Notes under the pieces: generated by a model
Databases searched by the model: none
What the model saw: the letters and a program-made list of their open reading frames with translations, nothing else
Told to the model about the DNA's origin: nothing
Shown here: piece by piece, positions 1-64,000 of the stretch
Position numbering within the stretch: the stretch's first letter is position 1
Layout of the letters: the number at the start of each line of letters is the position of its first letter
Assembly (NCBI GenBank): GCA_004298015.1
Contig: SCSE01000062.1
Span: forward strand, 1 to 64,000
Source of the DNA: Rhodanobacter sp.
GTDB taxonomy: Bacteria > Pseudomonadota > Gammaproteobacteria > Xanthomonadales > Rhodanobacteraceae
DNA: 64,000 nt
Reading direction: 5' to 3'
Program-made: the position numbers and the translations under genes

Positions 1-120
1 TGGGTCGCCAAGCGACCTTCCGCGGGAGGGTCACCTGGCTGGCGGCGCAGGTGAAGTTATCCGGCGAGCCAGGTCAACTGTGCGGGGCATGTGGGTCAAT
101 AAGTTGGCAGACTGAACTAT

Positions 121-594
121 TCACTCGACCGTATCCGGTTGCCCCTCCGGCGCGCCGCGTTGTAGGTGATCCGGCAGTGGCTTGCCTTGTTCGATGAAAC
201 TCAGCGATACCGAGTTGAGGCAGTGACGCTGGCCGGTCGGCGGCGGACCATCGGGGAACACATGGCCGAGATGGCTGCCGCAGCGGGCGCAGACTTCCTC
301 GGTGCGGATCATGCCGTGACTGCTGTCGCGGATCAGCCGGATATGCGCGTCGTCACAGGGTTCGAAAAAGCTTGGCCAGCCGGTGCCGGAATCGAACTTC
401 GCATTGGAACGGAACAGCGGCAGGCCGCAGAAGCGGCAGGTGTAGACGCCATCCTTCTTGTTGTCCAGAAACACGCCGCAGAAGGCTGCCTCGGTGCCGT
501 GTTCCAGCAGCACGCGCTTTTCATCGGCGGAGAGGCTGGCGATGATGTTCTGGCGTTGGGTGTCGCTGGGCGGGGTGAGGTCGAAGGTGGTCAT
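121..594 (-). CDS. msrB: Peptide-methionine (R)-S-oxide reductase MsrB
   Basis: Cytosolic repair enzyme that reduces the R epimer of methionine sulfoxide in proteins, recycled by thioredoxin. The 157-residue product has the SelR fold signatures: a GTGWPSF block near residue 70, two structural zinc CxxC pairs (C53/C56 and C102/C105) and the catalytic cysteine C125 in RHCLNS. This is the cysteine, not selenocysteine, form, of the usual single-domain length. A partner MsrA is not in the window. Its upstream flank carries a REP palindrome, so the gene is probably transcribed alone. The call is firm. Confidence 0.97.
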   Translation of the reverse strand: MTTFDLTPPSDTQRQNIIASLSADEKRVLLEHGTEAAFCGVFLDNKKDGVYTCRFCGLPLFRSNAKFDSGTGWPSFFEPCDDAHIRLIRDSSHGMIRTEEVCARCGSHLGHVFPDGPPPTGQRHCLNSVSLSFIEQGKPLPDHLQRGAPEGQPDTVE

Positions 595-624
595 GATGAT
601 TCCTGTAAGCCTGTACGTATCCCT

Positions 625-698
625 GTAGCACCCTGTGCGCGAAAGCTCTTCGATGTGGCATCAGGGCAAGCGCTTTCGCGCACAGGGTGCGCTCCTAC
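625..698. repeat. REP palindrome, imperfect copy
   Basis: Inverted repeat with arms 625-646 and 672-698 built on CACCCTGTGCGCGAAAGC and its complement. The left arm lacks the GAGCG present in the right arm. It shares its core with the perfect copy at 1074-1149. Such elements resemble the REP/REPIN palindromes of Pseudomonas and Xanthomonadales; they are non-coding and can fold as transcript hairpins. Confidence 0.85.
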
Positions 699-759
699 AC
701 GGGTTGTTGCTTCTTGATGGGTATTCGCCCGCGCCCTTGCAAGGGTTACCCGCGCCAAT

Positions 760-1029
760 TCACCGAATGGCACCGTAGCGCTCGCCCTGTGACTGGGCGT
801 GGCCCAGGTGCGCGCGGTCGCCGTCATCGGGCAACTCGGCCTGGTTCGGCGCGGCCGGCTCGGCCGGATACTGGAACTCAGGCCGCAGCCAGCGCACCAC
901 ACCACGCGCCTCTTTGGCCGCGCGCTCGGCATTCAAGGCCACCAGCCGCTCCAGAATCGTCTCGTCGAAGGCAAGCTTCACCTCGTCGCGACTGCTGCTT
1001 GTTGTTGGAACACACACATCATCTCCCAT
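760..1029 (-). pseudogene. Probable C-terminal remnant of a large DNA methyltransferase
   Basis: An open stretch of 89 codons (ATG at 1029, TGA at 760) contains LVALNAERAAKEARGVVRW followed by LRPEFQ. From memory, this matches the extreme C-terminus of large class I (MmeI/type IIG-like) DNA methyltransferases common in Xanthomonadales. Nothing upstream encodes the rest of such an enzyme: the reading frame continues antisense to the helicase and is meaningless there. The stretch lies between two REP palindromes. I therefore read it as a relic of a restriction-modification gene. A free-standing small gene is the alternative. The family match was not verified by a search. Confidence 0.5.
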
Positions 1030-1073
1030 CGGCCGTTCCAGGTTCGCCCCGCTCTGATCGCGATCGGCAGCCC

Positions 1074-1149
1074 TGTAGGAGCGCACCCTGTGCGCGATGC
1101 TTTTCCGTGACCTGACGAAGAGCCATCGCGCACAGGGTGCGCTCCTACA
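1074..1149. repeat. REP palindrome, perfect 26-bp arms
   Basis: Arms 1074-1099 and 1124-1149 are exact reverse complements (core GCGCACCCTGTGCGCGATG), separated by 24 bases. It lies between the helicase stop codon and the methyltransferase remnant, and can act as a transcript-end hairpin for the helicase on the minus strand. Confidence 0.92.
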
Positions 1150-1163
1150 ACGGCGCGGGCGGG

Positions 1164-3041
1164 CTATTGCGCGTCTTGCAACTGCCCTTGCACCTGGTTG
1201 ATCGAGTCGCGGATGCGTTTGCTGAAGACCGAGTCGTCGTGGTGGATCAGCAGCAGGTGTTCGGTGGCGCGGGTCATCGCCACGTAGAGCAGGCGCGCCT
1301 CGTCGGCCTCGCGCTGGCCGTCCTTCGGCAACGAGCCGAGGCCGGGGATGATCACGAATGGGAATTCCAGCCCCTTGCTGGAATGCATGGTGATCAGCTT
1401 GATGCTGTCCTCGACCACGAACAGGGTCTGCTTGCCGGCGTTGTCGGCGAGCCGACTGGGGATGCTCAGGCGCTGCAGTACCTCGTGCAGCTTCTCGCCT
1501 TCCCACTGGTTGCGGTACAGCACGGCCATGTCGGCGTACGGGCGGCCGTGGGCGTGTTCGTCCTGCAGCCGGGCGATCAGCACGTCGAGCTGGGCGCGGG
1601 CGGTATCGGTGCGTACCAGCTCGGGCACGGCGCCGCGACGGCCTGAGCTTTGCGGTGCGATCAGCGGCACGCCGTCGTCGTCGTCGCTGCGCGAGGTGAG
1701 CAGATCCTGCGCGAACACGCGCGCTACGGAGAGGATCTCCAGTGTGTTGCGGTAGTTGAGCTTGAGGATGGTGGTGCGGCCCTGCGCCTGCACGCCGAGG
1801 CTTTTCCAGCTGATCTTGCGCCGCTCGGTGTTGCCGTAGATGTTCTGCGCGTCGTCGTACAGCACCAGCAGCGAATTGGTGGCCGGGTCGATCATCTGCA
1901 CGATCAGCTTGTACCAGTCCGGCTCGAAGTCGTGGCCTTCGTCGACCAGCACGGCGCCGTACTGGAAACGCGGGATCTGCCCGCGATCCACGCCATCGAT
2001 GACGTGCTGCACCATCTGCTCGAAGAAATGCTTGCTGCCCTGCGCGGGCAGCTCCACATGGTAGGCCACCAGCATCTTGCGGCACCAACGATGGAAGTTG
2101 TAGACCTGCACCTTCTCGCTGAGGCCGCGTTCGCCGATCAGTTGTTCCAGCCGCGCGGCCAGCGTCTTGTTGTAGCAGAGCACCAGGATGGGCTTTCCCA
2201 CCTCGCGCGCGAGCTGCATCGCGCGAAAGCCCAGGATCATGGTCTTGCCCGAGCCTGCCACGCCGTGGATGACACGATGCTCGCCGCCGATCGAGCGCGC
2301 CAGTTGCTCCTGCTGCGCGTCCATCACCTTGACCAGGTCGGGGATCTCCAGCGGTCGCACCGCGGCGTCGGTGGGGCCGAACAGGCCGAACTGGCCGCTG
2401 CCGGCTTCGACCCGCAACTCGGGAAACAGGTGCCAGCGCACCCGATCGATCTGCGGCAGGGTGAGCGCCACCGGAAACACCTGCGGGAACATCGCCCACA
2501 GCTGTTGCTGGAATGCCTCGGCTTCGACCGTCTCGTACAGCTCGTCGCGGCAGATCGCCAGGTGCTCGGGCAGCACTTCAGCCAGTGCACCCTCGTCGAA
2601 CTGCTTGCGGGTGATATTGGCCAGCACCACGCCCCAGGCCCACGGCATGATCAGTTTGCCGGCGTGGCGCGAGCCTTCGGGGTGGCGCAGCGCGGGGTCG
2701 CGTTCGAGCACCACGCCGATTTCCAGCGCATACGCGCGCGCCTGCAGCAGCGGGTTGTTCTCCTTCACCAGTCCGCGCTCGGTGACCAGGGTGAACTGGG
2801 TGCTGTCGGCATGGCGGATGGTGTCGGCCTTCCAGTCCTTCACCTCCAGCACCAGCAGGCCGCGGCGCGGATGGAAGATCACAAAGTCCGGATGCCGCTG
2901 TTTCAGCCCGATCGGCACGTCATACCACAGCAGGTAGTCGTCCTCGAGCTTGTGCTCCAGGCGTTCGGAGACGCGCTTCTCGCCGCCGGTCATCCGTGGC
3001 AGGCAGCTGTTGCGGGTTGGAATGAGTGTGGCCATGGGCAT
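1164..3041 (-). CDS. NERD nuclease-domain / UvrD-like superfamily 1 helicase
   Basis: 625-residue two-domain protein. The N-terminal third carries the NERD nuclease-related domain, with a PD-(D/E)xK-like pattern (HPDFVIF then LLVLEVKDW, about residues 50-72). The rest is an SF1A helicase: Walker A VAGSGKT near residue 257, DEGH box in LVDEGHDF, motif V ITMHSSKGLEF and motif VI LLYVAMTRATEH. The UvrD/Rep 1B and 2B insertions are short. It probably unwinds and possibly cleaves DNA; members occur both as solitary repair-like genes and in defence islands. ATG codons at 3041 and 3035 are both plausible starts. A methyltransferase relic lies downstream, but no intact restriction gene is visible. 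Confidence 0.9.
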   Translation of the reverse strand: MPMATLIPTRNSCLPRMTGGEKRVSERLEHKLEDDYLLWYDVPIGLKQRHPDFVIFHPRRGLLVLEVKDWKADTIRHADSTQFTLVTERGLVKENNPLLQARAYALEIGVVLERDPALRHPEGSRHAGKLIMPWAWGVVLANITRKQFDEGALAEVLPEHLAICRDELYETVEAEAFQQQLWAMFPQVFPVALTLPQIDRVRWHLFPELRVEAGSGQFGLFGPTDAAVRPLEIPDLVKVMDAQQEQLARSIGGEHRVIHGVAGSGKTMILGFRAMQLAREVGKPILVLCYNKTLAARLEQLIGERGLSEKVQVYNFHRWCRKMLVAYHVELPAQGSKHFFEQMVQHVIDGVDRGQIPRFQYGAVLVDEGHDFEPDWYKLIVQMIDPATNSLLVLYDDAQNIYGNTERRKISWKSLGVQAQGRTTILKLNYRNTLEILSVARVFAQDLLTSRSDDDDGVPLIAPQSSGRRGAVPELVRTDTARAQLDVLIARLQDEHAHGRPYADMAVLYRNQWEGEKLHEVLQRLSIPSRLADNAGKQTLFVVEDSIKLITMHSSKGLEFPFVIIPGLGSLPKDGQREADEARLLYVAMTRATEHLLLIHHDDSVFSKRIRDSINQVQGQLQDAQ

Positions 3042-3203
3042 CCGGTATGTTCCCCTGTGGGGAAAGTAGCGAAACCTGGCGTGCTGTCAACGTTTCGGAG
3101 GCTCGGGTCAGGCATGCTGGTTGATAATCAATTGACACCACCCTGGCTATGGGATGGTAAAACACCACCATCAGGTACCCCGCAGTGTCGGGGCAGGGAA
3201 TGG

Positions 3204-4400
3204 ATGATGCCCTTTCGGGTAGATACGCTTTCGACAATCAGTATGCTGCAGGCCGCGGTGTTGGCGGTCATGCTGTGGGTCGGTACACATGGTGACGGCC
3301 AGATTCGTGCCAGTCTGCGAATCCGGGCGCTGGCGCTGGCGGTCGAGGCAGCTGGCTGGGGCACGCTGGCGTTTCACGCCTATCTCTCCCAGGCGCAACT
3401 GGTGATGGGCGGCAATGCGCTCAACCTGATCGCCCAGGCGATGAGCGTGATCGCCCTGCGCATGTTGCTGGGCGAACCGCTGCGCTGGCGGCTGGTGCTT
3501 GCGATTTGCGCGATCGGCTGGCTTGGCGTCGCCTGGTTTGGTGTCATTGACCCCAGCTATCGCTACCGCGTGCTTTAGGGCTCGTTGGCGATCACCATGA
3601 ACATGGTGTTGAATGTGGAGGCATTGACCGGCGGTTTTCGTTGGCGCGGTTCGCGAGCACGCAATGTGCTGGTGTTGCTCAGTGTCATGGCAGTGGCATT
3701 GCTGGTGTGGCGTAATAGCCAGCTTTGGCTGGCGAACTACTTACCCCCGGTGGTCAGTGTGCCCACCGTATCCAACCTCATGTATCTGGTGTTGGCGGGA
3801 ATGCAGCCGCTGTTCGCCAGTATTGGTTTCCTTTTGCTTTATAGTGAAATTCTGCAGCGGGAGTTGTATCAACTGGCGCGAGTCGACTCCCTGACGGGGG
3901 TTGGCAACCGGCTGGCGATCGACGAGGCGACTTCCCGGATGCTGGCATATGCCGCCCGGAAGCACGAGTCATTGGGGGTTCTGATGCTCGATGTCGACCA
4001 TTTCAAACAGATCAACGACCGTTTTGGTCACGCTGGCGGCGACAAGGTACTGCAGACGCTGGTGTCCAGCATTCGCACCAGTTTGCGCGAAAGCGACGTC
4101 ATCGGTCGTATCGGTGGCGAGGAGTTCGTGGTGTTGTCGCCGGGGATCGACCTGATCAGCGCTCGGGAGCTGGCTGAGCGTATTCGCCGGATGGTTGAGC
4201 ATGCGACGTTGTCGATCAATGGCGAAACCCTTCAGCTTACCGTCTCGGTCGGCGTGGCTGTGGCCAGCGAGCAGGGCAGCGCCAAGGTCCTGCTGCGTGC
4301 TGACAAGGCCCTGTATGCGGCCAAGAGAGCGGGTCGCAACCGTGTGATGGTGGATGCGGTCACGGAAGCGGATGACCATGCGTTGCCCAATGCCACGTGA
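3204..4400 (+). pseudogene. Membrane diguanylate cyclase (GGDEF) interrupted by an in-frame TAG
   Basis: A single reading frame runs from ATG 3204/3207 to the stop at 4400 but contains one amber codon at 3576-3578, after RYRVL. Upstream of it are about 123 residues of membrane helices; downstream the same frame continues with three or four more helices and a complete GGDEF domain. The domain has LMLDVDHFKQIND, the active signature GGEEF and an RESD inhibitory site five residues before it. Intact relatives have one membrane-GGDEF polypeptide, so this looks like one gene with a nonsense change such as CAG or TGG to TAG. A TTG at 3585 or ATG at 3597 could restart translation and give a shorter but catalytically complete cyclase. 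Confidence 0.85.
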
Positions 4401-4415
4401 TCGTCAACGGGCCGC

Positions 4416-5339
4416 TCAGTCCCAACGTGTCAGCGCCGAGGGCTGCAGTCCCGCCCGCTCGCAGGCGCGGCTTGCGATGCCATCTCGCAGCGCGCTGCGA
4501 AATGCCGGCGCGATCGACCACAGCGCGTGTGCTGCCAACCGAGCCTGCCGTTGTTGCCATGGCGTACGTTGCAGCAGGGGCAACGCCCACGCCGGCAGCA
4601 AGGCGGCGCCGGCATGTAGAAAAAGGTCCCGTGACAGTCCGGCCGCTGGCACCGGCAGCCGTACCTGCGACAGCAGCTCGAGTACCTCGCGCGAGCGTTC
4701 GGTGAAGGCCAGTTCGGGCAGGATGCGCTGGAAGTAAGCGGCGACGGCCTGCTCGGAGGCCGGTACCCCGCGCGCACCCAACGCCTCAGCAATCCGGCGC
4801 ACCTCGTCGTAATACTGATCGGCTGCGCCCGGGGGCAGGCGGATGTGACTGTAGCGGCGATAGCCTTGAAGAAAACTGCAGGCCTCGGTGACATGCACCC
4901 AGGTCAGCAGGTCCGGATCATCGGCCCGGTAGGGTTGCCCATATTGGTCGAAGCCGGCAATCCGTGCGTGGATTTGCCGCACCCGTTCGATCATCGCCTT
5001 GGCCTGCGCCTGGGGCGCATACGTCGTGCCGCCGACAAAGGCTGTGGTCCGGCGCAGCCGTCCGAGCAAGTCATGGCGGAAACTGGAATGGTCCCAGACC
5101 GCGGCAAGCGCGCGCGGATGCAGTGTCTGTAGCGTCAGCGCCGCCAGTCCGCCGGCCAGCATGCCGGGGAAATCCGCGTGGATGCGCCAGGTGGCGCCGG
5201 TCGGATCGAACAGGCCCGGGTCACCCAGTGGCTGGTCGTAGTCGATACCGCTGGCGCGGTCACGCGGAAAGGCATTCAACACCCAGTGACGTATCGGCTC
5301 GCCGACAGTGCGTGACAACAGTTGCAGGGGAGATCGCAT
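4416..5339 (-). CDS. Oxygenase MpaB family protein (DUF2236)
   Basis: 307-residue protein of the MpaB / latex-clearing-protein family, heme-dependent or putative oxygenases of mostly unknown substrate. Typical family features are GGLAALTLQTLHPRALAAVW near residue 63, the D-H-S-S-F segment after it, and LTWVHVTEACSF near residue 145, whose histidines are candidate heme or metal ligands. The gene is single, convergent with the cyclase remnant (15 bases between their stops), and starts with ATG at 5339. No signal peptide is evident. Substrate unknown. Confidence 0.88.
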   Translation of the reverse strand: MRSPLQLLSRTVGEPIRHWVLNAFPRDRASGIDYDQPLGDPGLFDPTGATWRIHADFPGMLAGGLAALTLQTLHPRALAAVWDHSSFRHDLLGRLRRTTAFVGGTTYAPQAQAKAMIERVRQIHARIAGFDQYGQPYRADDPDLLTWVHVTEACSFLQGYRRYSHIRLPPGAADQYYDEVRRIAEALGARGVPASEQAVAAYFQRILPELAFTERSREVLELLSQVRLPVPAAGLSRDLFLHAGAALLPAWALPLLQRTPWQQRQARLAAHALWSIAPAFRSALRDGIASRACERAGLQPSALTRWD

Positions 5340-5475
5340 CAGGTGATCTTAATCGCTTGCACCGGGTTCAGGACCGAGCACTCTGGCGGCGGCGGTCACT
5401 GCCGCGGACTTCCCGCGTCGGGCTTATGCCGATAGCTTGTTTGATTTGGCCGTCTGTTGTGCTATTGATAAGCGC

Positions 5476-5556
5476 ATGGTCCTTTCCGCCGCCCGCTACT
5501 ATTTCTGGTTTTACGGCTATCCGATGCTGCAGGCGGAGCTAGGGGCGCGATCGTAA
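5476..5556 (+). CDS. Aromatic-rich leader peptide upstream of DAHP synthase
   Basis: A 26-codon ORF, too short for routine gene calling, reads MVLSAARYYFWFYGYPMLQ and then seven more residues to TAA at 5554. Seven of its eight codons from 5497 to 5520 specify Tyr, Tyr, Phe, Trp, Phe, Tyr and Tyr, so all three end products of the shikimate pathway are sensed. It is followed after 21 bases by a strong intrinsic terminator and then by the DAHP synthase gene, the classic layout of a ribosome-mediated attenuator. The ATG at 5476 has only a weak upstream purine stretch (GATAAGCG). Confidence 0.8.
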   Translation: MVLSAARYYFWFYGYPMLQAELGARS

Positions 5557-5577
5557 AACACCGATCAAGATCATCCC

Positions 5578-5612
5578 GAAAAGCCGCCAGCCCACACACT
5601 GGCGGCTTTTTT
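5578..5612 (+). terminator. Attenuator terminator of the DAHP synthase leader
   Basis: AAAAGCCGCCAG (5579-5590) pairs with CTGGCGGCTTTT (5599-5610) around an eight-base loop and runs into six T residues. It sits between the leader peptide and the aro start codon. Competing pairings are visible: TCCGCC at 5485-5490 with GGCGGA at 5532-5537, and GGCGG at 5532-5536 with CCGCC at 5584-5588. These would serve as the 1:2 and 2:3 structures of an attenuator, though the 2:3 core is only five pairs. Confidence 0.85.
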
Positions 5613-5650
5613 CATGGCGCCAGTGGAACCCGAATCCGAGGAACCACCGC

Positions 5651-6748
5651 ATGAAACCCAGCACCACATCATCGCCGACCGGCGCTACCGACGACCTGCG
5701 TATTCGTGAGCTGAAGCGATTGAGTACGCCGGCCGAAGTGATCGGCGACTGCGGCAACAGCGAGCGGGCCGGCATCACCGTGACCGAAGCCCGCAGCCGG
5801 CTGCATGACATTCTCAGCGGCAACGACGACCGCCTCGCCGTGGTGATCGGGCCATGCTCGATCCACGACACCCACGCGGCGCTGGAATACGCGAGCCGCC
5901 TGCAGGCCGAGCGCTCGCGTCATGCCGATACGCTGGAAATCGTCATGCGGGTGTATTTCGAGAAACCGCGCACCACGGTGGGCTGGAAGGGGCTGATCAA
6001 CGATCCCGATCTGGACGGCAGCTTCCGCATCGATCGCGGGCTGCATCTGGCGCGCGGCCTGCTGATCGGCATCAACGAACTGGGCGTGCCCGCGGGTTGC
6101 GAATTCCTCGACATGATCACGCCGCAGTACATTGCCGATCTGGTCGCCTGGGGTGCCATCGGTGCGCGTACCACCGAGAGCCAGGTTCACCGCGAACTGG
6201 CTTCGGGACTGTCCTGTCCGGTCGGTTTCAAGAACGGCACCGATGGCAACGTGAAGATCGCGGTGGATGCGGTACAGGCCGCCTCGCAGCCGCATCATTT
6301 CCTCGCCGTGACCAAGGACGGCCGCACCGCAATCGCCACCACCGGCGGCAATGAGGACTGCCACCTCATCCTGCGTGGCGGCAGTGCGCCGAACTATGAC
6401 GCGGCCAGCGTCCAGGCCGCTTGCGCGGCCATGTCCCACGGTGGCGTGCCGCCGCGGCTGATGATCGACGCCAGCCATGCAAACAGCGGCAAGAAACCGG
6501 AAAACCAGCCGCGGGTAGTCGACGATATCGCCCACCAGGTCGCGACCGGCGAGTCGCGCGTGATCGGTGTGATGGTGGAAAGCCATCTGATCGGCGGGCG
6601 ACAGGATCTGCATCCGGGCCAGCCGCTGGTGCACGGTCAGAGCATTACCGATGGCTGCCTCGACTGGGGATCGTCGGTGGCAGTGCTGGATCGACTTGCC
6701 GAGGCAGTACGGGAGCGTCGGCGGCTTCGAAACCGACGGGTGGCCTGA
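5651..6748 (+). CDS. aroG: 3-deoxy-7-phosphoheptulonate synthase (class I, AroF/G/H type)
   Basis: First enzyme of the shikimate pathway, condensing phosphoenolpyruvate and erythrose 4-phosphate. The 365-residue product aligns throughout with E. coli AroG/F/H: VIGPCSIHD with the metal-binding cysteine, EKPRTTVGWKGLINDP for PEP binding, GARTTESQVHRELASGLS, GFKNGTDG, MIDASHAN and the C-terminal QSITDGCLDW. Which aromatic amino acid inhibits it cannot be read reliably, so the symbol is for the family. The leader peptide with Tyr, Phe and Trp codons plus a terminator suggests expression is controlled by charged aromatic tRNA levels rather than (or as well as) TyrR/TrpR repression. The gene is monocistronic as far as can be seen; osmC follows convergently. 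Confidence 0.95.
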   Translation: MKPSTTSSPTGATDDLRIRELKRLSTPAEVIGDCGNSERAGITVTEARSRLHDILSGNDDRLAVVIGPCSIHDTHAALEYASRLQAERSRHADTLEIVMRVYFEKPRTTVGWKGLINDPDLDGSFRIDRGLHLARGLLIGINELGVPAGCEFLDMITPQYIADLVAWGAIGARTTESQVHRELASGLSCPVGFKNGTDGNVKIAVDAVQAASQPHHFLAVTKDGRTAIATTGGNEDCHLILRGGSAPNYDAASVQAACAAMSHGGVPPRLMIDASHANSGKKPENQPRVVDDIAHQVATGESRVIGVMVESHLIGGRQDLHPGQPLVHGQSITDGCLDWGSSVAVLDRLAEAVRERRRLRNRRVA

Positions 6749-6787
6749 TCGGACGGACCGGGTCGGTGCCAGCGTCGGCCGACGACC

Positions 6788-7213
6788 TCAGTGCTCCAGC
6801 GTCGCGTCGAGAGTGATCGTGGCGCGGAGCACCTTGGAAACCGGACAACCCAGCTTGGTGGCCTGGGCGATGCGATCAAAGGTCGCCTCGTCGGCACCGG
6901 GCACCGCAGCTTTGCAAGTCAGCTGCACCGCGGTAATGGCGAAGCCATCACCGTCCTTTTCAAGCGTCACCACGGCAGTCGTGTCGATGTGGTCTGGGGT
7001 CAGGCCTGATTTGCCAAGCTCAAGCGACAATGCCATCGAGTAGCAACCGGCATGGGCTGCGCCGATCAATTCCTCGGGATTGGTACCCGGGCCGTCCTCG
7101 AAACGCGACGCAAAGCCGTAGGGCACGTCCTGCAGTACAGCGGTTTCGGTCGAAATCGTGCCTTGGCCATCCCGGATGCCACCGGACCAATGGGCGGATG
7201 CAGTCCTCTTCAT
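6788..7213 (-). CDS. osmC: OsmC-family peroxiredoxin
   Basis: Thiol-dependent organic hydroperoxide reductase of the OsmC/Ohr superfamily, 141 residues, the standard length. The peroxidatic cysteine C57 (AHAGCYSMAL) and resolving cysteine C123 (KLGCPVSK) are both present, with the helix-breaking GTNPEELIGAAHA segment characteristic of OsmC rather than Ohr. The start ATG at 7213 has a GAGGAAAG ribosome-binding site. In other bacteria the family responds to osmotic and general stress; no regulatory site was recognised here. Confidence 0.94.
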   Translation of the reverse strand: MKRTASAHWSGGIRDGQGTISTETAVLQDVPYGFASRFEDGPGTNPEELIGAAHAGCYSMALSLELGKSGLTPDHIDTTAVVTLEKDGDGFAITAVQLTCKAAVPGADEATFDRIAQATKLGCPVSKVLRATITLDATLEH

Positions 7214-7364
7214 GCGGCTTTCCTCATGTCGGCGTCGTCGAGTGGACCACTATGCCGGTACTTTCATGGAGGTGGCGCGAAGATCAGTCGGAGTCGACTT
7301 CACGGAGGTTTGCTGCCGGCCCATCGTATGCTCGCCGTCCGATCGCCCCGCCGAGCCAGCCAGC

Positions 7365-7640
7365 ATGCCCTTTGATATCCAGCACGATCACGCGGCGTGC
7401 CGCTTTCGGGCCACGGTCGATGGAGAGGCTTGCGTGCTGGATTACACCGAGTCAGGAGGAGTGATGATGATCGCCCATACCGGCGTGCCCAGCCGCGTCG
7501 GTGGGCGCGGGATAGCGGGGGCGCTGGTGCAGGCAGCACTCGACGAGGCGCGAGAGCGGGGTTGGAAGGTGCGCCCGGTGTGCTCCTATGCCGCGGTGTG
7601 GATGCAGCGACACCCCGAGTATCTCGAGCTGCGGGTATGA
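7365..7640 (+). CDS. Small YjdJ-type GNAT acetyltransferase
   Basis: 91-residue single-domain GNAT-like protein of the YjdJ family. The acetyl-CoA loop is recognisable as SRVGGRGIAGALVQAALDEAR, and the C-terminal VCSYAAVWMQRHPEY is typical of these minimal acetyltransferases, which lack the N-terminal half of normal GNATs. The ATG at 7365 removes an upstream in-frame extension that has no family similarity. Substrate unknown. Confidence 0.87.
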   Translation: MPFDIQHDHAACRFRATVDGEACVLDYTESGGVMMIAHTGVPSRVGGRGIAGALVQAALDEARERGWKVRPVCSYAAVWMQRHPEYLELRV

Positions 7641-7676
7641 CACTCCCGCTATCCTCCGACCATTGCCAGTCTCGTC

Positions 7677-8390
7677 GTGAACGCCGCCGTGGAGATGCGC
7701 ATGATTGAAGAGGAAGAGGGGCTGGCTGCAGGCGCGGAAAAGCACCGCTGGCGCCCGATGCGTTACGCCAAAGCGCGGCCACGCATGCTCATTGGCCTGC
7801 TGGTATTCATCATGGTGGGCGGGGTGCTGATCGAACTGCAACTGCGCCCAGCCACGGCGATCCTGCTGGCCTTCGATCTGGCCGCGGTGGTGCTGCTGGG
7901 CAGTCTGGTGCGCATGTTCAACCGGGCCTCGCTGGCGCACATGCGCATGCGGGCGAAAGCCCAGGACAGTGGTCGTTGGGGCGTGCTGTGGGGTGGCATC
8001 GTATTGGCGACGGTGGTTCTGGTGGCCTTGAGCAGTGAGCTGCATGCCGCCAAGGCCGGTGGCCTGCTCACGCTAGGTGTGGGCGCGTTCAGCGTGGTCC
8101 TGAGCTGGCTGTTTCTCAATATCATGTTCGCCATGCATTACGCGCATGGCTTCTACGGAGACTTTGGCGAGAAACATTCGGGGCTGGAGTTTCCCGACAC
8201 GCCGGAGCCGGATTATTGGGATTTTGCCTACTTTGCCATCGTCATCGGCATGACCTTCCAGGTTTCCGACGTGCAGATCACCAGCCGCTACCTGCGCCGC
8301 GTGGCCTTGCTGCACAGCGTGATCGCGTTCTTCTTCAACGTGTTCATCATCGCGATCACGGTCAATATCGTGGCCGGCCAGGGTGGTTAG
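7677..8390 (+). CDS. DUF1345 integral membrane protein
   Basis: About 230-residue inner-membrane protein of unknown function with five or so hydrophobic helices. The DUF1345 hallmarks are MFAMHYAHGFY near residue 155 and a soluble loop ending DYWDFAYFAIVIGMTFQVSDV, followed by the last two helices. The longest frame begins with GTG at 7677; ATG codons at 7695 and 7701 are alternatives that trim an acidic N-terminus. Three bases separate it from the following flavin oxidoreductase, so the two are probably co-transcribed. Confidence 0.9.
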   Translation: MNAAVEMRMIEEEEGLAAGAEKHRWRPMRYAKARPRMLIGLLVFIMVGGVLIELQLRPATAILLAFDLAAVVLLGSLVRMFNRASLAHMRMRAKAQDSGRWGVLWGGIVLATVVLVALSSELHAAKAGGLLTLGVGAFSVVLSWLFLNIMFAMHYAHGFYGDFGEKHSGLEFPDTPEPDYWDFAYFAIVIGMTFQVSDVQITSRYLRRVALLHSVIAFFFNVFIIAITVNIVAGQGG

Positions 8391-8393
8391 GCG

Positions 8394-9464
8394 ATGACCG
8401 CAGCGGGCCTCGCGCAGCGATTGGGTATCGAGCACCCGCTGATCCAGGCGCCGATGGCGGGCTCGACGCCGCCTGCACTGGTGGCGGCAGTGTCCAATGC
8501 CGGTGGCCTGGGCTCGCTCGGCGCCGGTTATCTGGAGCCGCAGGCGATCCTCGATCAGGCCGCGCAGATCCGTGGTCTGGGCGACCGTCCGTATGCGATC
8601 GGGTTGTTCGTATTGCCCGATGACTTCGACGTCGACATGACCGCGGTCGCAAAGGCCCGCGAGCAACTCGATGCGCTGATGGCGCGTGAGGGGCTCGCTG
8701 TACGCACCAGCCTGCCGACGCGATGGGCACCACGATTTTCCGACCAATTCGCGGCACTGTGCGAAGCTCGGCCGGCGGTGGCCAGTTTTGCCTTCGGGCT
8801 GATCGACGCAACCCAGCGGCAGGAGTTGCGGCGGCGGGAAATTTTCCTGATTGGTACCGCCACCACAGTCGCCGAAGCCCGCACCTGGGTCGATGCCGGT
8901 GCCGATGCGGTATGCATGCAGGGTGCCGAGGCGGGCGGCCATCGGGGTACCTTCCTGCATGATCCCGCGGACGCGATGATCGGCCTGTTCGCGCTGCTTG
9001 CGCTGGCGCGACGTGCGCTGGATATCCCGTTGATCGCCGCTGGCGGGATCATGGACGGTGCCGGTGTGCTGGCGGCGGAAATTCTCGGTGCCTCGGCGAG
9101 CCAGCTCGGGACGGCCTTCCTCACCTGCCCGGAGTGTTCGGCGGCCGAGGTCTGGAAGCAGGACTTGCTTGAGGCCAAAGAGCACCAGGTCGCCACCATA
9201 AACAGTTTCTCCGGACGCGCTGCGCGCGGCTTGCGCAACCGGTTTGTCGAGGCGTTGCCGCAGGCGCTGGAGGGCTTGCCGTATCCCGTCCTGAACGCGC
9301 TGACCGCGCCGCTGCGCCGGGCGGCCGCGGCCGCCCGGCGCAGCGATCTGTTGTCTGAATGGTGTGGCCAGGCGGCCGCGCTGGTGCGGCCGCAGCCAGC
9401 GGCGGAGCTGGTTGCGCGTCTGATGTACGAGTACCGCCTGGCGAAGCGGGCGCTGGCCTCTTGA
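8394..9464 (+). CDS. Nitronate monooxygenase / NAD(P)H-dependent flavin oxidoreductase
   Basis: 356-residue FMN-binding TIM-barrel enzyme of the class I nitronate monooxygenase family, which oxidises alkyl nitronates such as propionate 3-nitronate. Visible signatures are [20 protein letters not shown] at the N-terminus, the catalytic histidine in [10 protein letters not shown], the phosphate-binding [12 protein letters not shown], and [13 protein letters not shown]. It follows the DUF1345 gene by three bases. The exact substrate is not predictable. Confidence 0.92.
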
Positions 9465-9537
9465 CTCAGGCATGACGGCGGCGCGTTATACTGCCGACGC
9501 TATCGCGCGTCGCGATCCCGTCCCGAGGCCCATAAAC

Positions 9538-9927
9538 TTGAGTAAAACTCAACGTACCAAATCCACCGTCACCACCGCGGCATTGCGCAAGCACGTCATC
9601 GATGCACTCGAAGAGCTGAAGGCCAAGGACATCCGCGAGATCGATGTTCGCGGCAAGACCTCGATCGCCGACCTGCTGGTGATCGCCTCGGGCACCTCGG
9701 CACGCCATGTGAAGTCGATTGCCGACGAAGTCGGCAAGTTCGCCAAGAAGGCGGGCGTGATGCCGCTGGGCGTGGAAGGCGAGCTGGAGGGTGAATGGGT
9801 TCTGGTCGATCTGGGCGACGTCATCGTTCACGTCATGCTGCCGCGCATCCGCGAGTTCTACGGACTGGAGCGGCTCTGGACGGTGGGCGACGCCGGGCAC
9901 GAAGTCGACGCCTTGCAGGCCAGTTGA
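9538..9927 (+). CDS. rsfS: Ribosomal silencing factor RsfS
   Basis: Binds uL14 on the large subunit and prevents 30S-50S joining in stationary phase or starvation. The 129-residue form begins at TTG 9538 with a GAGG site nine bases upstream; a longer frame from ATG 9472 is open but its extra residues are not family-like. The core [19 protein letters not shown] and [20 protein letters not shown] is diagnostic, as is [10 protein letters not shown] near the end. In many gammaproteobacteria rsfS is followed at once by rlmH; here a 227-bp tandem repeat array separates them. Confidence 0.94.
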
Positions 9928-9980
9928 ATTCCATTCCCTTCTCTCCTTCGGGGAGAAGGTGCCCGAAGGGCGGATGAGGG

Positions 9981-10541
9981 GTGGGTACTCGCGGGATGGA
10001 TGACTGGAGGAGCGGCCGGATGGGGGTTTTGTGCAAGATCGGCTCCTCACCTTCCCGAAAAGGGGATTCCCTGCGGTCACAATCCTCGACAATGGCTCCA
10101 TGCATTGCTCTACCTCCTGCATCCATGCAGTCGTCTCCCCCGAGAGGAGAGGATGCCAACACGGCGACGTTCCCCCTCTCCCCTGCGGGGAGAGGGCAGG
10201 GTGAGGGGTGGGTGCTCGCGGGATGGATGACCGGAGGAGCGGCCTGATGGGGGTTTTGTGCAAGATCGGCCCCTCACCTTCCCGAAAAGGAGATTCCCTG
10301 CGGTCACAATCCTCGGCAATGGCTCCATGCATTGCTCTACCTCCTGCATCCATGCAGTCGTCTCCCCCGAGGGGAGAGGAGGCCAACGCGGCGACGTTCC
10401 CCCTCTCCCCTGCGGGGAGAGGTCAGGGTGAGGGGTGGGTGCTCGCGGGATGGATGACCGGAGGAGCGGCCTGATGGGGGTTTTGTGCAAGATCGGCCCC
10501 TCACCTCAATCCTCTCCCCCGAGGGGAGAGGAGGCCAACGC
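9981..10541. repeat. 227-bp direct tandem repeat array between rsfS and rlmH
   Basis: The block opening with GCGGGATGGATGA recurs at 9991, 10218 and 10445, a period of exactly 227 bases. Units 1 (9981-10207) and 2 (10208-10434) differ by only a handful of substitutions. Unit 3 (from 10435) is shortened by an internal deletion: after CCCCTCACC it jumps to the CTCTCCCCCGAGGGGAGAG part. Each unit holds a CCCTCTCCCCTGCGGGGAGAGG palindrome. No coding sense: 227 is not a multiple of three, and translations are low complexity. Confidence 0.93.
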
Positions 10542-10580
10542 GGGCGCTGTGCGCCAACTTTTATTTGAGCAACGGCGATC

Positions 10581-11051
10581 ATGCGCGCGCGCCTGATTGC
10601 CGTTGGTGAGCGCATGCCCGGCTGGGTGGCCGAGGGCTTTGCCGAATACCGCAAGCGGCTCTCGCACGAGCTTCCGCTGGAACTGATCGAACTCAAACCC
10701 GGCATCCGCGGCAAGGGCCGCGACGATGCACGGGCGATGCAGGATGAGGGCGCCGCAATCCTCGCCGCGTTGCCGCAGGATACCCATGTGGTCGCGCTCG
10801 ATGGCCGCGGCAAAACCTGGTCCAGTGAGGAGCTGGCCGAGCAACTGGCGAAGTGGCGCATGAGCGGGCGCGACCTGGCGTTCCTGATCGGTGGTCCGGA
10901 CGGTCATGCCGACGAGGTGCTGGCGCGCGCCGACCAGCGCTGGTCGCTGGGTCCGTTGACGCTGCCACACATGCTGGTGCGGCTGGTGCTGGCCGAGCAG
11001 TTGTATCGTGCCACCACGATCATGGCCGGCCATCCTTACCACCGCGCCTGA
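10581..11051 (+). CDS. rlmH: 23S rRNA (pseudouridine1915-N3)-methyltransferase RlmH
   Basis: SPOUT methyltransferase that modifies helix 69 of assembled 70S ribosomes. At 156 residues it matches the family, with the trefoil-knot S-adenosylmethionine motifs VVALDGRGK, LAFLIGGPDG and LVRLVLAEQLYRA, and the conserved C-terminal GHPYHRA. It shares the ribosome theme with rsfS upstream, from which it is separated by the repeat array. Confidence 0.97.
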   Translation: MRARLIAVGERMPGWVAEGFAEYRKRLSHELPLELIELKPGIRGKGRDDARAMQDEGAAILAALPQDTHVVALDGRGKTWSSEELAEQLAKWRMSGRDLAFLIGGPDGHADEVLARADQRWSLGPLTLPHMLVRLVLAEQLYRATTIMAGHPYHRA

Positions 11052-11112
11052 TGGCAAACTGGCGCCAGCGATCAGTGCGCGTCCGCGCCGAGATCAAGCT
11101 ACCGGAGTCGCC

Positions 11113-11562
11113 ATGCCGCTGCAAATTCGCCAAGCTCAACTCGCCGACCTCGAGGTATTGGGTCCGCTGTTCGATGGTTATCGCCAGTTCTACCGGGAGC
11201 CCACGGACCTGTTCCGCGCGCGCGGCTTCCTGAGCGAACGCCTGAGCCGGCACGAATCGGAAATCCTGCTCGCCCTCGACGATACCGGTGCCGGGCTCGG
11301 ATTCATCCAGCTCTATCCGCTGTTTTCCTCGGTGCGCGCCGTACGCACCTACCTGCTCAACGACCTGTTCGTCGCCGCCACCGCACGCCGTCAGGGCGTC
11401 GGCAAAGGATTGCTGGTCGCCGCCGCCGATCACGCCCGCCACCTCGGTGCCGCCAGTCTTTCGCTCACCACCGCCCACGACAATTTGCCCGCCCAGGCCT
11501 TATACGAATCGCTTGGCTGGCAGCGAGACCGGCAGTTTTGCGAGTACAGCCTGACCCTCTGA
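11113..11562 (+). CDS. GNAT family N-acetyltransferase
   Basis: 149 residues from ATG 11113, which follows a GGAG site at 11104; the open extension further upstream overlaps rlmH. The acetyl-CoA-binding loop is RRQGVGKGLLVAA, preceded by LNDLFVA and followed by ALYESLGW, all standard GNAT landmarks. It resembles the subgroup acting on small molecules or free N-termini, but the substrate is unknown. It lies between rlmH and maf, which are often neighbours in related genomes. Confidence 0.9.
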   Translation: MPLQIRQAQLADLEVLGPLFDGYRQFYREPTDLFRARGFLSERLSRHESEILLALDDTGAGLGFIQLYPLFSSVRAVRTYLLNDLFVAATARRQGVGKGLLVAAADHARHLGAASLSLTTAHDNLPAQALYESLGWQRDRQFCEYSLTL

Positions 11563-11576
11563 GGTCCGCGAAGTTG

Positions 11577-13871
11577 TTATCCCGCGGGTGCTCTGGTTTG
11601 CGTGCGCCGCGGGGTGACCTTCGTCGGCGCAGAGCCATCGACCAGCACGAAATGCCCTGATTGTGTCGCACGGGAGTCACCGCCAATATAGACATCGTAG
11701 GTGCCAGCTTCAGTGCCCATGCCGCGGTTGCCACGATAGAACGCCAGGTCGGCCGGCCTGATGGTGAAACGCACCTCCTGCGAAGCGCCCGCGGCCAGGG
11801 TGACGCGCTGGAATCCCTTCAACAGGCGGACCGGCGGGCTGATGGTGGCAACCCTGTCGTGCGTGTACAGCTGCACCACGTCACTGCCGCGGCGGTCACC
11901 GATGTTCGTCACGCGCACGCTGGCATGCAAGACACCGCCGGCCTTCAGCCGGTCGCTGTCCAGGTGCACTTGCCCGTAGCTGAAACGGGTATAGCTGAGG
12001 CCGTAGCCGAACGGATACAACGGGGTATTCGGCACGTCCACGTAATGTGTTGTGTAGTGACGGCTCACAGCTGTTGTCGGGTCCCAGGGTCGTCCGGTTT
12101 CGAGGTGTGCGTAGTAGATCGGCACCTGGCCGACGTCGCGGGGGAAGGTCATCGGCAACTTGCCCGAGGGGCTGGCCTTGCCAAACAGCAGATCGGCGAC
12201 CGCAGGGCCAGTCTCATCACCGGGGACCCATGCCTCCAGGATTGCCGCCACATGATCGTGCAACCAGGTGATGCTCAATGGTCGACCGTTGATCAGGACC
12301 ACCACCACCGGTTTGCCAGTCGCCACGATGGCCTTGGCCAGGTCCCGCTGGCGTCCCGGCAAGCCAAGTCGCGAGCGGCTGTGTCCTTCGCCGATCAGAT
12401 GCTGATCCTCGCCAAGTACCAGCACGGCGACATCGGCGGCCTTGGCCACCTGTACGGCAGCAGCGATGCCCGAGCCGTCGGCCCCCTCGACGTCGACGCC
12501 CTGGGCGTAAGCGACGTCGGCTGCGCTGCCGGCTGCCGCCCGGATACCTTCCAGGATCGGCACCACGTCCTGCGGCTGGCCCTCGGCGCTCATCTGCCCC
12601 AGCATCGCCTTCCGGTCGTCCGCCAGTGGTCCGATCACGGCGATGCGGAGTCGCGGCGACAAGGGCAGGGTGTTGCGATCATTCTTCAGCAGCACCATCG
12701 ATTCCCGTGCCGCCCGGCGTGCCAGGGCGCGATGGGCTGGCGACAGCGTCACGCGTTGCGCGCGACTGGCATCGCCGTAGCGGAAGGGATCCTGGAACAG
12801 GCCCAGTCGATATTTTGCGTCCAGCACGCGGCGCACGGCATCATCGATTTCGCCTATCGGCACCGTGCCATTGCGAACCAATGCCGGCAGCTGGGCCAGA
12901 TAAGTGCCGCTGTGCAGGTCGATGTCGACGCCGGCAGCGAGCGCCAGTCGGGCGGCATCGGCCGGGGTTGCGGCGATGCCGTGCTGCTGCAACTCCGGAA
13001 TCGCATCGTAGTCGGAGACGATGACGCCGTGAAATCCCCAGCGCTGCCGCAGCAGGCCGGTCAGAAGCCGACGATCGGCGGTACTGGGCATATCGTTGAG
13101 GGTGGTCAGTGCCGGCATCACCGCTGCGACACCGGCGTTGACCAGCGCGTGGAACGGCGGCAGGTAGACATCGTGAAGCAAGCCGCGTGGCAGGTAGGTC
13201 GCGTTGTAGTCACGCCCGCCCTCGACTGCGCCATAGCCGACGAAGTGCTTGGCTGTTGCCATCATGGTGTCGCTGGCGGCCAGATTGTGGCCCTGGAAGC
13301 CGCGCAATTGCGCCCGCGCCATCGCGGCACCGAGGAAGGGGTCTTCACCGGCGCCTTCGACCACGCGGCCCCAGCGCGGATCGCGACTGATGTCGACCAT
13401 CGGGCTGAAGGTCCAATCCACGCCGGCCGCGGTGGCCTCCGCGGCGGCGGCGTGCTGTACCCGTTCGACCAGGGCCGTGTCCCAGGTGGCAGCCAGCGCC
13501 AGCGGCACCGGGAAGATGGTGCGGAATCCATGGTTGACGTCACCCATGAACCATAGCGGGATCTTCAGTCGCGACTGCATCGCCAGCTGCTGCAGCTTCC
13601 GGGTATAGGCCAATACGTCCTGTCCCGGCAGTACACCGTTGGTGCCGCCGAGCCGGCCGTCACGGATCAGCTGCTGAAGATCCTTGCGGTCGGCGCCGGC
13701 GATACTCAACTGGCCGATCTTTTCCCTCAGCGTCATGCGCGCCAGGAGGTGGTTGACGAAGGCGTGCATGGCCGCTGGGTCGGTGGGTGGCGGCATCGCG
13801 CTGCCCGCTGTTGCAGGCGATGTCACCACTGCCAGCAACAGCAAGGCCCGCACGCTGAGTCTGGAATACAT
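11577..13871 (-). CDS. bglX: Periplasmic beta-glucosidase, glycoside hydrolase family 3 (BglX-like)
   Basis: 764-residue exported glycosidase hydrolysing beta-linked glucosides. A signal peptide (MYSRLSVRALLLLAVV...ATAGSA) precedes the GH3 N-domain with DWTFSPMVDISRDPRWGR, KHFVGYGAVEGGRDYN and the nucleophile region VSDYDAI (Asp about residue 287). BglX usually has SDHGAI at that spot. The C-domain (VLVLGEDQHLIGEGHSR) and a fibronectin-III-like tail (LKGFQRVTLAAGASQEV) complete the usual architecture. The ATG at 13871 has an AGGA site; an in-frame ATG at 13889 would give six extra residues before the signal peptide. No sugar transporter or regulator is adjacent. Confidence 0.93.
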   Translation of the reverse strand: MYSRLSVRALLLLAVVTSPATAGSAMPPPTDPAAMHAFVNHLLARMTLREKIGQLSIAGADRKDLQQLIRDGRLGGTNGVLPGQDVLAYTRKLQQLAMQSRLKIPLWFMGDVNHGFRTIFPVPLALAATWDTALVERVQHAAAAEATAAGVDWTFSPMVDISRDPRWGRVVEGAGEDPFLGAAMARAQLRGFQGHNLAASDTMMATAKHFVGYGAVEGGRDYNATYLPRGLLHDVYLPPFHALVNAGVAAVMPALTTLNDMPSTADRRLLTGLLRQRWGFHGVIVSDYDAIPELQQHGIAATPADAARLALAAGVDIDLHSGTYLAQLPALVRNGTVPIGEIDDAVRRVLDAKYRLGLFQDPFRYGDASRAQRVTLSPAHRALARRAARESMVLLKNDRNTLPLSPRLRIAVIGPLADDRKAMLGQMSAEGQPQDVVPILEGIRAAAGSAADVAYAQGVDVEGADGSGIAAAVQVAKAADVAVLVLGEDQHLIGEGHSRSRLGLPGRQRDLAKAIVATGKPVVVVLINGRPLSITWLHDHVAAILEAWVPGDETGPAVADLLFGKASPSGKLPMTFPRDVGQVPIYYAHLETGRPWDPTTAVSRHYTTHYVDVPNTPLYPFGYGLSYTRFSYGQVHLDSDRLKAGGVLHASVRVTNIGDRRGSDVVQLYTHDRVATISPPVRLLKGFQRVTLAAGASQEVRFTIRPADLAFYRGNRGMGTEAGTYDVYIGGDSRATQSGHFVLVDGSAPTKVTPRRTQTRAPAG

Positions 13872-14034
13872 GGGGATCGGTCCTGCCATGTGAAATGAAA
13901 GATCGATTCTATCGAAGTGTCTTTGCGCACTGCGGCGGATGCATCACACAGGTGGCCCCGAGCTGACCGTGTGTGGATCGGGCCTGGGCCGCATTATGCT
14001 TGTTGCAAATCGACATTTCAGCTGCGGAGCCACC

Positions 14035-14607
14035 ATGCTTTATCTCGCGTCACAGTCGCCCCGTCGACATCAGTTACTGCAACAGCTTGGCGTCGATTTT
14101 TCCGTGCTCCAGGTCGAGGTCGCCGAGTCTCGGGCAGCGGACGAGTCACCGCATGACTATGTGAGTCGTGTGGCGTACGACAAGGCCCGGGCCGGGATGG
14201 CCCATGTGGGGATGTCCGCCGATACCCTGGTGCTTGGTGCCGATACCGAGGTGGTGCTTGAGGATGTCGTGTTCGGCAAGCCGCAGGATGCCACCGCCGC
14301 AGCGGCCATGTTGCGCCGGCTCTCGGGCCACACGCACACCGTGATTTCGGTGGTCTGGCTGCTGGGTAGTGGGCATGAATCCTGTGCCAGCTGTCTGTCG
14401 CGGGTGCGCTTTGCCAGCATGGATGCTGCTGCCATCGAGCGTTATGTCGCCACCGGCGAGCCGTTCGGCAAGGCTGGGGGATATGCCATCCAGGGGCAGG
14501 GTGCTGCCTGGATCGACTATCTGGAAGGGAGCTATTCCGGTGTGATGGGGCTGCCGTTGTTCGAGACCGCCGAGCTGTTGCGCGAGTGCAAGGTCATGCC
14601 GTTGTGA
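14035..14607 (+). CDS. maf: Maf-type nucleotide pyrophosphatase (dTTP/UTP, YhdE-like)
   Basis: 190-residue house-cleaning enzyme that hydrolyses non-canonical or excess nucleoside triphosphates. The motifs LASQSPRR, LGADTEVVL, FGKPQD and GKAGGYAIQGQGAAWI are present; the last, with GSYSGVMGLPL, matches the dTTPase/UTPase (YhdE) subgroup rather than the m7GTP-specific YceF. ATG 14035 has a GCGGAG site. In many relatives rng (ribonuclease G) follows; here a convergent CPBP protease gene begins four bases away. Confidence 0.93.
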   Translation: MLYLASQSPRRHQLLQQLGVDFSVLQVEVAESRAADESPHDYVSRVAYDKARAGMAHVGMSADTLVLGADTEVVLEDVVFGKPQDATAAAAMLRRLSGHTHTVISVVWLLGSGHESCASCLSRVRFASMDAAAIERYVATGEPFGKAGGYAIQGQGAAWIDYLEGSYSGVMGLPLFETAELLRECKVMPL

Positions 14608-14610
14608 GGC

Positions 14611-15444
14611 TCAGCTGCCGGTCTTGATCACCACAAACCAGGTCACCACCGCCAGCAGATTGTTGGTGCTGTGCGCCAGTACCGAGGGCCAGATCGAACC
14701 GGAGCGCAGCCGCAGCCAGGCCAGCCCGACCGCCAGCAGCAGCAGGTCGGGCAACGCATACCACTGGTATTGCAGGCCCGGCAGGTGGGCCAGCGCGAAC
14801 AGCAGGGAGCTCACCGCAATCGCCCAGCCGACCCGCCAGCGTTGCAACAGGGCCGACAACAGCACGCCGCGAAACAGCAGTTCCTCCACCAGCGGGCCGA
14901 ACCCCCCGACCATCAGCACCAGCGGGATGCGCCACTGCAGCGGTGTCTGCGCGCCAAGCTGCTGGATGTCCTGGGTAACCCGGTGGCCATCAGCCAGCAG
15001 TTGCGTGAGCAGGCCGCCGAGCAGCGGCGCCGCAAGCCCGAGGGCGATGGCCAGGAAAAAATACAGCGGACTGGCAGGTCGGCTGAATCCGAGACCGGGC
15101 GGCGCCGGCTGCGACCACAGCACCGGCCATTTGCGCCACGCCAGCAACACCGTGAGCAACCCGGCAAAGGCCAGCGTGAGGGTGACCGTCAACGCCTGCA
15201 TGCCTGGTTGCGCCAGCATGTCGCGAAGCTCGGTGCCGATGTGGCCAGCCGCCGACATCGGATGGATGAAGCCGCCCGCGATGCCGATGGCCAGGGCGAC
15301 CAGAAAGCCGCTGATGCCCTGCAGCAGGAAATACAGCACGATCATCCCGATCGCGGCGGCCAGGCCGGGACGTTTCGTGAGAGGGTGTTGCTTGGGTGAG
15401 TTGCCAGGTGCCTCTGGTACGGTTTCGTCGACACGGTCGATCAT
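14611..15444 (-). CDS. CPBP family intramembrane metalloprotease
   Basis: 277-residue polytopic membrane protein of the CAAX-protease/bacteriocin-processing (Abi) family. The catalytic motif EELLFRG (about residue 190), the FALAHLPG histidine and the C-terminal LAHSTNN are all present, so it should be an active glutamate-type metalloprotease. About eight hydrophobic segments surround them. I start at ATG 15444; the frame stays open upstream only to a TTG. Substrate unknown; no bacteriocin or lipoprotein processing partner is adjacent. Confidence 0.88.
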   Translation of the reverse strand: MIDRVDETVPEAPGNSPKQHPLTKRPGLAAAIGMIVLYFLLQGISGFLVALAIGIAGGFIHPMSAAGHIGTELRDMLAQPGMQALTVTLTLAFAGLLTVLLAWRKWPVLWSQPAPPGLGFSRPASPLYFFLAIALGLAAPLLGGLLTQLLADGHRVTQDIQQLGAQTPLQWRIPLVLMVGGFGPLVEELLFRGVLLSALLQRWRVGWAIAVSSLLFALAHLPGLQYQWYALPDLLLLAVGLAWLRLRSGSIWPSVLAHSTNNLLAVVTWFVVIKTGS

Positions 15445-15623
15445 CGGCTTGAAGGGTTCCTGACAGCGGGTGGCCAAAACAGGGGGTGCGGAATGCTTGA
15501 ATCCGCCGTAGCCGATGATGCTGCCTTACAAGGCCGGTTGCTGTCGAACGGCGCCACTCGACAGGGCAGGCGTCGCTGGCGTTGCGTGTAACATCGGGCG
15601 ACAAGACGATGGCAGGGGAGGCT

Positions 15624-16391
15624 ATGGCGATCGATTTCGGCAGGACGGCGAGCGACTACGCGCGACATCGTGCAGGCTTCCCGGAGCGGTTCTTCGATCG
15701 GCTGTTTGATGAGGGGACCGCACGGAAAGGGAACCTTGCTCTGGATCTCGGCACCGGCACCGGTTCCGTGGCGCGGGGACTGGCCAAGCGCGGCTGCGAG
15801 GTGACCGCGGTCGATCATTCCGCACCGTTGCTGGCCCAGGCGGCGGAGCTGGACAAGACAGAGGGCGTGAAGGTGCGGCAGGTGCGCGCCCGTGTCGAAA
15901 ATGCGGATTTCGCGCCAGCGTCGTTCGATCTGGTTGCCGCAGGCCAGTGCTGGCACTGGTTCGAGCGAGCCCGCATGGCGCGACTTTGCCGCACCTGGCT
16001 GCGTCCGGGTGGGAGGCTGTTGATCGCGCATTTCGACTGGCTTCCGCTGGCCGGCAACATGGTTCAGGACACCGAGCGCCTGATCCTTGCCTACAACCCA
16101 GGCTGGGTCCTGCATGGCGGCAGCGGCATCTATCCGGCATGGCCGAAAGATATCGCGGAAGCGGGATTCGTCGATCTGCGGACTTATTCGTTCGATGTCG
16201 ATGTGCCTTACAGCCATGAAAGCTGGCGCGGACGGATCCGTGCCAGTGCAGGGGTAGGGGCCACGCTTGACCCGGAGCGGGTCAATCGATTCGATGCCGA
16301 GCTTGCGACGCTGCTGGCGACCCGTCACCCGGTGCAGCCCATGGCCGTACCGCATCGGGTATGGGTGCTGCTCGCGTCGGCGCCGAGCTGA
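15624..16391 (+). CDS. Class I SAM-dependent methyltransferase
   Basis: 255 residues starting at ATG 15624 behind AGGGGAGG; ATG 15609 is an alternative. The S-adenosylmethionine pocket is ALDLGTGTGSVARGLAKRG, with acidic post-II VTAVDHS and AAGQCWHWF as motif IV. The FGRTASDYARHRAGFP N-terminus is typical of the small-molecule methyltransferase group related to TMT1-like/UbiE-like proteins. The natural substrate is unknown. Confidence 0.9.
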   Translation: MAIDFGRTASDYARHRAGFPERFFDRLFDEGTARKGNLALDLGTGTGSVARGLAKRGCEVTAVDHSAPLLAQAAELDKTEGVKVRQVRARVENADFAPASFDLVAAGQCWHWFERARMARLCRTWLRPGGRLLIAHFDWLPLAGNMVQDTERLILAYNPGWVLHGGSGIYPAWPKDIAEAGFVDLRTYSFDVDVPYSHESWRGRIRASAGVGATLDPERVNRFDAELATLLATRHPVQPMAVPHRVWVLLASAPS

Positions 16392-16484
16392 GAATCGGTA
16401 AAAAGGCCGCATCCTTGGTAGGTGCCGTGATCGGCGTTGCTGCAGCTACGGCGTTTGAATTTTCAGGTTTTCCGAGGGCGGTAT

Positions 16485-16877
16485 TCAACCGATCAGCATG
16501 GCGCGGGCAAGGCCGATGCCGGCCATCACCAGCAGGGCTGCCCAGCCGAACATGCTCAGCCCGAAGCCCGGACCGCGCTTGCTGGCATCCTGGAGGTAGG
16601 CGACCACGTACCAGATCCGGCCAAGCAGCCAGACCAGTCCCGCCAGTCCGGCCCAGCCACTGAAACCGAAGTGGGCCGCCAGCCATAGCGTAGGCAGGAA
16701 CATCACCGTGTTTTCCAGCGTGTTCACCTGCACCCGGTAGGCGCGCTCGAACGCCGGATGGCCGCTGATTGCCGGCGCCTCGATGCCGTGCCGGCTGCGG
16801 GCGCGGCCGACGATATAGGCGGTGGCAAACAGCAGCAGCACGGTGAGCAGGGTAATCAGCGCGGGCAGGTGGGTCAT
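16485..16877 (-). CDS. MAPEG family membrane protein
   Basis: 130-residue protein with four predicted membrane helices in the MAPEG (membrane-associated eicosanoid/glutathione metabolism) fold. Family features are ERAYRVQVNTLENTVMFLP between helices 1 and 2 and GRIWYVVAYLQDASKRGPGF before helix 4. Bacterial members are often glutathione transferases or peroxidases, but function is not assured. ATG 16877 has a GAGGATC ribosome-binding site. Confidence 0.92.
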   Translation of the reverse strand: MTHLPALITLLTVLLLFATAYIVGRARSRHGIEAPAISGHPAFERAYRVQVNTLENTVMFLPTLWLAAHFGFSGWAGLAGLVWLLGRIWYVVAYLQDASKRGPGFGLSMFGWAALLVMAGIGLARAMLIG

Positions 16878-17016
16878 GGCGGATCCTCGGGGAAGTGGAT
16901 CTACTGTACTGGCATCGGCACGCGCTGTGACGCCGATACGGCGAGCCCGTCGTGCGCCAGGTACAGGCTGCTAGAATCCGCGCGTCGCGCGCCGCCGGCG
17001 CGCCCGAGTGCCCTCG

Positions 17017-17403
17017 ATGGAACATCCCTGCCTGCGGTGCGGTGCTTGTTGCGCGTACTTCCGCGTGGCCTTTCACTGGTCCGAGGCAGAGGGGCCGAGC
17101 GCAGGCGGTGTGCCATTCGAGCTGACCGAAAAACTCGATCCGCATCGGCTCGCCATGCGTGGCACCCATGCGGCGCAGCCGCGCTGTGTGGCGCTGCAGG
17201 GCGTCGTAGGCGAGGGAGTGCGTTGCACCATCTACACGCAACGGCCGTCAGTCTGCCGTGAAGTGTCGTCTTCGTGGGAATTCGGCGCACCCAGTCCGCA
17301 GTGCGACAAGGCGCGTCGCGCATACGGACTGCCCTTGCTGACAGCGCAAGACTGGCCCGGCGCATCCCAGCCTGGGATCGCAGCGATACAGGTCGGTGCC
17401 TGA
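17017..17403 (+). CDS. YkgJ family cysteine cluster protein
   Basis: 128-residue protein with the UPF0153/YkgJ cysteine arrangement: PCLRCGACCAYFRV at the N-terminus, then RCTIYTQRPSVCREV and PQCDKARRAYGL. The pattern suggests a zinc- or iron-sulfur-binding module of unknown biochemical role. ATG 17017 is used; a GTG at 17008 would add three residues. Confidence 0.9.
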   Translation: MEHPCLRCGACCAYFRVAFHWSEAEGPSAGGVPFELTEKLDPHRLAMRGTHAAQPRCVALQGVVGEGVRCTIYTQRPSVCREVSSSWEFGAPSPQCDKARRAYGLPLLTAQDWPGASQPGIAAIQVGA

Positions 17404-17534
17404 ACGCGCCGCTCATGATGTCGCCTCAAAGGCCGGGAAAATATCGAATGCTGTAGCGAGAGCGTCGCCAGGTGTTCGTGGCCAGGTCGGCGCCTGACGG
17501 CGTTCGCAGCAGGTGGGTGATTTTTCTCAGCCTC

Positions 17535-18317
17535 TCAGTCGAAACGGTAGATATCCATCGCCAGCAGGCCCAGGTCGATGCCGGCATCGATCCTTCGCGC
17601 TCGGGGCTGCGCGCCACCAGCGCCGAGTGCGACGAACAATGGCAGCAGGTGTTCGTCGGTGGGATGGGCGCGTGCGGCGAACGGTGCCTGCCGGCGGTAA
17701 TCGAGCAAGGCGTCGATATCCGCGGCAAGCAGCCGCTGCTCGATCCAGTCGATGAACGGTTGCACATACGGCGCCTGGTTTTCGTCGCTGTAGCCGGCGG
17801 CAAGGTCGTGCAGGTTGTGGGTGATGCTGCCGGAACCGATCAGCAGCACGCCCTCGTCGCGCAGCGGCCCCAATGCCCGCCCGACGGCGAGCTGGTGTGC
17901 CGGGCCGGCTTGCGGCTGGATCGAAACCGGTACCACCGGTATATCGGCATCGGGAAACAGCAGCTTCAACGGAACCCAGGCACCATGGTCGAGTCCACGT
18001 TCGGGTTGCAGTGTCGGCGCCAAGCCTGCCTGCTCCAGCAACCGGCTGACGTCCCCTGCCAGCGCCGGCGCGCCGGGTGCCGGATAGCGCATCTGGTAGA
18101 GCGCCGCGGGAAAGCCGCCGAAATCGTGGAGAGTCTCCGGTGTCGCGGTGCTGCCGACACGAGGTTGTGCCGAAAGCCAGTGTGCGCTGGCGATCACCAC
18201 GGCCCGCGGCTTTGGCAAACCGGCCGCCAGTTCGCCCAGTCTTGCCCCGGTCTGGCCCGGATGCAACGCGGTCATCGGCGAGCCGTGGGAAATGTAGAGA
18301 CTGGGCAGGCGGGTCAT
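17535..18317 (-). CDS. ygiD: Extradiol ring-cleavage dioxygenase, YgiD / 4,5-DOPA dioxygenase type
   Basis: About 260-residue class III (LigB-type) extradiol dioxygenase. Metal-ligand and active-site segments are visible in order: YISHGSPM, VIASAHW, TLHDFGGFP, LDHGAWVP, GSGSITHNLHD and HPTDEHLLP. E. coli YgiD and plant DOPA dioxygenases share this set and act on catechol-type substrates, requiring zinc or iron. ATG 18317 is taken as start because the residues before MTRLPSLY are not conserved; ATG 18345-18347 is an alternative. Confidence 0.9.
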   Translation of the reverse strand: MTRLPSLYISHGSPMTALHPGQTGARLGELAAGLPKPRAVVIASAHWLSAQPRVGSTATPETLHDFGGFPAALYQMRYPAPGAPALAGDVSRLLEQAGLAPTLQPERGLDHGAWVPLKLLFPDADIPVVPVSIQPQAGPAHQLAVGRALGPLRDEGVLLIGSGSITHNLHDLAAGYSDENQAPYVQPFIDWIEQRLLAADIDALLDYRRQAPFAARAHPTDEHLLPLFVALGAGGAQPRARRIDAGIDLGLLAMDIYRFD

Positions 18318-18447
18318 GGCGGGGTTTGTCGTTGGGCAGGGTTCCATCCCAAGATGGGGGATTCCGGCAATTTTTACAGCGACCGCAGCGGAAACGCTGT
18401 GTCATGGCGTCGAAACGATCGACACCACAACGCTGCCCAGACGCGGC

Positions 18448-20319
18448 CTACTTGCGCCGCGGCGGCTTGCCGCCGCCGTGCCGTGGCCGGCCGTCGGCGG
18501 TCCTGAACCCGCCGGGCTTCTTGAACCCGCCGGGTTGGCGAGCCGGTGCCGTGCTGGCGCCTTGCGGCTCGGTGCCATCCCATTCATGGATCCGCAACTG
18601 CTGCTGCACGACCCAGACTTTCTTCAGGTGTTCGAATATCTCTGCCGGCATACCGTCGGGCAGGTCGATCAGGCTGTAATGATCGCGAATGCTGAGCCGA
18701 CCGATGAACTGGCTGTCCAGTCCGGCCTCGTTGGCGATCGCGCCGACGATGTTGCCGGGCTTCACGCCATGTTCGTGGCCCACCTCGATGCGGTAGGTGC
18801 GCTTGCCTTCCTCGGTGGCGTGGGCACGCACCGGGCGCTGGCTGGATTCCCGTGGCGGACGCGCAGCTGCAGGCTCTCGTTCGAACGACGACGGCTGCTC
18901 CCGACCGCGGTTATCACGCGCCGGCCGGTCAGTGGCAGCGCGTTCGCGGGGGGGTGTTTCGTATTTCTCGCGTTTCGGTGGCGCAGTCAGCAGCAGCGGT
19001 TGACTGCCCTGGGCGATGCGCGCCAGCGCCGCGGCAATCTCGATTGCCGGTACATTGTGCTCCTGCTCGTACTGCTCGATCAATTGCTGGAACTGACCCA
19101 GTTCGCCGATCGCCAGCGTATCGCTGATGCGCTGCTTGAATTTCGCGATACGCACATCGTTGACGACATCCACCGATGGCAGCTGCATCTGCTCGATCGG
19201 CTGCCGGGTAGCCCTTTCGATCGCCCGCAACATGCCCTTTTCGCGCGGGCTGACGAACAGGATCGCCTCGCCGCTGCGGCCGGCGCGACCGGTGCGGCCG
19301 ATCCGGTGCACGTAGCTTTCGGTGTCGTACGGGATGTCGTAGTTCATCACGTGGCTGACGCGATCCACATCCAGGCCGCGTGCGGCGACGTCGGTGGCAA
19401 CCAGGATATCCAGCTTGCCGTCCTTGAGCTGCTGGATCACCCGTTCGCGCTGCGGTTGTGCGATGTCGCCGTTGATCGCCGCTGCCGCCAGTCCCCGCGC
19501 TTGCAGCTTGCCGGCGAGTTCTTCGGTGGCCTGCTTGGTGCGTGCGAACACGATCATCGCATCGAATGGCTCGGCCTCGAGAATGCGGGTCATCGCGTCG
19601 AGCTTGTGCATGCCGCTGACGAACCAGTAACGCTGGCGGATATTGGCCGCGGTACTGGTGGAGGACTTGATGATGACCTCGACCGGATCCTTCAGGTGCC
19701 GTTGCGCAATCTTGCGGATCACACTGGGCATGGTCGCCGAGAACAACGCCACCTGGCGTTCCGGCGGCGTCGCCTGCAGCACTTTCTCGACGTCGTCGAT
19801 GAAGCCCATGCGCAGCATTTCATCCGCTTCGTCGAGTACCAGATATTTCAGCTCGGACAGGTCCAGCGTGCCCTTGTCCATGTGATCGATGACGCGGCCT
19901 GGCGTGCCGACTACCACGTGCACGCCGCGCTTGAGCGAATGCAACTGCGGTCCATAGCTCTGGCCACCGTAGATCGGCAGCACCTGGAAGCCAGGAATGT
20001 GCGCGGCATAGCGCTGGAATGCCTCGGCCACCTGGATCGCCAGTTCGCGCGTGGGCGCCAGCACCAGCGCCTGCGGCTTGCCGGCGCGCGGGGTGATGCG
20101 CGACAGGATCGGCAGCGCGAAGGCTGCGGTCTTGCCGGTGCCGGTCTGCGCCTGGCCGAGCACGTCGCGTCCTTCCAGCAGCGGCGGGATGGTCGCGGCC
20201 TGGATCGGCGACGGGGATTCGTAACCGACATCCGCCAGCACGCGAAGCACGCTCGGATCGAGTCCAAGTGTCAGGAAGCCGGCAGCGGCCGGTGTGGAAT
20301 CGGAGGAGGGGGCGGACAT
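18448..20319 (-). CDS. deaD: DEAD-box ATP-dependent RNA helicase DeaD/CsdA
   Basis: 623-residue RNA helicase involved in ribosome assembly and RNA decay, especially in the cold. The helicase core has the Q motif (SPIQAATIP), Walker [25 protein letters not shown] and [13 protein letters not shown]. The C-terminal third holds the DbpA/CsdA RNA-binding domain (YRIEVGHEHGVKPGNIVGAI) and ends in a basic Gly/Arg/Lys tail, as in E. coli DeaD (629 residues). ATG 20319 has a GAGG site; the frame extends a few codons further upstream without support. Confidence 0.95.
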   Translation of the reverse strand: MSAPSSDSTPAAAGFLTLGLDPSVLRVLADVGYESPSPIQAATIPPLLEGRDVLGQAQTGTGKTAAFALPILSRITPRAGKPQALVLAPTRELAIQVAEAFQRYAAHIPGFQVLPIYGGQSYGPQLHSLKRGVHVVVGTPGRVIDHMDKGTLDLSELKYLVLDEADEMLRMGFIDDVEKVLQATPPERQVALFSATMPSVIRKIAQRHLKDPVEVIIKSSTSTAANIRQRYWFVSGMHKLDAMTRILEAEPFDAMIVFARTKQATEELAGKLQARGLAAAAINGDIAQPQRERVIQQLKDGKLDILVATDVAARGLDVDRVSHVMNYDIPYDTESYVHRIGRTGRAGRSGEAILFVSPREKGMLRAIERATRQPIEQMQLPSVDVVNDVRIAKFKQRISDTLAIGELGQFQQLIEQYEQEHNVPAIEIAAALARIAQGSQPLLLTAPPKREKYETPPRERAATDRPARDNRGREQPSSFEREPAAARPPRESSQRPVRAHATEEGKRTYRIEVGHEHGVKPGNIVGAIANEAGLDSQFIGRLSIRDHYSLIDLPDGMPAEIFEHLKKVWVVQQQLRIHEWDGTEPQGASTAPARQPGGFKKPGGFRTADGRPRHGGGKPPRRK

Positions 20320-20433
20320 GGGGGAACCTCGACGTGGCATGCACGATGGCATGCGGGATAATGGCGGCTATTGTAGCAGCCCCCGGGCCTTCGGCCCGAT
20401 CCACCGAGCAACACAACCATCGGAGAATCAAGC

Positions 20434-21183
20434 ATGTCGAAGCGTCTGGCAGATCGGGTGGCGTTGGTGACCGGAGCATCCTCCGGGATTGGCGAGGCCA
20501 CGGCGCTGGCCTTGGCGGAGCAGGGTGCGCAGGTGGCGATTTCAGCGCGCCGCCGTGATCGTCTCGAGGCCTTGGCGAAGCAATTGGAAGAATTCGGCGC
20601 CAAACCGCTGGTACTCGAAGCCGATCTGCTGGACGAAGCCGAGGCGCAGCGCATCGTCAAGGACACTGAACGCCACTATGGACGCCTGGATATTCTGGTC
20701 AACAATGCCGGTGTGATGTACCTGGAACCAGTCGCTGAAGCTGATCTGGGGCGCTGGCGACGGATGCTGGAACTGAATGTGCTGGGCCTGATCGCCTCGA
20801 CTCAGGCTGTGCTGGCGGGGATGATTGCGCGCGGCGATGGTCATGTGGTGAATGTGGCGTCCACCGCGGGGCGGATTGCCAACGCCAATTCCGCAGCTTA
20901 TTCGGCGACCAAGTTCGGGGTGGTGGGTTTTTCAGAGGCGCTGCGGAAGGAAGTTTACAAGCACGGCATCCGGGTCAGTGTGATTGAGCCGGGCGTGGTC
21001 GAAACCGAGTTGCGCGAGCATATTGGCCATGCTGCCACGCAGCAGGCGATCAACACCTGGGCCGAGGGCATGCGTCAATTGCAGTCGCGCGATGTCGCCG
21101 AGGCGATCGTGTTCTGCGTGACCCGCCCGGCGCACGTCAACATCAACGAAATCCTGATGCGGCCGACCGATCAGGAACGCTGA
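20434..21183 (+). CDS. SDR family NAD(P)-dependent oxidoreductase (classical)
   Basis: 249-residue classical short-chain dehydrogenase. Cofactor motif VTGASSGIGEA, NNAG at LVNNAGVM, catalytic serine in VASTAGR and the YSATK tetrad are all intact; an Arg pair (SARRRDR) at the end of beta-2 suggests NADP(H). The sequence is closest in feel to the YdfG/serine-dehydrogenase-like cluster acting on hydroxy acids or related alcohols. ATG 20434 has a GGAG site. Single gene upstream of fghA; substrate not predictable. Confidence 0.9.
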   Translation: MSKRLADRVALVTGASSGIGEATALALAEQGAQVAISARRRDRLEALAKQLEEFGAKPLVLEADLLDEAEAQRIVKDTERHYGRLDILVNNAGVMYLEPVAEADLGRWRRMLELNVLGLIASTQAVLAGMIARGDGHVVNVASTAGRIANANSAAYSATKFGVVGFSEALRKEVYKHGIRVSVIEPGVVETELREHIGHAATQQAINTWAEGMRQLQSRDVAEAIVFCVTRPAHVNINEILMRPTDQER

Positions 21184-21255
21184 TGCCGAACGCGACCTGC
21201 GGTGGGTCGGCGCGGGTACTATGATCGGGGGCAGCGCATCGAGGGACAACATCAT

Positions 21256-22104
21256 ATGACTGCCATCGAAACGATTTCCGAGCAAGCCTGCTTCGGCGGC
21301 GTGCAGGGTTTTTACCGGCATCTTTCGGAAGCCTGCGGCGGGGCGATGCGTTTTGCGGTCTACCGGCCACCCCAGGCCGCACGCGGCAGGTGTCCGGTGC
21401 TGTATTACCTGGCCGGACTCACCTGCACCGAGGAAACCGCGGTGATCAAGGCCGGCGCGCAAAGGCTGGCGGCCGAACTCGGGCTGGTTCTGGTGATGCC
21501 CGATACCAGTCCGCGCGAAACCGGCTTCGAGGGCGCTACCGGCGACTGGGAATTCGGCGAGGGCGCGGGCTTTTACCTGGATGCGACCCAGGCACCCTGG
21601 TCTGCGCGCTTCCGGATGCACCGTTACGTGGTCGACGAGTTGCCGGGATTGATCGCCGAACACTTCCCGGTGGATAGCTCGCGTTGCGGCATCTTCGGCC
21701 ATTCCATGGGCGGGCACGGTGCCTTGACGATCGCCTTGAAGCATCCCGATCGCTACCGTTCGGTATCGGCTTTTGCGCCGATTGTGGCAGCTGGCCAGGT
21801 CCCATGGGGTCACAAGGCATTGCCGCGTTATCTCGGCAATGACAAAGCTGCCTGGGCGGACTATGACGCTTGCGAACTGGTGCGACGGCAGACCTTTCCC
21901 GGCACCATCCTGATCGATCAGGGCGAGGCGGATCCATTCCTGGAGAGCCAGCTCAAGCCCGAGTTGTTCGACCAGGCCTGTGCCGAGGCGGGCCAGGCGC
22001 TGCTGTTGCGGCGGCACCCTGGTTACGACCATAGCTACTATTTCATCAGCAGTTTCATCGCCGACCACCTGCGCCATCACGCCGAGGCCATGGGTCTGGC
22101 ATGA
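21256..22104 (+). CDS. fghA: S-formylglutathione hydrolase
   Basis: 282-residue alpha/beta hydrolase completing glutathione-dependent formaldehyde detoxification by splitting S-formylglutathione to formate and glutathione. The nucleophile elbow GHSMGGHGALTIAL, the catalytic aspartate in DQGEADPFLE and histidine in PGYDHSYYFI are intact, as is LTCTEETAV around the oxyanion hole. The usual partner, class III alcohol dehydrogenase (adhC/frmA), is not in the window. The stop codon overlaps the next GNAT gene by four bases. Confidence 0.96.
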   Translation: MTAIETISEQACFGGVQGFYRHLSEACGGAMRFAVYRPPQAARGRCPVLYYLAGLTCTEETAVIKAGAQRLAAELGLVLVMPDTSPRETGFEGATGDWEFGEGAGFYLDATQAPWSARFRMHRYVVDELPGLIAEHFPVDSSRCGIFGHSMGGHGALTIALKHPDRYRSVSAFAPIVAAGQVPWGHKALPRYLGNDKAAWADYDACELVRRQTFPGTILIDQGEADPFLESQLKPELFDQACAEAGQALLLRRHPGYDHSYYFISSFIADHLRHHAEAMGLA

Positions 22105-22655
22105 GGGCGGTGCCGGTCTTGCGGACGGCGCGGACGCGGATCCGGCTTGCACAGGCGTCGGATGCCAGCAAGTTGCTGCATTTTCGGGTTGACAACGCAG
22201 CCCATTTCGCGCCATGGGAGCCGCTGCGTGATGTGGGTTACTACACCCTCGAACATGCCGCCCGGACGATTGAACAGGGCCGGGAGGCAGCACAGTCGGA
22301 TCGTGGCTACCCGTTCGTGGTACTCGATGCCGACGAGGCGGCGATCATCGCCAGCTTCACCTTTTCCGGTGTGATGCGAGGCCCTTTCCAGGCGTGTTTT
22401 CTCGGTTATGGGCTGGCTGCTGGCGGGCAGGGCTCGGGTCTGATGCAGGAGGCCTTGCAGGCGGGGCTGGGGTGGGCGTTCGGTCAGGCCGGCCTGCACC
22501 GCGTGATGGCGAACTACATGCCGCGCAATGAGCGTAGCGCCCGCTTGCTGGAGCGGCTGGGTTTCGAGCGCGAGGGTTATGCCCGGGATTACCTGCAGAT
22601 TGCCGGCTGCTGGGAAGACCACGTGCTCACCGCAAAAATCCATTCAGCGGACTGA
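22101..22655 (+). CDS. RimJ/RimL-type GNAT acetyltransferase
   Basis: 184-residue GNAT protein starting in an ATGA overlap with fghA, so the two are translationally coupled. The fold is RimJ-like: IRLAQASDASKLL at the N-terminus, LGYGLAAGGQGSGLMQEAL for acetyl-CoA binding, and the terminal NERSARLLERLGFEREG. Such enzymes acetylate N-termini of ribosomal proteins or other small targets. Whether it targets S5 (RimJ proper) cannot be decided. Confidence 0.9.
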   Translation: MRAVPVLRTARTRIRLAQASDASKLLHFRVDNAAHFAPWEPLRDVGYYTLEHAARTIEQGREAAQSDRGYPFVVLDADEAAIIASFTFSGVMRGPFQACFLGYGLAAGGQGSGLMQEALQAGLGWAFGQAGLHRVMANYMPRNERSARLLERLGFEREGYARDYLQIAGCWEDHVLTAKIHSAD

Positions 22656-22679
22656 TCCACCCCCTTCGCAGGACGGATG

Positions 22680-22709
22680 CGACGAGGCAGCCCTCAGGCT
22701 GCCTCGTCG
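22680..22709. terminator. Bidirectional terminator hairpin
   Basis: CGACGAGGCAGCC (22680-22692) and GGCTGCCTCGTCG (22697-22709) form a perfect 13-bp stem with a CTCA loop between the convergent GNAT and rhlE genes. There is no long T tract, so efficiency is uncertain. Confidence 0.7.
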
Positions 22710-22729
22710 GGTGATCTTCGATCAGGCGT

Positions 22730-24055
<1,326 letters not shown>

Positions 24056-24214
24056 GTAACACTCCTGAGCAACCCGGAGTGTTGATACCGTGTTGCAGAC
24101 TTGGGGAAAGGGGCGGTGTTGACCGCAACAGTCTGAGCGACTGCGGGCGGCAGTATAACCGGTTCAGGGGTGTCGCGTCTGCCCCTCCCCGCCGGCGGGG
24201 CTGCCGATGTCATG

Positions 24215-24901
24215 TCAGCGGCGGCGCCTGCCCACGACCAGATAGCTGTTGTAGGGGGTGTTGCCACGCAACGACCGGATATCGACCTCGAGCCCGGCAT
24301 GTTGCAGCGGCGTACGCAGTTCGTCGGCACTTGGATAGTGCTGGGCGCCGCCCGGTATCCATCCGCTGGCCTGAAGGAAAAATTCCTCCATGCGGGTTGC
24401 GTGGAAGCGCCAGTTCGGTTCGCGCAGCACGTTGCGAATGATCAGGCATCCCTCGGGCGCAAGATGGCGAACGCTTGCTTGCAACAAGGCATGCTGACGG
24501 TCCGCCGGCAGGTAGTGCAGTACATCGAGCAGTGCAACATGGCCTTGAAAGGTCGGTAGATCGGACACGTCGGCGTGGTGCATTGTCATCCGCGCATCGA
24601 GCCCGGCGCGCTGAACAGCACGATTGCCGGCCGAGATCTTGCGCTCGTCGTGATCCAGCCCAAGGTAGCGCTGAGCGATGCCTCGGGCATGCAGATACTG
24701 CGCCAGAAGGCCGATACCGCAACCGATATCGAGCAGTGGCATCGGCTGGTTCGCGATGATCGCCGCGGTGGCGGGATAGACCGGGTCGGCCGACAGCTTC
24801 CAGCGGATGTAGCCACGCTGCAAACGATGGTCATAGAGGCCGGCAATAGCGTCGCGTGCGGCCCGACTCATGGGTGTGGGCATGTCGACGGATGTCTGCA
24901 T
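24215..24901 (-). CDS. Class I SAM-dependent methyltransferase
   Basis: 228-residue protein with PLLDIGCGIGLLAQYLHARG for S-adenosylmethionine binding, YLGLDHDERKI as the second acidic motif and VALLDVLHYLP as motif IV. The context (no linked biosynthetic genes) does not reveal its substrate. ATG 24901 is taken; ATG 24883 and 24871 are in-frame alternatives and none has a strong ribosome-binding site. Confidence 0.82.
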   Translation of the reverse strand: MQTSVDMPTPMSRAARDAIAGLYDHRLQRGYIRWKLSADPVYPATAAIIANQPMPLLDIGCGIGLLAQYLHARGIAQRYLGLDHDERKISAGNRAVQRAGLDARMTMHHADVSDLPTFQGHVALLDVLHYLPADRQHALLQASVRHLAPEGCLIIRNVLREPNWRFHATRMEEFFLQASGWIPGGAQHYPSADELRTPLQHAGLEVDIRSLRGNTPYNSYLVVGRRRR

Positions 24902-25068
24902 CGGTTCAGACTACAGGACTGGCTGAGTCGCGGTCTTGATGAGTTCGCCGCAGGGCGTGTCGTGGATTTCCGGAGCGTCGTGTCGGAGCGTCGTGTCCAG
25001 GATGCCCGGGCGGACCCGCAACGGCCAGGGCATTGCTCTCGCCGGCGAGCGGAGGAGCCCTGGCATGC

Positions 25069-25077
25069 TGCTACAAT
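25069..25077 (+). promoter_or_regulatory. Extended -10 promoter for slyD
   Basis: TGCTACAAT at 25069-25077 fits an extended -10 (TGn plus TACAAT), about 33 bases before the slyD start. No good -35 hexamer is visible, as is usual for extended -10 promoters. Confidence 0.45.
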
Positions 25078-25109
25078 CCGGCGTTTTATCCCCTCCGGAA
25101 GAGACAGGC

Positions 25110-25595
25110 ATGAAGGCTGGCAAGGACAAGGTCATCGCAATCCACTACACGCTGACGGTCGACGGCGAGAAGCTGGAGAGTTCGCATGACCGGAACGAAC
25201 AGCTGTGGATACTGCTTGGTCACGGGCAACTGATTCCCGGTCTGGAAAAGGCCCTGGAGGGTCATGAGGCGGGCGAGACCTTGCAGGTGGAAGTGGCGGC
25301 CGTCGATGGGTATGGCGAGCGTCAGGAGGAGCAGATCCAGCGCATGTCAAAGAAGTATTTCCCGCAGGCCAACCGTCTCAAGGCCGGCATGGTCACGGTG
25401 CTGCAGCTGAAAGAAGGTGGCCAGCGTGCGGTCACCGTGCACAAGGTCGGCATGAGTGCGATCGACGTCGACCTGAACCACCCGATGGCGGGCAAGACCC
25501 TGCACTTCGACGTCAGCATTGGCGAGGTGCGCGATGCCAGCGAAGAGGAGCTCAAGCACGGCCACGCGCACGCGCCGGGCAGCGCGGAGCACTGA
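25110..25595 (+). CDS. slyD: FKBP-type peptidyl-prolyl isomerase / chaperone SlyD
   Basis: 161-residue FKBP with the insert-in-flap chaperone domain, a proline isomerase that also helps nickel delivery in E. coli. The isomerase core is IAIHYTLTVDGEKLESS, GHGQLIPGLEKALEGHEAG and the closing DVDLNHPMAGKTLHFDVSI; the flap insert is present. The metal-binding His/Cys tail is short (HGHAHAPGSAEH) and cysteine-free compared with E. coli SlyD, so strong nickel storage is unlikely. GAGACAGGC precedes ATG 25110. Confidence 0.95.
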   Translation: MKAGKDKVIAIHYTLTVDGEKLESSHDRNEQLWILLGHGQLIPGLEKALEGHEAGETLQVEVAAVDGYGERQEEQIQRMSKKYFPQANRLKAGMVTVLQLKEGGQRAVTVHKVGMSAIDVDLNHPMAGKTLHFDVSIGEVRDASEEELKHGHAHAPGSAEH

Positions 25596-25692
25596 CCCGC
25601 AAGGAAAGTGCCAGACCGCGACAGCGTCTTCTCCCGAAGATCGTCAAAGCGGACTTCAGGATGCTCGCGCAGCGGGAACTGCCTCAACTCAA

Positions 25693-25714
25693 TCCCTCCG
25701 GGACAGGGAGGGGT
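25693..25714. terminator. Possible weak terminator between slyD and the NlpC gene
   Basis: CCCTCC (25694-25699) can pair with GGAGGG (25707-25712) over a seven-base loop, followed by GTT on the plus strand. It lies between two convergent genes. Short stem; tentative. Confidence 0.3.
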
Positions 25715-25726
25715 TGTCCGTTGCGC

Positions 25727-26302
25727 TCAATCGAGCAGGCGCTTGCCGTAGGCAAAGTGGCTGCGCCAGTAGGGGCCATCGATGTCGTCCAGTCGCACCG
25801 TGCCACCGCTGTTCGGTGCATGCACGAAGCGCCCCTTGCCGACATACACGCCGACGTGGCTGATCGCTCCGCTGATGTCGAAAAACACCAGGTCGCCACT
25901 GGCGAGCTGGGTCATTCGGCGTATCTTGCGCCCGTCCATCACCGACATGGCATGGGAGGTGCGTGGCAACCTGATGCCGGCGGCGGTGCGGTAGATGTAG
26001 TCGACCAGGCCGCTGCAGTCGAAACCACTCGCCGGCGTGTTGCCACCCCAGCGGTAAGGGGTGCCGACCAGACCAATGGCGCGGAACAGGATGTCGTTGG
26101 CTTCACCGGCGGTGGCTGCCGAGGGCGCGCGCGCCGGCAGGTCGGCCAGCGAGGAATGCGATGCCGGGTAGGTGGGTTCGCGTCGGTGCGGGCTGCTGGC
26201 ACACGCTGTCATCAATGCCGCCGCGGCAAGCAACGCCGGCATGCGCAGCATGCGGCCTGTCGTGGCCATGGGTTGGCGGTCGGCGGAGAGGGTCTGGCGC
26301 AT
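25727..26302 (-). CDS. NlpC/P60 cysteine peptidase lipoprotein (C40, MepS-like)
   Basis: 191-residue exported cell-wall hydrolase, likely cleaving peptide crosslinks of peptidoglycan. A hydrophobic signal ending in LMTAC places a lipidated cysteine at residue 34. The NlpC/P60 domain carries the catalytic triad C96 (SGFDCSGLV), H149 (ISHVGVYVG) and H161 (RFVHAPNSGG). Related to E. coli MepS (Spr) but with a longer linker. The ATG at 26302 is supported by a GAGG site seven bases upstream; that GAGG lies inside one arm of a hairpin, which could limit translation (see the regulatory entry). Confidence 0.93.
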   Translation of the reverse strand: MRQTLSADRQPMATTGRMLRMPALLAAAALMTACASSPHRREPTYPASHSSLADLPARAPSAATAGEANDILFRAIGLVGTPYRWGGNTPASGFDCSGLVDYIYRTAAGIRLPRTSHAMSVMDGRKIRRMTQLASGDLVFFDISGAISHVGVYVGKGRFVHAPNSGGTVRLDDIDGPYWRSHFAYGKRLLD

Positions 26303-26305
26303 CGA

Positions 26306-26336
26306 ATAACCTCGAAAAGAGTCACGCCGAGGTTAT
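26306..26336 (-). promoter_or_regulatory. Hairpin covering the ribosome-binding site of the NlpC lipoprotein
   Basis: On the minus strand ATAACCTCG (26328-26336) precedes CGAGGTTAT (26306-26314), an exact 9-bp inverted repeat with a 13-base loop. The second arm contains the GAGG ribosome-binding site and ends four bases from the start codon. In the folded mRNA the site would be paired. Confidence 0.6.
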
Positions 26337-26344
26337 CAAATCAA

Positions 26345-26370
26345 GCACTTGGGAGAAAGTTCTCAAGTGC
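26345..26370. repeat. Second inverted repeat in the NlpC gene 5' region
   Basis: GCACTTG (26345-26351) and CAAGTGC (26364-26370) are exact complements and the stem can be extended inward through GAGAA/TTCTC with a small bulge. It lies 8 bases upstream of the first hairpin on the minus strand and could be an operator or part of a folded 5' leader. Confidence 0.5.
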
Positions 26371-26688
26371 CTGGCGATATGTCATGCCACCAACGTAGCG
26401 GCTGAGAGCCTGGGGAAAAGCCTCCCACCTACTGCGAGCGCCGTCGAATGCCCGTGCCGGGCGTGCGCTGCGGGCAAATCCGAGTCATTCCTCAAGAATG
26501 GCCATCTCAGGCCATACTCCAAACGAGCATGTAGCTGCGGGGTAATCGGGACTTCCGCCCATGCATCGGCGTAGGGCGGATGCTGTCCGCCGACCCTGTA
26601 GCGTCGATGCGACATATGGCAGCCACCTGGATCGTGAGTGGCGCCGGCGGTTGCCGGGTTGCGCGCGGCGACTCGCTGTAGCCAACTC
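26371..26688. other. Intergenic region, no gene recognised
   Basis: About 320 bases between the NlpC gene's upstream hairpins and the stop of the next minus-strand gene. The only structure seen is a small palindrome GGCGGA (26575-26580)/TCCGCC (26586-26591), in a GTAGGGCGGATG context reminiscent of REP elements. No ORF here resembles a known protein. Confidence 0.5.
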
Positions 26689-28080
26689 TTACGGCTCTGC
26701 GGAGGGCCGGGTCTCGGCTATCCGGATGATTTTTCGCGACAAGGTCTTGCTATCGACGCCCCGGGCGCGTAGTCGATAACCTCCCGGCCGCAGATACAGC
26801 TTGCTGGCGCCGTTGGGTTTGAGGAAGGCGTAGCGATCGGCGGCGACTGCATCGGTTGCCTCGTCGAGGTACTGCGCTTCCACCACGCAAGGCACGGTGG
26901 TGCGGCAGAGCGAGGTGCTGATCGGATAAGGCGAGCGCTGCCGATCCAGTGCCAGCCACGCCGGGCGGCGCAGGAAATTCAGATTCGGCGTGATGAAGGA
27001 GAACCGCGTGGTATCGCGCAGCAACAAGGTCTTGCTGTCCAGGCGCGTGCCGTAGAGGCTCTCGTCGCCGAAGGAATCGAGGCTCACCGAAGGCGGCAGG
27101 ATCACATTGAGGTCGTACAGGGCCGGCTGATCGCTCCACGGCTTGCCATCGCCTCGGTGCAGGAGGACCACCGGGCTTTCCGGATGAAAACGATCGACCA
27201 GTTGGCCATATGGTCCGGAGGGGCTCGGCGTGTCCTGCAGGAACTCGGTCTGATCGATCGACAAGGGATCGTGGCCAGTCAGCTTCTGCAGTTGCATCGC
27301 CATCGGCGCGACCGGGCCAAGGCGGCCGCGGGCCTTGTCGATATGGGCGTAGCCGGCGTGCACGAACAGGCGCGCTCCGGGGTCGCTGGCAACCACTTTT
27401 CGATACAGATTTTCCGCTTGAGCGGTTTCGCGTGCCTGGGTCGAGCCGCCGCCCGCATCGTAGGAGACCACGGTGAAGCCCAGCTGGATCGCCGCGCGCA
27501 CGATGTCGCCGTAAAGTGGCTCGTGCAGGTATTCGGTGCCGCTGGCGTTTACCGGATAGCCACGATGCATCAGGTTCGGGTCATCGGTCAGGGCCTCGGC
27601 GGCGAAATAGTTGAAGCCCAGCGCCCGCAGCCGGGGCAGCAACGCCAGGGTAAGCACCCGGGTATGGGCGTTGTGATGCGCCTCGTTGATCATCACGATA
27701 CGGCGGTCGGCGGCCAGCCGGGTGATCACCTGAACCGCATCGCGGGCACGCCAGCCGGCGGCTGTAGGCAGCGCCACGTCCGGCGGTATGCGACTTTTCA
27801 ACGGAAACGCCAGGATCGCCTGGTCGTAAAGTCCCAGTTCGCTTTCGGCCGAGGCAAAAAGCTGTAATGCCAGGCGCTGTTCGACGGGCGACAGTGAGGG
27901 CATGACGTCGCTCAGGTAGGTGTAGCGTGCCAGCGCATTGGGCTGCCGTTTCAAGGCTCGGAACAGTGCCAGCTCGGCATGGTTGAACGATTGCGCGGCG
28001 ACAGCCACGGGGATCGGCAGGGCGGCAAAGCCGCTCAGCAGAGCGCGAATTGTTGTGGATATAGACATACGGGTGGCCAT
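26689..28080 (-). CDS. Secreted protein of unknown function, possible TIKI/ChaN-like fold
   Basis: 463 residues from ATG 28080 (GAGG site eight bases upstream), beginning with a signal peptide that ends near VAVAAQS. I do not recognise a characterised homologue. The pattern VMINEAHHNAHTRVL (E133, H135, H136) and the later LFVHAGYAHIDK (H241, H246), with AAEAL in between, recall the metal-dependent EreA/ChaN/TIKI superfamily (GExHxxxxH). The C-terminal third is different and without recognised motifs. A periplasmic hydrolase or heme-binding role is possible. The ORF itself is convincing by length, signal peptide and codon usage. Confidence 0.8.
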   Translation of the reverse strand: MATRMSISTTIRALLSGFAALPIPVAVAAQSFNHAELALFRALKRQPNALARYTYLSDVMPSLSPVEQRLALQLFASAESELGLYDQAILAFPLKSRIPPDVALPTAAGWRARDAVQVITRLAADRRIVMINEAHHNAHTRVLTLALLPRLRALGFNYFAAEALTDDPNLMHRGYPVNASGTEYLHEPLYGDIVRAAIQLGFTVVSYDAGGGSTQARETAQAENLYRKVVASDPGARLFVHAGYAHIDKARGRLGPVAPMAMQLQKLTGHDPLSIDQTEFLQDTPSPSGPYGQLVDRFHPESPVVLLHRGDGKPWSDQPALYDLNVILPPSVSLDSFGDESLYGTRLDSKTLLLRDTTRFSFITPNLNFLRRPAWLALDRQRSPYPISTSLCRTTVPCVVEAQYLDEATDAVAADRYAFLKPNGASKLYLRPGGYRLRARGVDSKTLSRKIIRIAETRPSAEP

Positions 28081-28168
28081 AAGGGCGACCTCGGTGAGGT
28101 GTTCCGCGACATGCAGGTGCGACAACTTTTCGCGACCCGCTCAACAAGAATCCCGCCATAATCGGTGG

Positions 28169-29428
28169 ATGCACACGATGCGCAGCGATGTACTGATTCT
28201 TGGCGGCGGGGTGATCGGTCTTGCCTGCGCGCTGTATCTGCTGAAAGCAGGCGCCAGCGTGCGGATACTGGAACAGGGTACGCCCGGATGCGGTAGTTCG
28301 CACGGCAATTGCGGCACCATAACGCCAAGTCATGCCCCGCCGCTGTCAATGCCGGGCATGCTTGGTGTGGCCTTGCACGCGATGTTGAGGGCAGACGGGC
28401 CGTTGTATATCAATCCCCGGTTTGACGGTGCGCGGTTACGCTGGCTTCTTGGCTTTGCGCGGCGCTGCAACTGGCGTGACTTTGCGCAGGCTGCGGCAGC
28501 GCGTTCGGCCATATTGCAGCGCTCGCACCATCTGCTCGGCCAACTGGTCGGTGAGGACAAGCTCGATTGTGAATTTACCCGCGAGGGGTTGCTTTACATC
28601 TACCGTACCGAAAAGCAGAAGAAGTCCGACGAGCGCAGCCATATCGCCATGCTGGATCGACTTGGCGTCAGTGTGCAGCGGCTGAACGGCGAGGAGGTAC
28701 AGTCGATGGAGCCGGCATTGCGACCGGGCATGGCGGGCGGCCTGTTTCATCCCGGCGATGCGCAACTTCGACCGGATCGCTATGTGGCCGAGCTGGCGCG
28801 CCGGGTGCGCGAACTCGGCGGGATGATCGAGACGGGTACACGGATTGAAGGCTTTACCACGAGTGACGGGCGGATTGCCAAGGTCCACAGTGCCCGTGGC
28901 CCGTTCGCCGGGGATCGCGTGTTGCTGGCGCTGGGAGCATGGTCGCCGCTGCTGGGATCCAGGCTGGGTCTACGCCTGCCCATGCAGCCGGGCAAAGGCT
29001 ACTCCCTCACCTACAGTCGCCCGATGCGATCGCCACGGCATGCCTTGGTGCTGCGCGAAGCGTCTGTATGCGTTACCTCGTGGGGCAGTGGTTACCGGCT
29101 TGGCAGCACGATGGAATTTTCCGGCTATGTCGAAGGCCTCAATCGCTCACGACTCGAGGCCTTGCGGCGTGGCGCGGCGACTTGCCTGCAGGTTCCCGAA
29201 GGTCCTGAGCTGCTGGAGGAGTGGTGGGGCTGGCGGCCGATGAGCGTGGATGAGGTACCGATCGTCGGTCCCAGTACGCGTTGGTCGAATCTCCTGTATG
29301 CCACTGCGCACGGCATGCTGGGTGTCAGCATGTCGGCGGCCACCGGCGAGTTGATCGCCGCGATGCTCGGCGGCCCGCCGTCGCCGATCGATGCGAAGGC
29401 GTACGCACCTGCGCGCTTCGGGCTGTAA
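28169..29428 (+). CDS. FAD-dependent D-amino acid dehydrogenase (DadA-like)
   Basis: 419-residue DAO-superfamily flavoprotein that oxidatively deaminates D-amino acids, probably at the inner membrane with quinone as acceptor. FAD-binding VLILGGGVIGLACALYLLKAG opens the protein; the SSHGNCGTITPSH segment, LRLPMQPGKGYSLTY and the C-terminal GWRPMSVDEVPIVGPS and TAHGMLGVSMS are typical of DadA. Start ATG 28169. No alanine racemase (dadX) or Lrp-type regulator is adjacent; the biosynthetic racemase alr is 13 kb away. Confidence 0.9.
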   Translation: MHTMRSDVLILGGGVIGLACALYLLKAGASVRILEQGTPGCGSSHGNCGTITPSHAPPLSMPGMLGVALHAMLRADGPLYINPRFDGARLRWLLGFARRCNWRDFAQAAAARSAILQRSHHLLGQLVGEDKLDCEFTREGLLYIYRTEKQKKSDERSHIAMLDRLGVSVQRLNGEEVQSMEPALRPGMAGGLFHPGDAQLRPDRYVAELARRVRELGGMIETGTRIEGFTTSDGRIAKVHSARGPFAGDRVLLALGAWSPLLGSRLGLRLPMQPGKGYSLTYSRPMRSPRHALVLREASVCVTSWGSGYRLGSTMEFSGYVEGLNRSRLEALRRGAATCLQVPEGPELLEEWWGWRPMSVDEVPIVGPSTRWSNLLYATAHGMLGVSMSAATGELIAAMLGGPPSPIDAKAYAPARFGL

Positions 29429-29510
29429 CCGGGCAGGTTTCGATCGCGGCGACGTGGTTCGACAAGGTGAAGATGCATACCGGCGCCAGCCGTCATCGGC
29501 CAGCAGCCAG

Positions 29511-29663
29511 CAGCCGGTCGGGCTTTGCTGGTCGAGGCGAGCATTCGGCGGTGCGAGGACGGATTTCCGACGATTCGCCGGCCCATGGTGGTTCTATGCA
29601 GCAAGAAGCGGCGGAAGTAGGGGTCCGCACAGGCGGATTTCGCCGGCCGGCTGACCAAAGTCC
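29511..29663 (+). repeat. Dispersed repeat, copy A
   Basis: Non-coding segment between the D-amino acid dehydrogenase and gor. A gap-free 65-base core (29533-29597) matches the reverse complement of 48002-48066 at 59 of 65 positions by hand alignment; blocks such as CGAGGCGAGCATTCGG, CGATTCGCCGGCCCAT and GTGGTTCTAT are identical and equally spaced. Similarity continues more weakly to about 29663. GGCGA at 29536 can pair with TCGCC at 29574. Confidence 0.85.
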
Positions 29664-29732
29664 GACCGGGTAAAAAGAGACTTCCTCCCCTTTCAGCCTG
29701 CTAGGGTTGAACCCTCTTCGACGGAGCGTCCC

Positions 29733-31079
29733 GTGACCACTACGCATGATCTGATTGTTCTGGGTGCCGGCTCCGCCGGGCTGGCGACGGCGTTTCGCGC
29801 TGCCCACCATGGTGCCCGCGTGGCGTTGCTCGATCCGGGCGCCCTGGGCGGAACCTGTGTGCATCGCGGATGCGTGCCGAAGAAGGCCTGGTGGTACGCC
29901 GCGCAATGGGCGCAGGTACAGCAGCTGGCGGTCGACATCGGTTTCGCCTCGCGACCCGGGGCGCTCGACTGGGCGCACTTTGGCGACCTGCGCCGTCGCT
30001 ACATCGATGGAATCGACCAACGTTATGTGCAGCGTTTGCAACAGGCCGGCGTGCAACTGCTGCGTCAGGCCGCAAGCCTGCGTGGTGACGATACCGTCGA
30101 GCTGGAGGACGGCAGCAGGCTGACGGCACCACGAATCGTGATTGCCACCGGTGGCCGCCCTCGTCGCCTGGCACTGCCGGGTTTCGAGCTCGGGCTGGTT
30201 TCGGACGACATGTTTGCGCTGCGTACCTTGCCGCCGCGGGTGCTGGTCGTCGGTGGCGGCTATGTGGCGGCTGAGTTTGCCGGCTTGCTGCACGCGCTCG
30301 GCAGCAAGGTGGAAGTGCTGCTGCGGGGTGCCTTGCTGGAGGGTTTCGACGCGGAGCTGGTTCAAGCCTTGCGCGGACAGATGAATGCGGCAGGCATCCA
30401 TCTGCGCCAGGTCGACGCGATCCAGGCGGTGCACAAGACCTCGGACGGCATCTCGCTGGAGGTCGCCGGTTCAGCTCAGCCTGGTCCCTGCGACCTGTTG
30501 CTGTGGGCGGTCGGACGGGTGCCCAATACTGACGCGATCGGACTGGATGCGGCCGGGGTGGAAACCGACCAGGCCGGCCATGTGCGGGTGGATGCCTGGC
30601 AGAACACCAGCCAGCCGGGCATTCATGCCGTCGGCGACGTCACCGACCAGAAGCCCTTGACCCCGGTTGCGGTAGCGGCTGGGCGCTATCTTGCCGATCG
30701 CCTGTTCGGTGGCAAACCGGAGGCCCGGCTCGACCCGCAAAACATCCCCACCGTGCTGTTTACCGAACCGCCACTTGGCATGGTGGGCCTGACCGAGGCG
30801 CAGGCCCGGCAACAATACGGCGACGCGGTCAAGGTACATACCAGCCAGTTCACCCCGATGCAGTGGGCGCTGGCGGGTCATCTCGGGCAGAGCATGATGA
30901 AACTGGTGTGCGTCGGCGACGCGGAGCGGGTGGTCGGCATCCATGCGCTGGGCCCTGGCGTCGATGAAATGCTGCAGGGGTTCGCGGTGGCCATGAACTG
31001 TGGCCTGCACAAGGCCGACCTGGACGCTACCGTGGCGATTCACCCCACCTCGGCGGAAGAACTGGTGTTGATGGGCTGA
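29733..31079 (+). CDS. gor: Glutathione-disulfide reductase
   Basis: 448-residue pyridine nucleotide-disulfide oxidoreductase keeping glutathione reduced with NADPH. FAD motif GAGSAGLATAFRAAHHGA, redox-active cysteines C42 and C47 in GGTCVHRGCVPKK, NADP domain VVGGGYVAAEFAG with the arginine of LLRGALLEGFD, AVGDV, and the catalytic C-terminal HPTSAEELVLM. CVHRGC replaces the usual CVNVGC of glutathione reductases, so another thiol substrate cannot be fully excluded. The start is GTG 29733 behind ACGGAGCG. Its TGA adjoins a 96-bp inverted repeat that may end transcription. Confidence 0.93.
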   Translation: MTTTHDLIVLGAGSAGLATAFRAAHHGARVALLDPGALGGTCVHRGCVPKKAWWYAAQWAQVQQLAVDIGFASRPGALDWAHFGDLRRRYIDGIDQRYVQRLQQAGVQLLRQAASLRGDDTVELEDGSRLTAPRIVIATGGRPRRLALPGFELGLVSDDMFALRTLPPRVLVVGGGYVAAEFAGLLHALGSKVEVLLRGALLEGFDAELVQALRGQMNAAGIHLRQVDAIQAVHKTSDGISLEVAGSAQPGPCDLLLWAVGRVPNTDAIGLDAAGVETDQAGHVRVDAWQNTSQPGIHAVGDVTDQKPLTPVAVAAGRYLADRLFGGKPEARLDPQNIPTVLFTEPPLGMVGLTEAQARQQYGDAVKVHTSQFTPMQWALAGHLGQSMMKLVCVGDAERVVGIHALGPGVDEMLQGFAVAMNCGLHKADLDATVAIHPTSAEELVLMG

Positions 31080-31174
31080 GAGGCTGTGAAAAAATCGCCC
31101 GCCGACTCCGAGCGCCGCCGGCACGAACGCCCGGCGACGCTCTCGCTACGGCGTCCGTATTTTTCACAGCCTCT
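31079..31174. repeat. 96-bp inverted-repeat element at the gor 3' end
   Basis: Exact 15-bp terminal inverted repeats, AGAGGCTGTGAAAAA (31079-31093) and TTTTTCACAGCCTCT (31160-31174), enclose a GC-rich 66-base centre. The left arm begins at the last base of the gor stop codon. It could fold as a long transcription-terminating hairpin, or be a small non-autonomous mobile repeat. No second copy is in the window. Confidence 0.85.
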
Positions 31175-31189
31175 GAGTAGAATGCCCGG

Positions 31190-31969
31190 ATGGCCAATTT
31201 CACCCTGCAGCGCGGCAATACCCCGTTACTGATCAGCCTGCCGCATGATGGCAGTGCGATACCCGCGGCCGTGGCGGCGCGGATGCGCCCGTCGGCCCGG
31301 CGTTCGCCCGACACCGACTGGCATGTCGGACGCCTGTATGGCCCGCTGGCGCAGCGTCTGGGTGCCAGCCTGTTGAGGCCGCTGAACTCACGTTATGTGA
31401 TCGATCTCAATCGCCCGGCCGATGGCCATGCGCTGTATCCGGGGCAGAGCGAGACCGGCCTGGTACCGACCATCGGCTTCGACGGCGAGCCGCTGTACCT
31501 TGATCACGCCGAGCCCGACGCGATCGAGGTGCAGCAACGGATCGCGGAATTCTGGCAGCCTTATCACCAGGCATTGGCGCAGGAGTTGGCGCGGCTGTGC
31601 GCCGAACACGGTCGGGCCGTGTTGTGGGAGGGGCACTCCATTCGCAGCCGGGTGCCGATGCTGTTCGAGGGACGACTGCCCGATTTCAATCTCGGCACCG
31701 CCTCCGGTGCCAGCTGCGGAGCGGCGCTGCAGGATGCCTTGCAGGCTTGCCTGATGTCGCAGTCACGCTACAGCTTTACGCTTAACGGCCGCTTCAAGGG
31801 CGGCTATATCACCCGTCACTACGGAAAGCCCGACAGCGGCGTGCAGGCGGTACAGCTGGAGCTGGTGCAACTGAACTATATGGACGAGGCGAGTTTCGAC
31901 TACGACACGGCCAGGGCGGTCGCGGTGCAGGAGCTGATCGCACACTTGTTGCAGATCACGTTGCGCTGA
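31190..31969 (+). CDS. hutG: N-formylglutamate deformylase (HutG)
   Basis: 259-residue amidohydrolase that releases formate from N-formyl-L-glutamate, last step of the five-step histidine degradation route. Family signatures: LLISLPHDGSAIP, DTDWHVGRLYG, NSRYVIDLNRP, LWEGHSIRSRVPMLFEG and GGYITRHYG. The other hut genes (hutH, hutU, hutI, hutF) are not in the window, so it is either a solitary hutG or part of a scattered pathway. ATG 31190 starts 15 bases after the inverted-repeat element. Confidence 0.94.
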   Translation: MANFTLQRGNTPLLISLPHDGSAIPAAVAARMRPSARRSPDTDWHVGRLYGPLAQRLGASLLRPLNSRYVIDLNRPADGHALYPGQSETGLVPTIGFDGEPLYLDHAEPDAIEVQQRIAEFWQPYHQALAQELARLCAEHGRAVLWEGHSIRSRVPMLFEGRLPDFNLGTASGASCGAALQDALQACLMSQSRYSFTLNGRFKGGYITRHYGKPDSGVQAVQLELVQLNYMDEASFDYDTARAVAVQELIAHLLQITLR

Positions 31970-32006
31970 AGCCGTGGTCGACGTCAGTGGCGAATCGGGC
32001 TGATCT

Positions 32007-32432
32007 TCAGCCAGCGGTTGGCCAGGCGGCGATACATTTCAGCTCGATCGCGATCGGCGTGGGCAAGGTGCTGATGCCCACGGTGGTGCGACAGGCGTCG
32101 ACCCCGGCGAAGTGTTCCGCATAAAGCCGGTTGTAGGTGGCGAAATCGCGCGGCAGGTCGGTCAGAAACACGGTGATATCGACCAGGTCGCTGCATGCCG
32201 CGCCGCTTGCCTGCAGCACCGCAGCCACATTGGCAAACACCTGCCGGCACTGCGCGTCGAAGTCGTAGCCGGTCAACGTGCCGTCGTGGTCGTGCACATT
32301 GCCCGCTATGTGGCCGTCACCCGGTCGGCGCGGTCCGACGCCCGACAGGAACAGCAGGTTTCCCACCCGCCGTGCATGCGGATAGGCGCCGACCGGCGCC
32401 GGCGCGGTATCGGTGCGGATGCCAGCGCTCAC
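32007..32432 (-). CDS. RidA/YjgF-family deaminase, probable 2-aminomuconate deaminase
   Basis: 141-residue Rid-family protein with the arginine (ACRTTVGISTLP) and glutamate (AIELKCIAAW) associated with imine or enamine deamination. Length and the extra loop (PRRPGDGHIAGNVHDHDG) are closer to the 2-aminomuconate deaminase subgroup than to housekeeping RidA. Its minus-strand neighbours, an aminomuconate-semialdehyde-type dehydrogenase and an SDR, support a role in 3-hydroxyanthranilate (kynurenine-route) or related ring-cleavage degradation. Start ATG overlaps the carbonic anhydrase stop by four bases. Confidence 0.85.
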   Translation of the reverse strand: MSAGIRTDTAPAPVGAYPHARRVGNLLFLSGVGPRRPGDGHIAGNVHDHDGTLTGYDFDAQCRQVFANVAAVLQASGAACSDLVDITVFLTDLPRDFATYNRLYAEHFAGVDACRTTVGISTLPTPIAIELKCIAAWPTAG

Positions 32433-33097
32433 GACATCGCGACCGGAACCCTGAGCAGTCTTTGCAGCGCATGCTCATAGGCCGGTTGCAGCTCGGCCCG
32501 GGAGTCGACGTGCATGTTCAGGTCGCTCATGTGACCGTTGTCCAGGCTGTAGCACCAGGCGTGGACCGACAGCTTCTGCCCGCGTTCCCAGGCATCCATC
32601 ACCATCGTGGTGCGGCAGACGTTGGTGACCTGCTCGATCGCATTGAGTTCGCACAGGCGGGCGTTGCGCAACGGCATCAGATCCAGTCCGGCTAGCATCG
32701 AGTTGTGTTTTTCCGCCACGTCGCCGACATGACGCAGCCAGTTGTCGACCAGGCCGAGCCGGCGCTCGTCGAGTACCGCCTGCACCCCGCCGCAGCCGTA
32801 GTGGCCGACGACGATGATGTGCTCGACCTTGAGGATGTCCACCGCGAACTGGATCGCGCTGAGGCAATTCAGGTCGCTGTGCGAGACCACGTTGGCCACG
32901 TTGCGCTGGACGAAGATCTCGCCCGGTGGCAGGTCGACGATCTGGGTGGCGGGAACGCGCGAATCGGAACAGCCGATCCACAGGTACTTGGGTGACTGCT
33001 GCTTCGCCAGTTGTTCGAAGAAGCGCGGGTCCTGGGCTCGCATCTCGGCGGACCAGCGGCGGTTGCTCTCGAGCAGTTCATGTAGCGGGGCGTTCAC
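32429..33097 (-). CDS. can: Beta-class carbonic anhydrase
   Basis: 222-residue zinc enzyme interconverting CO2 and bicarbonate. Zinc ligands C43, H99 and C102 and the D45-R47 dyad (IGCSDSRVP; VVGHYGCGGV) are intact, as in E. coli Can (220 residues). It is inserted between the aldehyde dehydrogenase and the RidA-type deaminase, overlapping the latter by four bases. Decarboxylation steps in that pathway release CO2, which could explain the pairing, although Can is also a general housekeeping enzyme. Confidence 0.96.
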   Translation of the reverse strand: MNAPLHELLESNRRWSAEMRAQDPRFFEQLAKQQSPKYLWIGCSDSRVPATQIVDLPPGEIFVQRNVANVVSHSDLNCLSAIQFAVDILKVEHIIVVGHYGCGGVQAVLDERRLGLVDNWLRHVGDVAEKHNSMLAGLDLMPLRNARLCELNAIEQVTNVCRTTMVMDAWERGQKLSVHAWCYSLDNGHMSDLNMHVDSRAELQPAYEHALQRLLRVPVAMS

Positions 33098-33139
33098 AAG
33101 GCAACTCTCACGGCCAGATTTTTCATGGGTGACTCTCCG

Positions 33140-34606
33140 TCAGTAACGAATACAGATATTTTTCGGTTCGGTGAAGAAATGCAGTGCCTCGGTGCCGCCC
33201 TCGCGACCGAGGCCGGATTGGCGGGTGCCGCCGAATGGCGTGCGCAAATCACGCAACATCCAGCAGTTGACCCAGACGATACCGACGGCGAGACGGGCGG
33301 CAAACCGGTGCGCGCGGGAAAGATCCTGCGTCCATAGCGAGGCGGCAAGGCCGTAGCGACTGTCATTGGCGATCGCCAGCGCCGCGGCCTCGTCCTCGAA
33401 CGGGATCAGGCTGACCACCGGGCCGAAAATTTCCTGCTGGTTGGTCGACGCTGTGCAGGACAGGCCCTCGATCACCGTCGGGGCGACGAACCAGCCATCG
33501 GCGCAACGACCGCTCAACGTGACCGGGTGGCCGCCACACAGCACCTGGCCGCCCTCGGCACGGGCCTGCTCGATGCAGCCCAGCACTTTTTCCCGATGCG
33601 CCCTGGACACCAGTGCGCCCAGGTTGCTCTCCGGCATCTCGGGATCGCCGGTACGCAGCGCCTGCACGCGGGCGAGATAGCGGCTGCGGAAGGCCTGGTA
33701 AATCGAGCGTTGCACCAGCAGGCGCGAGCCGCACAGGCAGATTTCTCCCTGGTTGGCAAAACCCGAGCGCACGATGGTATCCATGGCCGCGTCGTCGAGG
33801 TCGGCATCGGCAAACACGATCGTCGGATTCTTGCCGCCCATTTCAAGCGAGATTTTCTTGAACTGCGGCGCGGCGGCAGCGGCTATCCGTGCTCCGGTGG
33901 CGGTGCTGCCGGTGAAGGCGATCGCCTTGACCTGCGGGTGTTCCACCAGTGCCTGGCCGACGCGCGCTCCACGCCCCTGCACGATATTCAGCACCCCGGC
34001 GGGGAAGCCGGCCTCGATGCTCAGCTGGCCGAGCAGGGCAGCGCTGCAGGGAGTGATCTCGGAAGGCTTGGCGACCACGGTGTTGCCGGCGGCCAGCGCG
34101 GGTGCGATTTTCCAGGTAAACAGATACAGCGGCAGGTTCCACGGGCTGATGCAGCCGACCACACCCAGTGGCTGGCGCAGCGTGTAGTTGATCGCGCCGC
34201 TGTCGTCAGACCCCATCGCCATCGCATGCGATTCGCTGCCCCATGCGCTGATCGCGGCCGCGAAGTAGCGTAGATTGCTGACAGCGCGGGGGATATCGAG
34301 CTGGCGGGCGAGGCTCAACGGCTTGCCGCTGTCGCGCGATTCCAGCGCGGCGAACTCGTCCAGTCGCGCCTCGATCAGCTCGGCCAGTCGTTGCAGCAGA
34401 CGTGCGCGCTGTTCGAGCGGGGTGTTGGCCCAGTCTGCGGCGGCCCGAACGGCGGCGGCCACGGCGGCATCGATATCCGCCGCATCGGAATCGGGGCACT
34501 GCGCAAAGGCCTTGCCGGTGGCCGGTTCGAAAACGTCGAGCCATGCATCGGCGACCGCAGCCTGAAGGCGACCGTCGATCAGATTGGAGAGGCGCGTGAT
34601 GGGCAT
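33140..34606 (-). CDS. Aldehyde dehydrogenase, 2-aminomuconate / 2-hydroxymuconate semialdehyde type
   Basis: 488-residue NAD-dependent aldehyde dehydrogenase. The catalytic cysteine lies in FANQGEICLCGSR, a form typical of hydroxymuconic and aminomuconic semialdehyde dehydrogenases; the general base is in SLEMGGKNP, and the end FFTEPKNICIRY is also characteristic. With the RidA-type deaminase this fits the oxidation of 2-aminomuconate semialdehyde to 2-aminomuconate. Upstream enzymes (dioxygenase, ACMS decarboxylase) are not in the window. Start ATG 34606 is chosen; the frame is open a few codons upstream. Confidence 0.88.
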   Translation of the reverse strand: MPITRLSNLIDGRLQAAVADAWLDVFEPATGKAFAQCPDSDAADIDAAVAAAVRAAADWANTPLEQRARLLQRLAELIEARLDEFAALESRDSGKPLSLARQLDIPRAVSNLRYFAAAISAWGSESHAMAMGSDDSGAINYTLRQPLGVVGCISPWNLPLYLFTWKIAPALAAGNTVVAKPSEITPCSAALLGQLSIEAGFPAGVLNIVQGRGARVGQALVEHPQVKAIAFTGSTATGARIAAAAAPQFKKISLEMGGKNPTIVFADADLDDAAMDTIVRSGFANQGEICLCGSRLLVQRSIYQAFRSRYLARVQALRTGDPEMPESNLGALVSRAHREKVLGCIEQARAEGGQVLCGGHPVTLSGRCADGWFVAPTVIEGLSCTASTNQQEIFGPVVSLIPFEDEAAALAIANDSRYGLAASLWTQDLSRAHRFAARLAVGIVWVNCWMLRDLRTPFGGTRQSGLGREGGTEALHFFTEPKNICIRY

Positions 34607-34681
34607 CGGTACAAGCTTAAATCCAGCGCGCGGCAAATGCACCGAACGCCAGCGTATGTCATATCGGTGCGTCGAAGTCGA

Positions 34682-35470
34682 CTACAGCGAATGCATCCGG
34701 CCGCCATCCACCGGCAGACTGACGCCGGTGACGTAACTGGCAGCCGGCGAGGCAAGGAAGGCCACCACGGCCGCGGTCTCGGCAGGGTCGGCAAAGCGGC
34801 CGAGCGGAATTTCCGCGGTCATCTGCCGCTGTACGTCGTGCTCACTGAGACCGGTTTTCTGTGCCCGTGCGGCGATGATTTGCTCGATACGCGGCGTCTG
34901 GGTCGAACCGGGCAGCACATTGTTGACAGTAATGCCGGACGGCGCCAGCTCGAGGGACAGTGTCTTGGCCCAGCTGGCAACGGCGCCACGCGTGGTGTTG
35001 GACACGCCGATGCCGGGAATCGGCTCCCGCACCGAGGTCGAGATGATGTTGATGATGCGCCCCCAGCCGGCTTGCCGCATGCCGGGAATGACGGTCTGCG
35101 CCAGCACATGGTTTGCCAGCAGGTGCTTGCGGTACGCGTCGAGAAATTCGGCCGGTGTGGCGTCGCTGACGGTTCCGGGTGGTGGGCCGCCGGTGTTGTT
35201 GATCAGGATATGCACCGGCGCGGTCGATACCAGCTTTTCGGCCAGAGCACGCAACGCGTCGGTATCGGCGGCGTCAGCAACGACAAAACCGTGCGTCTGG
35301 GTATCGTGGATGTGCGGCAGTGTTGGCACCAGTGCAGCCAGCACCTCGCCGCGTCGGGCCAGCACGGTGACGCTGGCGCCAAGCGCCGCCAGTTCGAAGG
35401 CGCTGGCACGGCCGATACCTTGCGAGGCGCCACAGATGAGGGCGTGGCGACCTGTCAGATCCAGATGCAT
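34682..35470 (-). CDS. Divergent SDR family oxidoreductase lacking the YxxxK motif
   Basis: 262-residue short-chain dehydrogenase with intact cofactor motif ICGASQGIGRAS, NNTGG and a C-terminal SLPVDGGRMHSL. The catalytic region reads STSVREPIPGIGVSNTTRGA: the usual Tyr and Lys of YxxxK are Ser and Arg. The same substitution occurs in a known set of divergent SDRs, whose chemistry is unclear. ATG 35470 has a GGGAG site. It lies upstream of the aldehyde dehydrogenase gene in the same direction (75-base gap), suggesting a shared pathway. Confidence 0.86.
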   Translation of the reverse strand: MHLDLTGRHALICGASQGIGRASAFELAALGASVTVLARRGEVLAALVPTLPHIHDTQTHGFVVADAADTDALRALAEKLVSTAPVHILINNTGGPPPGTVSDATPAEFLDAYRKHLLANHVLAQTVIPGMRQAGWGRIINIISTSVREPIPGIGVSNTTRGAVASWAKTLSLELAPSGITVNNVLPGSTQTPRIEQIIAARAQKTGLSEHDVQRQMTAEIPLGRFADPAETAAVVAFLASPAASYVTGVSLPVDGGRMHSL

Positions 35471-35489
35471 CCGGTACTCCCGTTGATCG

Positions 35490-35804
35490 TCAATGCAGCC
35501 ACAGTCGCATGGCCAGTGCCCCGAACCAGCACGACCAGCCCAGCCAGGGGCTGTAACGCCAGATGCGTTGCCAGCGGTCGATGTCGGAGTCGGCCAGTGC
35601 CGGCAGGGCGGGTGAGCGCAGCGCATGCTGCAGCCGAATCCAGGTCCGGAACCCGCTGGCCTTGCCGTGATCCGGTTCGGCGATGATTTTCCAATGCTGC
35701 AGATAGCGTGCGCGCATCAATCGCGCGATGCGAAACTGTGCGACGTAGGACAACGCGAACAGGCTGATGCCACCAAGCAGCAGCGCGAGATAAAGGATGA
35801 TCAT
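35490..35804 (-). CDS. Small membrane protein of unknown function
   Basis: 104 residues: an N-terminal hydrophobic helix (MIILYLALLLGGISLFALSY), a basic middle (RIARLMRARYLQHWKII) and a second hydrophobic stretch near the C-terminus (YSPWLGWSCWFGALAM). No family recognised. The start codon overlaps the stop of the lipoprotein gene upstream by four bases, so both are translated together, and the SDR gene follows 20 bases later. Confidence 0.72.
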   Translation of the reverse strand: MIILYLALLLGGISLFALSYVAQFRIARLMRARYLQHWKIIAEPDHGKASGFRTWIRLQHALRSPALPALADSDIDRWQRIWRYSPWLGWSCWFGALAMRLWLH

Positions 35805-36622
35805 CGATGACTGCCGTTACCCTTTGAGGCACTGCCGTTGTTGCTCCAGGGGAGAGGCAGTACCGTGCGCAGCGTATTGAGCACGCCATCGCCTTCGGGC
35901 GCCTTCTTGCAGATCGCATTGTCCACGGCCTTGGCATAGGTGGTGTTCATCATGCCGATCCACAGCGTGCCGTCCGGGCCGTGGGGGATGCTGAAACTGC
36001 CGGCGGAATTCATGTCGAGGGTGGCCTTGGTGGAAAACGAGGCGGGTGACTGTTCCCAGTAGGTCTTGCCCGATTGCTGCTTCGCCGAGCTGTAGACCAG
36101 CAGGTATCGGGCTCTGGGCTGGCTGATCGTGATGTCGCCGAAAGCGCCGGTGGTCTCGTCGCTCCAGCCCATGTGCTCGCACAGTCCGACATCTTGCGAA
36201 TGGATCGATTGAAACCCGGCGTCCAGCACCACGATGGTAGGTGCAAACAGATAGCTGGAATGCAACCAGCGGCCATTCAATTCAGATTTCAGCGCCACCC
36301 GGTAGGGCAGCTTGACGCCGGTGGGCAGGCGGAAGGCGAGGAAGTAGCTTGGCGTTCCATTGAGGTTGGCCACCATGCTGCCGCTACCGAGGACGAATTT
36401 TTCCGGCTGCCAGGGCAACAGCTTGCGGTAGGAGAAATCGGCAAAACTGTTGCAGCATGGCGTGGCCTGCTGCAGCTTCTGTCGGGCCAGATCAAGCGCA
36501 TCGGCGCTGTTCTCCGACGGTGGTCGCAGATTCGGTGGAATCAGCATCGTCACGCTGTGACAGCCGCCCAGCACGAGCGCGACGATCAGGATGCTGGCAA
36601 GGAGAGGGGGTCGGTGCGGCAT
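35801..36622 (-). CDS. MalM-like periplasmic lipoprotein
   Basis: 273-residue exported protein. The signal ends in LVLGGC, a clear lipobox with the acylated cysteine at residue 21. A Cys-Cys pair in ATPCCNSFADFSYRKL followed by a beta-rich domain resembles the MalM family, lipoproteins of unclear role named from the E. coli maltose operon; the match is by pattern only. No maltose genes are adjacent. It starts 19 bases after asnS on the same strand and overlaps the small membrane protein gene. Confidence 0.72.
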   Translation of the reverse strand: MPHRPPLLASILIVALVLGGCHSVTMLIPPNLRPPSENSADALDLARQKLQQATPCCNSFADFSYRKLLPWQPEKFVLGSGSMVANLNGTPSYFLAFRLPTGVKLPYRVALKSELNGRWLHSSYLFAPTIVVLDAGFQSIHSQDVGLCEHMGWSDETTGAFGDITISQPRARYLLVYSSAKQQSGKTYWEQSPASFSTKATLDMNSAGSFSIPHGPDGTLWIGMMNTTYAKAVDNAICKKAPEGDGVLNTLRTVLPLPWSNNGSASKGNGSHR

Positions 36623-36641
36623 GGCTTGTCAGTGAGGGGGC

Positions 36642-38042
36642 TCAGAATTCCGCGGTCCCGGCAGCGCGGGGGTAGGGGATCGCGTCGCGGATGTTGGACA
36701 GACCGCAAACGTAGACCAGCAGCCGCTCGAAACCCAGCCCGAAACCGGCGTGCGGCACCGTGCCATAGCGACGCAGGTCACGGTACCAGTCATAGGTACC
36801 GGTATCGAGGCCGAACTTGGCCATGCGGCGGTCGAGGTGGTCGAGTCGCTCCTCGCGTTGCGCACCGCCGATGATCTCGCCGATGCCGGGTGCCAGCACG
36901 TCCATCGCCGCCACGGTTTTCTCGTCGTCGTTCAAGCGCATGTAGAACGCCTTGATCTGCTCGGGGTAATTCATCACGACCACCGGACGTCCGATATGTT
37001 TCTCGGCGAGATAGCGTTCGTGCTCGGTCTGCAGATCCACGCCCCAGGCCACCGGATATTCGAACTTCTGTCCGGACTTTTTCAGGATCTCGATCGCGTC
37101 GGTGTAGTCGATGCGCTCGAACGGCTGGGCAATGAAGGCCTCGATGCGGCTGATCGCGTCCGCTTGCACCCGCTCGGCGAAAAACGCCATGTCGTCGGCG
37201 CGCTCGTCCAGCACCGCCTTGAAGATCGCCTTGAGGAAGCCCTCGGCGCAGTCGGCGGTGGCAGCGAGATCGGCGAAGGCGATCTCCGGCTCGACCATCC
37301 AGAACTCGGCCAGATGGCGCGGCGTATTGGAATGCTCGGCACGGAAGGCTGGGCCAAAGGTATAGACCTTGCTCATCGCCAGGCAGTAGGCCTCGACATT
37401 GAGCTGGCCGGAGACGGTAAGGAACGCCTCGCGGCCGAAGAAATCCTGGCGGAAGTCGATCTTGCCGTCGGGCGTGCGCGGCAGATTGGCCAGGTCCAGG
37501 GTGGACAGGCGAAACATCTCGCCGGCGCCCTCGGCGTCCGAGGTGGTGATGATCGGGGTGTTGATCCAGAAGAAACCCTGTTCGGTGAGATGGCGGTGGA
37601 TCGCCATCATCATGGTGTGGCGCACCCGGGTGACTGCGCCGAACAGGTTGGTGCGTGGGCGCAGGTGGGCCACTTCGCGCAGGAACTCCATCGAGTGCTG
37701 CTTGGGCTGGATCGGGTAGGTTTCCGGGTCGTCGACCAGGCCGGTAACGGTCACCTCGCTCGCCTGTAGCTCGAAACGCTGCCCCTTGCCCTGCGATGGC
37801 ACCAGGGTGCCGCTGACGATGACACCCGCGCCGGCGGTGAGATGCTTCACCTCATCGTCGTAGTTGGCCAGGGTGGCCGGCACCACGGCCTGGATCGGGT
37901 CGAAGCAGGAGCCGTCGGTCACGTTGACGAAGGACAGGCCGGCCTTGGAATCGCGCCGGGTGCGAACCCAGCCTCGGACCGTCACCGTGCTGCCGGCATC
38001 GAGTGTGCCGGAAAGCGCCTGTTTCACACTGACCACTGCCAT
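36642..38042 (-). CDS. asnS: Asparaginyl-tRNA synthetase
   Basis: 466-residue class IIb synthetase charging tRNA-Asn, the same length as the E. coli enzyme. The OB-fold anticodon-binding domain ([19 protein letters not shown]) is followed by catalytic motif 2 [20 protein letters not shown] and motif 3 [15 protein letters not shown] 38042 has an AGGAG site. Transcribed divergently from iscA, possibly with the lipoprotein gene downstream. Confidence 0.97.
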
Positions 38043-38200
38043 GAATTGAAACTCCTGCTGATGCGCCGCATATCGGTACGCGTGGTAACGAAACGGCGCC
38101 ACCGCACAAGGCGGGCACACCGGATCAAACCCGCATGATAATCTAGCCAGCGCCCGGACTGTGACAATCCGGACCACTTGTCGAACCTGGAATCGTCGTC

Positions 38201-38527
38201 ATGACCATCACCATCACACCCGCCGCCAACCAGCGCATGCGCCATTTCCTGCAGGCTACGCCGGCAGCAGCCGGGGTGCGTTTCGGCGTCAAGCGCACGG
38301 GTTGTTCGGGGTTTGCCTATGTGGTGGACCTGGCCGAGACGCTCGGAGAGGGCGACCAACTGGTCGAGGTGGACGGGTTGCCACTGATCGTCAGTGACAA
38401 GAACCTGGCCATGGTCGAGGGCACGGTGATCGACTTCCAGCGGCAGGGACTCAACGCCAGCTTCGTGTTCCACAACCCGAATGCCACCGGGGAATGCGGC
38501 TGCGGCGAGAGTTTCACTGTCGGCTGA
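38201..38527 (+). CDS. iscA: A-type iron-sulfur carrier (IscA/SufA-like)
   Basis: 108-residue HesB/IscA-family protein that carries Fe-S clusters or iron to apoproteins. The three conserved cysteines are present: C35 (GCSGFAY), C99 and C101 (ECGCGESF). It stands alone rather than in an isc or suf operon; sufE lies 25 kb away, also isolated. Whether it is functionally IscA, SufA or ErpA cannot be decided from sequence alone, although the CGCG ending fits IscA/SufA. Confidence 0.93.
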   Translation: MTITITPAANQRMRHFLQATPAAAGVRFGVKRTGCSGFAYVVDLAETLGEGDQLVEVDGLPLIVSDKNLAMVEGTVIDFQRQGLNASFVFHNPNATGECGCGESFTVG

Positions 38528-38563
38528 GTCGATAGGTCTGCCTCGATCATTGATTTCAACAAC

Positions 38564-38593
38564 TTGCGTGATCGCTCGTCGACACCGTACAAT
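38564..38593 (+). promoter_or_regulatory. Sigma-70 promoter of the rpsF operon
   Basis: TTGCGT (38564-38569) and TACAAT (38588-38593) are separated by 18 bases, a good sigma-70 match. It would give a leader of about 100 nucleotides before rpsF. Confidence 0.55.
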
Positions 38594-38616
38594 TCCGCTT
38601 CTGTCCATGCCAGCAA

Positions 38617-38643
38617 GCGGTGGGCGGGTACTTGCCTCACCGC
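38617..38643 (+). promoter_or_regulatory. rpsF leader hairpin, possible S6:S18 autoregulatory element
   Basis: GCGGTGGGC (38617-38625) pairs with GCCTCACCGC (38634-38643), nine base pairs with one bulged T and an eight-base loop, followed immediately by ACCGACGGG. rpsF leaders of many bacteria carry a structured S6:S18-binding site with a CCG motif; position and CCG content fit, but the consensus was not checked by a covariance model. Confidence 0.4.
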
Positions 38644-38698
38644 ACCGACGGGAGGCTGCGAGGCCGATCAGGCTGCATCCACAAGGAGTTACCCCACG

Positions 38699-39136
38699 AT
38701 GACCCTGCGTCATTACGAAGTCGTGTTTCTGGTCCACCCTGACCAGAGCGAGCAGGTTCCGGCCATGATCGAGCGCTACAAGGCGGTGATCGAGACCGAC
38801 GGTGGCAAGATTCATCGCCTGGAAGACTGGGGCCGTCGTCAGCTGGCCTACCCGATCGTGAACCTGGCCAAGGCTCACTACGTGATGTTCAACATCGAAG
38901 TGAGTCAGAACGCGCTGAACGAGCTGGAGTCGGGTTTCCGCTTCAACGATGCCGTGTTGCGTCACCTGGTGGTGCGTCGTAACGAAGCCGACACCGAGCC
39001 GTCCTTCATCCTCAAGAGCAAGGAAAAGGATGATGCCAAGTCGACCCGTCGTCGTGATGACGAGAACGATGGCGACAGTCGCCCGCGTGGGCGCGACGAC
39101 AGCGATAGCGACAACGATCGCGACAGCGACGACTAA
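38699..39136 (+). CDS. rpsF: Small subunit ribosomal protein bS6
   Basis: 145-residue S6, binding 16S rRNA together with bS18. Core features are [27 protein letters not shown] and HYVMFNIE. The C-terminus extends about 40 residues beyond the fold as an acidic/basic Asp/Arg/Ser tail ([13 protein letters not shown]), resembling in kind the acidic tail that RimK extends with glutamates in E. coli. AAGGAG precedes ATG 38699. First gene of the rpsF-rpsR pair. Confidence 0.96.
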
Positions 39137-39151
39137 TCAGGAGCCTAGACC

Positions 39152-39382
39152 ATGTCCAAGTTTTTCCGCCGCCGCAAGTTTTGCCGCTTCACTGCCGAAG
39201 ATGTGAAGGAGATCGACTACAAGGATCTCAACACCTTGCGCCAGTACGTTACCGAGAACGGCAAGATCGTGCCGAGCCGCATCACCGGGACCAAGGCGCG
39301 TTACCAGCGCCAGCTGGCTACTGCGATCAAGCGTGCGCGCTTCCTGTCGTTGCTGCCATATACCGACAACCACGACGTCTGA
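39152..39382 (+). CDS. rpsR: Small subunit ribosomal protein bS18
   Basis: 76-residue S18, heterodimer partner of bS6 on the platform of the 30S subunit. The opening [15 protein letters not shown] and the conserved [24 protein letters not shown] and [21 protein letters not shown] are diagnostic. It starts 15 bases after rpsF, giving the normal stoichiometric pairing. No PriB gene lies between them and rplI, unlike in enterobacteria. Confidence 0.98.
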
Positions 39383-39524
39383 CAACAACCCTCCCCGGGG
39401 CACAGATCGGCAGGAAAGCCGATGTGCACGGTACAAGTTGTCCGGAGAGTGAGGGCCATGGATGGCCTGAATGAAGTTGCCCACGGGGCCGATGAGGGGT
39501 TGGTGCCCAGCCCCTCAGCCCAGC

Positions 39525-39547
39525 CCTCTCGCCGACGGGGAGAGGGC
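39525..39547. repeat. CCCTCTC/GAGAGGG palindrome
   Basis: CCCTCTC (39525-39531) and GAGAGGG (39541-39547) form a hairpin in the 230-base rpsR-rplI gap. Its CCCTCTC...GGGGAGAGGG form resembles the palindromes inside the 227-bp array at 9981-10541, pointing to one dispersed family. Confidence 0.6.
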
Positions 39548-39615
39548 GCCATACCTTCGGACAGCCGTCCACGGCTGCGTCGGGCCAAGCCGGCGCTAAC
39601 GAAACAGGAATCACC

Positions 39616-40062
39616 ATGGAACTCATTCTTCTGCAGAAAGTCCGCAACCTCGGGACGCTCGGCGACAAGGTCGTCGTGAAGCCCGGTTATGGTCGCAACT
39701 ACCTGTTGCCGCAGGGCAAGGCCGTACGCGTGAATGCCGCCAATCTGGCGGCTTTCGAACAGCGCCGCGCCGAATACCAGGCGAAGGCCGACAGCCAGCT
39801 GGCCGATGCCGAGGCCCGCAAGGGCAAGCTGGATGGCGTGTCGGTGACCATCGCCACCCATGCCAGCGCCGAAGGCAAGTTGTTCGGTTCGGTCGGTCCG
39901 CGTGATATTTCCGAGGCGCTGTCGGCCGCGGGTCACGAGGTCAACAAGGGTGAGGTGATTCTGGGTGAAGGCCCGCTTCGCCACACCGGTGAATTCGACG
40001 TGGCACTGCATCTGCACGCCGACGTGCATACCAGCGTCAAGGTAATCGTCGTCGCCGACTGA
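39616..40062 (+). CDS. rplI: Large subunit ribosomal protein bL9
   Basis: 148-residue two-domain L9 binding 23S rRNA at the base of the L1 stalk. The N-domain reads [19 protein letters not shown] and [15 protein letters not shown]; a connecting helix leads to the C-domain with [17 protein letters not shown]. Preceded by an AACAGGAATC ribosome-binding region. Downstream is a strong hairpin terminator, so rplI ends the ribosomal unit before dnaB. Confidence 0.98.
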
Positions 40063-40097
40063 GCTGGCCGATACCGGGCTATCTCCCGTCGATGGAG

Positions 40098-40131
40098 ACC
40101 AACGGGCGCCGCGAGGCGCCCGTTGGTTTGT
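40098..40131 (+). terminator. Terminator after rplI
   Basis: ACCAACGGGCGCC (40098-40110) and GGCGCCCGTTGGT (40115-40127) form a perfect 13-bp stem closed by a GCGA tetraloop, followed by TTGTG. The stem is strong although the T tract is short. Confidence 0.8.
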
Positions 40132-40208
40132 GCGCAAGGCCAACCAACCAGGTCAGCAGAGTCTTGCCTGCGCCGGTCCATCCGCACGCTGTTTCCCGTG
40201 CAGCTCTC

Positions 40209-40238
40209 TTATCCCCAGCAACTCACAGGTTTTCCACA
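40209..40238 (+). promoter_or_regulatory. Two DnaA-box-like sites upstream of dnaB
   Basis: TTATCCCCA (40209-40217) and TTTTCCACA (40230-40238) each differ from the DnaA box TTATCCACA at one position. Their starts are 21 bases apart, two helical turns, and they lie about 115 bases before the dnaB start. DnaA could bind here to couple replicative helicase expression to initiation; chance occurrence is possible. Confidence 0.45.
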
Positions 40239-40353
40239 GACTTGTTGTCTCGACGGATGAGACGCCGCCGCGCATGATGGTACGGGTGTGATCTCGCGCA
40301 AGGCGCCGCTGCGTCGCCTACCGGTCATATGCCATTTCCCCCGAGGTAGATCG

Positions 40354-41748
40354 ATGTCTTTCGTGCCCGAACGCAAATCCTCGACCCCGGCCATTGAGGC
40401 GCTGCGCGTGCCGCCGCATTCGATCGATGCCGAACAGGCCGTGCTGGGCGGGTTGATGCTGGCGCCGGATGCCTTGGACAAGGTTGCCGACCGGCTGGCC
40501 GAACAGGATTTCTACCGCAAGGATCACCGTCTGATCTGGCGTGCGATCAACGAGCTGGCCAACAAGGGCATGCCGTGTGATGCGGTGACCCTGGGCGACT
40601 GGTTCGAAAGCAGCGGGCTGGTCGAGATGGTGGGTGGCGCCGGTTACCTGATCGAGCTGGCCAACAGCACGCCGAGCGCTGCCAACATCGCGGCCTATGC
40701 CGATATCGTGCGCGAAAAATCGGTATTGCGGCAGCTGATCGACGCGGGTACCTCGATCACCGAGGATGGTTACCGGCCCGAAGGCAAGAGCATGCAGGAG
40801 GTGCTGGAAAACGCCGAGCAGCGCGTCTTCCACATCGCCGAGTCCGGCGCACGCGGCAAGAAGGATTCCGTCTCGATGCGGGACGCCGTCAAGGACGCGT
40901 TCCGCCTGCTGACCGAGCGCTATGAGAATCGCGGCCAGCTTACCGGCGTCACCACCGGCTTCAACGACCTGGACGAGCTTACCTCGGGGCTGCAGCCTTC
41001 GGACCTGATCATCGTGGCGGCCCGTCCGTCGATGGGCAAGACCGCATTTGCGCTGAACATCGCCGAGACCGCCGCATTGCGCAGCAAGAAGGCGGTGGTG
41101 GTGTTTTCGATGGAAATGTCCGCCTCACAGCTGGCGTTCCGGCTGATTTCCTCGGTCGGGCGCATCCATCAGCAACATCTGCGCAATGGCGACCTGCAGG
41201 AGGAAGACTGGCCGCGCGTCTCCAACGCGATCTCGATACTTTCGGAAGCGAAGATCTTCATCGACGATACGCCCAGCCTGTCGCCGGTGGAGCTGCGCTC
41301 GCGCTCGCGCCGCCTGCATCGCGAGCATGGTGGCCTGGGGTTGATCGTGATCGATTACCTGCAATTGATGCAGGTGCCCGGCAACAAGGAGAATCGTGCC
41401 ACCGAAATTTCAGAAATTTCGCGTTCACTGAAGGGCCTCGCCAAGGAGCTCAACGTGCCGGTGATCGCCCTGTCGCAGTTGAACCGCTCGCTGGAGCAGC
41501 GTGCCGACAAGCGGCCGATGATGTCCGATCTGCGCGAGTCCGGCGCGATCGAGCAGGACGCCGACGTGATCATGTTCATCTACCGCGACGAGTACTACAA
41601 CAAGGAGTCGCCGGACAAGGGCATGGCCGAGATCATCATTGGCAAGCAGCGCAACGGTCCGACCGACACCTGCAAGCTGACCTTCCTCGGCCAGTACACC
41701 AAGTTCGAGAATTACGCACCGGATTCATTCGTCGGTTCGTTTGATTGA
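40354..41748 (+). CDS. dnaB: Replicative DNA helicase DnaB
   Basis: 464-residue hexameric 5'-3' helicase of the replication fork. The N-terminal primase-interacting domain starts near PPHSIDAEQAVLGGLML; the RecA-like domain has Walker A ARPSMGKTAFAL, Walker B LIVIDYLQLM and the arginine-finger region near the end. No intein is present at the usual P-loop site. ATG 40354 with a GAGG site is preferred to the longer open frame from 40288. Confidence 0.98.
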   Translation: MSFVPERKSSTPAIEALRVPPHSIDAEQAVLGGLMLAPDALDKVADRLAEQDFYRKDHRLIWRAINELANKGMPCDAVTLGDWFESSGLVEMVGGAGYLIELANSTPSAANIAAYADIVREKSVLRQLIDAGTSITEDGYRPEGKSMQEVLENAEQRVFHIAESGARGKKDSVSMRDAVKDAFRLLTERYENRGQLTGVTTGFNDLDELTSGLQPSDLIIVAARPSMGKTAFALNIAETAALRSKKAVVVFSMEMSASQLAFRLISSVGRIHQQHLRNGDLQEEDWPRVSNAISILSEAKIFIDDTPSLSPVELRSRSRRLHREHGGLGLIVIDYLQLMQVPGNKENRATEISEISRSLKGLAKELNVPVIALSQLNRSLEQRADKRPMMSDLRESGAIEQDADVIMFIYRDEYYNKESPDKGMAEIIIGKQRNGPTDTCKLTFLGQYTKFENYAPDSFVGSFD

Positions 41749-41766
41749 CGCCACGGCCGGATCCCG

Positions 41767-42855
41767 ATGAGCCGTACCACCGTCGCCACCATCCACCTCG
41801 GCGCACTGCGCCACAACCTGGCGCGTATCAGGACGCTGGCGGCTCCGGCCAGGGTCATGGCCGTGGTCAAGGCCGATGCCTATGGGCATGGTCTGGAGCG
41901 GGTGGCGCGTGCGCTGGATGGCCAGGTCGACGCGTTTGCCGTGGCGGCCCTGGGCGATGGCTTGCGCTTGCGCGCGGCGGGGCATCATCAGCGCATCGTG
42001 GTGTTGTCCGGCCCGGACAGTGCCCACGACATCGCCGAGATGCAGCGCCTGCAGTTGGATGCGGCGATCCATCATCCCACGCAACTGCAGTGGCTGGCGC
42101 AGGCTTCACCCGGGCGTGGCCGCCTGCGCGCGTGGCTGAAGATTGACAGCGGCATGCACCGGCTCGGCTTCGCGCCGGAACAGGTGGCGGCGGTGCACGC
42201 GCAGCTCGTTGCGATGCAGGGCGTTGACCCCGAGATTGGTTTGCTCACGCATTTTTCCGATGCGGAGCGGTTCGAGGGAACGCAGACGCCTGCACAGATC
42301 GCGCGTTTCGCCGAGGCGACCCGGCAGTTCAGCGGTCCGCGTTCGCTGTCCAATTCCGCCGCCGTGCTCGGCTGGCCCGAGGCGCGCGGCGACTGGGTGC
42401 GCACCGGGGGGCTGCTGTACGGACTGTCGGTGGTCGACGGCAAGAGCGGCGCCGACTTCGGCTTTCGTCCGGCGATGACCTTGAGCACCCGCCTGATCGC
42501 GATCAACCGTATCGGCAAGGGCGAGCGCATCGGCTACAACGGCACCTGGAGCTGCCCGGAAGACATGCCGGTCGGCGTCGCCGCGGTCGGCTACGGCGAT
42601 GGCTATCCGCGCAGTGCCGCCAGCGGAACGCCGGTGCTGGTCGGCGAGCAGCGCGTACCGCTGATCGGCCGGGTGTCGATGGACCTGATCACGCTCGACC
42701 TGCGCACGGCGCCGGCGGCGAAAATCGGTGACGAAGTCGTGCTGTGGGGTAGCGGACTTCCGGTGGAAACCATCGCCGCCCGCGCCGGCACTCTCTCCTA
42801 CGATCTTACCTGTGGCATGACCCGCCGGGTACTTTTCGTCGAGGACGATAGCTGA
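41767..42855 (+). CDS. alr: Alanine racemase
   Basis: 362-residue PLP enzyme making D-alanine for peptidoglycan. The PLP lysine is K35 in AVVKADAYGHG, and the second catalytic base tyrosine sits in RIGYNGTW. Other family blocks are DSGMHRLGF and GRVSMDLITLDL. It follows dnaB by 18 bases, the same order as in E. coli (dnaB-alr), and is probably co-transcribed. Confidence 0.97.
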   Translation: MSRTTVATIHLGALRHNLARIRTLAAPARVMAVVKADAYGHGLERVARALDGQVDAFAVAALGDGLRLRAAGHHQRIVVLSGPDSAHDIAEMQRLQLDAAIHHPTQLQWLAQASPGRGRLRAWLKIDSGMHRLGFAPEQVAAVHAQLVAMQGVDPEIGLLTHFSDAERFEGTQTPAQIARFAEATRQFSGPRSLSNSAAVLGWPEARGDWVRTGGLLYGLSVVDGKSGADFGFRPAMTLSTRLIAINRIGKGERIGYNGTWSCPEDMPVGVAAVGYGDGYPRSAASGTPVLVGEQRVPLIGRVSMDLITLDLRTAPAAKIGDEVVLWGSGLPVETIAARAGTLSYDLTCGMTRRVLFVEDDS

Positions 42856-42968
42856 TCGGGCATACGCCCGCGGGCGTGGGAGGCCAGGTTGCTGTCGCCG
42901 CGTCTCGCGGTTTGCGATGACGGCAGGCTAAGCTCACGCCCCTCTCTGGTTTTCAGTCAGGAATTCGC

Positions 42969-44354
42969 ATGGCCAAGGCCAAGACCGCCTACGTCTGTAC
43001 CGAATGCGGTGCCGAGCATAGCAAGTGGCAGGGTCAGTGCATCGAGTGCGGCGTCTGGAACGTGCTCAGCGAGATCGTGCTGGCGCCGGCGTCGGCTGCC
43101 AAGTCGTCGGTCGGCGCCCAGCGATCGAGCTATGCCGGCCAGGCGGCCGGCGCGGCAAGGATCACCCCGCTGACCGAGGTGGCACTGACGGCGGAGGCGC
43201 GTACCCACACCGGCATCGGCGAGCTCGACCGGGTGCTTGGAGGCGGTCTGGTGCAGGGTTCGGTGGTGCTGATCGGCGGCGACCCGGGGATCGGCAAGTC
43301 GACGCTGTTGCTGCAGATGCTCGGTACGCTGGGCGCGCACCTGGCCAGCGTCTACGTCACCGGCGAGGAGTCCTTGTCGCAGGTCGCCTCCCGGGCACAG
43401 CGACTCGGCCTGCCGCTGGCGCCGTTGCAGGCCCTGGCGGAGACCTGCATCGAGCGGATTCTCGAGCAGGCGATGGCCACGCGGCCGCGGGTGCTGGTGA
43501 TCGACTCGATCCAGACCATCTGGACCGAGCTGCTCACGGCGGCGCCGGGCTCGGTCAGCCAGGTGCGCGAGTCGGCGGCCAAGTTGACGCGCTTTGCCAA
43601 GGAGACAGGTACCTCGGTATTCCTGGTGGGCCACGTGACCAAGGAAGGCGGTATCGCCGGGCCGCGCGTGCTCGAGCACATGGTGGACGCGGTGCTGTAT
43701 TTCGAGGGTGAGTCGGGCAGTCGGTTCCGGGTATTGCGGGCGTTCAAGAACCGTTTCGGTGCGGTCAACGAACTGGGCGTGTTCGCGATGTCGGACAAGG
43801 GTTTGCGCGAGGTGCCGAATCCGTCGGCAATCTTCTTGTCTGCGCACAGCGGACCGACCTCCGGCAGTGCGGTGATGGTGACTCGCGAAGGTACCCGGCC
43901 GTTGCTGGTGGAGGTGCAGGCGCTGGTCGACCAGTCCTCGCTGGGCAATCCGCGCCGGGTGGCGCTGGGGCTGGAGCAGAATCGGCTGGCCATGCTGCTG
44001 GCCGTGCTGCATCGCCATGGCGGCGTCGCGGCATATGACCAGGACGTGTTCGTCAACGTGGTTGGCGGCATCCGGGTACAGGAGACCGCGGCCGATCTGC
44101 CGGTGCTGCTGGCGGTGCTGTCGTCGCTGCGTGACCGGCCGTTGCCCGAGCAAACCGTTACCTTCGGTGAAGTCGGCCTGTCCGGCGAGATTCGCCCGGT
44201 ACCGAACGGCGAGGAGCGATTGAAGGAGGCCTCCACGCACGGCTTCAGGCGGGCGATCGTGCCGAAGGCCAATGCGCCGAAGCAGGGACGCTTCGGCGAT
44301 CTGGTGGTGGTGGGTGTGGAACGCCTTTCCGAAGCGATCGATGCCTGCCGCTGA
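42969..44354 (+). CDS. radA: DNA repair protein RadA
   Basis: 461-residue RecA-related branch-migration helicase. A four-cysteine zinc finger opens the protein (YVCTECGAEHSKWQGQCIEC), followed by Walker A GGDPGIGKSTLLLQM, the RadA-specific KNRFGAVNELGVF motif and a Lon-protease-like C-terminal domain. Length equals E. coli RadA (460). Convergent with the GST gene; their stops are five bases apart. Confidence 0.97.
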   Translation: MAKAKTAYVCTECGAEHSKWQGQCIECGVWNVLSEIVLAPASAAKSSVGAQRSSYAGQAAGAARITPLTEVALTAEARTHTGIGELDRVLGGGLVQGSVVLIGGDPGIGKSTLLLQMLGTLGAHLASVYVTGEESLSQVASRAQRLGLPLAPLQALAETCIERILEQAMATRPRVLVIDSIQTIWTELLTAAPGSVSQVRESAAKLTRFAKETGTSVFLVGHVTKEGGIAGPRVLEHMVDAVLYFEGESGSRFRVLRAFKNRFGAVNELGVFAMSDKGLREVPNPSAIFLSAHSGPTSGSAVMVTREGTRPLLVEVQALVDQSSLGNPRRVALGLEQNRLAMLLAVLHRHGGVAAYDQDVFVNVVGGIRVQETAADLPVLLAVLSSLRDRPLPEQTVTFGEVGLSGEIRPVPNGEERLKEASTHGFRRAIVPKANAPKQGRFGDLVVVGVERLSEAIDACR

Positions 44355-44359
44355 CGCGG

Positions 44360-44980
44360 TCAGTCGCTGGGCAATGGCCAGGCCTGAAACGCCGGCAACT
44401 GCTCGGCGCGGGCGGCGAGGGCCACCAGGGTCGGATAATCCGCGGCGTCGACTAGCTCCGCTGTCACCAGCTGGATGAAGCCCCACGCCACGGCCACGGT
44501 GATGTCCGCCTGTCCCGGGTTTTCACCCTGCAACCAGCCCGGGCCGATCTCGCCTGCCTGTTGTTCCAGCAGCTTGCAGGCCGAGTTCAGCTGGCCGCTG
44601 ACGCGGGCCAGCCACGACTCGGAACGCAACGCATCCGGGCGTTTGCGCTCATAGACGATTTGCACGGCTTTTTCCGCCGCGAGCAGGGCTACGCCCACCA
44701 GGCGCAGCGCCGAGCGGCGTCTGGTCGGTTCGACCGGGAGCAGGCGCTTTTCGGGCGCTACCGTCGATTCGGCATAGTCGATGATCAGGCTGGAATCGAC
44801 CAGTTGCATGCCGTCATCGCAGACCAGCGTCGGTGCCTTGACCAGCGGGTTGATCTGATGAAACGCATCGAAGTCGGAAAACACTGACAGCGAACGATGC
44901 TCGAACGGCATGCCGAGCATCTGCAGGGATATCGCGGTGCGGCGGACGAAAGGGGAGTCGAGCATGCCGATCAGTTGCAT
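44360..44980 (-). CDS. Glutathione S-transferase family protein
   Basis: 206 residues with a thioredoxin-like N-domain (IGMLDSPFVRRTAISLQMLG; glutathione contacts KAPTLVCDDG and LVDSSLIIDY) and an all-helical C-domain (GENPGQADITVAVAWGF). The serine in DSPFVRR is a likely thiol-activating residue. It follows purU by 23 bases on the same strand and may be transcribed with it. Substrate unknown. Confidence 0.92.
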   Translation of the reverse strand: MQLIGMLDSPFVRRTAISLQMLGMPFEHRSLSVFSDFDAFHQINPLVKAPTLVCDDGMQLVDSSLIIDYAESTVAPEKRLLPVEPTRRRSALRLVGVALLAAEKAVQIVYERKRPDALRSESWLARVSGQLNSACKLLEQQAGEIGPGWLQGENPGQADITVAVAWGFIQLVTAELVDAADYPTLVALAARAEQLPAFQAWPLPSD

Positions 44981-45003
44981 GGAATCACCAGGGCGATAGT
45001 GGG

Positions 45004-45867
45004 TCAGGAAGAGAAAATCACCGTCTTGTGGCCGTCGACAAGTACCCGGTCGTCGAGCACGTAACGTAGTGTACGCGCCAGTACCCGGCGTTCGATGTCA
45101 CGGCCGATGCGGATCATGTCCTCGGCCGTGTCGTGGTGGCTAATACGCTCGATGTCCTGCTCGATGATCGGGCCCTCATCGAGGTCGGAGGTGACGAAAT
45201 GGGCGGTGGCACCGATCAGTTTCACTCCGCGGCGGTGTGCCTGATGGTAAGGCCTGGCCCCCTTGAAGCCGGGGAGAAACGAGTGATGGATATTGATGCA
45301 TCGCCCGGCCAGCTTGTTGGCAAGGCGGTTGGAAAGTACTTGCATGTAGCGCGCCAACACCACCAATTCGGTACGGCTTTGCTCGATGACCGCCAGCACC
45401 CTGGCTTCCTGACCCAGCTTGTTGTTCCTGTCCACAGGCAAATAGTGGAAGGGAATGTCGCTGAAGTCGAGATGGCGGAATGTGTCCCTTGGATGGTTGG
45501 AGACAATGCCGACGATCTCCATCGCCAGTTCGTCGGTGCGCCAGCGGTAGAGGATGTCCGCCAGGCAATGGTCGAACCTGGACACCATCAAAAGCACACG
45601 CCGCCGTCGCTCGCGGTTGTTCAGGCTCCATCGCATGTCGAAGCGCTGCGCCAGCGGTTCGAACACCTGCTTCATGGCTGCCAACGAATCGTTTTCAGCG
45701 GTACCGAGAAACACCAGCCGCATGAAGAAGCGCGAGGTTTCGAGATCCCCGTATTGTTGTGCTTCGAGGATGTTGCAACCGTTCGCCGCGAGTTGACTGG
45801 ATACAGCGGCAACGATGCCGGACTGGTCGGGACAGGACAGGGTGAGAATGTATTGGGGAGGTTTCAT
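45004..45867 (-). CDS. purU: Formyltetrahydrofolate deformylase
   Basis: 287-residue enzyme hydrolysing 10-formyl-THF to formate and THF, balancing one-carbon units and feeding PurT. An N-terminal ACT domain ([20 protein letters not shown]) precedes the formyltransferase fold with the catalytic [16 protein letters not shown] and [16 protein letters not shown]. Its ATG directly abuts the ypjD stop codon, so the two genes are tightly coupled. Confidence 0.97.
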
Positions 45868-46665
45868 CTACACGCTTCGATGCAGGACCAGCTCCAGTAC
45901 CGCCTTGGTACCGAAAAACGCCAGCACCAGAACCGTCATGCCGAGCAGGGTCAGGTTGACCGCACTGCGGCCACGCCAGCCGTGGCGCCAGCGTCCCCAC
46001 AGCAGGGCGCCGAAGATCAGCCAGGCGATCACCGTCAGTACGGTGGTATGCAACAGATGCTGGGCGCGGATATTGCTGATGAACAGCATGCCGCTGAACA
46101 AGGTCATCGTAAGCAGGAAGAAGCCGATGCCGATCAGCCGGAACAGCAGGTTTTCGGTCTGTGTCAACGGTGGCAGGGCACGGATCAGCCGCCCCGGTCG
46201 ATGCGAGCGCAGGGCGCGCTCCTGGAAGGCCAGCAGGATCGCCAGCACGGCGGCGATCGACAACACACTGTAGCCAAGCACGGCAATGATTACATGCAGC
46301 TTGATCTGCCAGTCCATCGGGGTGGGTGCGGTGGGTGGTGCCAGGAAGGCGTCCAGCGCCAGCAGCGCGGCGGCCAGCGGAAACACCACGACACCCAGTC
46401 CGGTGACCGGCCGCACCAGGTTGACCAGCACCGTCAACCCGGCCACGACGCAGGAGACCAGCGACAGCGCGGCAAAGAAATGCAGATCCAGTCGTCCGCC
46501 GTGTGCACCCAGCAGCACGCCGGCATGCAACAAAACCGCCAGGGCCGCGGCGGGCAGGCCGAGGCGCCGCAAGGTATGCGGACAGCCGGTCAGCGGTGCG
46601 GCCAGCACAATCGCGGCGCCGACATAGAGCGCCACGGCAATCAGGGATGGGAGAACAATCGACAT
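45868..46665 (-). CDS. ypjD: YpjD/CcsA-like inner membrane protein
   Basis: 265-residue polytopic protein of the cytochrome c assembly (CcsA/HemX-like) superfamily, with about eight helices. A conserved histidine in KLHVIIAVLGYSVLSIAAV and the ENLLFRLIGIGFFLLTMTL and HTTVLTVIAWLIFGALLW segments fit YpjD, whose function is poorly defined. In many gammaproteobacteria it is divergent from ffh; here the SdpR/SdpI pair has come between. Start ATG 46665 is the likeliest; the frame extends upstream without a ribosome-binding site. Confidence 0.85.
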   Translation of the reverse strand: MSIVLPSLIAVALYVGAAIVLAAPLTGCPHTLRRLGLPAAALAVLLHAGVLLGAHGGRLDLHFFAALSLVSCVVAGLTVLVNLVRPVTGLGVVVFPLAAALLALDAFLAPPTAPTPMDWQIKLHVIIAVLGYSVLSIAAVLAILLAFQERALRSHRPGRLIRALPPLTQTENLLFRLIGIGFFLLTMTLFSGMLFISNIRAQHLLHTTVLTVIAWLIFGALLWGRWRHGWRGRSAVNLTLLGMTVLVLAFFGTKAVLELVLHRSV

Positions 46666-46731
46666 GACGGGGAAGTGTGGCACAGCCCTGCCGGTGAGGT
46701 GAACGATGTTCACGCAGGCGAGCAGGCAAGC

Positions 46732-46762
46732 TTGCAATTATTAGATAATTGTCTAATTATCT
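46732..46762 (+). promoter_or_regulatory. Promoter and operator of the sdpR-sdpI pair
   Basis: TTGCAA (46732-46737) is 17 bases from AATTAT (46755-46760). Overlapping the -10 is the inverted repeat AGATAATT (46743-46750) / AATTATCT (46755-46762) with a GTCT spacer, AT-rich in a GC-rich region. ArsR-type autorepressors bind such palindromes, so this is the likely operator for the gene 28 bases downstream. Confidence 0.65.
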
Positions 46763-46789
46763 AGGTATGCTGCAAGCAGTGATCCTTCG

Positions 46790-47080
46790 ATGAAACAGCA
46801 GGACGTCTTCAAGGCGATGGCCGACCCGACGCGGCGCGCGATCCTCAAGCGTCTGCAGGGTGGTGCATTGACGGCCGGTGAAATCGGCGCCGCCTTCGAG
46901 ATCACCGGCGCTTCGCTGTCGCACCACTTCGCGGTGCTCAAACGAGCCGACCTGGTGCGCACCGAACGGCGCGGCCAGTACATCGTCTATTCGCTCAACA
47001 GTACCGTGGTCGAGGATCTCGCGCGCGTACTTTTCGACTTGTTCCCGAATCGGGGTGGCCGGGCAGGAGACAAATCATGA
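46790..47080 (+). CDS. sdpR: ArsR-family autorepressor (SdpR-like)
   Basis: 96-residue winged-helix regulator. The core FKAMADPTRRAILKRLQ and the recognition helix segment EITGASLSHHFAVLKRADLV match the SdpR/ArsR autorepressor group; metal-binding cysteines are absent, so it is not a metal sensor. Its stop overlaps the sdpI start by four bases. In Bacillus, SdpR represses sdpRI until SdpI captures it at the membrane; the same logic is plausible here. Confidence 0.9.
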   Translation: MKQQDVFKAMADPTRRAILKRLQGGALTAGEIGAAFEITGASLSHHFAVLKRADLVRTERRGQYIVYSLNSTVVEDLARVLFDLFPNRGGRAGDKS

Positions 47081-47727
47081 GATTCACCCGTAGCTTGCTG
47101 ATATCGGCGGCGTTCGTTCTGATCGGGGTGGCGGTGGCCGCATGGCTATGGCACCGCTTGCCGATCATGGTGCCCTCGCACTGGAACTGGGCCGGTGAGG
47201 TCGACGGATGGCTGCCTCGATTCTGGGCCGCGGCCATTCCTTCGCTCGGCGTGCTGGTGCTGGCCTTGCTCACCTGGCTGTTACCGGTGGTCTCACCAAC
47301 TCGGTTCCGGATTGCGCCGTTTGCGAATGTCTTTACCGGCCTGATGCTGGTGATCCAGGGCTTCATCCTGGTGATCGGCGTATGCGTATTGCTGGCCGGT
47401 GCCGGCTACGCGCTGCCGATGCCGCGCGTTGCAATGCTGGGCGCCAGCGCGCTGATGATGGTGCTGGGCAATTACATGGGCAAGCTGCAGCGTAATTTCT
47501 TCATCGGTATCCGCACCCCCTGGACACTTGCCAGCGCGGCGACCTGGGAACGCACACACCGACTGGCCGGAAGGCTTTTCGTGATCGCGGGTTTGCTCGC
47601 GCTGCTGGGCACGGCCTTCGGTTTGCCGTTCTGGATCGGTGTCGGCTGCATCCTGGCGGCAGTGCTGATTCCGGCGTTGTATTCGTTCATCATCTATCGG
47701 CGTGTCGAGGGGACGCCGGAGGACTGA
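47077..47727 (+). CDS. sdpI: SdpI-family membrane protein (DUF1648)
   Basis: 216-residue protein with six hydrophobic helices. The DUF1648 segment PIMVPSHWNWAGEVDGW follows the first helix, and the SdpI hallmark GNYMGKLQRNFFIGIRTPWT with RTHRLAGR lies in the second half. In Bacillus, SdpI gives immunity to the SdpC toxin and relays the signal to SdpR. No toxin gene is present here, so the pair may sense another membrane-active agent. Confidence 0.92.
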   Translation: MRFTRSLLISAAFVLIGVAVAAWLWHRLPIMVPSHWNWAGEVDGWLPRFWAAAIPSLGVLVLALLTWLLPVVSPTRFRIAPFANVFTGLMLVIQGFILVIGVCVLLAGAGYALPMPRVAMLGASALMMVLGNYMGKLQRNFFIGIRTPWTLASAATWERTHRLAGRLFVIAGLLALLGTAFGLPFWIGVGCILAAVLIPALYSFIIYRRVEGTPED

Positions 47728-47938
47728 CACGATTGAATCCGCCTGCGGCAGGTGCCGCTTCAACCCTGGCGAGCCTGCGCCCTGAGATGGTGGGTATGGT
47801 GACCGTGACTTCGCCGGGAATGTCACTATCGGCTCTGGCCGGCATGACCTGATCGGAGCCGGGTGCTCGGCCGGGTTTCCTTCCGGGTGATCGCCAGTTG
47901 GATCAAGGCGCAGCTGGCGCGTTGAGCTGGCAGCCTGG

Positions 47939-48085
47939 GGTCTTTGGTCGGTCGGTCTGCAAATCCGGTCGTGCGGTCCACTACCAGCCGCTCCTTGATT
48001 TATAGAACCACGATGGGCCGGCGAATCGCCAGAAATTCGTCCTCGCACAACCGAATGCTCGCCTCGCCCAGCCAAGCCCGGCAGG
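47939..48085 (-). repeat. Dispersed repeat, copy B
   Basis: Reverse-orientation partner of the element at 29511-29663; the 65-base core is 48002-48066 (59 of 65 identical, no gaps). It fills the second half of the 408-base gap between sdpI and ffh and ends just before the ffh -10 region. The first half of that gap (47728-47938) holds nothing I recognise. Confidence 0.85.
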
Positions 48086-48101
48086 CTGCCGGGTGCTCGG
48101 C

Positions 48102-48107
48102 TATAAT
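48102..48107 (+). promoter_or_regulatory. Probable -10 element of ffh
   Basis: A perfect TATAAT at 48102-48107, 28 bases before the ffh start, in a region otherwise GC-rich. No clear -35 hexamer at the right spacing; the upstream side is the end of the dispersed repeat. Confidence 0.4.
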
Positions 48108-48135
48108 TCGGGCTTTACATCCAATCGGTTGCGTC

Positions 48136-49515
48136 ATGTTCGAATCCCTGAGCCAACGCCTTTCCACTACCGTCAACCGCCTGCGCGGTCGCGGTCGCCT
48201 CACCGAGGAAAATATTCGCGAGGCGCTGCGCGAAGTACGTATTGCGCTGCTGGAGGCGGATGTCGCGCTGCCGGTGGTGCAGGCACTGATCCAGCGGATC
48301 AAGGTGCGGGCGGTCGGCCAGGACGTGGTCAAGAGCCTGTCGCCGGGGCAGGCGCTGGTCAAGGTCGTCAGTGACGAGCTGACGGTGGTGATGGGTACCG
48401 CCAATACCGAGCTGAACCTCGCCACGCAGCCGCCGGCGGTGGTGCTGATGGCCGGCTTGCAGGGTGCCGGCAAGACCACCACCGTGGCCAAGCTGGCGCG
48501 CCTGCTGACGGAGCGCAAGAAGAAACGGGTGATGGTGGTCAGCTGCGACGTGTACCGTCCGGCCGCGATCGAGCAGTTGCGCACGCTGGCCGAGCAAGTC
48601 GGGGTGAGGTTCTTCCCGTCCGAGGTCGGGCAGGATCCGCTGGCGATCGCCAAGGCGGCGATCGCCGCGGCACGTCGTGAAGTGATCGACGTGTTGCTGG
48701 TCGATACTGCCGGCCGCCTCAGTGTGGATGAGGCGATGATGGCCGAGATCAAGGCGTTGCACGCCGCGATCACGCCGATCGAGACGCTGTTCGTGGTCGA
48801 TTCGATGACCGGCCAGGACGCCGCCAACACCGCCAAGGCCTTCAACGAGGCGTTGCCACTGACCGGTGTGATCCTGACCAAGACCGATGGCGATGCCCGT
48901 GGCGGCGCGGCACTGTCGGTGCGTTACGTCACCGGCAAGCCGATCAAGTTTCTCGGCGCCGGCGAGAAGACCGATGCGCTTGAGCCATTCCACCCGGATC
49001 GCCTGGCGCAACGCATCCTCGGCATGGGCGACGTGTTGTCGCTGGTTGAGGAGGTCGAGCGCAAGGTCGATCAGGACAAGGCGCAGAAGCTTGCCCAGAA
49101 GGTGATGAAGGGCAAGCGCTTCGACCTGAACGACATGAAGGACCAACTGGAGCAGATGGGCAACATGGGCGGTCTGGCCGGGCTGATGGACAAGTTGCCG
49201 GGTGTTTCCAGTCTGCCGGACAGCGTCAAGTCGAAGGTCAACGATGGCGAGATGAACCGGATGATCGCGATCATCGGCTCGATGACCAAGAAAGAGCGCC
49301 GCCACCCGGATCTGCTCAACGGCTCGCGTCGTGCGCGTGTGGCCCGCGGCTCGGGCACCCAGCCGGCCGATGTGAACCGTCTGCTGAAGCAGTACATGCA
49401 GATGGAAAAGATGATGTCCAAGCTGTCCCGGGGTGGCAGCAAGGGGCTGATGCGGCAGATGCGCGGTGCGATGAAGGGCATGGGCGGCATGGGTGGCCTG
49501 CCACCGATGCGCTGA
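48136..49515 (+). CDS. ffh: Signal recognition particle protein Ffh
   Basis: 459-residue SRP54 GTPase targeting inner-membrane proteins co-translationally. N domain (ENIREALREVRIALLEADVALP), G domain with GLQGAGKTTTVAKLARLL, DTAGRLSVDE and TKTDGDARGG, and the Met-rich M domain binding 4.5S RNA and signal sequences (GSGTQPADVNRLLKQY, ending in Gly/Met repeats). ATG 48136 is clear. The 4.5S RNA gene itself is not in the window. Confidence 0.98.
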   Translation: MFESLSQRLSTTVNRLRGRGRLTEENIREALREVRIALLEADVALPVVQALIQRIKVRAVGQDVVKSLSPGQALVKVVSDELTVVMGTANTELNLATQPPAVVLMAGLQGAGKTTTVAKLARLLTERKKKRVMVVSCDVYRPAAIEQLRTLAEQVGVRFFPSEVGQDPLAIAKAAIAAARREVIDVLLVDTAGRLSVDEAMMAEIKALHAAITPIETLFVVDSMTGQDAANTAKAFNEALPLTGVILTKTDGDARGGAALSVRYVTGKPIKFLGAGEKTDALEPFHPDRLAQRILGMGDVLSLVEEVERKVDQDKAQKLAQKVMKGKRFDLNDMKDQLEQMGNMGGLAGLMDKLPGVSSLPDSVKSKVNDGEMNRMIAIIGSMTKKERRHPDLLNGSRRARVARGSGTQPADVNRLLKQYMQMEKMMSKLSRGGSKGLMRQMRGAMKGMGGMGGLPPMR

Positions 49516-49524
49516 AGGGTGGAA

Positions 49525-49600
49525 AGTGAGGGAAGACGAGTGGGCAGACCGATGAAGAAGCGAAACGCACTCTCTCACTCCTCACTCTTCTTCCCTCACT
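49525..49600. repeat. Inverted repeat between ffh and rpsP
   Basis: AGTGAGGGAAGA (49525-49536) is the exact complement of TCTTCCCTCACT (49589-49600), with a 52-base loop. It could end the ffh transcript or act in the rpsP leader. A TAAAAT at 49638 may be the rpsP -10. Confidence 0.55.
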
Positions 49601-49707
49601 CCTGCTCTGCAGCCCTTCCCTTTTCGGAAAAAGCCGCTAAAATGCCCCGTTTACCGCGCACGGCTCTCGTGCAGCTGCCGCTGGTTCGGCAATTCTGGAG
49701 TTCAACT

Positions 49708-49965
49708 ATGGTCAAGATTCGTCTCGCGCGCGGCGGCGCCAAGGGTCGTCCGTTCTACCACGTCGTGGTGACCGATCAGCGCAGCAAGCGCGACGGTCGC
49801 AACATCGAGAGCATCGGGTATTACAACCCGGTGGCTTCGGGCAAGGACAAGCGCCTTGAGCTGAACGTCGATCGGGTCAAGGAGTGGGTCGGCAAGGGTG
49901 CGCAGCTGAGCGACAAGGTTGCGGCCCTGGTCAAGGAAGCGGGCAAGCAGCAGCCGGCGGCCTGA
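49708..49965 (+). CDS. rpsP: Small subunit ribosomal protein bS16
   Basis: 85-residue S16, an early 30S assembly protein. [20 protein letters not shown] and [13 protein letters not shown] are diagnostic. The long open frame upstream is not protein-like; the ATG at 49708 has a CTGGAG site. First gene of the canonical rpsP-rimM-trmD-rplS operon. Confidence 0.98.
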
Positions 49966-49968
49966 GTG

Positions 49969-50484
49969 ATGGCAGCAGCCGGTCGGCGCGTCCTGATCGG
50001 GCGCATCGTCGGGCTGTACGGCGTACAAGGCTGGCTCAAGATCGAATCCTGGGCCGAGCCACGTACGCGTATCTTCGACTACCAGCCCTGGCTGCTCGAT
50101 GTGGCGCCGGACGGGGAGATGAAGATACTGGGAGCGAAAGGTCGTGCCCAGGGCAAGGGCATGGTGGCCCAACTGCCGGGTGTGGATGACCGGGAACAGG
50201 CGACCGCGTTGATCGGTTGCGACATTCATGTGGCCCGCGAGCAGTTGCCGGCTCCCGCAGAAGGTGAGTACTACTGGGTCGATCTCGAAGGACTTGAGGT
50301 CGTCACCACGCAAGAGGTGGTTCTGGGGCGGGTCAGTCACCTGTTCGCTACCGGTGCCAACGATGTGGTGGTGGTCAGGGACAGTGAGCGCGAGCGGCTG
50401 ATTCCCTTTGTCCAGGGTTCGTATGTGCGTTCGGTGGATTTGTCCGCAGGGCGTATGGTGGTGGACTGGGATCCTGAATTCTGA
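49969..50484 (+). CDS. rimM: Ribosome maturation factor RimM
   Basis: 171-residue protein needed for maturation of the 30S head. The N-domain IGRIVGLYGVQGWLKIESW and the PRC-barrel C-domain (YYWVDLEGLEVV, IPFVQGSYVRSVDL) match the family. ATG 49969 lies three bases after the rpsP stop; an overlapping GTG at 49966 is also in frame. Confidence 0.96.
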   Translation: MAAAGRRVLIGRIVGLYGVQGWLKIESWAEPRTRIFDYQPWLLDVAPDGEMKILGAKGRAQGKGMVAQLPGVDDREQATALIGCDIHVAREQLPAPAEGEYYWVDLEGLEVVTTQEVVLGRVSHLFATGANDVVVVRDSERERLIPFVQGSYVRSVDLSAGRMVVDWDPEF

Positions 50485-50520
50485 CGTTGCCGGGTTACGG
50501 GTGCTAAAGGATCTAGGGTC

Positions 50521-51312
50521 ATGCGCATCGATGTCGTTACATTGTTTCCCGACGTCGTGCGCCAGTGCGCTGCCGTCGGTGTGGTAGGTCGCGCGCAACA
50601 ACGCGAATTGTTGCAGGTGGAAACCTGGAATCCGCGCGACTTCACCTTCGATCGGCACCGGACCGTGGATGCCACCTCGTATGGTGGCGGCCCGGGCATG
50701 GTGATGATGATCGAGCCGTTGCGTCGGACCCTGGCGGCGATGCGCGAGGCGGCGGCCGAGCCGGTACATGTGATCTATCTCAGTCCGCAGGGAGCGCGGC
50801 TGACGCAGGGAAGGGTTGAGGCGCTGGCGAAATTGCCGCGAATCGCCCTGCTGTGTGGACGCTATGAAGGCGTGGACGAACGCCTGCTGGCGCATGAGGT
50901 CGACGAGGAGCTTTCGATCGGCGATTATGTGCTGTCAGGTGGCGAGTTGGGTGCGGCGGTGGTTATCGACGCGGTCGGTCGCTTGCAGGATGGCGCGTTG
51001 AACGATGCGCAGTCGGCGGAGCAGGATTCATTCTCGAATGGTCTGCTTGATTGTCCGCACTACACGAAGCCGGTGCATGATGCACTGGGTTCCGTACCGG
51101 AAGTGTTGCTGTCCGGCGATCATGCGGCGATAGCCCGCTGGCGCCTGAAGCAATCACTCGGACGAACCTGGTCGCGCCGACCGGATCTGTTGTCACAGTG
51201 TGCATTGGACATGACGTCGCGTGCATTGCTGGATGAATTTCGCCGCGAACATGCTTCACAAGAGCAGGCTCGAAAAGAGCTGCCGCGGTCCAACAAAACG
51301 GTCGATGACTGA
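50521..51312 (+). CDS. trmD: tRNA (guanine37-N1)-methyltransferase TrmD
   Basis: 263-residue SPOUT enzyme methylating G37 next to the anticodon to prevent frameshifting. [26 protein letters not shown] and [17 protein letters not shown] form the knot that binds S-adenosylmethionine. The C-terminus is about ten residues longer than in E. coli (basic, ending SNKTVDD). Third gene of the rpsP operon. Confidence 0.98.
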
Positions 51313-51343
51313 CCGTGGTTACTGAAAATACACAGGTGTTGCC

Positions 51344-51748
51344 ATGAACAAGATCATTGAACAGTTCGAAGCCGAGCAGATCACCCGCCAGCTGCCGGAG
51401 TTCGGCCCTGGCGACACCGTGGTGGTCAATGTCAAGGTAAAGGAAGGCAATCGCGAGCGTGTGCAGGCGTTCGAGGGTGTGGTCATCGCGCGCCGCAGCC
51501 GTGGCCTGCATTCGGCCTTTACCGTACGCAAGATTTCCCACGGTACCGGGGTCGAGCGGGTGTTCCAGTCGCACAGCCCGTCGATCGATTCGGTTACGGT
51601 CAAGCGCAAGGGCAAAGTGCGCGGTGCCAAGCTGTATTACCTGCGGGGCCTGGAAGGCAAGGCTGCACGCATCAAGGAAGATATCGCTGCTGCCGCAGCC
51701 GCCAAGGCGGCGGCAAAGGCCTCAAGCAAGGCAGCTGCGGCCGAATAA
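51344..51748 (+). CDS. rplS: Large subunit ribosomal protein bL19
   Basis: 134-residue L19 at the 30S-50S interface. [38 protein letters not shown] and [11 protein letters not shown] are diagnostic. An Ala/Lys-rich tail of about 20 residues extends beyond the E. coli length of 115, as often seen in Xanthomonadales. Last gene of the operon; a strong terminator follows 38 bases later. Confidence 0.98.
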
Positions 51749-51786
51749 TCCGCTCTGTAGCTGTCGCCAGAGAGTTCGCACTTCAG

Positions 51787-51820
51787 AAAAAAGCCCACGA
51801 ATTGCTTCGCGGGCTTTTTT
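51787..51820 (+). terminator. Strong intrinsic terminator of the rpsP-rplS operon
   Basis: AAAAAAGCCC...GGGCTTTTTT with an inner CGAA/TTCG stem extension (one mismatch). Its A tract before the stem makes it bidirectional, serving the convergent FimX-like gene as well. Confidence 0.93.
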
Positions 51821-51880
51821 CATGGTTTGGCGTGTCGCCTTAGCGCCCCCGGTACCGGCCGCGGCGGATGCCGCCGTCTC

Positions 51881-53923
51881 TCAGCCCAGACGCTGGGGTT
51901 CCTGCAGGAAATTGCCCTGCACGAAGTCGACGCCGCAGGCAAACAGCAAGGACGTACTGGTGGCGTCCTCGACCCATTCGGCAATGGTCTGGCGCTTGAG
52001 TTCACGTGCCTGCTGGCAGATGGCCGAGACCTTTTTCTGGTTTTCCGGACACTGTGGCAGTTCAGTCATGTAGCTGCGGTCCACCTTGAGATAGTCCGCG
52101 TCGACATGGTTGAGCAACTGGAAGGAGTTGAGGCCGGAACCGAACTGCTCGAGTGCGAACGCTCCGCCCAGCTTCTTCCAGCCGGCAACGAATGCCTGGG
52201 CAGGCCGCAACAGGGTCATGACCTTGCTTTCGGTCATTTCGAGCACGATGCGGCCGTTTTTCAACGCGGCGGACTTGAGCTGTTTCTCCAGCCATGGCAG
52301 CAACGTGTCATCCTGCAATGAGCCCGCCGTCAATTTGATGAAAAGCGTTGTTTGCTGATTTTGCGAATCGCGAGCCTTCAGCACCTTGATCGCCCGAGCA
52401 AGTACCCAGCGATCGATCTGATTGGTGAGACCGTGTTTTTCCGCGATCGGCATAAAGAAGCCAGGCATGACTTCCCCCTGGGGACCTTTCATGCGTAGCA
52501 GAATTTCCGAATAGTCGCCTTCGGCATCCTGCAGGCTGATGATCTGCTGGTGGTAGAGCAGCAGCCCATCCTGCGCCAACGCCTGATTCAGCAACTCGAG
52601 CCAGTAGCGTTCGCGCTCGTCGTCCGCTTTTTCCCGCGCAGCCGGGTCGTGCAGGTCGAGTTTGTTGCCACCGAGATTCTGGGCGTTTCGCAACGCCTGG
52701 CTGGCCTGATTCAGCAGCAAATCGGTGTTGGCGTTCATTTCGCCGAGCAGGCTACCCCCGATGCTTGCGGTCACCGTGATCGAGCGGGTGCCGAGATCAA
52801 AGATCTCGCTGCCAATGCTGTGCTGCAGCTTGCCGATCCACGCCTTGATGGCGTCGTCGGGACGGGAATCCAGGATGATGCCCAGTGTGTGTTCCGCCAG
52901 CATGCCGGCAATGTCATTGGCATCGAGCAGCATGCGGATGCGGTCGGCGAAGCTGGTCAGCAGGTCGTCGACCTTGCCCAGGCCGATACTGGTGACGATC
53001 GAGGTCCAGTTGTCGGGTTCAATCAGCAACAACGACTGCCCTTTGCGGCCCTGCGCCGCGGCGGCGACGGCGTTGTCGATGGATTCCAGCATGCGTGCGC
53101 GATTGAACAAGCCGGTAACCGGATCGCGCTGCAGCTGTTCCAGCGCGGCGGAATCGACCTGCTGACGACGGAACACCACCTGCAGGCACGCCTCGCCCTC
53201 GAAGGTGGCTGGAGCAAAATCGAGTGTCGCATTGAAGCGCTCGCCATCGGCACGCAAGGCGCGCAGGCCAAGTTGCGATGGCAGTTTTTGCTGGCGAGCG
53301 TGATTTTTGAGTACGGCCTTGAACTCATCGGCATTGGCCGGGTCGATCATGTCCAAGACCGGCATGCCGAGCAGGTCGTCGAAGCTCTCGTAGCCGAAGG
53401 TGTCCAGATAGGCGCGATTCACACGCACGTGCATGCCTTCATGGATGTAGGCGATCGCATCGGTGGAAGAGTCCAGCAGCGCATCGCAGCGACGCTCGGA
53501 CTCACGCAGCGATGTCTCCAGCCGGCGTAGCTGGCGACGGGTCTGCAAGGCGTCAAATTCACGCTGCAGTACCGCGATGAGCTGTTTTGGCTGGGTGCGT
53601 GCGGCGACACCGCTGGCCCCGCCGGTGAACAGGTCGGCGACGATCTGCGTATCGATGAGGTCGGTAAGGCCGAGCAGTGAATAGTCCCGGCCATGGGAGT
53701 CCAGGAATTTCACCACATCGCGAAGCTTGAGGTCGTTGACGGCGGGGTCGTACATCACGACGTCCGGCTCCAGCTCGTTGGTGGCCGCCTGAAATTGCTC
53801 GAGGTTGGTGGCACGGGCTGGCCGCACGGCGATACCGGAGTTGCGCAGCAGGCTGATGATCTGCTCTGCCTCCTCAACCGAGTTCTCGATGAAGAGGATC
53901 TTGATGACGTAATCTTTTTTCAT
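51881..53923 (-). CDS. FimX-like REC-PAS-GGDEF-EAL protein with degenerate catalytic motifs
   Basis: 680 residues in four domains: receiver-like (1-125; D59 present but the acidic pair is EN and the lysine seems lost), PAS (about 155-270), GGDEF (about 285-440) and EAL (about 450-680). GGDEF is replaced by AEHTL and the EAL motif reads EILLRM; the DDFG pair is EQFG, so neither synthesis nor hydrolysis of c-di-GMP is expected. FimX of Pseudomonas and Xanthomonas has the same architecture and degeneracy and acts as a c-di-GMP receptor that drives type IV pilus assembly through PilZ and PilB. ATG 53923 is used because the frame upstream is not protein-like. Confidence 0.88.
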   Translation of the reverse strand: MKKDYVIKILFIENSVEEAEQIISLLRNSGIAVRPARATNLEQFQAATNELEPDVVMYDPAVNDLKLRDVVKFLDSHGRDYSLLGLTDLIDTQIVADLFTGGASGVAARTQPKQLIAVLQREFDALQTRRQLRRLETSLRESERRCDALLDSSTDAIAYIHEGMHVRVNRAYLDTFGYESFDDLLGMPVLDMIDPANADEFKAVLKNHARQQKLPSQLGLRALRADGERFNATLDFAPATFEGEACLQVVFRRQQVDSAALEQLQRDPVTGLFNRARMLESIDNAVAAAAQGRKGQSLLLIEPDNWTSIVTSIGLGKVDDLLTSFADRIRMLLDANDIAGMLAEHTLGIILDSRPDDAIKAWIGKLQHSIGSEIFDLGTRSITVTASIGGSLLGEMNANTDLLLNQASQALRNAQNLGGNKLDLHDPAAREKADDERERYWLELLNQALAQDGLLLYHQQIISLQDAEGDYSEILLRMKGPQGEVMPGFFMPIAEKHGLTNQIDRWVLARAIKVLKARDSQNQQTTLFIKLTAGSLQDDTLLPWLEKQLKSAALKNGRIVLEMTESKVMTLLRPAQAFVAGWKKLGGAFALEQFGSGLNSFQLLNHVDADYLKVDRSYMTELPQCPENQKKVSAICQQARELKRQTIAEWVEDATSTSLLFACGVDFVQGNFLQEPQRLG

Positions 53924-54057
53924 GGGGCTTGGAGCTGTCCTTTGATCACGGCCGGCTGCATGAACGCGTCTTGATAACTGCGGGTATCCCTGTTTGTAAC
54001 GGATTACACCGATCCCCGCCAGCCTGAAGGTCCCCTGATGCCCAGAATCAGTGCGGC

Positions 54058-55071
54058 TCAGAGCGGGCGCTTGGAGGCGTCGCCCCCGACCTCGCGAACC
54101 AGTTTTGGCACCAGATAACCGGGCAATTGTGCGCGCAGCGCCTCGCTCAGTGCCAGCGCCACCGTATCGCTGACTTCGAAATGGGCGGCTCCCTGCACCC
54201 GGTCCAGCTGATGCAGGTAATACGGCAGAACCCCGGCTGCAAACATCCGTTCGGATAGTGCAGCCAGTGTCGCGACGTTGTCGTTGACCCCGCGCAGCAG
54301 GACCGACTGGTTCAGCAAAGTGACGCCGGCGGCGCGCAGGCGCCGACAAGCCGCGTCGACATCGGCATCGAATTCGTTGGCATGGTTGGCATGCAGTACC
54401 ACGACCTTCTGCAGCGGCAGCGCGCCGAGCCAGTGCTGCAGGGCGCTGTCCACGCGTTCGGGCAGCACCACCGGCAGGCGCGTGTGGATGCGCAGCCGGC
54501 TGACGTGAGGGAGTGCCTGCAGTCCACGGGTCAGATCCTCCAGCTTGGCGGTGGCCAGCGCCAACGGATCGCCTCCTGACAGGATCAGCTCGCTGATCGA
54601 GGGGTCATCGCGCAGATGATCCAGCGCCTGGCGCCATTGGCCGGCTGCCGCCATTTCCTCGCCATAGGGAAAATGCCGACGGAAGCAGTAGCGGCAGTTG
54701 ATGGCACAACTGCCGCTGGCAATCAGCAGGGCGCGGCCGTGGTATTTGTGCAACAGGCCTTGTGCTTCACGGGCGTCCAGGTCGCCGACGGCGTCGCGAC
54801 TGAACCCCGGGGTCTCGTTGCATTCGGCCAGTTGCGGCAGGACCTGGAGCAACAGCGGGTCGCTCGGGTCGCCATGACGCATGCGCGCGACAAAGCCGCG
54901 CGGCACCCGCAGCGCGAAGCCGGCGTCGTTGGCCGGGAGGGTGTCGGCAAGTCCTTGCAGGCCGAGCAAATTCAGCAATTCGAGCGGGTCGGTGATGGCG
55001 TCGCGCCAGAGCTGTCGCCAGTCGTCTCGGCTGGTGGATGTAATGCGGGCTTGCGGGCTTGCGGTTATCAT
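54058..55071 (-). CDS. epmB: EF-P beta-lysylation protein EpmB (lysine 2,3-aminomutase type)
   Basis: 337-residue radical-SAM enzyme that converts (S)-alpha-lysine to (R)-beta-lysine for modification of elongation factor P. The [4Fe-4S] motif is CAINCRYCFRRHFPYG; SGGDPLA binds S-adenosylmethionine; LPYYLHQLDRVQGAAHF is the conserved C-terminal block. ATG 55071 has an AAGG site. It lies divergent from efp, the classic pairing. The ligase gene epmA is not in the window. Confidence 0.95.
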   Translation of the reverse strand: MITASPQARITSTSRDDWRQLWRDAITDPLELLNLLGLQGLADTLPANDAGFALRVPRGFVARMRHGDPSDPLLLQVLPQLAECNETPGFSRDAVGDLDAREAQGLLHKYHGRALLIASGSCAINCRYCFRRHFPYGEEMAAAGQWRQALDHLRDDPSISELILSGGDPLALATAKLEDLTRGLQALPHVSRLRIHTRLPVVLPERVDSALQHWLGALPLQKVVVLHANHANEFDADVDAACRRLRAAGVTLLNQSVLLRGVNDNVATLAALSERMFAAGVLPYYLHQLDRVQGAAHFEVSDTVALALSEALRAQLPGYLVPKLVREVGGDASKRPL

Positions 55072-55157
55072 GTACGACCTTGTGCCGGCTGTCCGGCCCA
55101 TCAAACCACCTATTTTAGCCGTTGGCGACAACGGTTTTTCTCATTGGAGTTCACTGC

Positions 55158-55724
55158 ATGGCCACCTATGGTCTGAACGACGTCAAGAACGGTGTGAAGA
55201 TCATCGTCGACGGCGACCCCTGTACCGTCGTCGAGGCGGAGTTCGTCAAGCCGGGCAAGGGCCAGGCGTTCACCCGCATCCGTATTCGCAACCTGCTCAA
55301 TGGGCGCACGGTCGAGAAGACCCTCAAGGCCAGCGAATCGTTCGAAGGCGCCGACGTGCACGATACCGACATGCAGTATCTCTACGGTGACGGTGAATTC
55401 TGGCACTTCATGCAGCAGGAGACGTTCGAGCAGCATCAGGCCGACAAGGCCGCGGCCGGCGAGGCCGCCAAGTGGCTGAAGGGTGAGGAGGAATGCGTGG
55501 TGACGCTATGGAACGGTCGCCCGATCTCGGTGCAGCCGCCGAATTTCGTCGAGCTGAAGATCGTCGAGACCGATCCGGGCGTGCGCGGCGATACCTCCGG
55601 TGGTGGCGGCAAGCCGGCCAAGCTGGAAACCGGGGCGGTGGTACGCGTGCCGCTGTTCGTGAACCAGGACGAGATCATCAAGGTCGATACCCGCTCCGGT
55701 GAATACGTCAGTCGCGTGAAGTGA
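55158..55724 (+). CDS. efp: Elongation factor P
   Basis: 188-residue translation factor relieving stalls at polyproline. The modified lysine is K34 in VKPGKGQAF, the K34-type loop that EpmA/EpmB beta-lysylate, consistent with the divergent epmB. Domains I-III are complete, ending [12 protein letters not shown] 55158 has a TTGGAG site. Domain III carries a Gly-rich loop ([14 protein letters not shown]), as in gammaproteobacterial EF-P. Confidence 0.97.
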
Positions 55725-55734
55725 GGTTCCGGCA

Positions 55735-55759
55735 GGCGTGAGCGAGGCCCGCTCACGCC
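55735..55759 (+). terminator. Hairpin after efp
   Basis: GGCGTGAGCG (55735-55744) and CGCTCACGCC (55750-55759) pair perfectly over a five-base loop 10 bases after the efp stop. No T tract follows, so it may be a 3' stabilising hairpin or a weak terminator. Confidence 0.55.
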
Positions 55760-55852
55760 GTCGCCGGCCGGTCTGACGAGCGGGACGAGGGGCGGTAGCC
55801 GCAAGGTTCCGCTCCTTGGTTTTATCCAATCCATCCACACAGCGAGCCATCC

Positions 55853-57184
55853 ATGACCCCGAGTACCCCGCGGCCCATCGACCTGTTGATCGAAGCGCGC
55901 TGGATCGTGCCGGTGGAGCCGCATGCGACGGTGCTGGAGCATTACGCCGTAGCCGTCAACGCCGACTGCATCCTCGAACTGTTGCCGATCAGCGAGGCAC
56001 GCACGCGCTACAGCCCGCGCGAACGGGTCGAGCTGAACGAGCACGTGCTGATTCCCGGCTTGGTCAATACGCATACGCACAATCCGATGACGTTGTTGCG
56101 CGGGCTGGCGGATGACCTGCCGCTGATGGTCTGGCTGCAGGACCATATCTGGCCTGCCGAGGCCAAGGTGATCGGGCCGGAGTTCGTGCGCGACGGCGTC
56201 GAGTTGGCGGTTGCCGAGATGCTGCGGGGCGGTACCACCTGTGCCAACGAGAATTATTTCTTCCCCGACGTAATCGGCGCCACCTACCGACGCATGGGGT
56301 TTCGCGCCGTGGTCGGCCTGCCGGTGATCGATTTCCCGACCGCCTGGGCAAAATCCCAGGACGAGTATTTCGAACGCGCCGCTGAAGTGTATGAAAGCTT
56401 CCGCGGCGATGCCCTGGTCGGCACCGCATTTGCTCCGCACGCGCCCTACACCGTGTCAGACGAAAGCTTCGAGCGCATCCGTATGCTGTCCGACCAGATG
56501 GATATCTCGGTGCACCTGCACACCCACGAGACCGCGCACGAAGTCGAGGAAGAGAAGAAAAAGAGCGGGCTGCGCCCGTTCCAGCGCCTGCAGAAGCTGG
56601 GTCTGGTCAACGACCGCCTGATCGCCGTGCACATGACCGAGGTGACCGACGGCGAAATCGCCGCCTGTGCCGAGGCCGGGGTGTCGGTGGTGCATTGCCC
56701 GGAGTCCAATCTGAAGCTGGCCTCGGGTTTTTGCCCGACCGAGAAGATCCGTCGCGCCGGCGTGAACCTGGCGCTGGCGACCGATGGTTGTGCCTCGAAC
56801 AATGATCTGGACATGTTCGGCGAAATGCGCACGGCGGCCTTGCTGGCCAAGGCTGTCGCACGCGACGCGGCAGCGTTCGATGCGCCCTATGCGTTGCGCG
56901 CGGCGACCCTGCATGGTGCCAGGGCGATGAGACTGGAAACCAGGATCGGCTCGATCGAGGCTGGCAAGCAGGCGGATCTGACGGCGGTTCGTCTCAGCGA
57001 CCTGGAGTCGCAACCGCTGTTCAACGTGCTGTCGCAACTGGTCTATGCCACCGGTCGACATCAGGTCACCGATGTGTGGATCGCTGGTCGCCGCAAGCTC
57101 GATGCGCGTGAACTGGTTGATGTCGATACCGATGCGATCCTTGCCAAAACGCGTGCCTGGCGCGAACGCATCGCGGCGCATTGA
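55853..57184 (+). CDS. mtaD: 5-methylthioadenosine/S-adenosylhomocysteine deaminase (TRZ/ATZ amidohydrolase)
   Basis: 443-residue metal-dependent amidohydrolase. Metal ligands appear in LVNTHTHNPMTLLRG, VHLHTHETAHE, AVHMTE and the aspartate in ATDGCASNNDLDMFGE; VVHCPESNLKLASG is the substrate loop. Members deaminate 5'-methylthioadenosine or S-adenosylhomocysteine in salvage of these by-products. Placement just before ubiG is conserved in pseudomonads and xanthomonads; UbiG releases S-adenosylhomocysteine, a possible functional link. Confidence 0.93.
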   Translation: MTPSTPRPIDLLIEARWIVPVEPHATVLEHYAVAVNADCILELLPISEARTRYSPRERVELNEHVLIPGLVNTHTHNPMTLLRGLADDLPLMVWLQDHIWPAEAKVIGPEFVRDGVELAVAEMLRGGTTCANENYFFPDVIGATYRRMGFRAVVGLPVIDFPTAWAKSQDEYFERAAEVYESFRGDALVGTAFAPHAPYTVSDESFERIRMLSDQMDISVHLHTHETAHEVEEEKKKSGLRPFQRLQKLGLVNDRLIAVHMTEVTDGEIAACAEAGVSVVHCPESNLKLASGFCPTEKIRRAGVNLALATDGCASNNDLDMFGEMRTAALLAKAVARDAAAFDAPYALRAATLHGARAMRLETRIGSIEAGKQADLTAVRLSDLESQPLFNVLSQLVYATGRHQVTDVWIAGRRKLDARELVDVDTDAILAKTRAWRERIAAH

Positions 57185-57220
57185 TTCGTCTGGAGCCGTG
57201 AACTGGAGGTCTGCAACCGC

Positions 57221-57475
57221 ATGAACCGTTATCTCGTTATTCTCCTGCGGCGCCCCGGGCTGGATCCCGCCGTGGTACCGCAACACCGGCAGTTTCTCGA
57301 GGATATGCGTGTCGAGGGCCGCAATGAAATGTCCGGTCCGTTCACCGATGGCTGCGGCGGCGCCTGGCTGCTGCGCGCCGCCGACCTGGCTGAGGCGATG
57401 CAGATCGCCCATCGCGATCCGGCGCATACCAGCGGTGGCTGGGAGATCACGGTGCGCGAATGGCAGGCACGCTAA
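57221..57475 (+). CDS. YciI family protein
   Basis: 84-residue ferredoxin-like alpha/beta protein of the YCII superfamily. The conserved His-Asp features are in PQHRQFLEDMRVEG and the C-terminal GGWEITVREWQ. Function unknown; some members have weak hydrolase activity. It sits between mtaD and ubiG (36 and 29 base gaps) and is probably co-transcribed with them. Confidence 0.87.
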   Translation: MNRYLVILLRRPGLDPAVVPQHRQFLEDMRVEGRNEMSGPFTDGCGGAWLLRAADLAEAMQIAHRDPAHTSGGWEITVREWQAR

Positions 57476-57504
57476 ACTTGATCGCTCATCACGAGGGCTC
57501 TCCC

Positions 57505-58212
57505 ATGTCGACTGCCGCCAACGTCAGTGCGGACGAAATCGCCCGGTTCGATCAGCTGGCTTCGCGCTGGTGGGATCCGGACGGCGAGTCCCGGCCACTG
57601 CACGACCTCAATCCGGTACGTACCGCCTATGTGGCTGCACGGGTTGACCTGCGCCTCGCGCGCGTCGCCGACGTCGGCTGTGGCGGTGGCCTGCTCAGTG
57701 AGGCGCTGGCGCGGGCTGGCGCCAGCGTCACCGGCATCGACCTGGGCCCGAAGGTGATCGACATTGCCCGGTTGCACCTGCACGAATCGAATCTGCAGGT
57801 GGACTACCGACTGCAGTCCTCCTCCGAACTGGCTGCCACGGAGCCTGCGACCTTCGATGCCGTGTGCTGCATGGAATTGATCGAGCATGTGCCCGATCCG
57901 GCGGCGTTGGTGGCGGATCTGGCTGCCATGCTCAAGCCGGGTGGCCAGCTGTTCATGTCGACCCTCAATCGCACGCCGGCGTCCTTTGGTGCCGCGATCC
58001 TCGGTGCCGAGTACGTGATGCGCATGCTGCCGCGCGGCACCCATCATTACGAACAGTTCCTCAAACCGTCCGAGATGGGGCGCCTGCTGCGCCATGCCGG
58101 ACTGGAGCTGGAGGACGTCGCCGGGCTGGGTTACAACCCGCTTACCCGCAAGGCATGGTTGAGCAGGATTACCGCGGTGAACTACCTGCTCAGCGCACGC
58201 AAACCGGCATGA
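57505..58212 (+). CDS. ubiG: Ubiquinone biosynthesis O-methyltransferase UbiG
   Basis: 235-residue enzyme performing both O-methylations of ubiquinone synthesis. FDQLASRWWDPDGESRPLHD, the S-adenosylmethionine site VADVGCGGGLLSEALARAGA, CMELIEHVPDP and the membrane-binding segment RGTHHYEQFLKPSEM are characteristic. Its stop overlaps the start of the phosphatase gene by four bases, indicating coupled translation. Confidence 0.97.
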   Translation: MSTAANVSADEIARFDQLASRWWDPDGESRPLHDLNPVRTAYVAARVDLRLARVADVGCGGGLLSEALARAGASVTGIDLGPKVIDIARLHLHESNLQVDYRLQSSSELAATEPATFDAVCCMELIEHVPDPAALVADLAAMLKPGGQLFMSTLNRTPASFGAAILGAEYVMRMLPRGTHHYEQFLKPSEMGRLLRHAGLELEDVAGLGYNPLTRKAWLSRITAVNYLLSARKPA

Positions 58213-58898
58213 CGTCGAGCGTCCGTGTTCCCGAAAACATCCATGGTGTGCTGTTCGATCTCGACGGTACGTTGCTCGATAGTGCGCCGGACCTGCATGC
58301 CGCCTTGTTGCTGCATTGTGCGGAGGAGGGCGTTGCCGCGCCGGCCTATGCGCCGGTGCGCGAAGTCGTTTCGCGGGGCGCCCGCGCCGTGCTTCGGGTG
58401 GCATTCGGCTGCCGCGGCGAGGCGGCGATCGAAGCCCTGGTGCCGCGCTACCTCACGTTCTATCGGCAGGTGATGGCGCAGCAGACACAGCCGTTCGAGG
58501 GCGTCGAGACAATGCTCGCCGCGATCGAGGCGCAGGGCCTGCGCTGGGGTATCGTCACCAACAAGGCAGGATTCCTCACCGACGAATTGTTGCGCCGGAT
58601 CGACTGGGATGGTCGCGCCCAGGCCGTGGTATGCGGCGATACCCTGGCCGTTAAGAAGCCCGATCCTGCACCGGTGCTGCTGGCCTGCCAACAGGCTGGA
58701 CTCGAGCCTGCACGCTGCCTGTTCGTCGGCGATGACCGCCGCGACATAGAGGCTGGCCACGCTGCCGGGCTTTACACCGTTGCGGTGAGCTGGGGTTACC
58801 TCGATGGCGGTGATCCACACGCGTGGGGCGCCGATGCGGTTGTCGACAGCCCCGCCCAGTTGACGGCGCTGTTGCCGTCGCTACCGGTGACCGCATGA
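58209..58898 (+). CDS. mupP: HAD phosphatase, Gph family; probable MurNAc-6-phosphate phosphatase MupP
   Basis: 229-residue HAD hydrolase with nucleophile motif FDLDGTLLDSAPD, motif II IVTNK, and VKKPDP plus FVGDDRRDIEAG for motifs III and IV. By sequence it could be annotated phosphoglycolate phosphatase. The gene order mtaD - (yciI) - ubiG - phosphatase is that of Pseudomonas mupP, which acts in the anabolic peptidoglycan recycling route from MurNAc-6P to UDP-MurNAc, so that role is inferred. Overlaps both neighbours by four bases. Confidence 0.82.
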   Translation: MTSSVRVPENIHGVLFDLDGTLLDSAPDLHAALLLHCAEEGVAAPAYAPVREVVSRGARAVLRVAFGCRGEAAIEALVPRYLTFYRQVMAQQTQPFEGVETMLAAIEAQGLRWGIVTNKAGFLTDELLRRIDWDGRAQAVVCGDTLAVKKPDPAPVLLACQQAGLEPARCLFVGDDRRDIEAGHAAGLYTVAVSWGYLDGGDPHAWGADAVVDSPAQLTALLPSLPVTA

Positions 58899-59749
58899 GC
58901 GATATCGCGGCATCCCCTGGCGCGCTGCAGAGTTACGTCGACAAGTGGCTGTTGATCCAGCCCTATCAACGGGTGGCGCTGGCCTTTGTCGATCCGCGGC
59001 GCTACCCCGGTCATATCGCGTTGGCGGCGCTGGAGCAGGAGTTGCTTGCTGCCGCCTATGGTATTCGTGAACCGCAGGTCGCTGCGACCAAGCTGCACTG
59101 GTGGGCCGAGGAGCTGGCCGGGGCAGCGGATAGCGGTGGCCGTCACCCGCTGACCCAGCGGTTGTTTGCCGATGACCGTGCCCATGCGTTGCCGACTTCC
59201 CGCTGGCTGGCGCCGGTGCTGGCGGCCACGGCGCAGCTGGAGGAAGGCACCGCGGCAGATTTTCCGGCGCAGCTGGCCGCGGCGGCGCCGCTGCACGACG
59301 CGTTTGCCGCGCTGGAGACCGCCTGGTGGTTCGGAGCTGATGCACCATGCCAGCGAGCGGCCCGCTGCGCGACGCTGGGTCACTTGCTGCATGCGCTGCG
59401 GCGGCTTCAGGATGACGCCGGGCGTGACCGCCTGCCGTTGCCGATGGCCTGCCTGGCCCGCTATGGTCTGAGTCGGCGTGAGCTGGACCAGGCTGGCACG
59501 GCACGCACTCAGGCGATTAAGGCGCAGCTCGCCGATCTGCACGCCGCCTGGCGCGAGGCGGCACGATTGCCGGGGCCGCTCGGCGTATTTCGTGCGCTGG
59601 AATCCCGTCACCATGTCGCCCTGATGCGGCGAGCCGAAAGGGCGGCAGAACCGTTGGCGGTGCTGCAGCACGATTCGCCGCGCGGTGGTATCGGCGATAC
59701 CTTTGCTGCCTGGCGCGCGGCGCGCGAGTGGCTGCGCAGCGGTCCTTGA
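58895..59749 (+). CDS. Squalene/phytoene synthase-like protein
   Basis: 284-residue all-helical protein of the squalene/phytoene synthase superfamily. The second prenyl-diphosphate motif survives in altered form (RRLQDDAGRDRLPLP), but the first Asp-rich motif is not seen; the corresponding area reads ATKLHWWAEEL. Like NDUFAF6-type proteins it may therefore not be a prenyl synthase. No carotenoid or hopanoid genes are adjacent. Starts in an ATGA overlap with the phosphatase gene. Confidence 0.85.
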   Translation: MSDIAASPGALQSYVDKWLLIQPYQRVALAFVDPRRYPGHIALAALEQELLAAAYGIREPQVAATKLHWWAEELAGAADSGGRHPLTQRLFADDRAHALPTSRWLAPVLAATAQLEEGTAADFPAQLAAAAPLHDAFAALETAWWFGADAPCQRAARCATLGHLLHALRRLQDDAGRDRLPLPMACLARYGLSRRELDQAGTARTQAIKAQLADLHAAWREAARLPGPLGVFRALESRHHVALMRRAERAAEPLAVLQHDSPRGGIGDTFAAWRAAREWLRSGP

Positions 59750-59857
59750 GCGCGATCGGACGCAGCGTTTCCGGCATGCGCCCATTGCGACGGCGGAGAA
59801 TGGCCCCAAAATGACAGGATCTCGTGGCAGCTGGTCTGCCCGATTACAGGAAAATCC

Positions 59858-60805
59858 ATGCACAGCCACGAAAATACCGCTCGCCTGATGCCCGATGTCG
59901 CCACCCAGGCCCAGCCCCATCTGGCTGGCGCGCTGGACTGGGTCGGCATGGACGGTATCGAGGTGCCGGTACATTTCGATGCCGGTGACGGCGAGGTCCA
60001 GCGTGCCAGCGCGCAAGTGGGTGCCTTCGTCAATCTCGGGCGCCCGGACAAGCGCGGCATCCACATGTCCCGACTGTACCTGCTGGTCGACAAGTATCTC
60101 GGTACGCAGCCCTTGAGTGCCGCCACCGTGCGGACGATGTTGCAGGAATTTCTCACTTCGCACGACGGGCTGGCAGACCGCGCCCGCGTCAGCATCCGCT
60201 TCGAGCAATTGGTCCGTCGCGCCGCTCTGCGCAGCGCAAACAGCGGCTGGCGCGCGTATCCGGTGTCGATCGAGGCCAGCCTGTGCGCTGACGGCTTCCA
60301 GCTGGAGCTCGGCACCGAGGTCGTCTACTCGTCAACCTGTCCGGCCTCGGCGGCGCTTTCGCGGCAACTGATCCAGGAGCAGTTCGCCAGGGACTTCGGC
60401 GCCGCCGAACCGGTCGATCGTGCCGCCGTACTGGCGTGGCTCGGCAGCGACAAGGGTATGGTGGCTACGCCGCACGCGCAGCGCAGCGTGGCCCGGCTGC
60501 TGGTGCGCTTCGTCGATACGGCTGCACTGGATTTGATCGGCTTGCTTGATTGCGTCGAACAGGCGCTCGGTACACCGGTACAGACGGCGGTCAAGCGGGA
60601 GGACGAACAAGCCTTCGCGCTTGCCAACGGCAGCAATCTGATGTTCTGCGAGGATGCTGCGCGGCGGATCCAGAACGCCCTGGACAACGACGCCCGCATC
60701 ACCGATTTCCATGTGCGGCTCGAGCACCAGGAAAGCCTGCACCCGCATGACGCGGTGGCTTATGCCAGCAAAGGCGTGGCAGGTGGCTACGGCTCGATGC
60801 CATGA
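59858..60805 (+). CDS. folE2: GTP cyclohydrolase IB (FolE2)
   Basis: 315-residue metal-flexible enzyme making dihydroneopterin triphosphate for folate synthesis, an alternative to zinc-dependent FolE. GVPVH-like region EVPVHFD, ASAQVGAFVNLG, the catalytic cysteine in YSSTCPASAALS and the metal-binding histidine block LEHQESLHPHDAVAY are present. FolE2 is often expressed under zinc limitation through Zur; no Zur box was recognised. ATG 59858 has a CAGGA site. Confidence 0.95.
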   Translation: MHSHENTARLMPDVATQAQPHLAGALDWVGMDGIEVPVHFDAGDGEVQRASAQVGAFVNLGRPDKRGIHMSRLYLLVDKYLGTQPLSAATVRTMLQEFLTSHDGLADRARVSIRFEQLVRRAALRSANSGWRAYPVSIEASLCADGFQLELGTEVVYSSTCPASAALSRQLIQEQFARDFGAAEPVDRAAVLAWLGSDKGMVATPHAQRSVARLLVRFVDTAALDLIGLLDCVEQALGTPVQTAVKREDEQAFALANGSNLMFCEDAARRIQNALDNDARITDFHVRLEHQESLHPHDAVAYASKGVAGGYGSMP

Positions 60806-61295
60806 GCCAGGGGAGGCCGTTGGCCTTCGCTCGGCCGGTCTTGGCTTTTGTCTCGATCACCAACGTCCGACTGCCTGCTGGCCGTTTCGTCGGGCAGGCG
60901 TCGCGCGCCGTTGTTGCCGCGTTGCCATGGTGTCGATGCGGGCAGGGGTGACTGCCGCGCGGCGACAGTGCGCTCTGGCGAATCACCGTATGCGCTTAGC
61001 CCGGGTCGACCGGAATCAGAGCTCGGCGGCATGGCCTTCGCAGAGGCAGTCGCCATGCGCCACATGGCGCCGTGAGGCAGGAGAGCGTGGGGGACGCGTC
61101 GACCACTCGCTCCAGCGTCAATGCGCCTTCGAACACCTTTTGCCGTGCTGCCTGTCGTGTGTACTGCGCCGCGCGCAGTCTGGTGGGTGCGTTGCCGTAC
61201 TTCTGGCTTTTACGCGCAAGTCGGCATGGAAACGGCCGCCTTCGTCGATCAACCCGGCTTTCTCGATCGGCCTGTTACCGCGTACCTGGAGATTT
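60806..61295. other. Intergenic region, no gene recognised
   Basis: About 490 bases between folE2 and the yidD stop. Several short frames are open on both strands, but none resembles a known family, has a convincing ribosome-binding site or stands out. I see no tRNA-like cloverleaf and no strong palindrome. Confidence 0.5.
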
Positions 61296-61538
61296 TCATC
61301 GGCAGCGGCAGCGCGGGTAATGGAAGTGTTCGGGCACCGGATCCTCGCCACCGGTACACAAGGGCTGGCAGCGCAACAGCCGCCAGCCCGCAAGCAGACT
61401 GCCGCGCCAGGGCCCGAATCGAATGACCGCAATGCGTGCATAATCGGAGCAACTGGGGTAAAAGCGACAACGCTGTCCCAGCAAGGGGCTGAGCCAGCGC
61501 TTGTAGCCGCGGAGCAGAAAAAGCAATATTCGAGTCAA
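61296..61538 (-). CDS. yidD: Membrane protein insertion efficiency factor YidD
   Basis: 80-residue amphipathic protein aiding YidC-dependent insertion. [26 protein letters not shown] and the following [16 protein letters not shown] match the family, including the conserved cysteines. It appears to start at TTG 61538; no ATG is available nearby. It is normally placed between rnpA and yidC next to the rpmH end; here neither gene is present, so yidD is isolated, upstream of and divergent from dksA. Confidence 0.93.
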
Positions 61539-61663
61539 GACAATTCACGCTACTGAAACAGTTTACGGCATGGGGATATGCGAGTATTCCAGAATCAGGC
61601 TTGCTGGTGTAGAGCACTTGGGCTATAACACCCGGCCGCCACGGCCAAAAAACGGTGAGGGAA

Positions 61664-62797
61664 ATGGCGAAAACGACACGTAGTTCGACCGCCGCCAAGG
61701 CGCAGAAAGGCAAGGCTTCGGTCAAGACGAAGGACGTCAAGGCTGGCAAGCCGAAAGCAGTGGTCAGCAAGAAGCCGCCGACCAGCAGTGTCGCCAAGGT
61801 CGCTGGAAAGGTGGCCAAGGCAAGCAGCAAGGTGGCTCCCCCGAAAGCGGTGGCCAAGAAATCTGGCAAGCTGGCGGCGGTTAAAAAGGTCGGGCCGAAA
61901 CCGCCAGGCGGCAGGACAGCAGGCAAGAAGGTCGCCGAAAAATCGTCGAGGCCGGCTGTGGTCAAGACGGGGACGAAGAAGGCCGTCATGACGAAGGCGG
62001 CCGTGAAGAAGGTCGCGGCGAAGAAGGTTGCGGTCAAGAAGCCGGCGGGAGAGAGTGCCGCCAGCAAACCCGTGAAATCGCAACAGACAGCTGTCAAGAC
62101 GACCGGCGACGCCGTCGGTCGTGGTGTCAAGCCGGCTGCCAAGGCCGGGTCGGCCAAGCCGGAAAGCAACAATGGATCAGCTTCACCCACCGCCCGGCTG
62201 TTCAAGGGCAAGGTGGCCAGTGCAACCGCCATGGTGACGCCGAAGGCTGCTTCAGCCTCGAAACCCCATGACTCTCCCCACAAGAATCAGAAAAGTTTGT
62301 CGTCCTCAATGAATAAACTCGCTGTAAAAAAACTTGATAACGGTGTCACCCGTGAAGACGGGCGCTACGCTCTGCCAGCCACCAGTACGATCACCTTGCC
62401 CAAGGGTTACCACCCTTCCAGCAAAGAGGAGTACATGAGCCCGCAGCATCTGGCCTACTTCCGCAACAAACTTCGAGACTGGCGCGATCAGTTGGTGGAA
62501 GAGTCGCGCCAGACCATGGACAACCTGCGTGACGAGGTCAGGGACGTCGGCGACGAGGCCGAACGTGCGACCCGCGAAACCGAGAATTCGCTGGAATTGC
62601 GGACCCGTGACCGCTACCGCAAACTGATCTCGAAGATCGACAAGGCGTTGCGCCGGATCGAGGAAGGCAGCTACGGATTCTGTGAAGAGACCGATGAGGA
62701 AATCGGCATCGATCGTCTCGATGCCCGTCCGATTGCCACCTTGTCGCTGGATGCCCAGGAACGTCGTGAGCATCTGCAAAAGCAGATGGGCGATTGA
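61664..62797 (+). CDS. dksA: RNA polymerase-binding transcription factor DksA with a histone-H1-like N-terminal extension
   Basis: 377 residues, against 151 in E. coli. Residues 1 to about 225 are a disordered Lys/Ala/Pro/Val-rich tract resembling histone H1 or AlgP-type tails. The conserved DksA part begins near YALPATSTITLPKGYHPSS and YMSPQHLAYFRNKL, followed by the coiled coil whose tip keeps the first aspartate and the alanine (GDEAERAT). Of the four zinc-finger cysteines only the first remains (FCEETDEEIG; then TLSLDAQE), so it should not bind zinc. DksA works with ppGpp on rRNA and amino-acid promoters. ATG 61664 sits just after GGTGAGG. Confidence 0.93.
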   Translation: MAKTTRSSTAAKAQKGKASVKTKDVKAGKPKAVVSKKPPTSSVAKVAGKVAKASSKVAPPKAVAKKSGKLAAVKKVGPKPPGGRTAGKKVAEKSSRPAVVKTGTKKAVMTKAAVKKVAAKKVAVKKPAGESAASKPVKSQQTAVKTTGDAVGRGVKPAAKAGSAKPESNNGSASPTARLFKGKVASATAMVTPKAASASKPHDSPHKNQKSLSSSMNKLAVKKLDNGVTREDGRYALPATSTITLPKGYHPSSKEEYMSPQHLAYFRNKLRDWRDQLVEESRQTMDNLRDEVRDVGDEAERATRETENSLELRTRDRYRKLISKIDKALRRIEEGSYGFCEETDEEIGIDRLDARPIATLSLDAQERREHLQKQMGD

Positions 62798-62824
62798 CTA
62801 GCCCCGGTCAGCCATGACATGAAG

Positions 62825-62857
62825 CGCTGCCCCCGCCGTGTGCGGGGAGCAGCGTTT
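62825..62857 (+). terminator. Terminator after dksA
   Basis: CGCTGCCCCCGC (62825-62836) pairs with GCGGGGAGCAGCG (62842-62854) with one bulged base and a five-base loop, then TTT. It lies between the convergent dksA and sufE genes. Confidence 0.75.
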
Positions 62858-62913
62858 CGGGAACGGCAAGCCTGTTGGCGGTGGCCGCGAAGCTGTCAGT
62901 GGCGAGCGCGAAT

Positions 62914-63345
62914 TCAGACTAGCGCGTTGGCGGCGTGGTCCTTGAGTTTCGCCAGCATTGCCGCCAGACCATTGGCTCGCGTCGGCGAAAGATGCTTGGC
63001 CAGGCCGATGGCGGTGATGAACTGTGGCTCGGTGGCCACGATCTCCTGTGCAGGTCGATCCGAATACACCCGCAACATCAGGGCAATCAGCCCGGACACG
63101 ATCGCCGAATCGCTGATCGCGTCGAAATGCATGTTGGCGGCATCCCCACTGGACACTAGCCAGACCATCGACTGGCAGCCGTGTACACGGTGTGGCTCGG
63201 TCTTCCAGGCGTCAGGAAATGCAGGCAGCTTCCTGCCGAGGTCGATCAGGTACTGATAACGCTCTGTCCAGTCGCTGAAAAAGGCAAATTCTTCGGCGAT
63301 ATCCTGTTGCGCCTGTGCAGCGCTGGTGTGGGCAATCTCATTCAT
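62914..63345 (-). CDS. sufE: Cysteine desulfuration protein SufE
   Basis: 143-residue sulfur-acceptor protein that stimulates the SufS or CsdA desulfurase. The acceptor cysteine is C57 in RVHGCQSMVWLV; FSDWTERYQYLIDLGRKLP and the C-terminal GLAKHLSPTRANGLAAML complete the family pattern. The start ATG 63345 is much shorter than the open frame, whose upstream part overlaps cysS. It lies 53 bases downstream of cysS in the same direction; no other suf gene is adjacent. Confidence 0.95.
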   Translation of the reverse strand: MNEIAHTSAAQAQQDIAEEFAFFSDWTERYQYLIDLGRKLPAFPDAWKTEPHRVHGCQSMVWLVSSGDAANMHFDAISDSAIVSGLIALMLRVYSDRPAQEIVATEPQFITAIGLAKHLSPTRANGLAAMLAKLKDHAANALV

Positions 63346-63398
63346 GGGGGGATTATCGCGCGCCGTGAGCGAAATCACGAACAGTCGTGACGCCGCGA

Positions 63399-64000
63399 TC
63401 AGCTTTTGAGTACGCTCCAGCGGGTACCCTGGGCACCGTCCTCGATAACGATGCCCAGCGCGGTGAGTTCGTCGCGAATGGCGTCGGCGCGGCTGAAGTC
63501 GCGCGCGGCGCGTGCGGCCTGGCGTTGCTGCAGAAGATCCTCGATGTGCGCCTCGTCGACGGCGTTCTCGCCGCGTCTGAACCAGGCTTGCGGATCCTGC
63601 TGCAGCAGGCCAAGCAAGGCCCCTGCGCCAAGCAGGGCGGCCTTGGCCTCGGCGCTTCCGACCCGACGCGCCGCATCCGCCAGTACCGACAACTCGGCCA
63701 ATGCCTGCGGTGTGTTCAGGTCGTCGCACAGGGCGGCTTCGACCCGTGCGGGGGTCGGCAATACGTCTGCGGCCAATTCGACATGCTCCAGGTCGCGCAG
63801 CACGCGGTACCAGCCATCGAGCGTACTCACGGCCTGGGCAATGGCAGTGTCGGACCAGTCCAGCGGCTGACGGTAATGTCCGCTGAGCAGGCGCAGGCGC
63901 AACGCCTCGGCCGGATGCTGCCGCAGCAGTTCGTGCACCAACAGCACATTGCCCAGTGACTTGGACATCTTGCGACCGTCAAACGTAAGCATGCCGTTGT
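63399..64000 (-). CDS. cysS: Cysteinyl-tRNA synthetase, C-terminal part (truncated by window edge)
   Basis: About 200 residues of a class I synthetase, entering from the right edge; the start lies beyond base 64000. The KMSKS signature ([14 protein letters not shown]) is followed by the helical DALR domain ([24 protein letters not shown]) and the terminal [23 protein letters not shown]. The stop is at 63399. The N-terminal HIGH motif and zinc site are not visible. Confidence 0.96.

Follow-up and report, generated by a model that had tools for sequence, protein, structure and literature searches.

The step that commits carbon to Tyr, Phe and Trp alike is catalysed by DAHP synthase, and in the textbook scheme of E. 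coli this entry point is served by three DAHP synthase isoenzymes under TyrR and TrpR. The locus studied here raises the question of how the supply of Tyr, Phe and Trp could be read at one DAHP synthase gene. The window, by which we mean the whole 64-kb stretch of DNA that was analysed, carries on its forward strand a type I DAHP synthase gene of the aroFGH family (5651-6748; PF00793, 305 bits; TIGR00034, 510 bits against a cut-off of 173), which is the only type I match in its own genome. Its product catalyses the first step in the synthesis of the amino acids that would be sensed. A preliminary description had placed a 26-codon ORF with a Tyr-Tyr-Phe-Trp-Phe-Tyr-Gly-Tyr run at 5497-5520, followed by a perfect 12-bp hairpin with a T tract, ahead of the gene and had called the arrangement a probable attenuator. 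The ORF and its run are present exactly as stated, the hairpin is confirmed, and comparison with relatives supports the interpretation: the ORF recurs at 90 of 91 family loci, the terminator follows 89 of 89 leaders, and only 0 to 2 of 5000 strand exchanges equal the native antiterminator pairing. From this comparative evidence we put the probability of ribosome-mediated transcription attenuation of the DAHP synthase gene at roughly 90%.

The leader ORF and its start

The leader ORF (MVLSAARYYFWFYGYPMLQAELGARS; forward strand, 5476-5556) runs from an ATG at 5476 to a TAA at 5554-5556, and its aromatic codons form the probable stall region. Among ORFs of 10-60 amino acids on both strands of the window, it is the sole one with seven aromatic residues in eight consecutive positions; one further short ORF reaches six of eight and has no terminator, and ORFs with at least six aromatic residues numbered zero in 30 first-order Markov windows that served as a chance control. 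No second copy of the leader was found in the window's own genome.

Conservation was assessed in 197 genomes of the window's family. The enzyme was matched in 92 of these, and after one match was left out (G105; 57 residues, E 4.8e-4) the upstream regions of all 91 remaining type I genes were compared. The count of 90 loci with a leader includes the window (89 of 90 plus G056), and the 89 leaders other than that of G056 were analysed in detail. As the preliminary description had anticipated for a genuine attenuator, the short ORF and its aromatic codons are conserved in these relatives. Phe, Trp and Tyr are all present in every one of the 89 leaders, with an invariant Trp codon, while the Tyr and Phe positions conserve the residue and vary synonymously in the codon; leader lengths differ by whole codons. 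The synonymous variation and the whole-codon length differences together indicate that the reading frame is under selection. The family includes Dyella: two family enzymes match those of named Dyella contigs at every column used. At the sole family type I locus without a leader (L111, with the longer stretch L241, from genome G136), the upstream stretch looks replaced.

Like the window's ORF, which has no Shine-Dalgarno-like sequence, none of the 89 family leaders carries a Shine-Dalgarno-like tetramer at -16 to -4, a region in which 9.4% of random stretches do; under a lenient control, such a tetramer stands before some in-frame start candidate in 87 of 89 DAHP synthase genes. Upstream of the window's leader, a probable extended -10 element (TGTGCTATTGAT; forward strand, 5458-5469) includes a TGnTA box that is conserved in the family and starts 15-19 nt upstream of the ATG in 87 of 89 leaders. 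A probable -35 element, TTGATT (forward strand, 5441-5446), can be read from the sequence 16 nt upstream of the -10 hexamer, and columns -37 to -35 are T-rich in the leaders of the 89 relatives. A consensus promoter scan detected no promoter upstream of the leader. In a wide set of 52 leaders, a Shine-Dalgarno-like tetramer occurs once and a crude -10 search matched just 15. Because of the spacing between the -10 element and the ATG, transcription is predicted to begin on the leader AUG or no more than about 2 nt from it, and the ORF is probably leaderless. Published precedents for this arrangement are Sinorhizobium trpL (PMC7298713, PMC10117765) and the Streptomyces leuL, trpL and ilvL leaders, whose transcripts begin at the leader AUG (PMC8079986). 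The DAHP synthase leader would resemble these if its transcript starts where predicted from promoter spacing; they serve other genes and other amino acids. The predicted leader promoter shares its 136-nt intergenic stretch with a divergent gene (reverse strand, 4416-5339) for an MPAB/Lcp-type oxygenase domain protein (PF09995). Another reverse-strand gene (1164-3041) encodes a protein with NERD nuclease-related and UvrD-like helicase domains.

Terminator, antiterminator and protector strands

The terminator hairpin has 12 perfect pairs (5579-5590 with 5599-5610), or 13 when a G-U pair at its base is counted. Its 5′ arm (strand 3; forward strand, 5578-5590) is common to the antiterminator, and its 3′ arm, which extends to 5611, forms strand 4 together with the T tract (forward strand, 5599-5612). 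The segment 5568-5615 folds at -21.8 kcal/mol, with a z of -6.7 against 200 shuffles. In all 89 analysed family leaders a terminator lies downstream, 20-35 nt past the stop codon, and RNAalifold recovered it on 60 sequences. The compensatory changes that the preliminary description had looked for in the stems of relatives are seen here, in three of nine terminator pairs, amounting to 27 cells against 5.3 in shuffles, with none of 500 shuffles as good.

The competing strands are predicted to lie within the coding sequence of the leader ORF. Strand 1, the 5′ strand of a protector stem (forward strand, 5479-5496), folds with strand 2, the 5′ strand of the antiterminator (forward strand, 5529-5553). 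In the fold of 5518-5601, strand 2 contributes its core GGCGG (5532-5536), then 5542-5546 and GATCG (5549-5553), and the spacer strand (forward strand, 5562-5577) supplies the antiterminator inner stem through CGATC (5562-5566) and 5574-5577. In E. coli trpL, strand 2 lies downstream of the stop codon, which sets that attenuator apart from the present one. The pairing of TCCGCC (5485-5490) with GGCGGA (5532-5537) given in the preliminary description is exactly complementary, but it is one of two registers and the pairing extends further; the folding program favours CCGCC (5489-5493) with 5532-5536, plus 5479-5484 with 5541-5546. The alternative partner proposed there for GGCGG, CCGCC (5584-5588) in the terminator 5′ arm, is also exactly complementary.

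These pairings were evaluated with a swap test, in which the pairing energy of each genome's own strands is compared with that of strands exchanged between genomes. We relied on this alignment-free test because sequences shorter by one codon (L134, L147, L158) were misaligned by MAFFT. Dereplication is its sole correction for relatedness, and the family control pairing of strands 1 and 3, at 7 of 2000, means that relatedness by itself yields some swap-test signal. For the terminator (strands 3 and 4), no permutation was as good in any of the three sets (family, mixed n=38, mixed n=20). For the whole antiterminator with its inner stem, 0, 0, 2, 0, 0 and 1 of 5000 were as good at n=61, 26, 15, 31, 38 and 20, respectively. 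The inner stem alone gave 0, 13 and 20 of 5000 in the family sets (n=61, 26, 15), 1173 of 5000 in the wide set (n=31), and 30 and 472 of 5000 in the mixed sets (n=38, n=20). The core pairing of strands 2 and 3 was equalled by 2 of 5000 (mixed n=38) and 29 of 5000 (mixed n=20); inside the family, where the strand core is invariant, it shows no covariation (348 of 2000), and with the loop included 506 of 5000 family permutations were as good, against none of 5000 for the wide set. No permutation equalled the protector (strands 1 and 2) among 2000 for the family (n=60) or among 5000 at mixed n=38, but 862 of 5000 did so at mixed n=20, the most divergent sequences, and RNAalifold on 60 sequences recovered no protector stem. 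Among the controls, out of 5000 in the mixed sets (n=38 and n=20), strands 1 and 3 gave 3232 and 2015, strands 1 and 4 gave 253 and 519, and strands 2 and 4 gave 1961 and 2047; pairing of the middle segment with strand 2 in the family gave 550 of 2000. The swap tests therefore support the predicted terminator and antiterminator pairings, and they support the protector stem in all sets but that of the 20 most divergent sequences. Comparison across genomes thus shows the leader ORF with its aromatic codons, the terminator, and strands of the terminator and antiterminator that covary.

Folding of the RNA with and without a ribosome bears on how these strands might alternate. With no ribosome, the terminator and the protector each form in all 60 family sequences; of the 52 wide-set sequences, 50 form the terminator and 39 the protector. 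With a ribosome on the Trp codon and strand 4 absent, strand 3 is paired with the part of the ORF downstream of the ribosome in all 60 family sequences and in 50 of the 52 from the wide set, compared with 34 to 46 of 60 when the remainder of the ORF is shuffled. Once strand 4 is present beside the stalled ribosome, the terminator prevails at equilibrium in 52 of 60 family and 45 of 52 wide-set sequences, which means that antiterminator capture would have to be kinetic. In terms of overall stability, the window's ORF and the segment 5476-5601 fold no better than shuffled sequences (165 and 182 of 200 shuffles as good, respectively), and for the antiterminator segment alone 41 of 200 shuffles were as good. 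With the usual ribosome footprint, a ribosome early in the aromatic run would cover strand 1 but not strand 2, and a ribosome at the stop codon would have its rear edge at strand 2. The distance from GCGGAG to the start of the stop codon is 15 or 18 nt in 86 of 89 family leaders.

Taken as a mechanism, these features would operate as follows; we infer the start site and the stalling, as well as capture on a kinetic basis and a response to each amino acid on its own. Transcription would start at or next to the leader AUG. When Tyr-, Phe- and Trp-tRNAs are charged, the ribosome would pass the aromatic codons and reach the stop codon, strand 2 would be occupied or re-paired with strand 1, and strand 3 would be free to pair with strand 4, so that RNA polymerase would stop at the T tract. 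When any of the three amino acids is short, the ribosome would halt in the aromatic run, over strand 1, and strand 2 could capture strand 3 before strand 4 is made, allowing transcription of DAHP synthase.

Signals read by the leader and relation to known systems

The proposal that one attenuator reads all three aromatic amino acids fits the leader sequences of the window's family, each of which holds Phe, Trp and Tyr codons. A narrower reading, which we consider unlikely though it deserves serious weight, is that the leader attenuates but answers to only one or two of the three, with the Trp codon or the last Tyr codon as passengers. Such selectivity has been described for the Phe-Tyr-Phe leader aroR of Corynebacterium, where Phe limitation alone acts (PMC11802643), and in our wide set all three aromatic residues are present in 37 of 52 leaders and Trp is absent from 14. 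The invariance of Trp across the family, and the presence of all three residues in each of its 89 leaders, argue against this narrower reading. The set of amino acids sensed may differ between lineages.

Codon choice in the family leaders departs from that of the DAHP synthase genes, with UUU, UAU and CGA over-used. At column 14, Phe is encoded by UUU in 73 of 74 leaders (8% in the gene), and at column 17 UAU encodes Tyr in 74 of 77 (27% in the gene), from which the aromatic stretch would appear to be an A+U-rich, slowly decoded run. Outside this run, codons are frozen beyond the choice of residue, as with Ala (GCG in all 89 leaders) and Arg (CGA in 77 of 85). The GCG-GAG codon pair holds the GGCGG strand, which can pair with the protector strand in codons 2-9 as well as with the 5′ arm of the terminator, and many folds pair the CGA-TCG region with either the spacer or the opening codons of the leader. 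In the DAHP synthase genes of the same loci, CGA, the codon at column 27 near the leader end, encodes only 4% of Arg; its preference in the leader could be explained by RNA pairing or by slow decoding. These codons also bear on whether the leader peptide or the terminated RNA additionally acts in trans, like peTrpL/rnTrpL of Sinorhizobium, a precedent with a leaderless attenuator ORF (PMC7298713). The conserved C-terminal residues of our leaders would agree with a peptide function, but since their codons are frozen and lie within paired strands, RNA constraint explains the conservation, and we regard an added action in trans as improbable. Least credible of all is control by a DNA-binding repressor of the TyrR/TrpR type or by a riboswitch with the ORF incidental: E. 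coli DAHP synthase genes are TyrR/TrpR targets (PMC5343134), but the 64-kb window has six TyrR-box-like sites at up to 3 mismatches from the consensus, the nearest more than 15 kb from the leader, which led us to reject a TyrR box near it, no Rfam family reached its gathering score, and neither a repressor nor a riboswitch would need a conserved frame of aromatic codons.

Attenuation of the DAHP synthase gene by the leader would be a mechanism of known kind; the element itself is probably a widespread new leader-peptide attenuator with unusual anatomy. The primary study of the aroR leader of Corynebacterium glutamicum is reportedly Neshat 2014. In Rfam 15, no family reached gathering score for the window or for 20 related loci; Phe_leader scored 17.2 bits at the window against a cut-off of 55, and Trp_leader was absent from the matches at E 10. 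The leader thus differs from the trpL and pheL attenuators catalogued as these families, although it shares with them a leader peptide, predicted alternative hairpins and a terminator (PMC11802643). BcKCsr7 (RF02884) was considered as an annotated Burkholderia form of the element and set aside, since its weak match (16.1 bits) was not supported in the 20 related loci or in the window's own genome; it matched no control genome either. In the open-licence PubMed Central literature, as far as its searchable passages go, we found no description of this attenuator in proteobacteria.

Among the nearest relatives in print, the aroR leader of C. glutamicum precedes aroF and permits read-through under Phe limitation (PMC11802643, PMC4046766). 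It resembles the present leader in placing aromatic codons in a leader peptide upstream of a DAHP synthase gene; compared by description, the cited motif lacks Trp and the passages report no Tyr response, whereas the family leaders have all three residues. In Acholeplasma, the uORFC-13-1 motif before aroF is a predicted uORF with 24 representatives and at least one Phe codon, and for E. coli and Shewanella aroF an attenuator has been proposed as a prediction citing a 1980 paper (PMC8632094, PMC2659441). These too are a uORF or attenuator predicted upstream of a DAHP synthase gene, but set against the E. coli proposal, three enteric loci in our comparison (L104, L107, L109) have no aromatic leader. 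The preliminary description had suggested that a single attenuator reading all three aromatic amino acids would follow a logic different from that of TyrR and TrpR in E. coli; attenuation of a DAHP synthase gene is already in print for Corynebacterium (PMC11802643). What would be new is a combination that we advance tentatively, at somewhat less than even odds: an attenuator family new to the sources searched, acting as an OR gate for three aromatic tRNAs at the shikimate entry, with a leaderless ORF that holds both strands and with otherwise rare UUU, UAU and CGA codons pacing the ribosome, and travelling with a group of type I DAHP synthases through alpha-, beta- and gammaproteobacteria. One RNA switch on one gene would then do the job that isoenzymes plus repressors do in E. 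coli. Such a leader would be a simple test bed for the integration of several tRNA signals by one leader and for leaderless attenuation.

Distribution of the leader and the second DAHP synthase

In the window's family, the type I gene as a rule appears to stand behind one RNA switch whose codons cover Tyr, Phe and Trp. Beyond it, a leader with a terminator was found in 52 of the best 80 named loci, or 49 of 77 after removal of L031-L033 (Dyella or Rhodanobacter); these loci are the best 80 of at least 589 matches, so that the proportion cannot be read as a frequency for DAHP synthases in general. The 49 non-family loci span alpha-, beta- and gammaproteobacteria, including Xanthomonas, Stenotrophomonas, Bradyrhizobium, Mesorhizobium, Devosia and Methylosinus, as well as the Burkholderia group, Cupriavidus, Oxalobacteraceae, Variovorax and unnamed bins. 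The preliminary description had looked to Xanthomonadales, but the leader is not restricted to that order. The recurrence of the predicted switch in Xanthomonas, Bradyrhizobium, Mesorhizobium, Devosia, the Burkholderia group and Oxalobacteraceae, with no Rfam match in the loci searched, indicates a gap in annotation. The leaders of Oxalobacteraceae (L034, L038, L048, L054, L058, L067, L068, L083) are rich in Phe and Tyr and have no Trp codon. The remaining 28 of the best 80 loci failed the leader-plus-terminator test; among them, L101 has an aromatic leader with no terminator by the rule used, L092 has a leader-like ORF with a different stem, and L108 has a terminator with no aromatic leader.

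A covariance model built from 60 family leaders was used to search genomes of the order (299) and phylum (398) at E 0.001, and matched 141 and 120 of them, respectively; matches below about 36 bits were mostly partial and were not counted. All 38 of the best loci precede a DAHP synthase gene and have an aromatic leader (at least four aromatic residues in ten), nine of the 38 being from the window and family genomes. In a quick tree of 110 DAHP synthases (82 with a leader, 28 without), the leader label needs seven changes. Enzymes from alphaproteobacteria and Xanthomonadales group together (SH-aLRT 96) and adjoin those of Burkholderiales, with 36 of 105 inner branches open. This topology is compatible with joint transfer of leader and gene and does not show such transfer.

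The family genomes also carry a type II DAHP synthase, in 193 of 197 cases. None of the 30 type II loci that we looked at has an upstream ORF with five aromatic residues in ten, and we rejected the type II gene as a carrier of the aromatic leader. The attenuated type I gene would then encode a second, regulated enzyme beside type II. Upstream of the type II genes (L171-L200) we noted many short ORFs with endings of the GSGEC...GLxMPxW type, apparently the end of the upstream gene.
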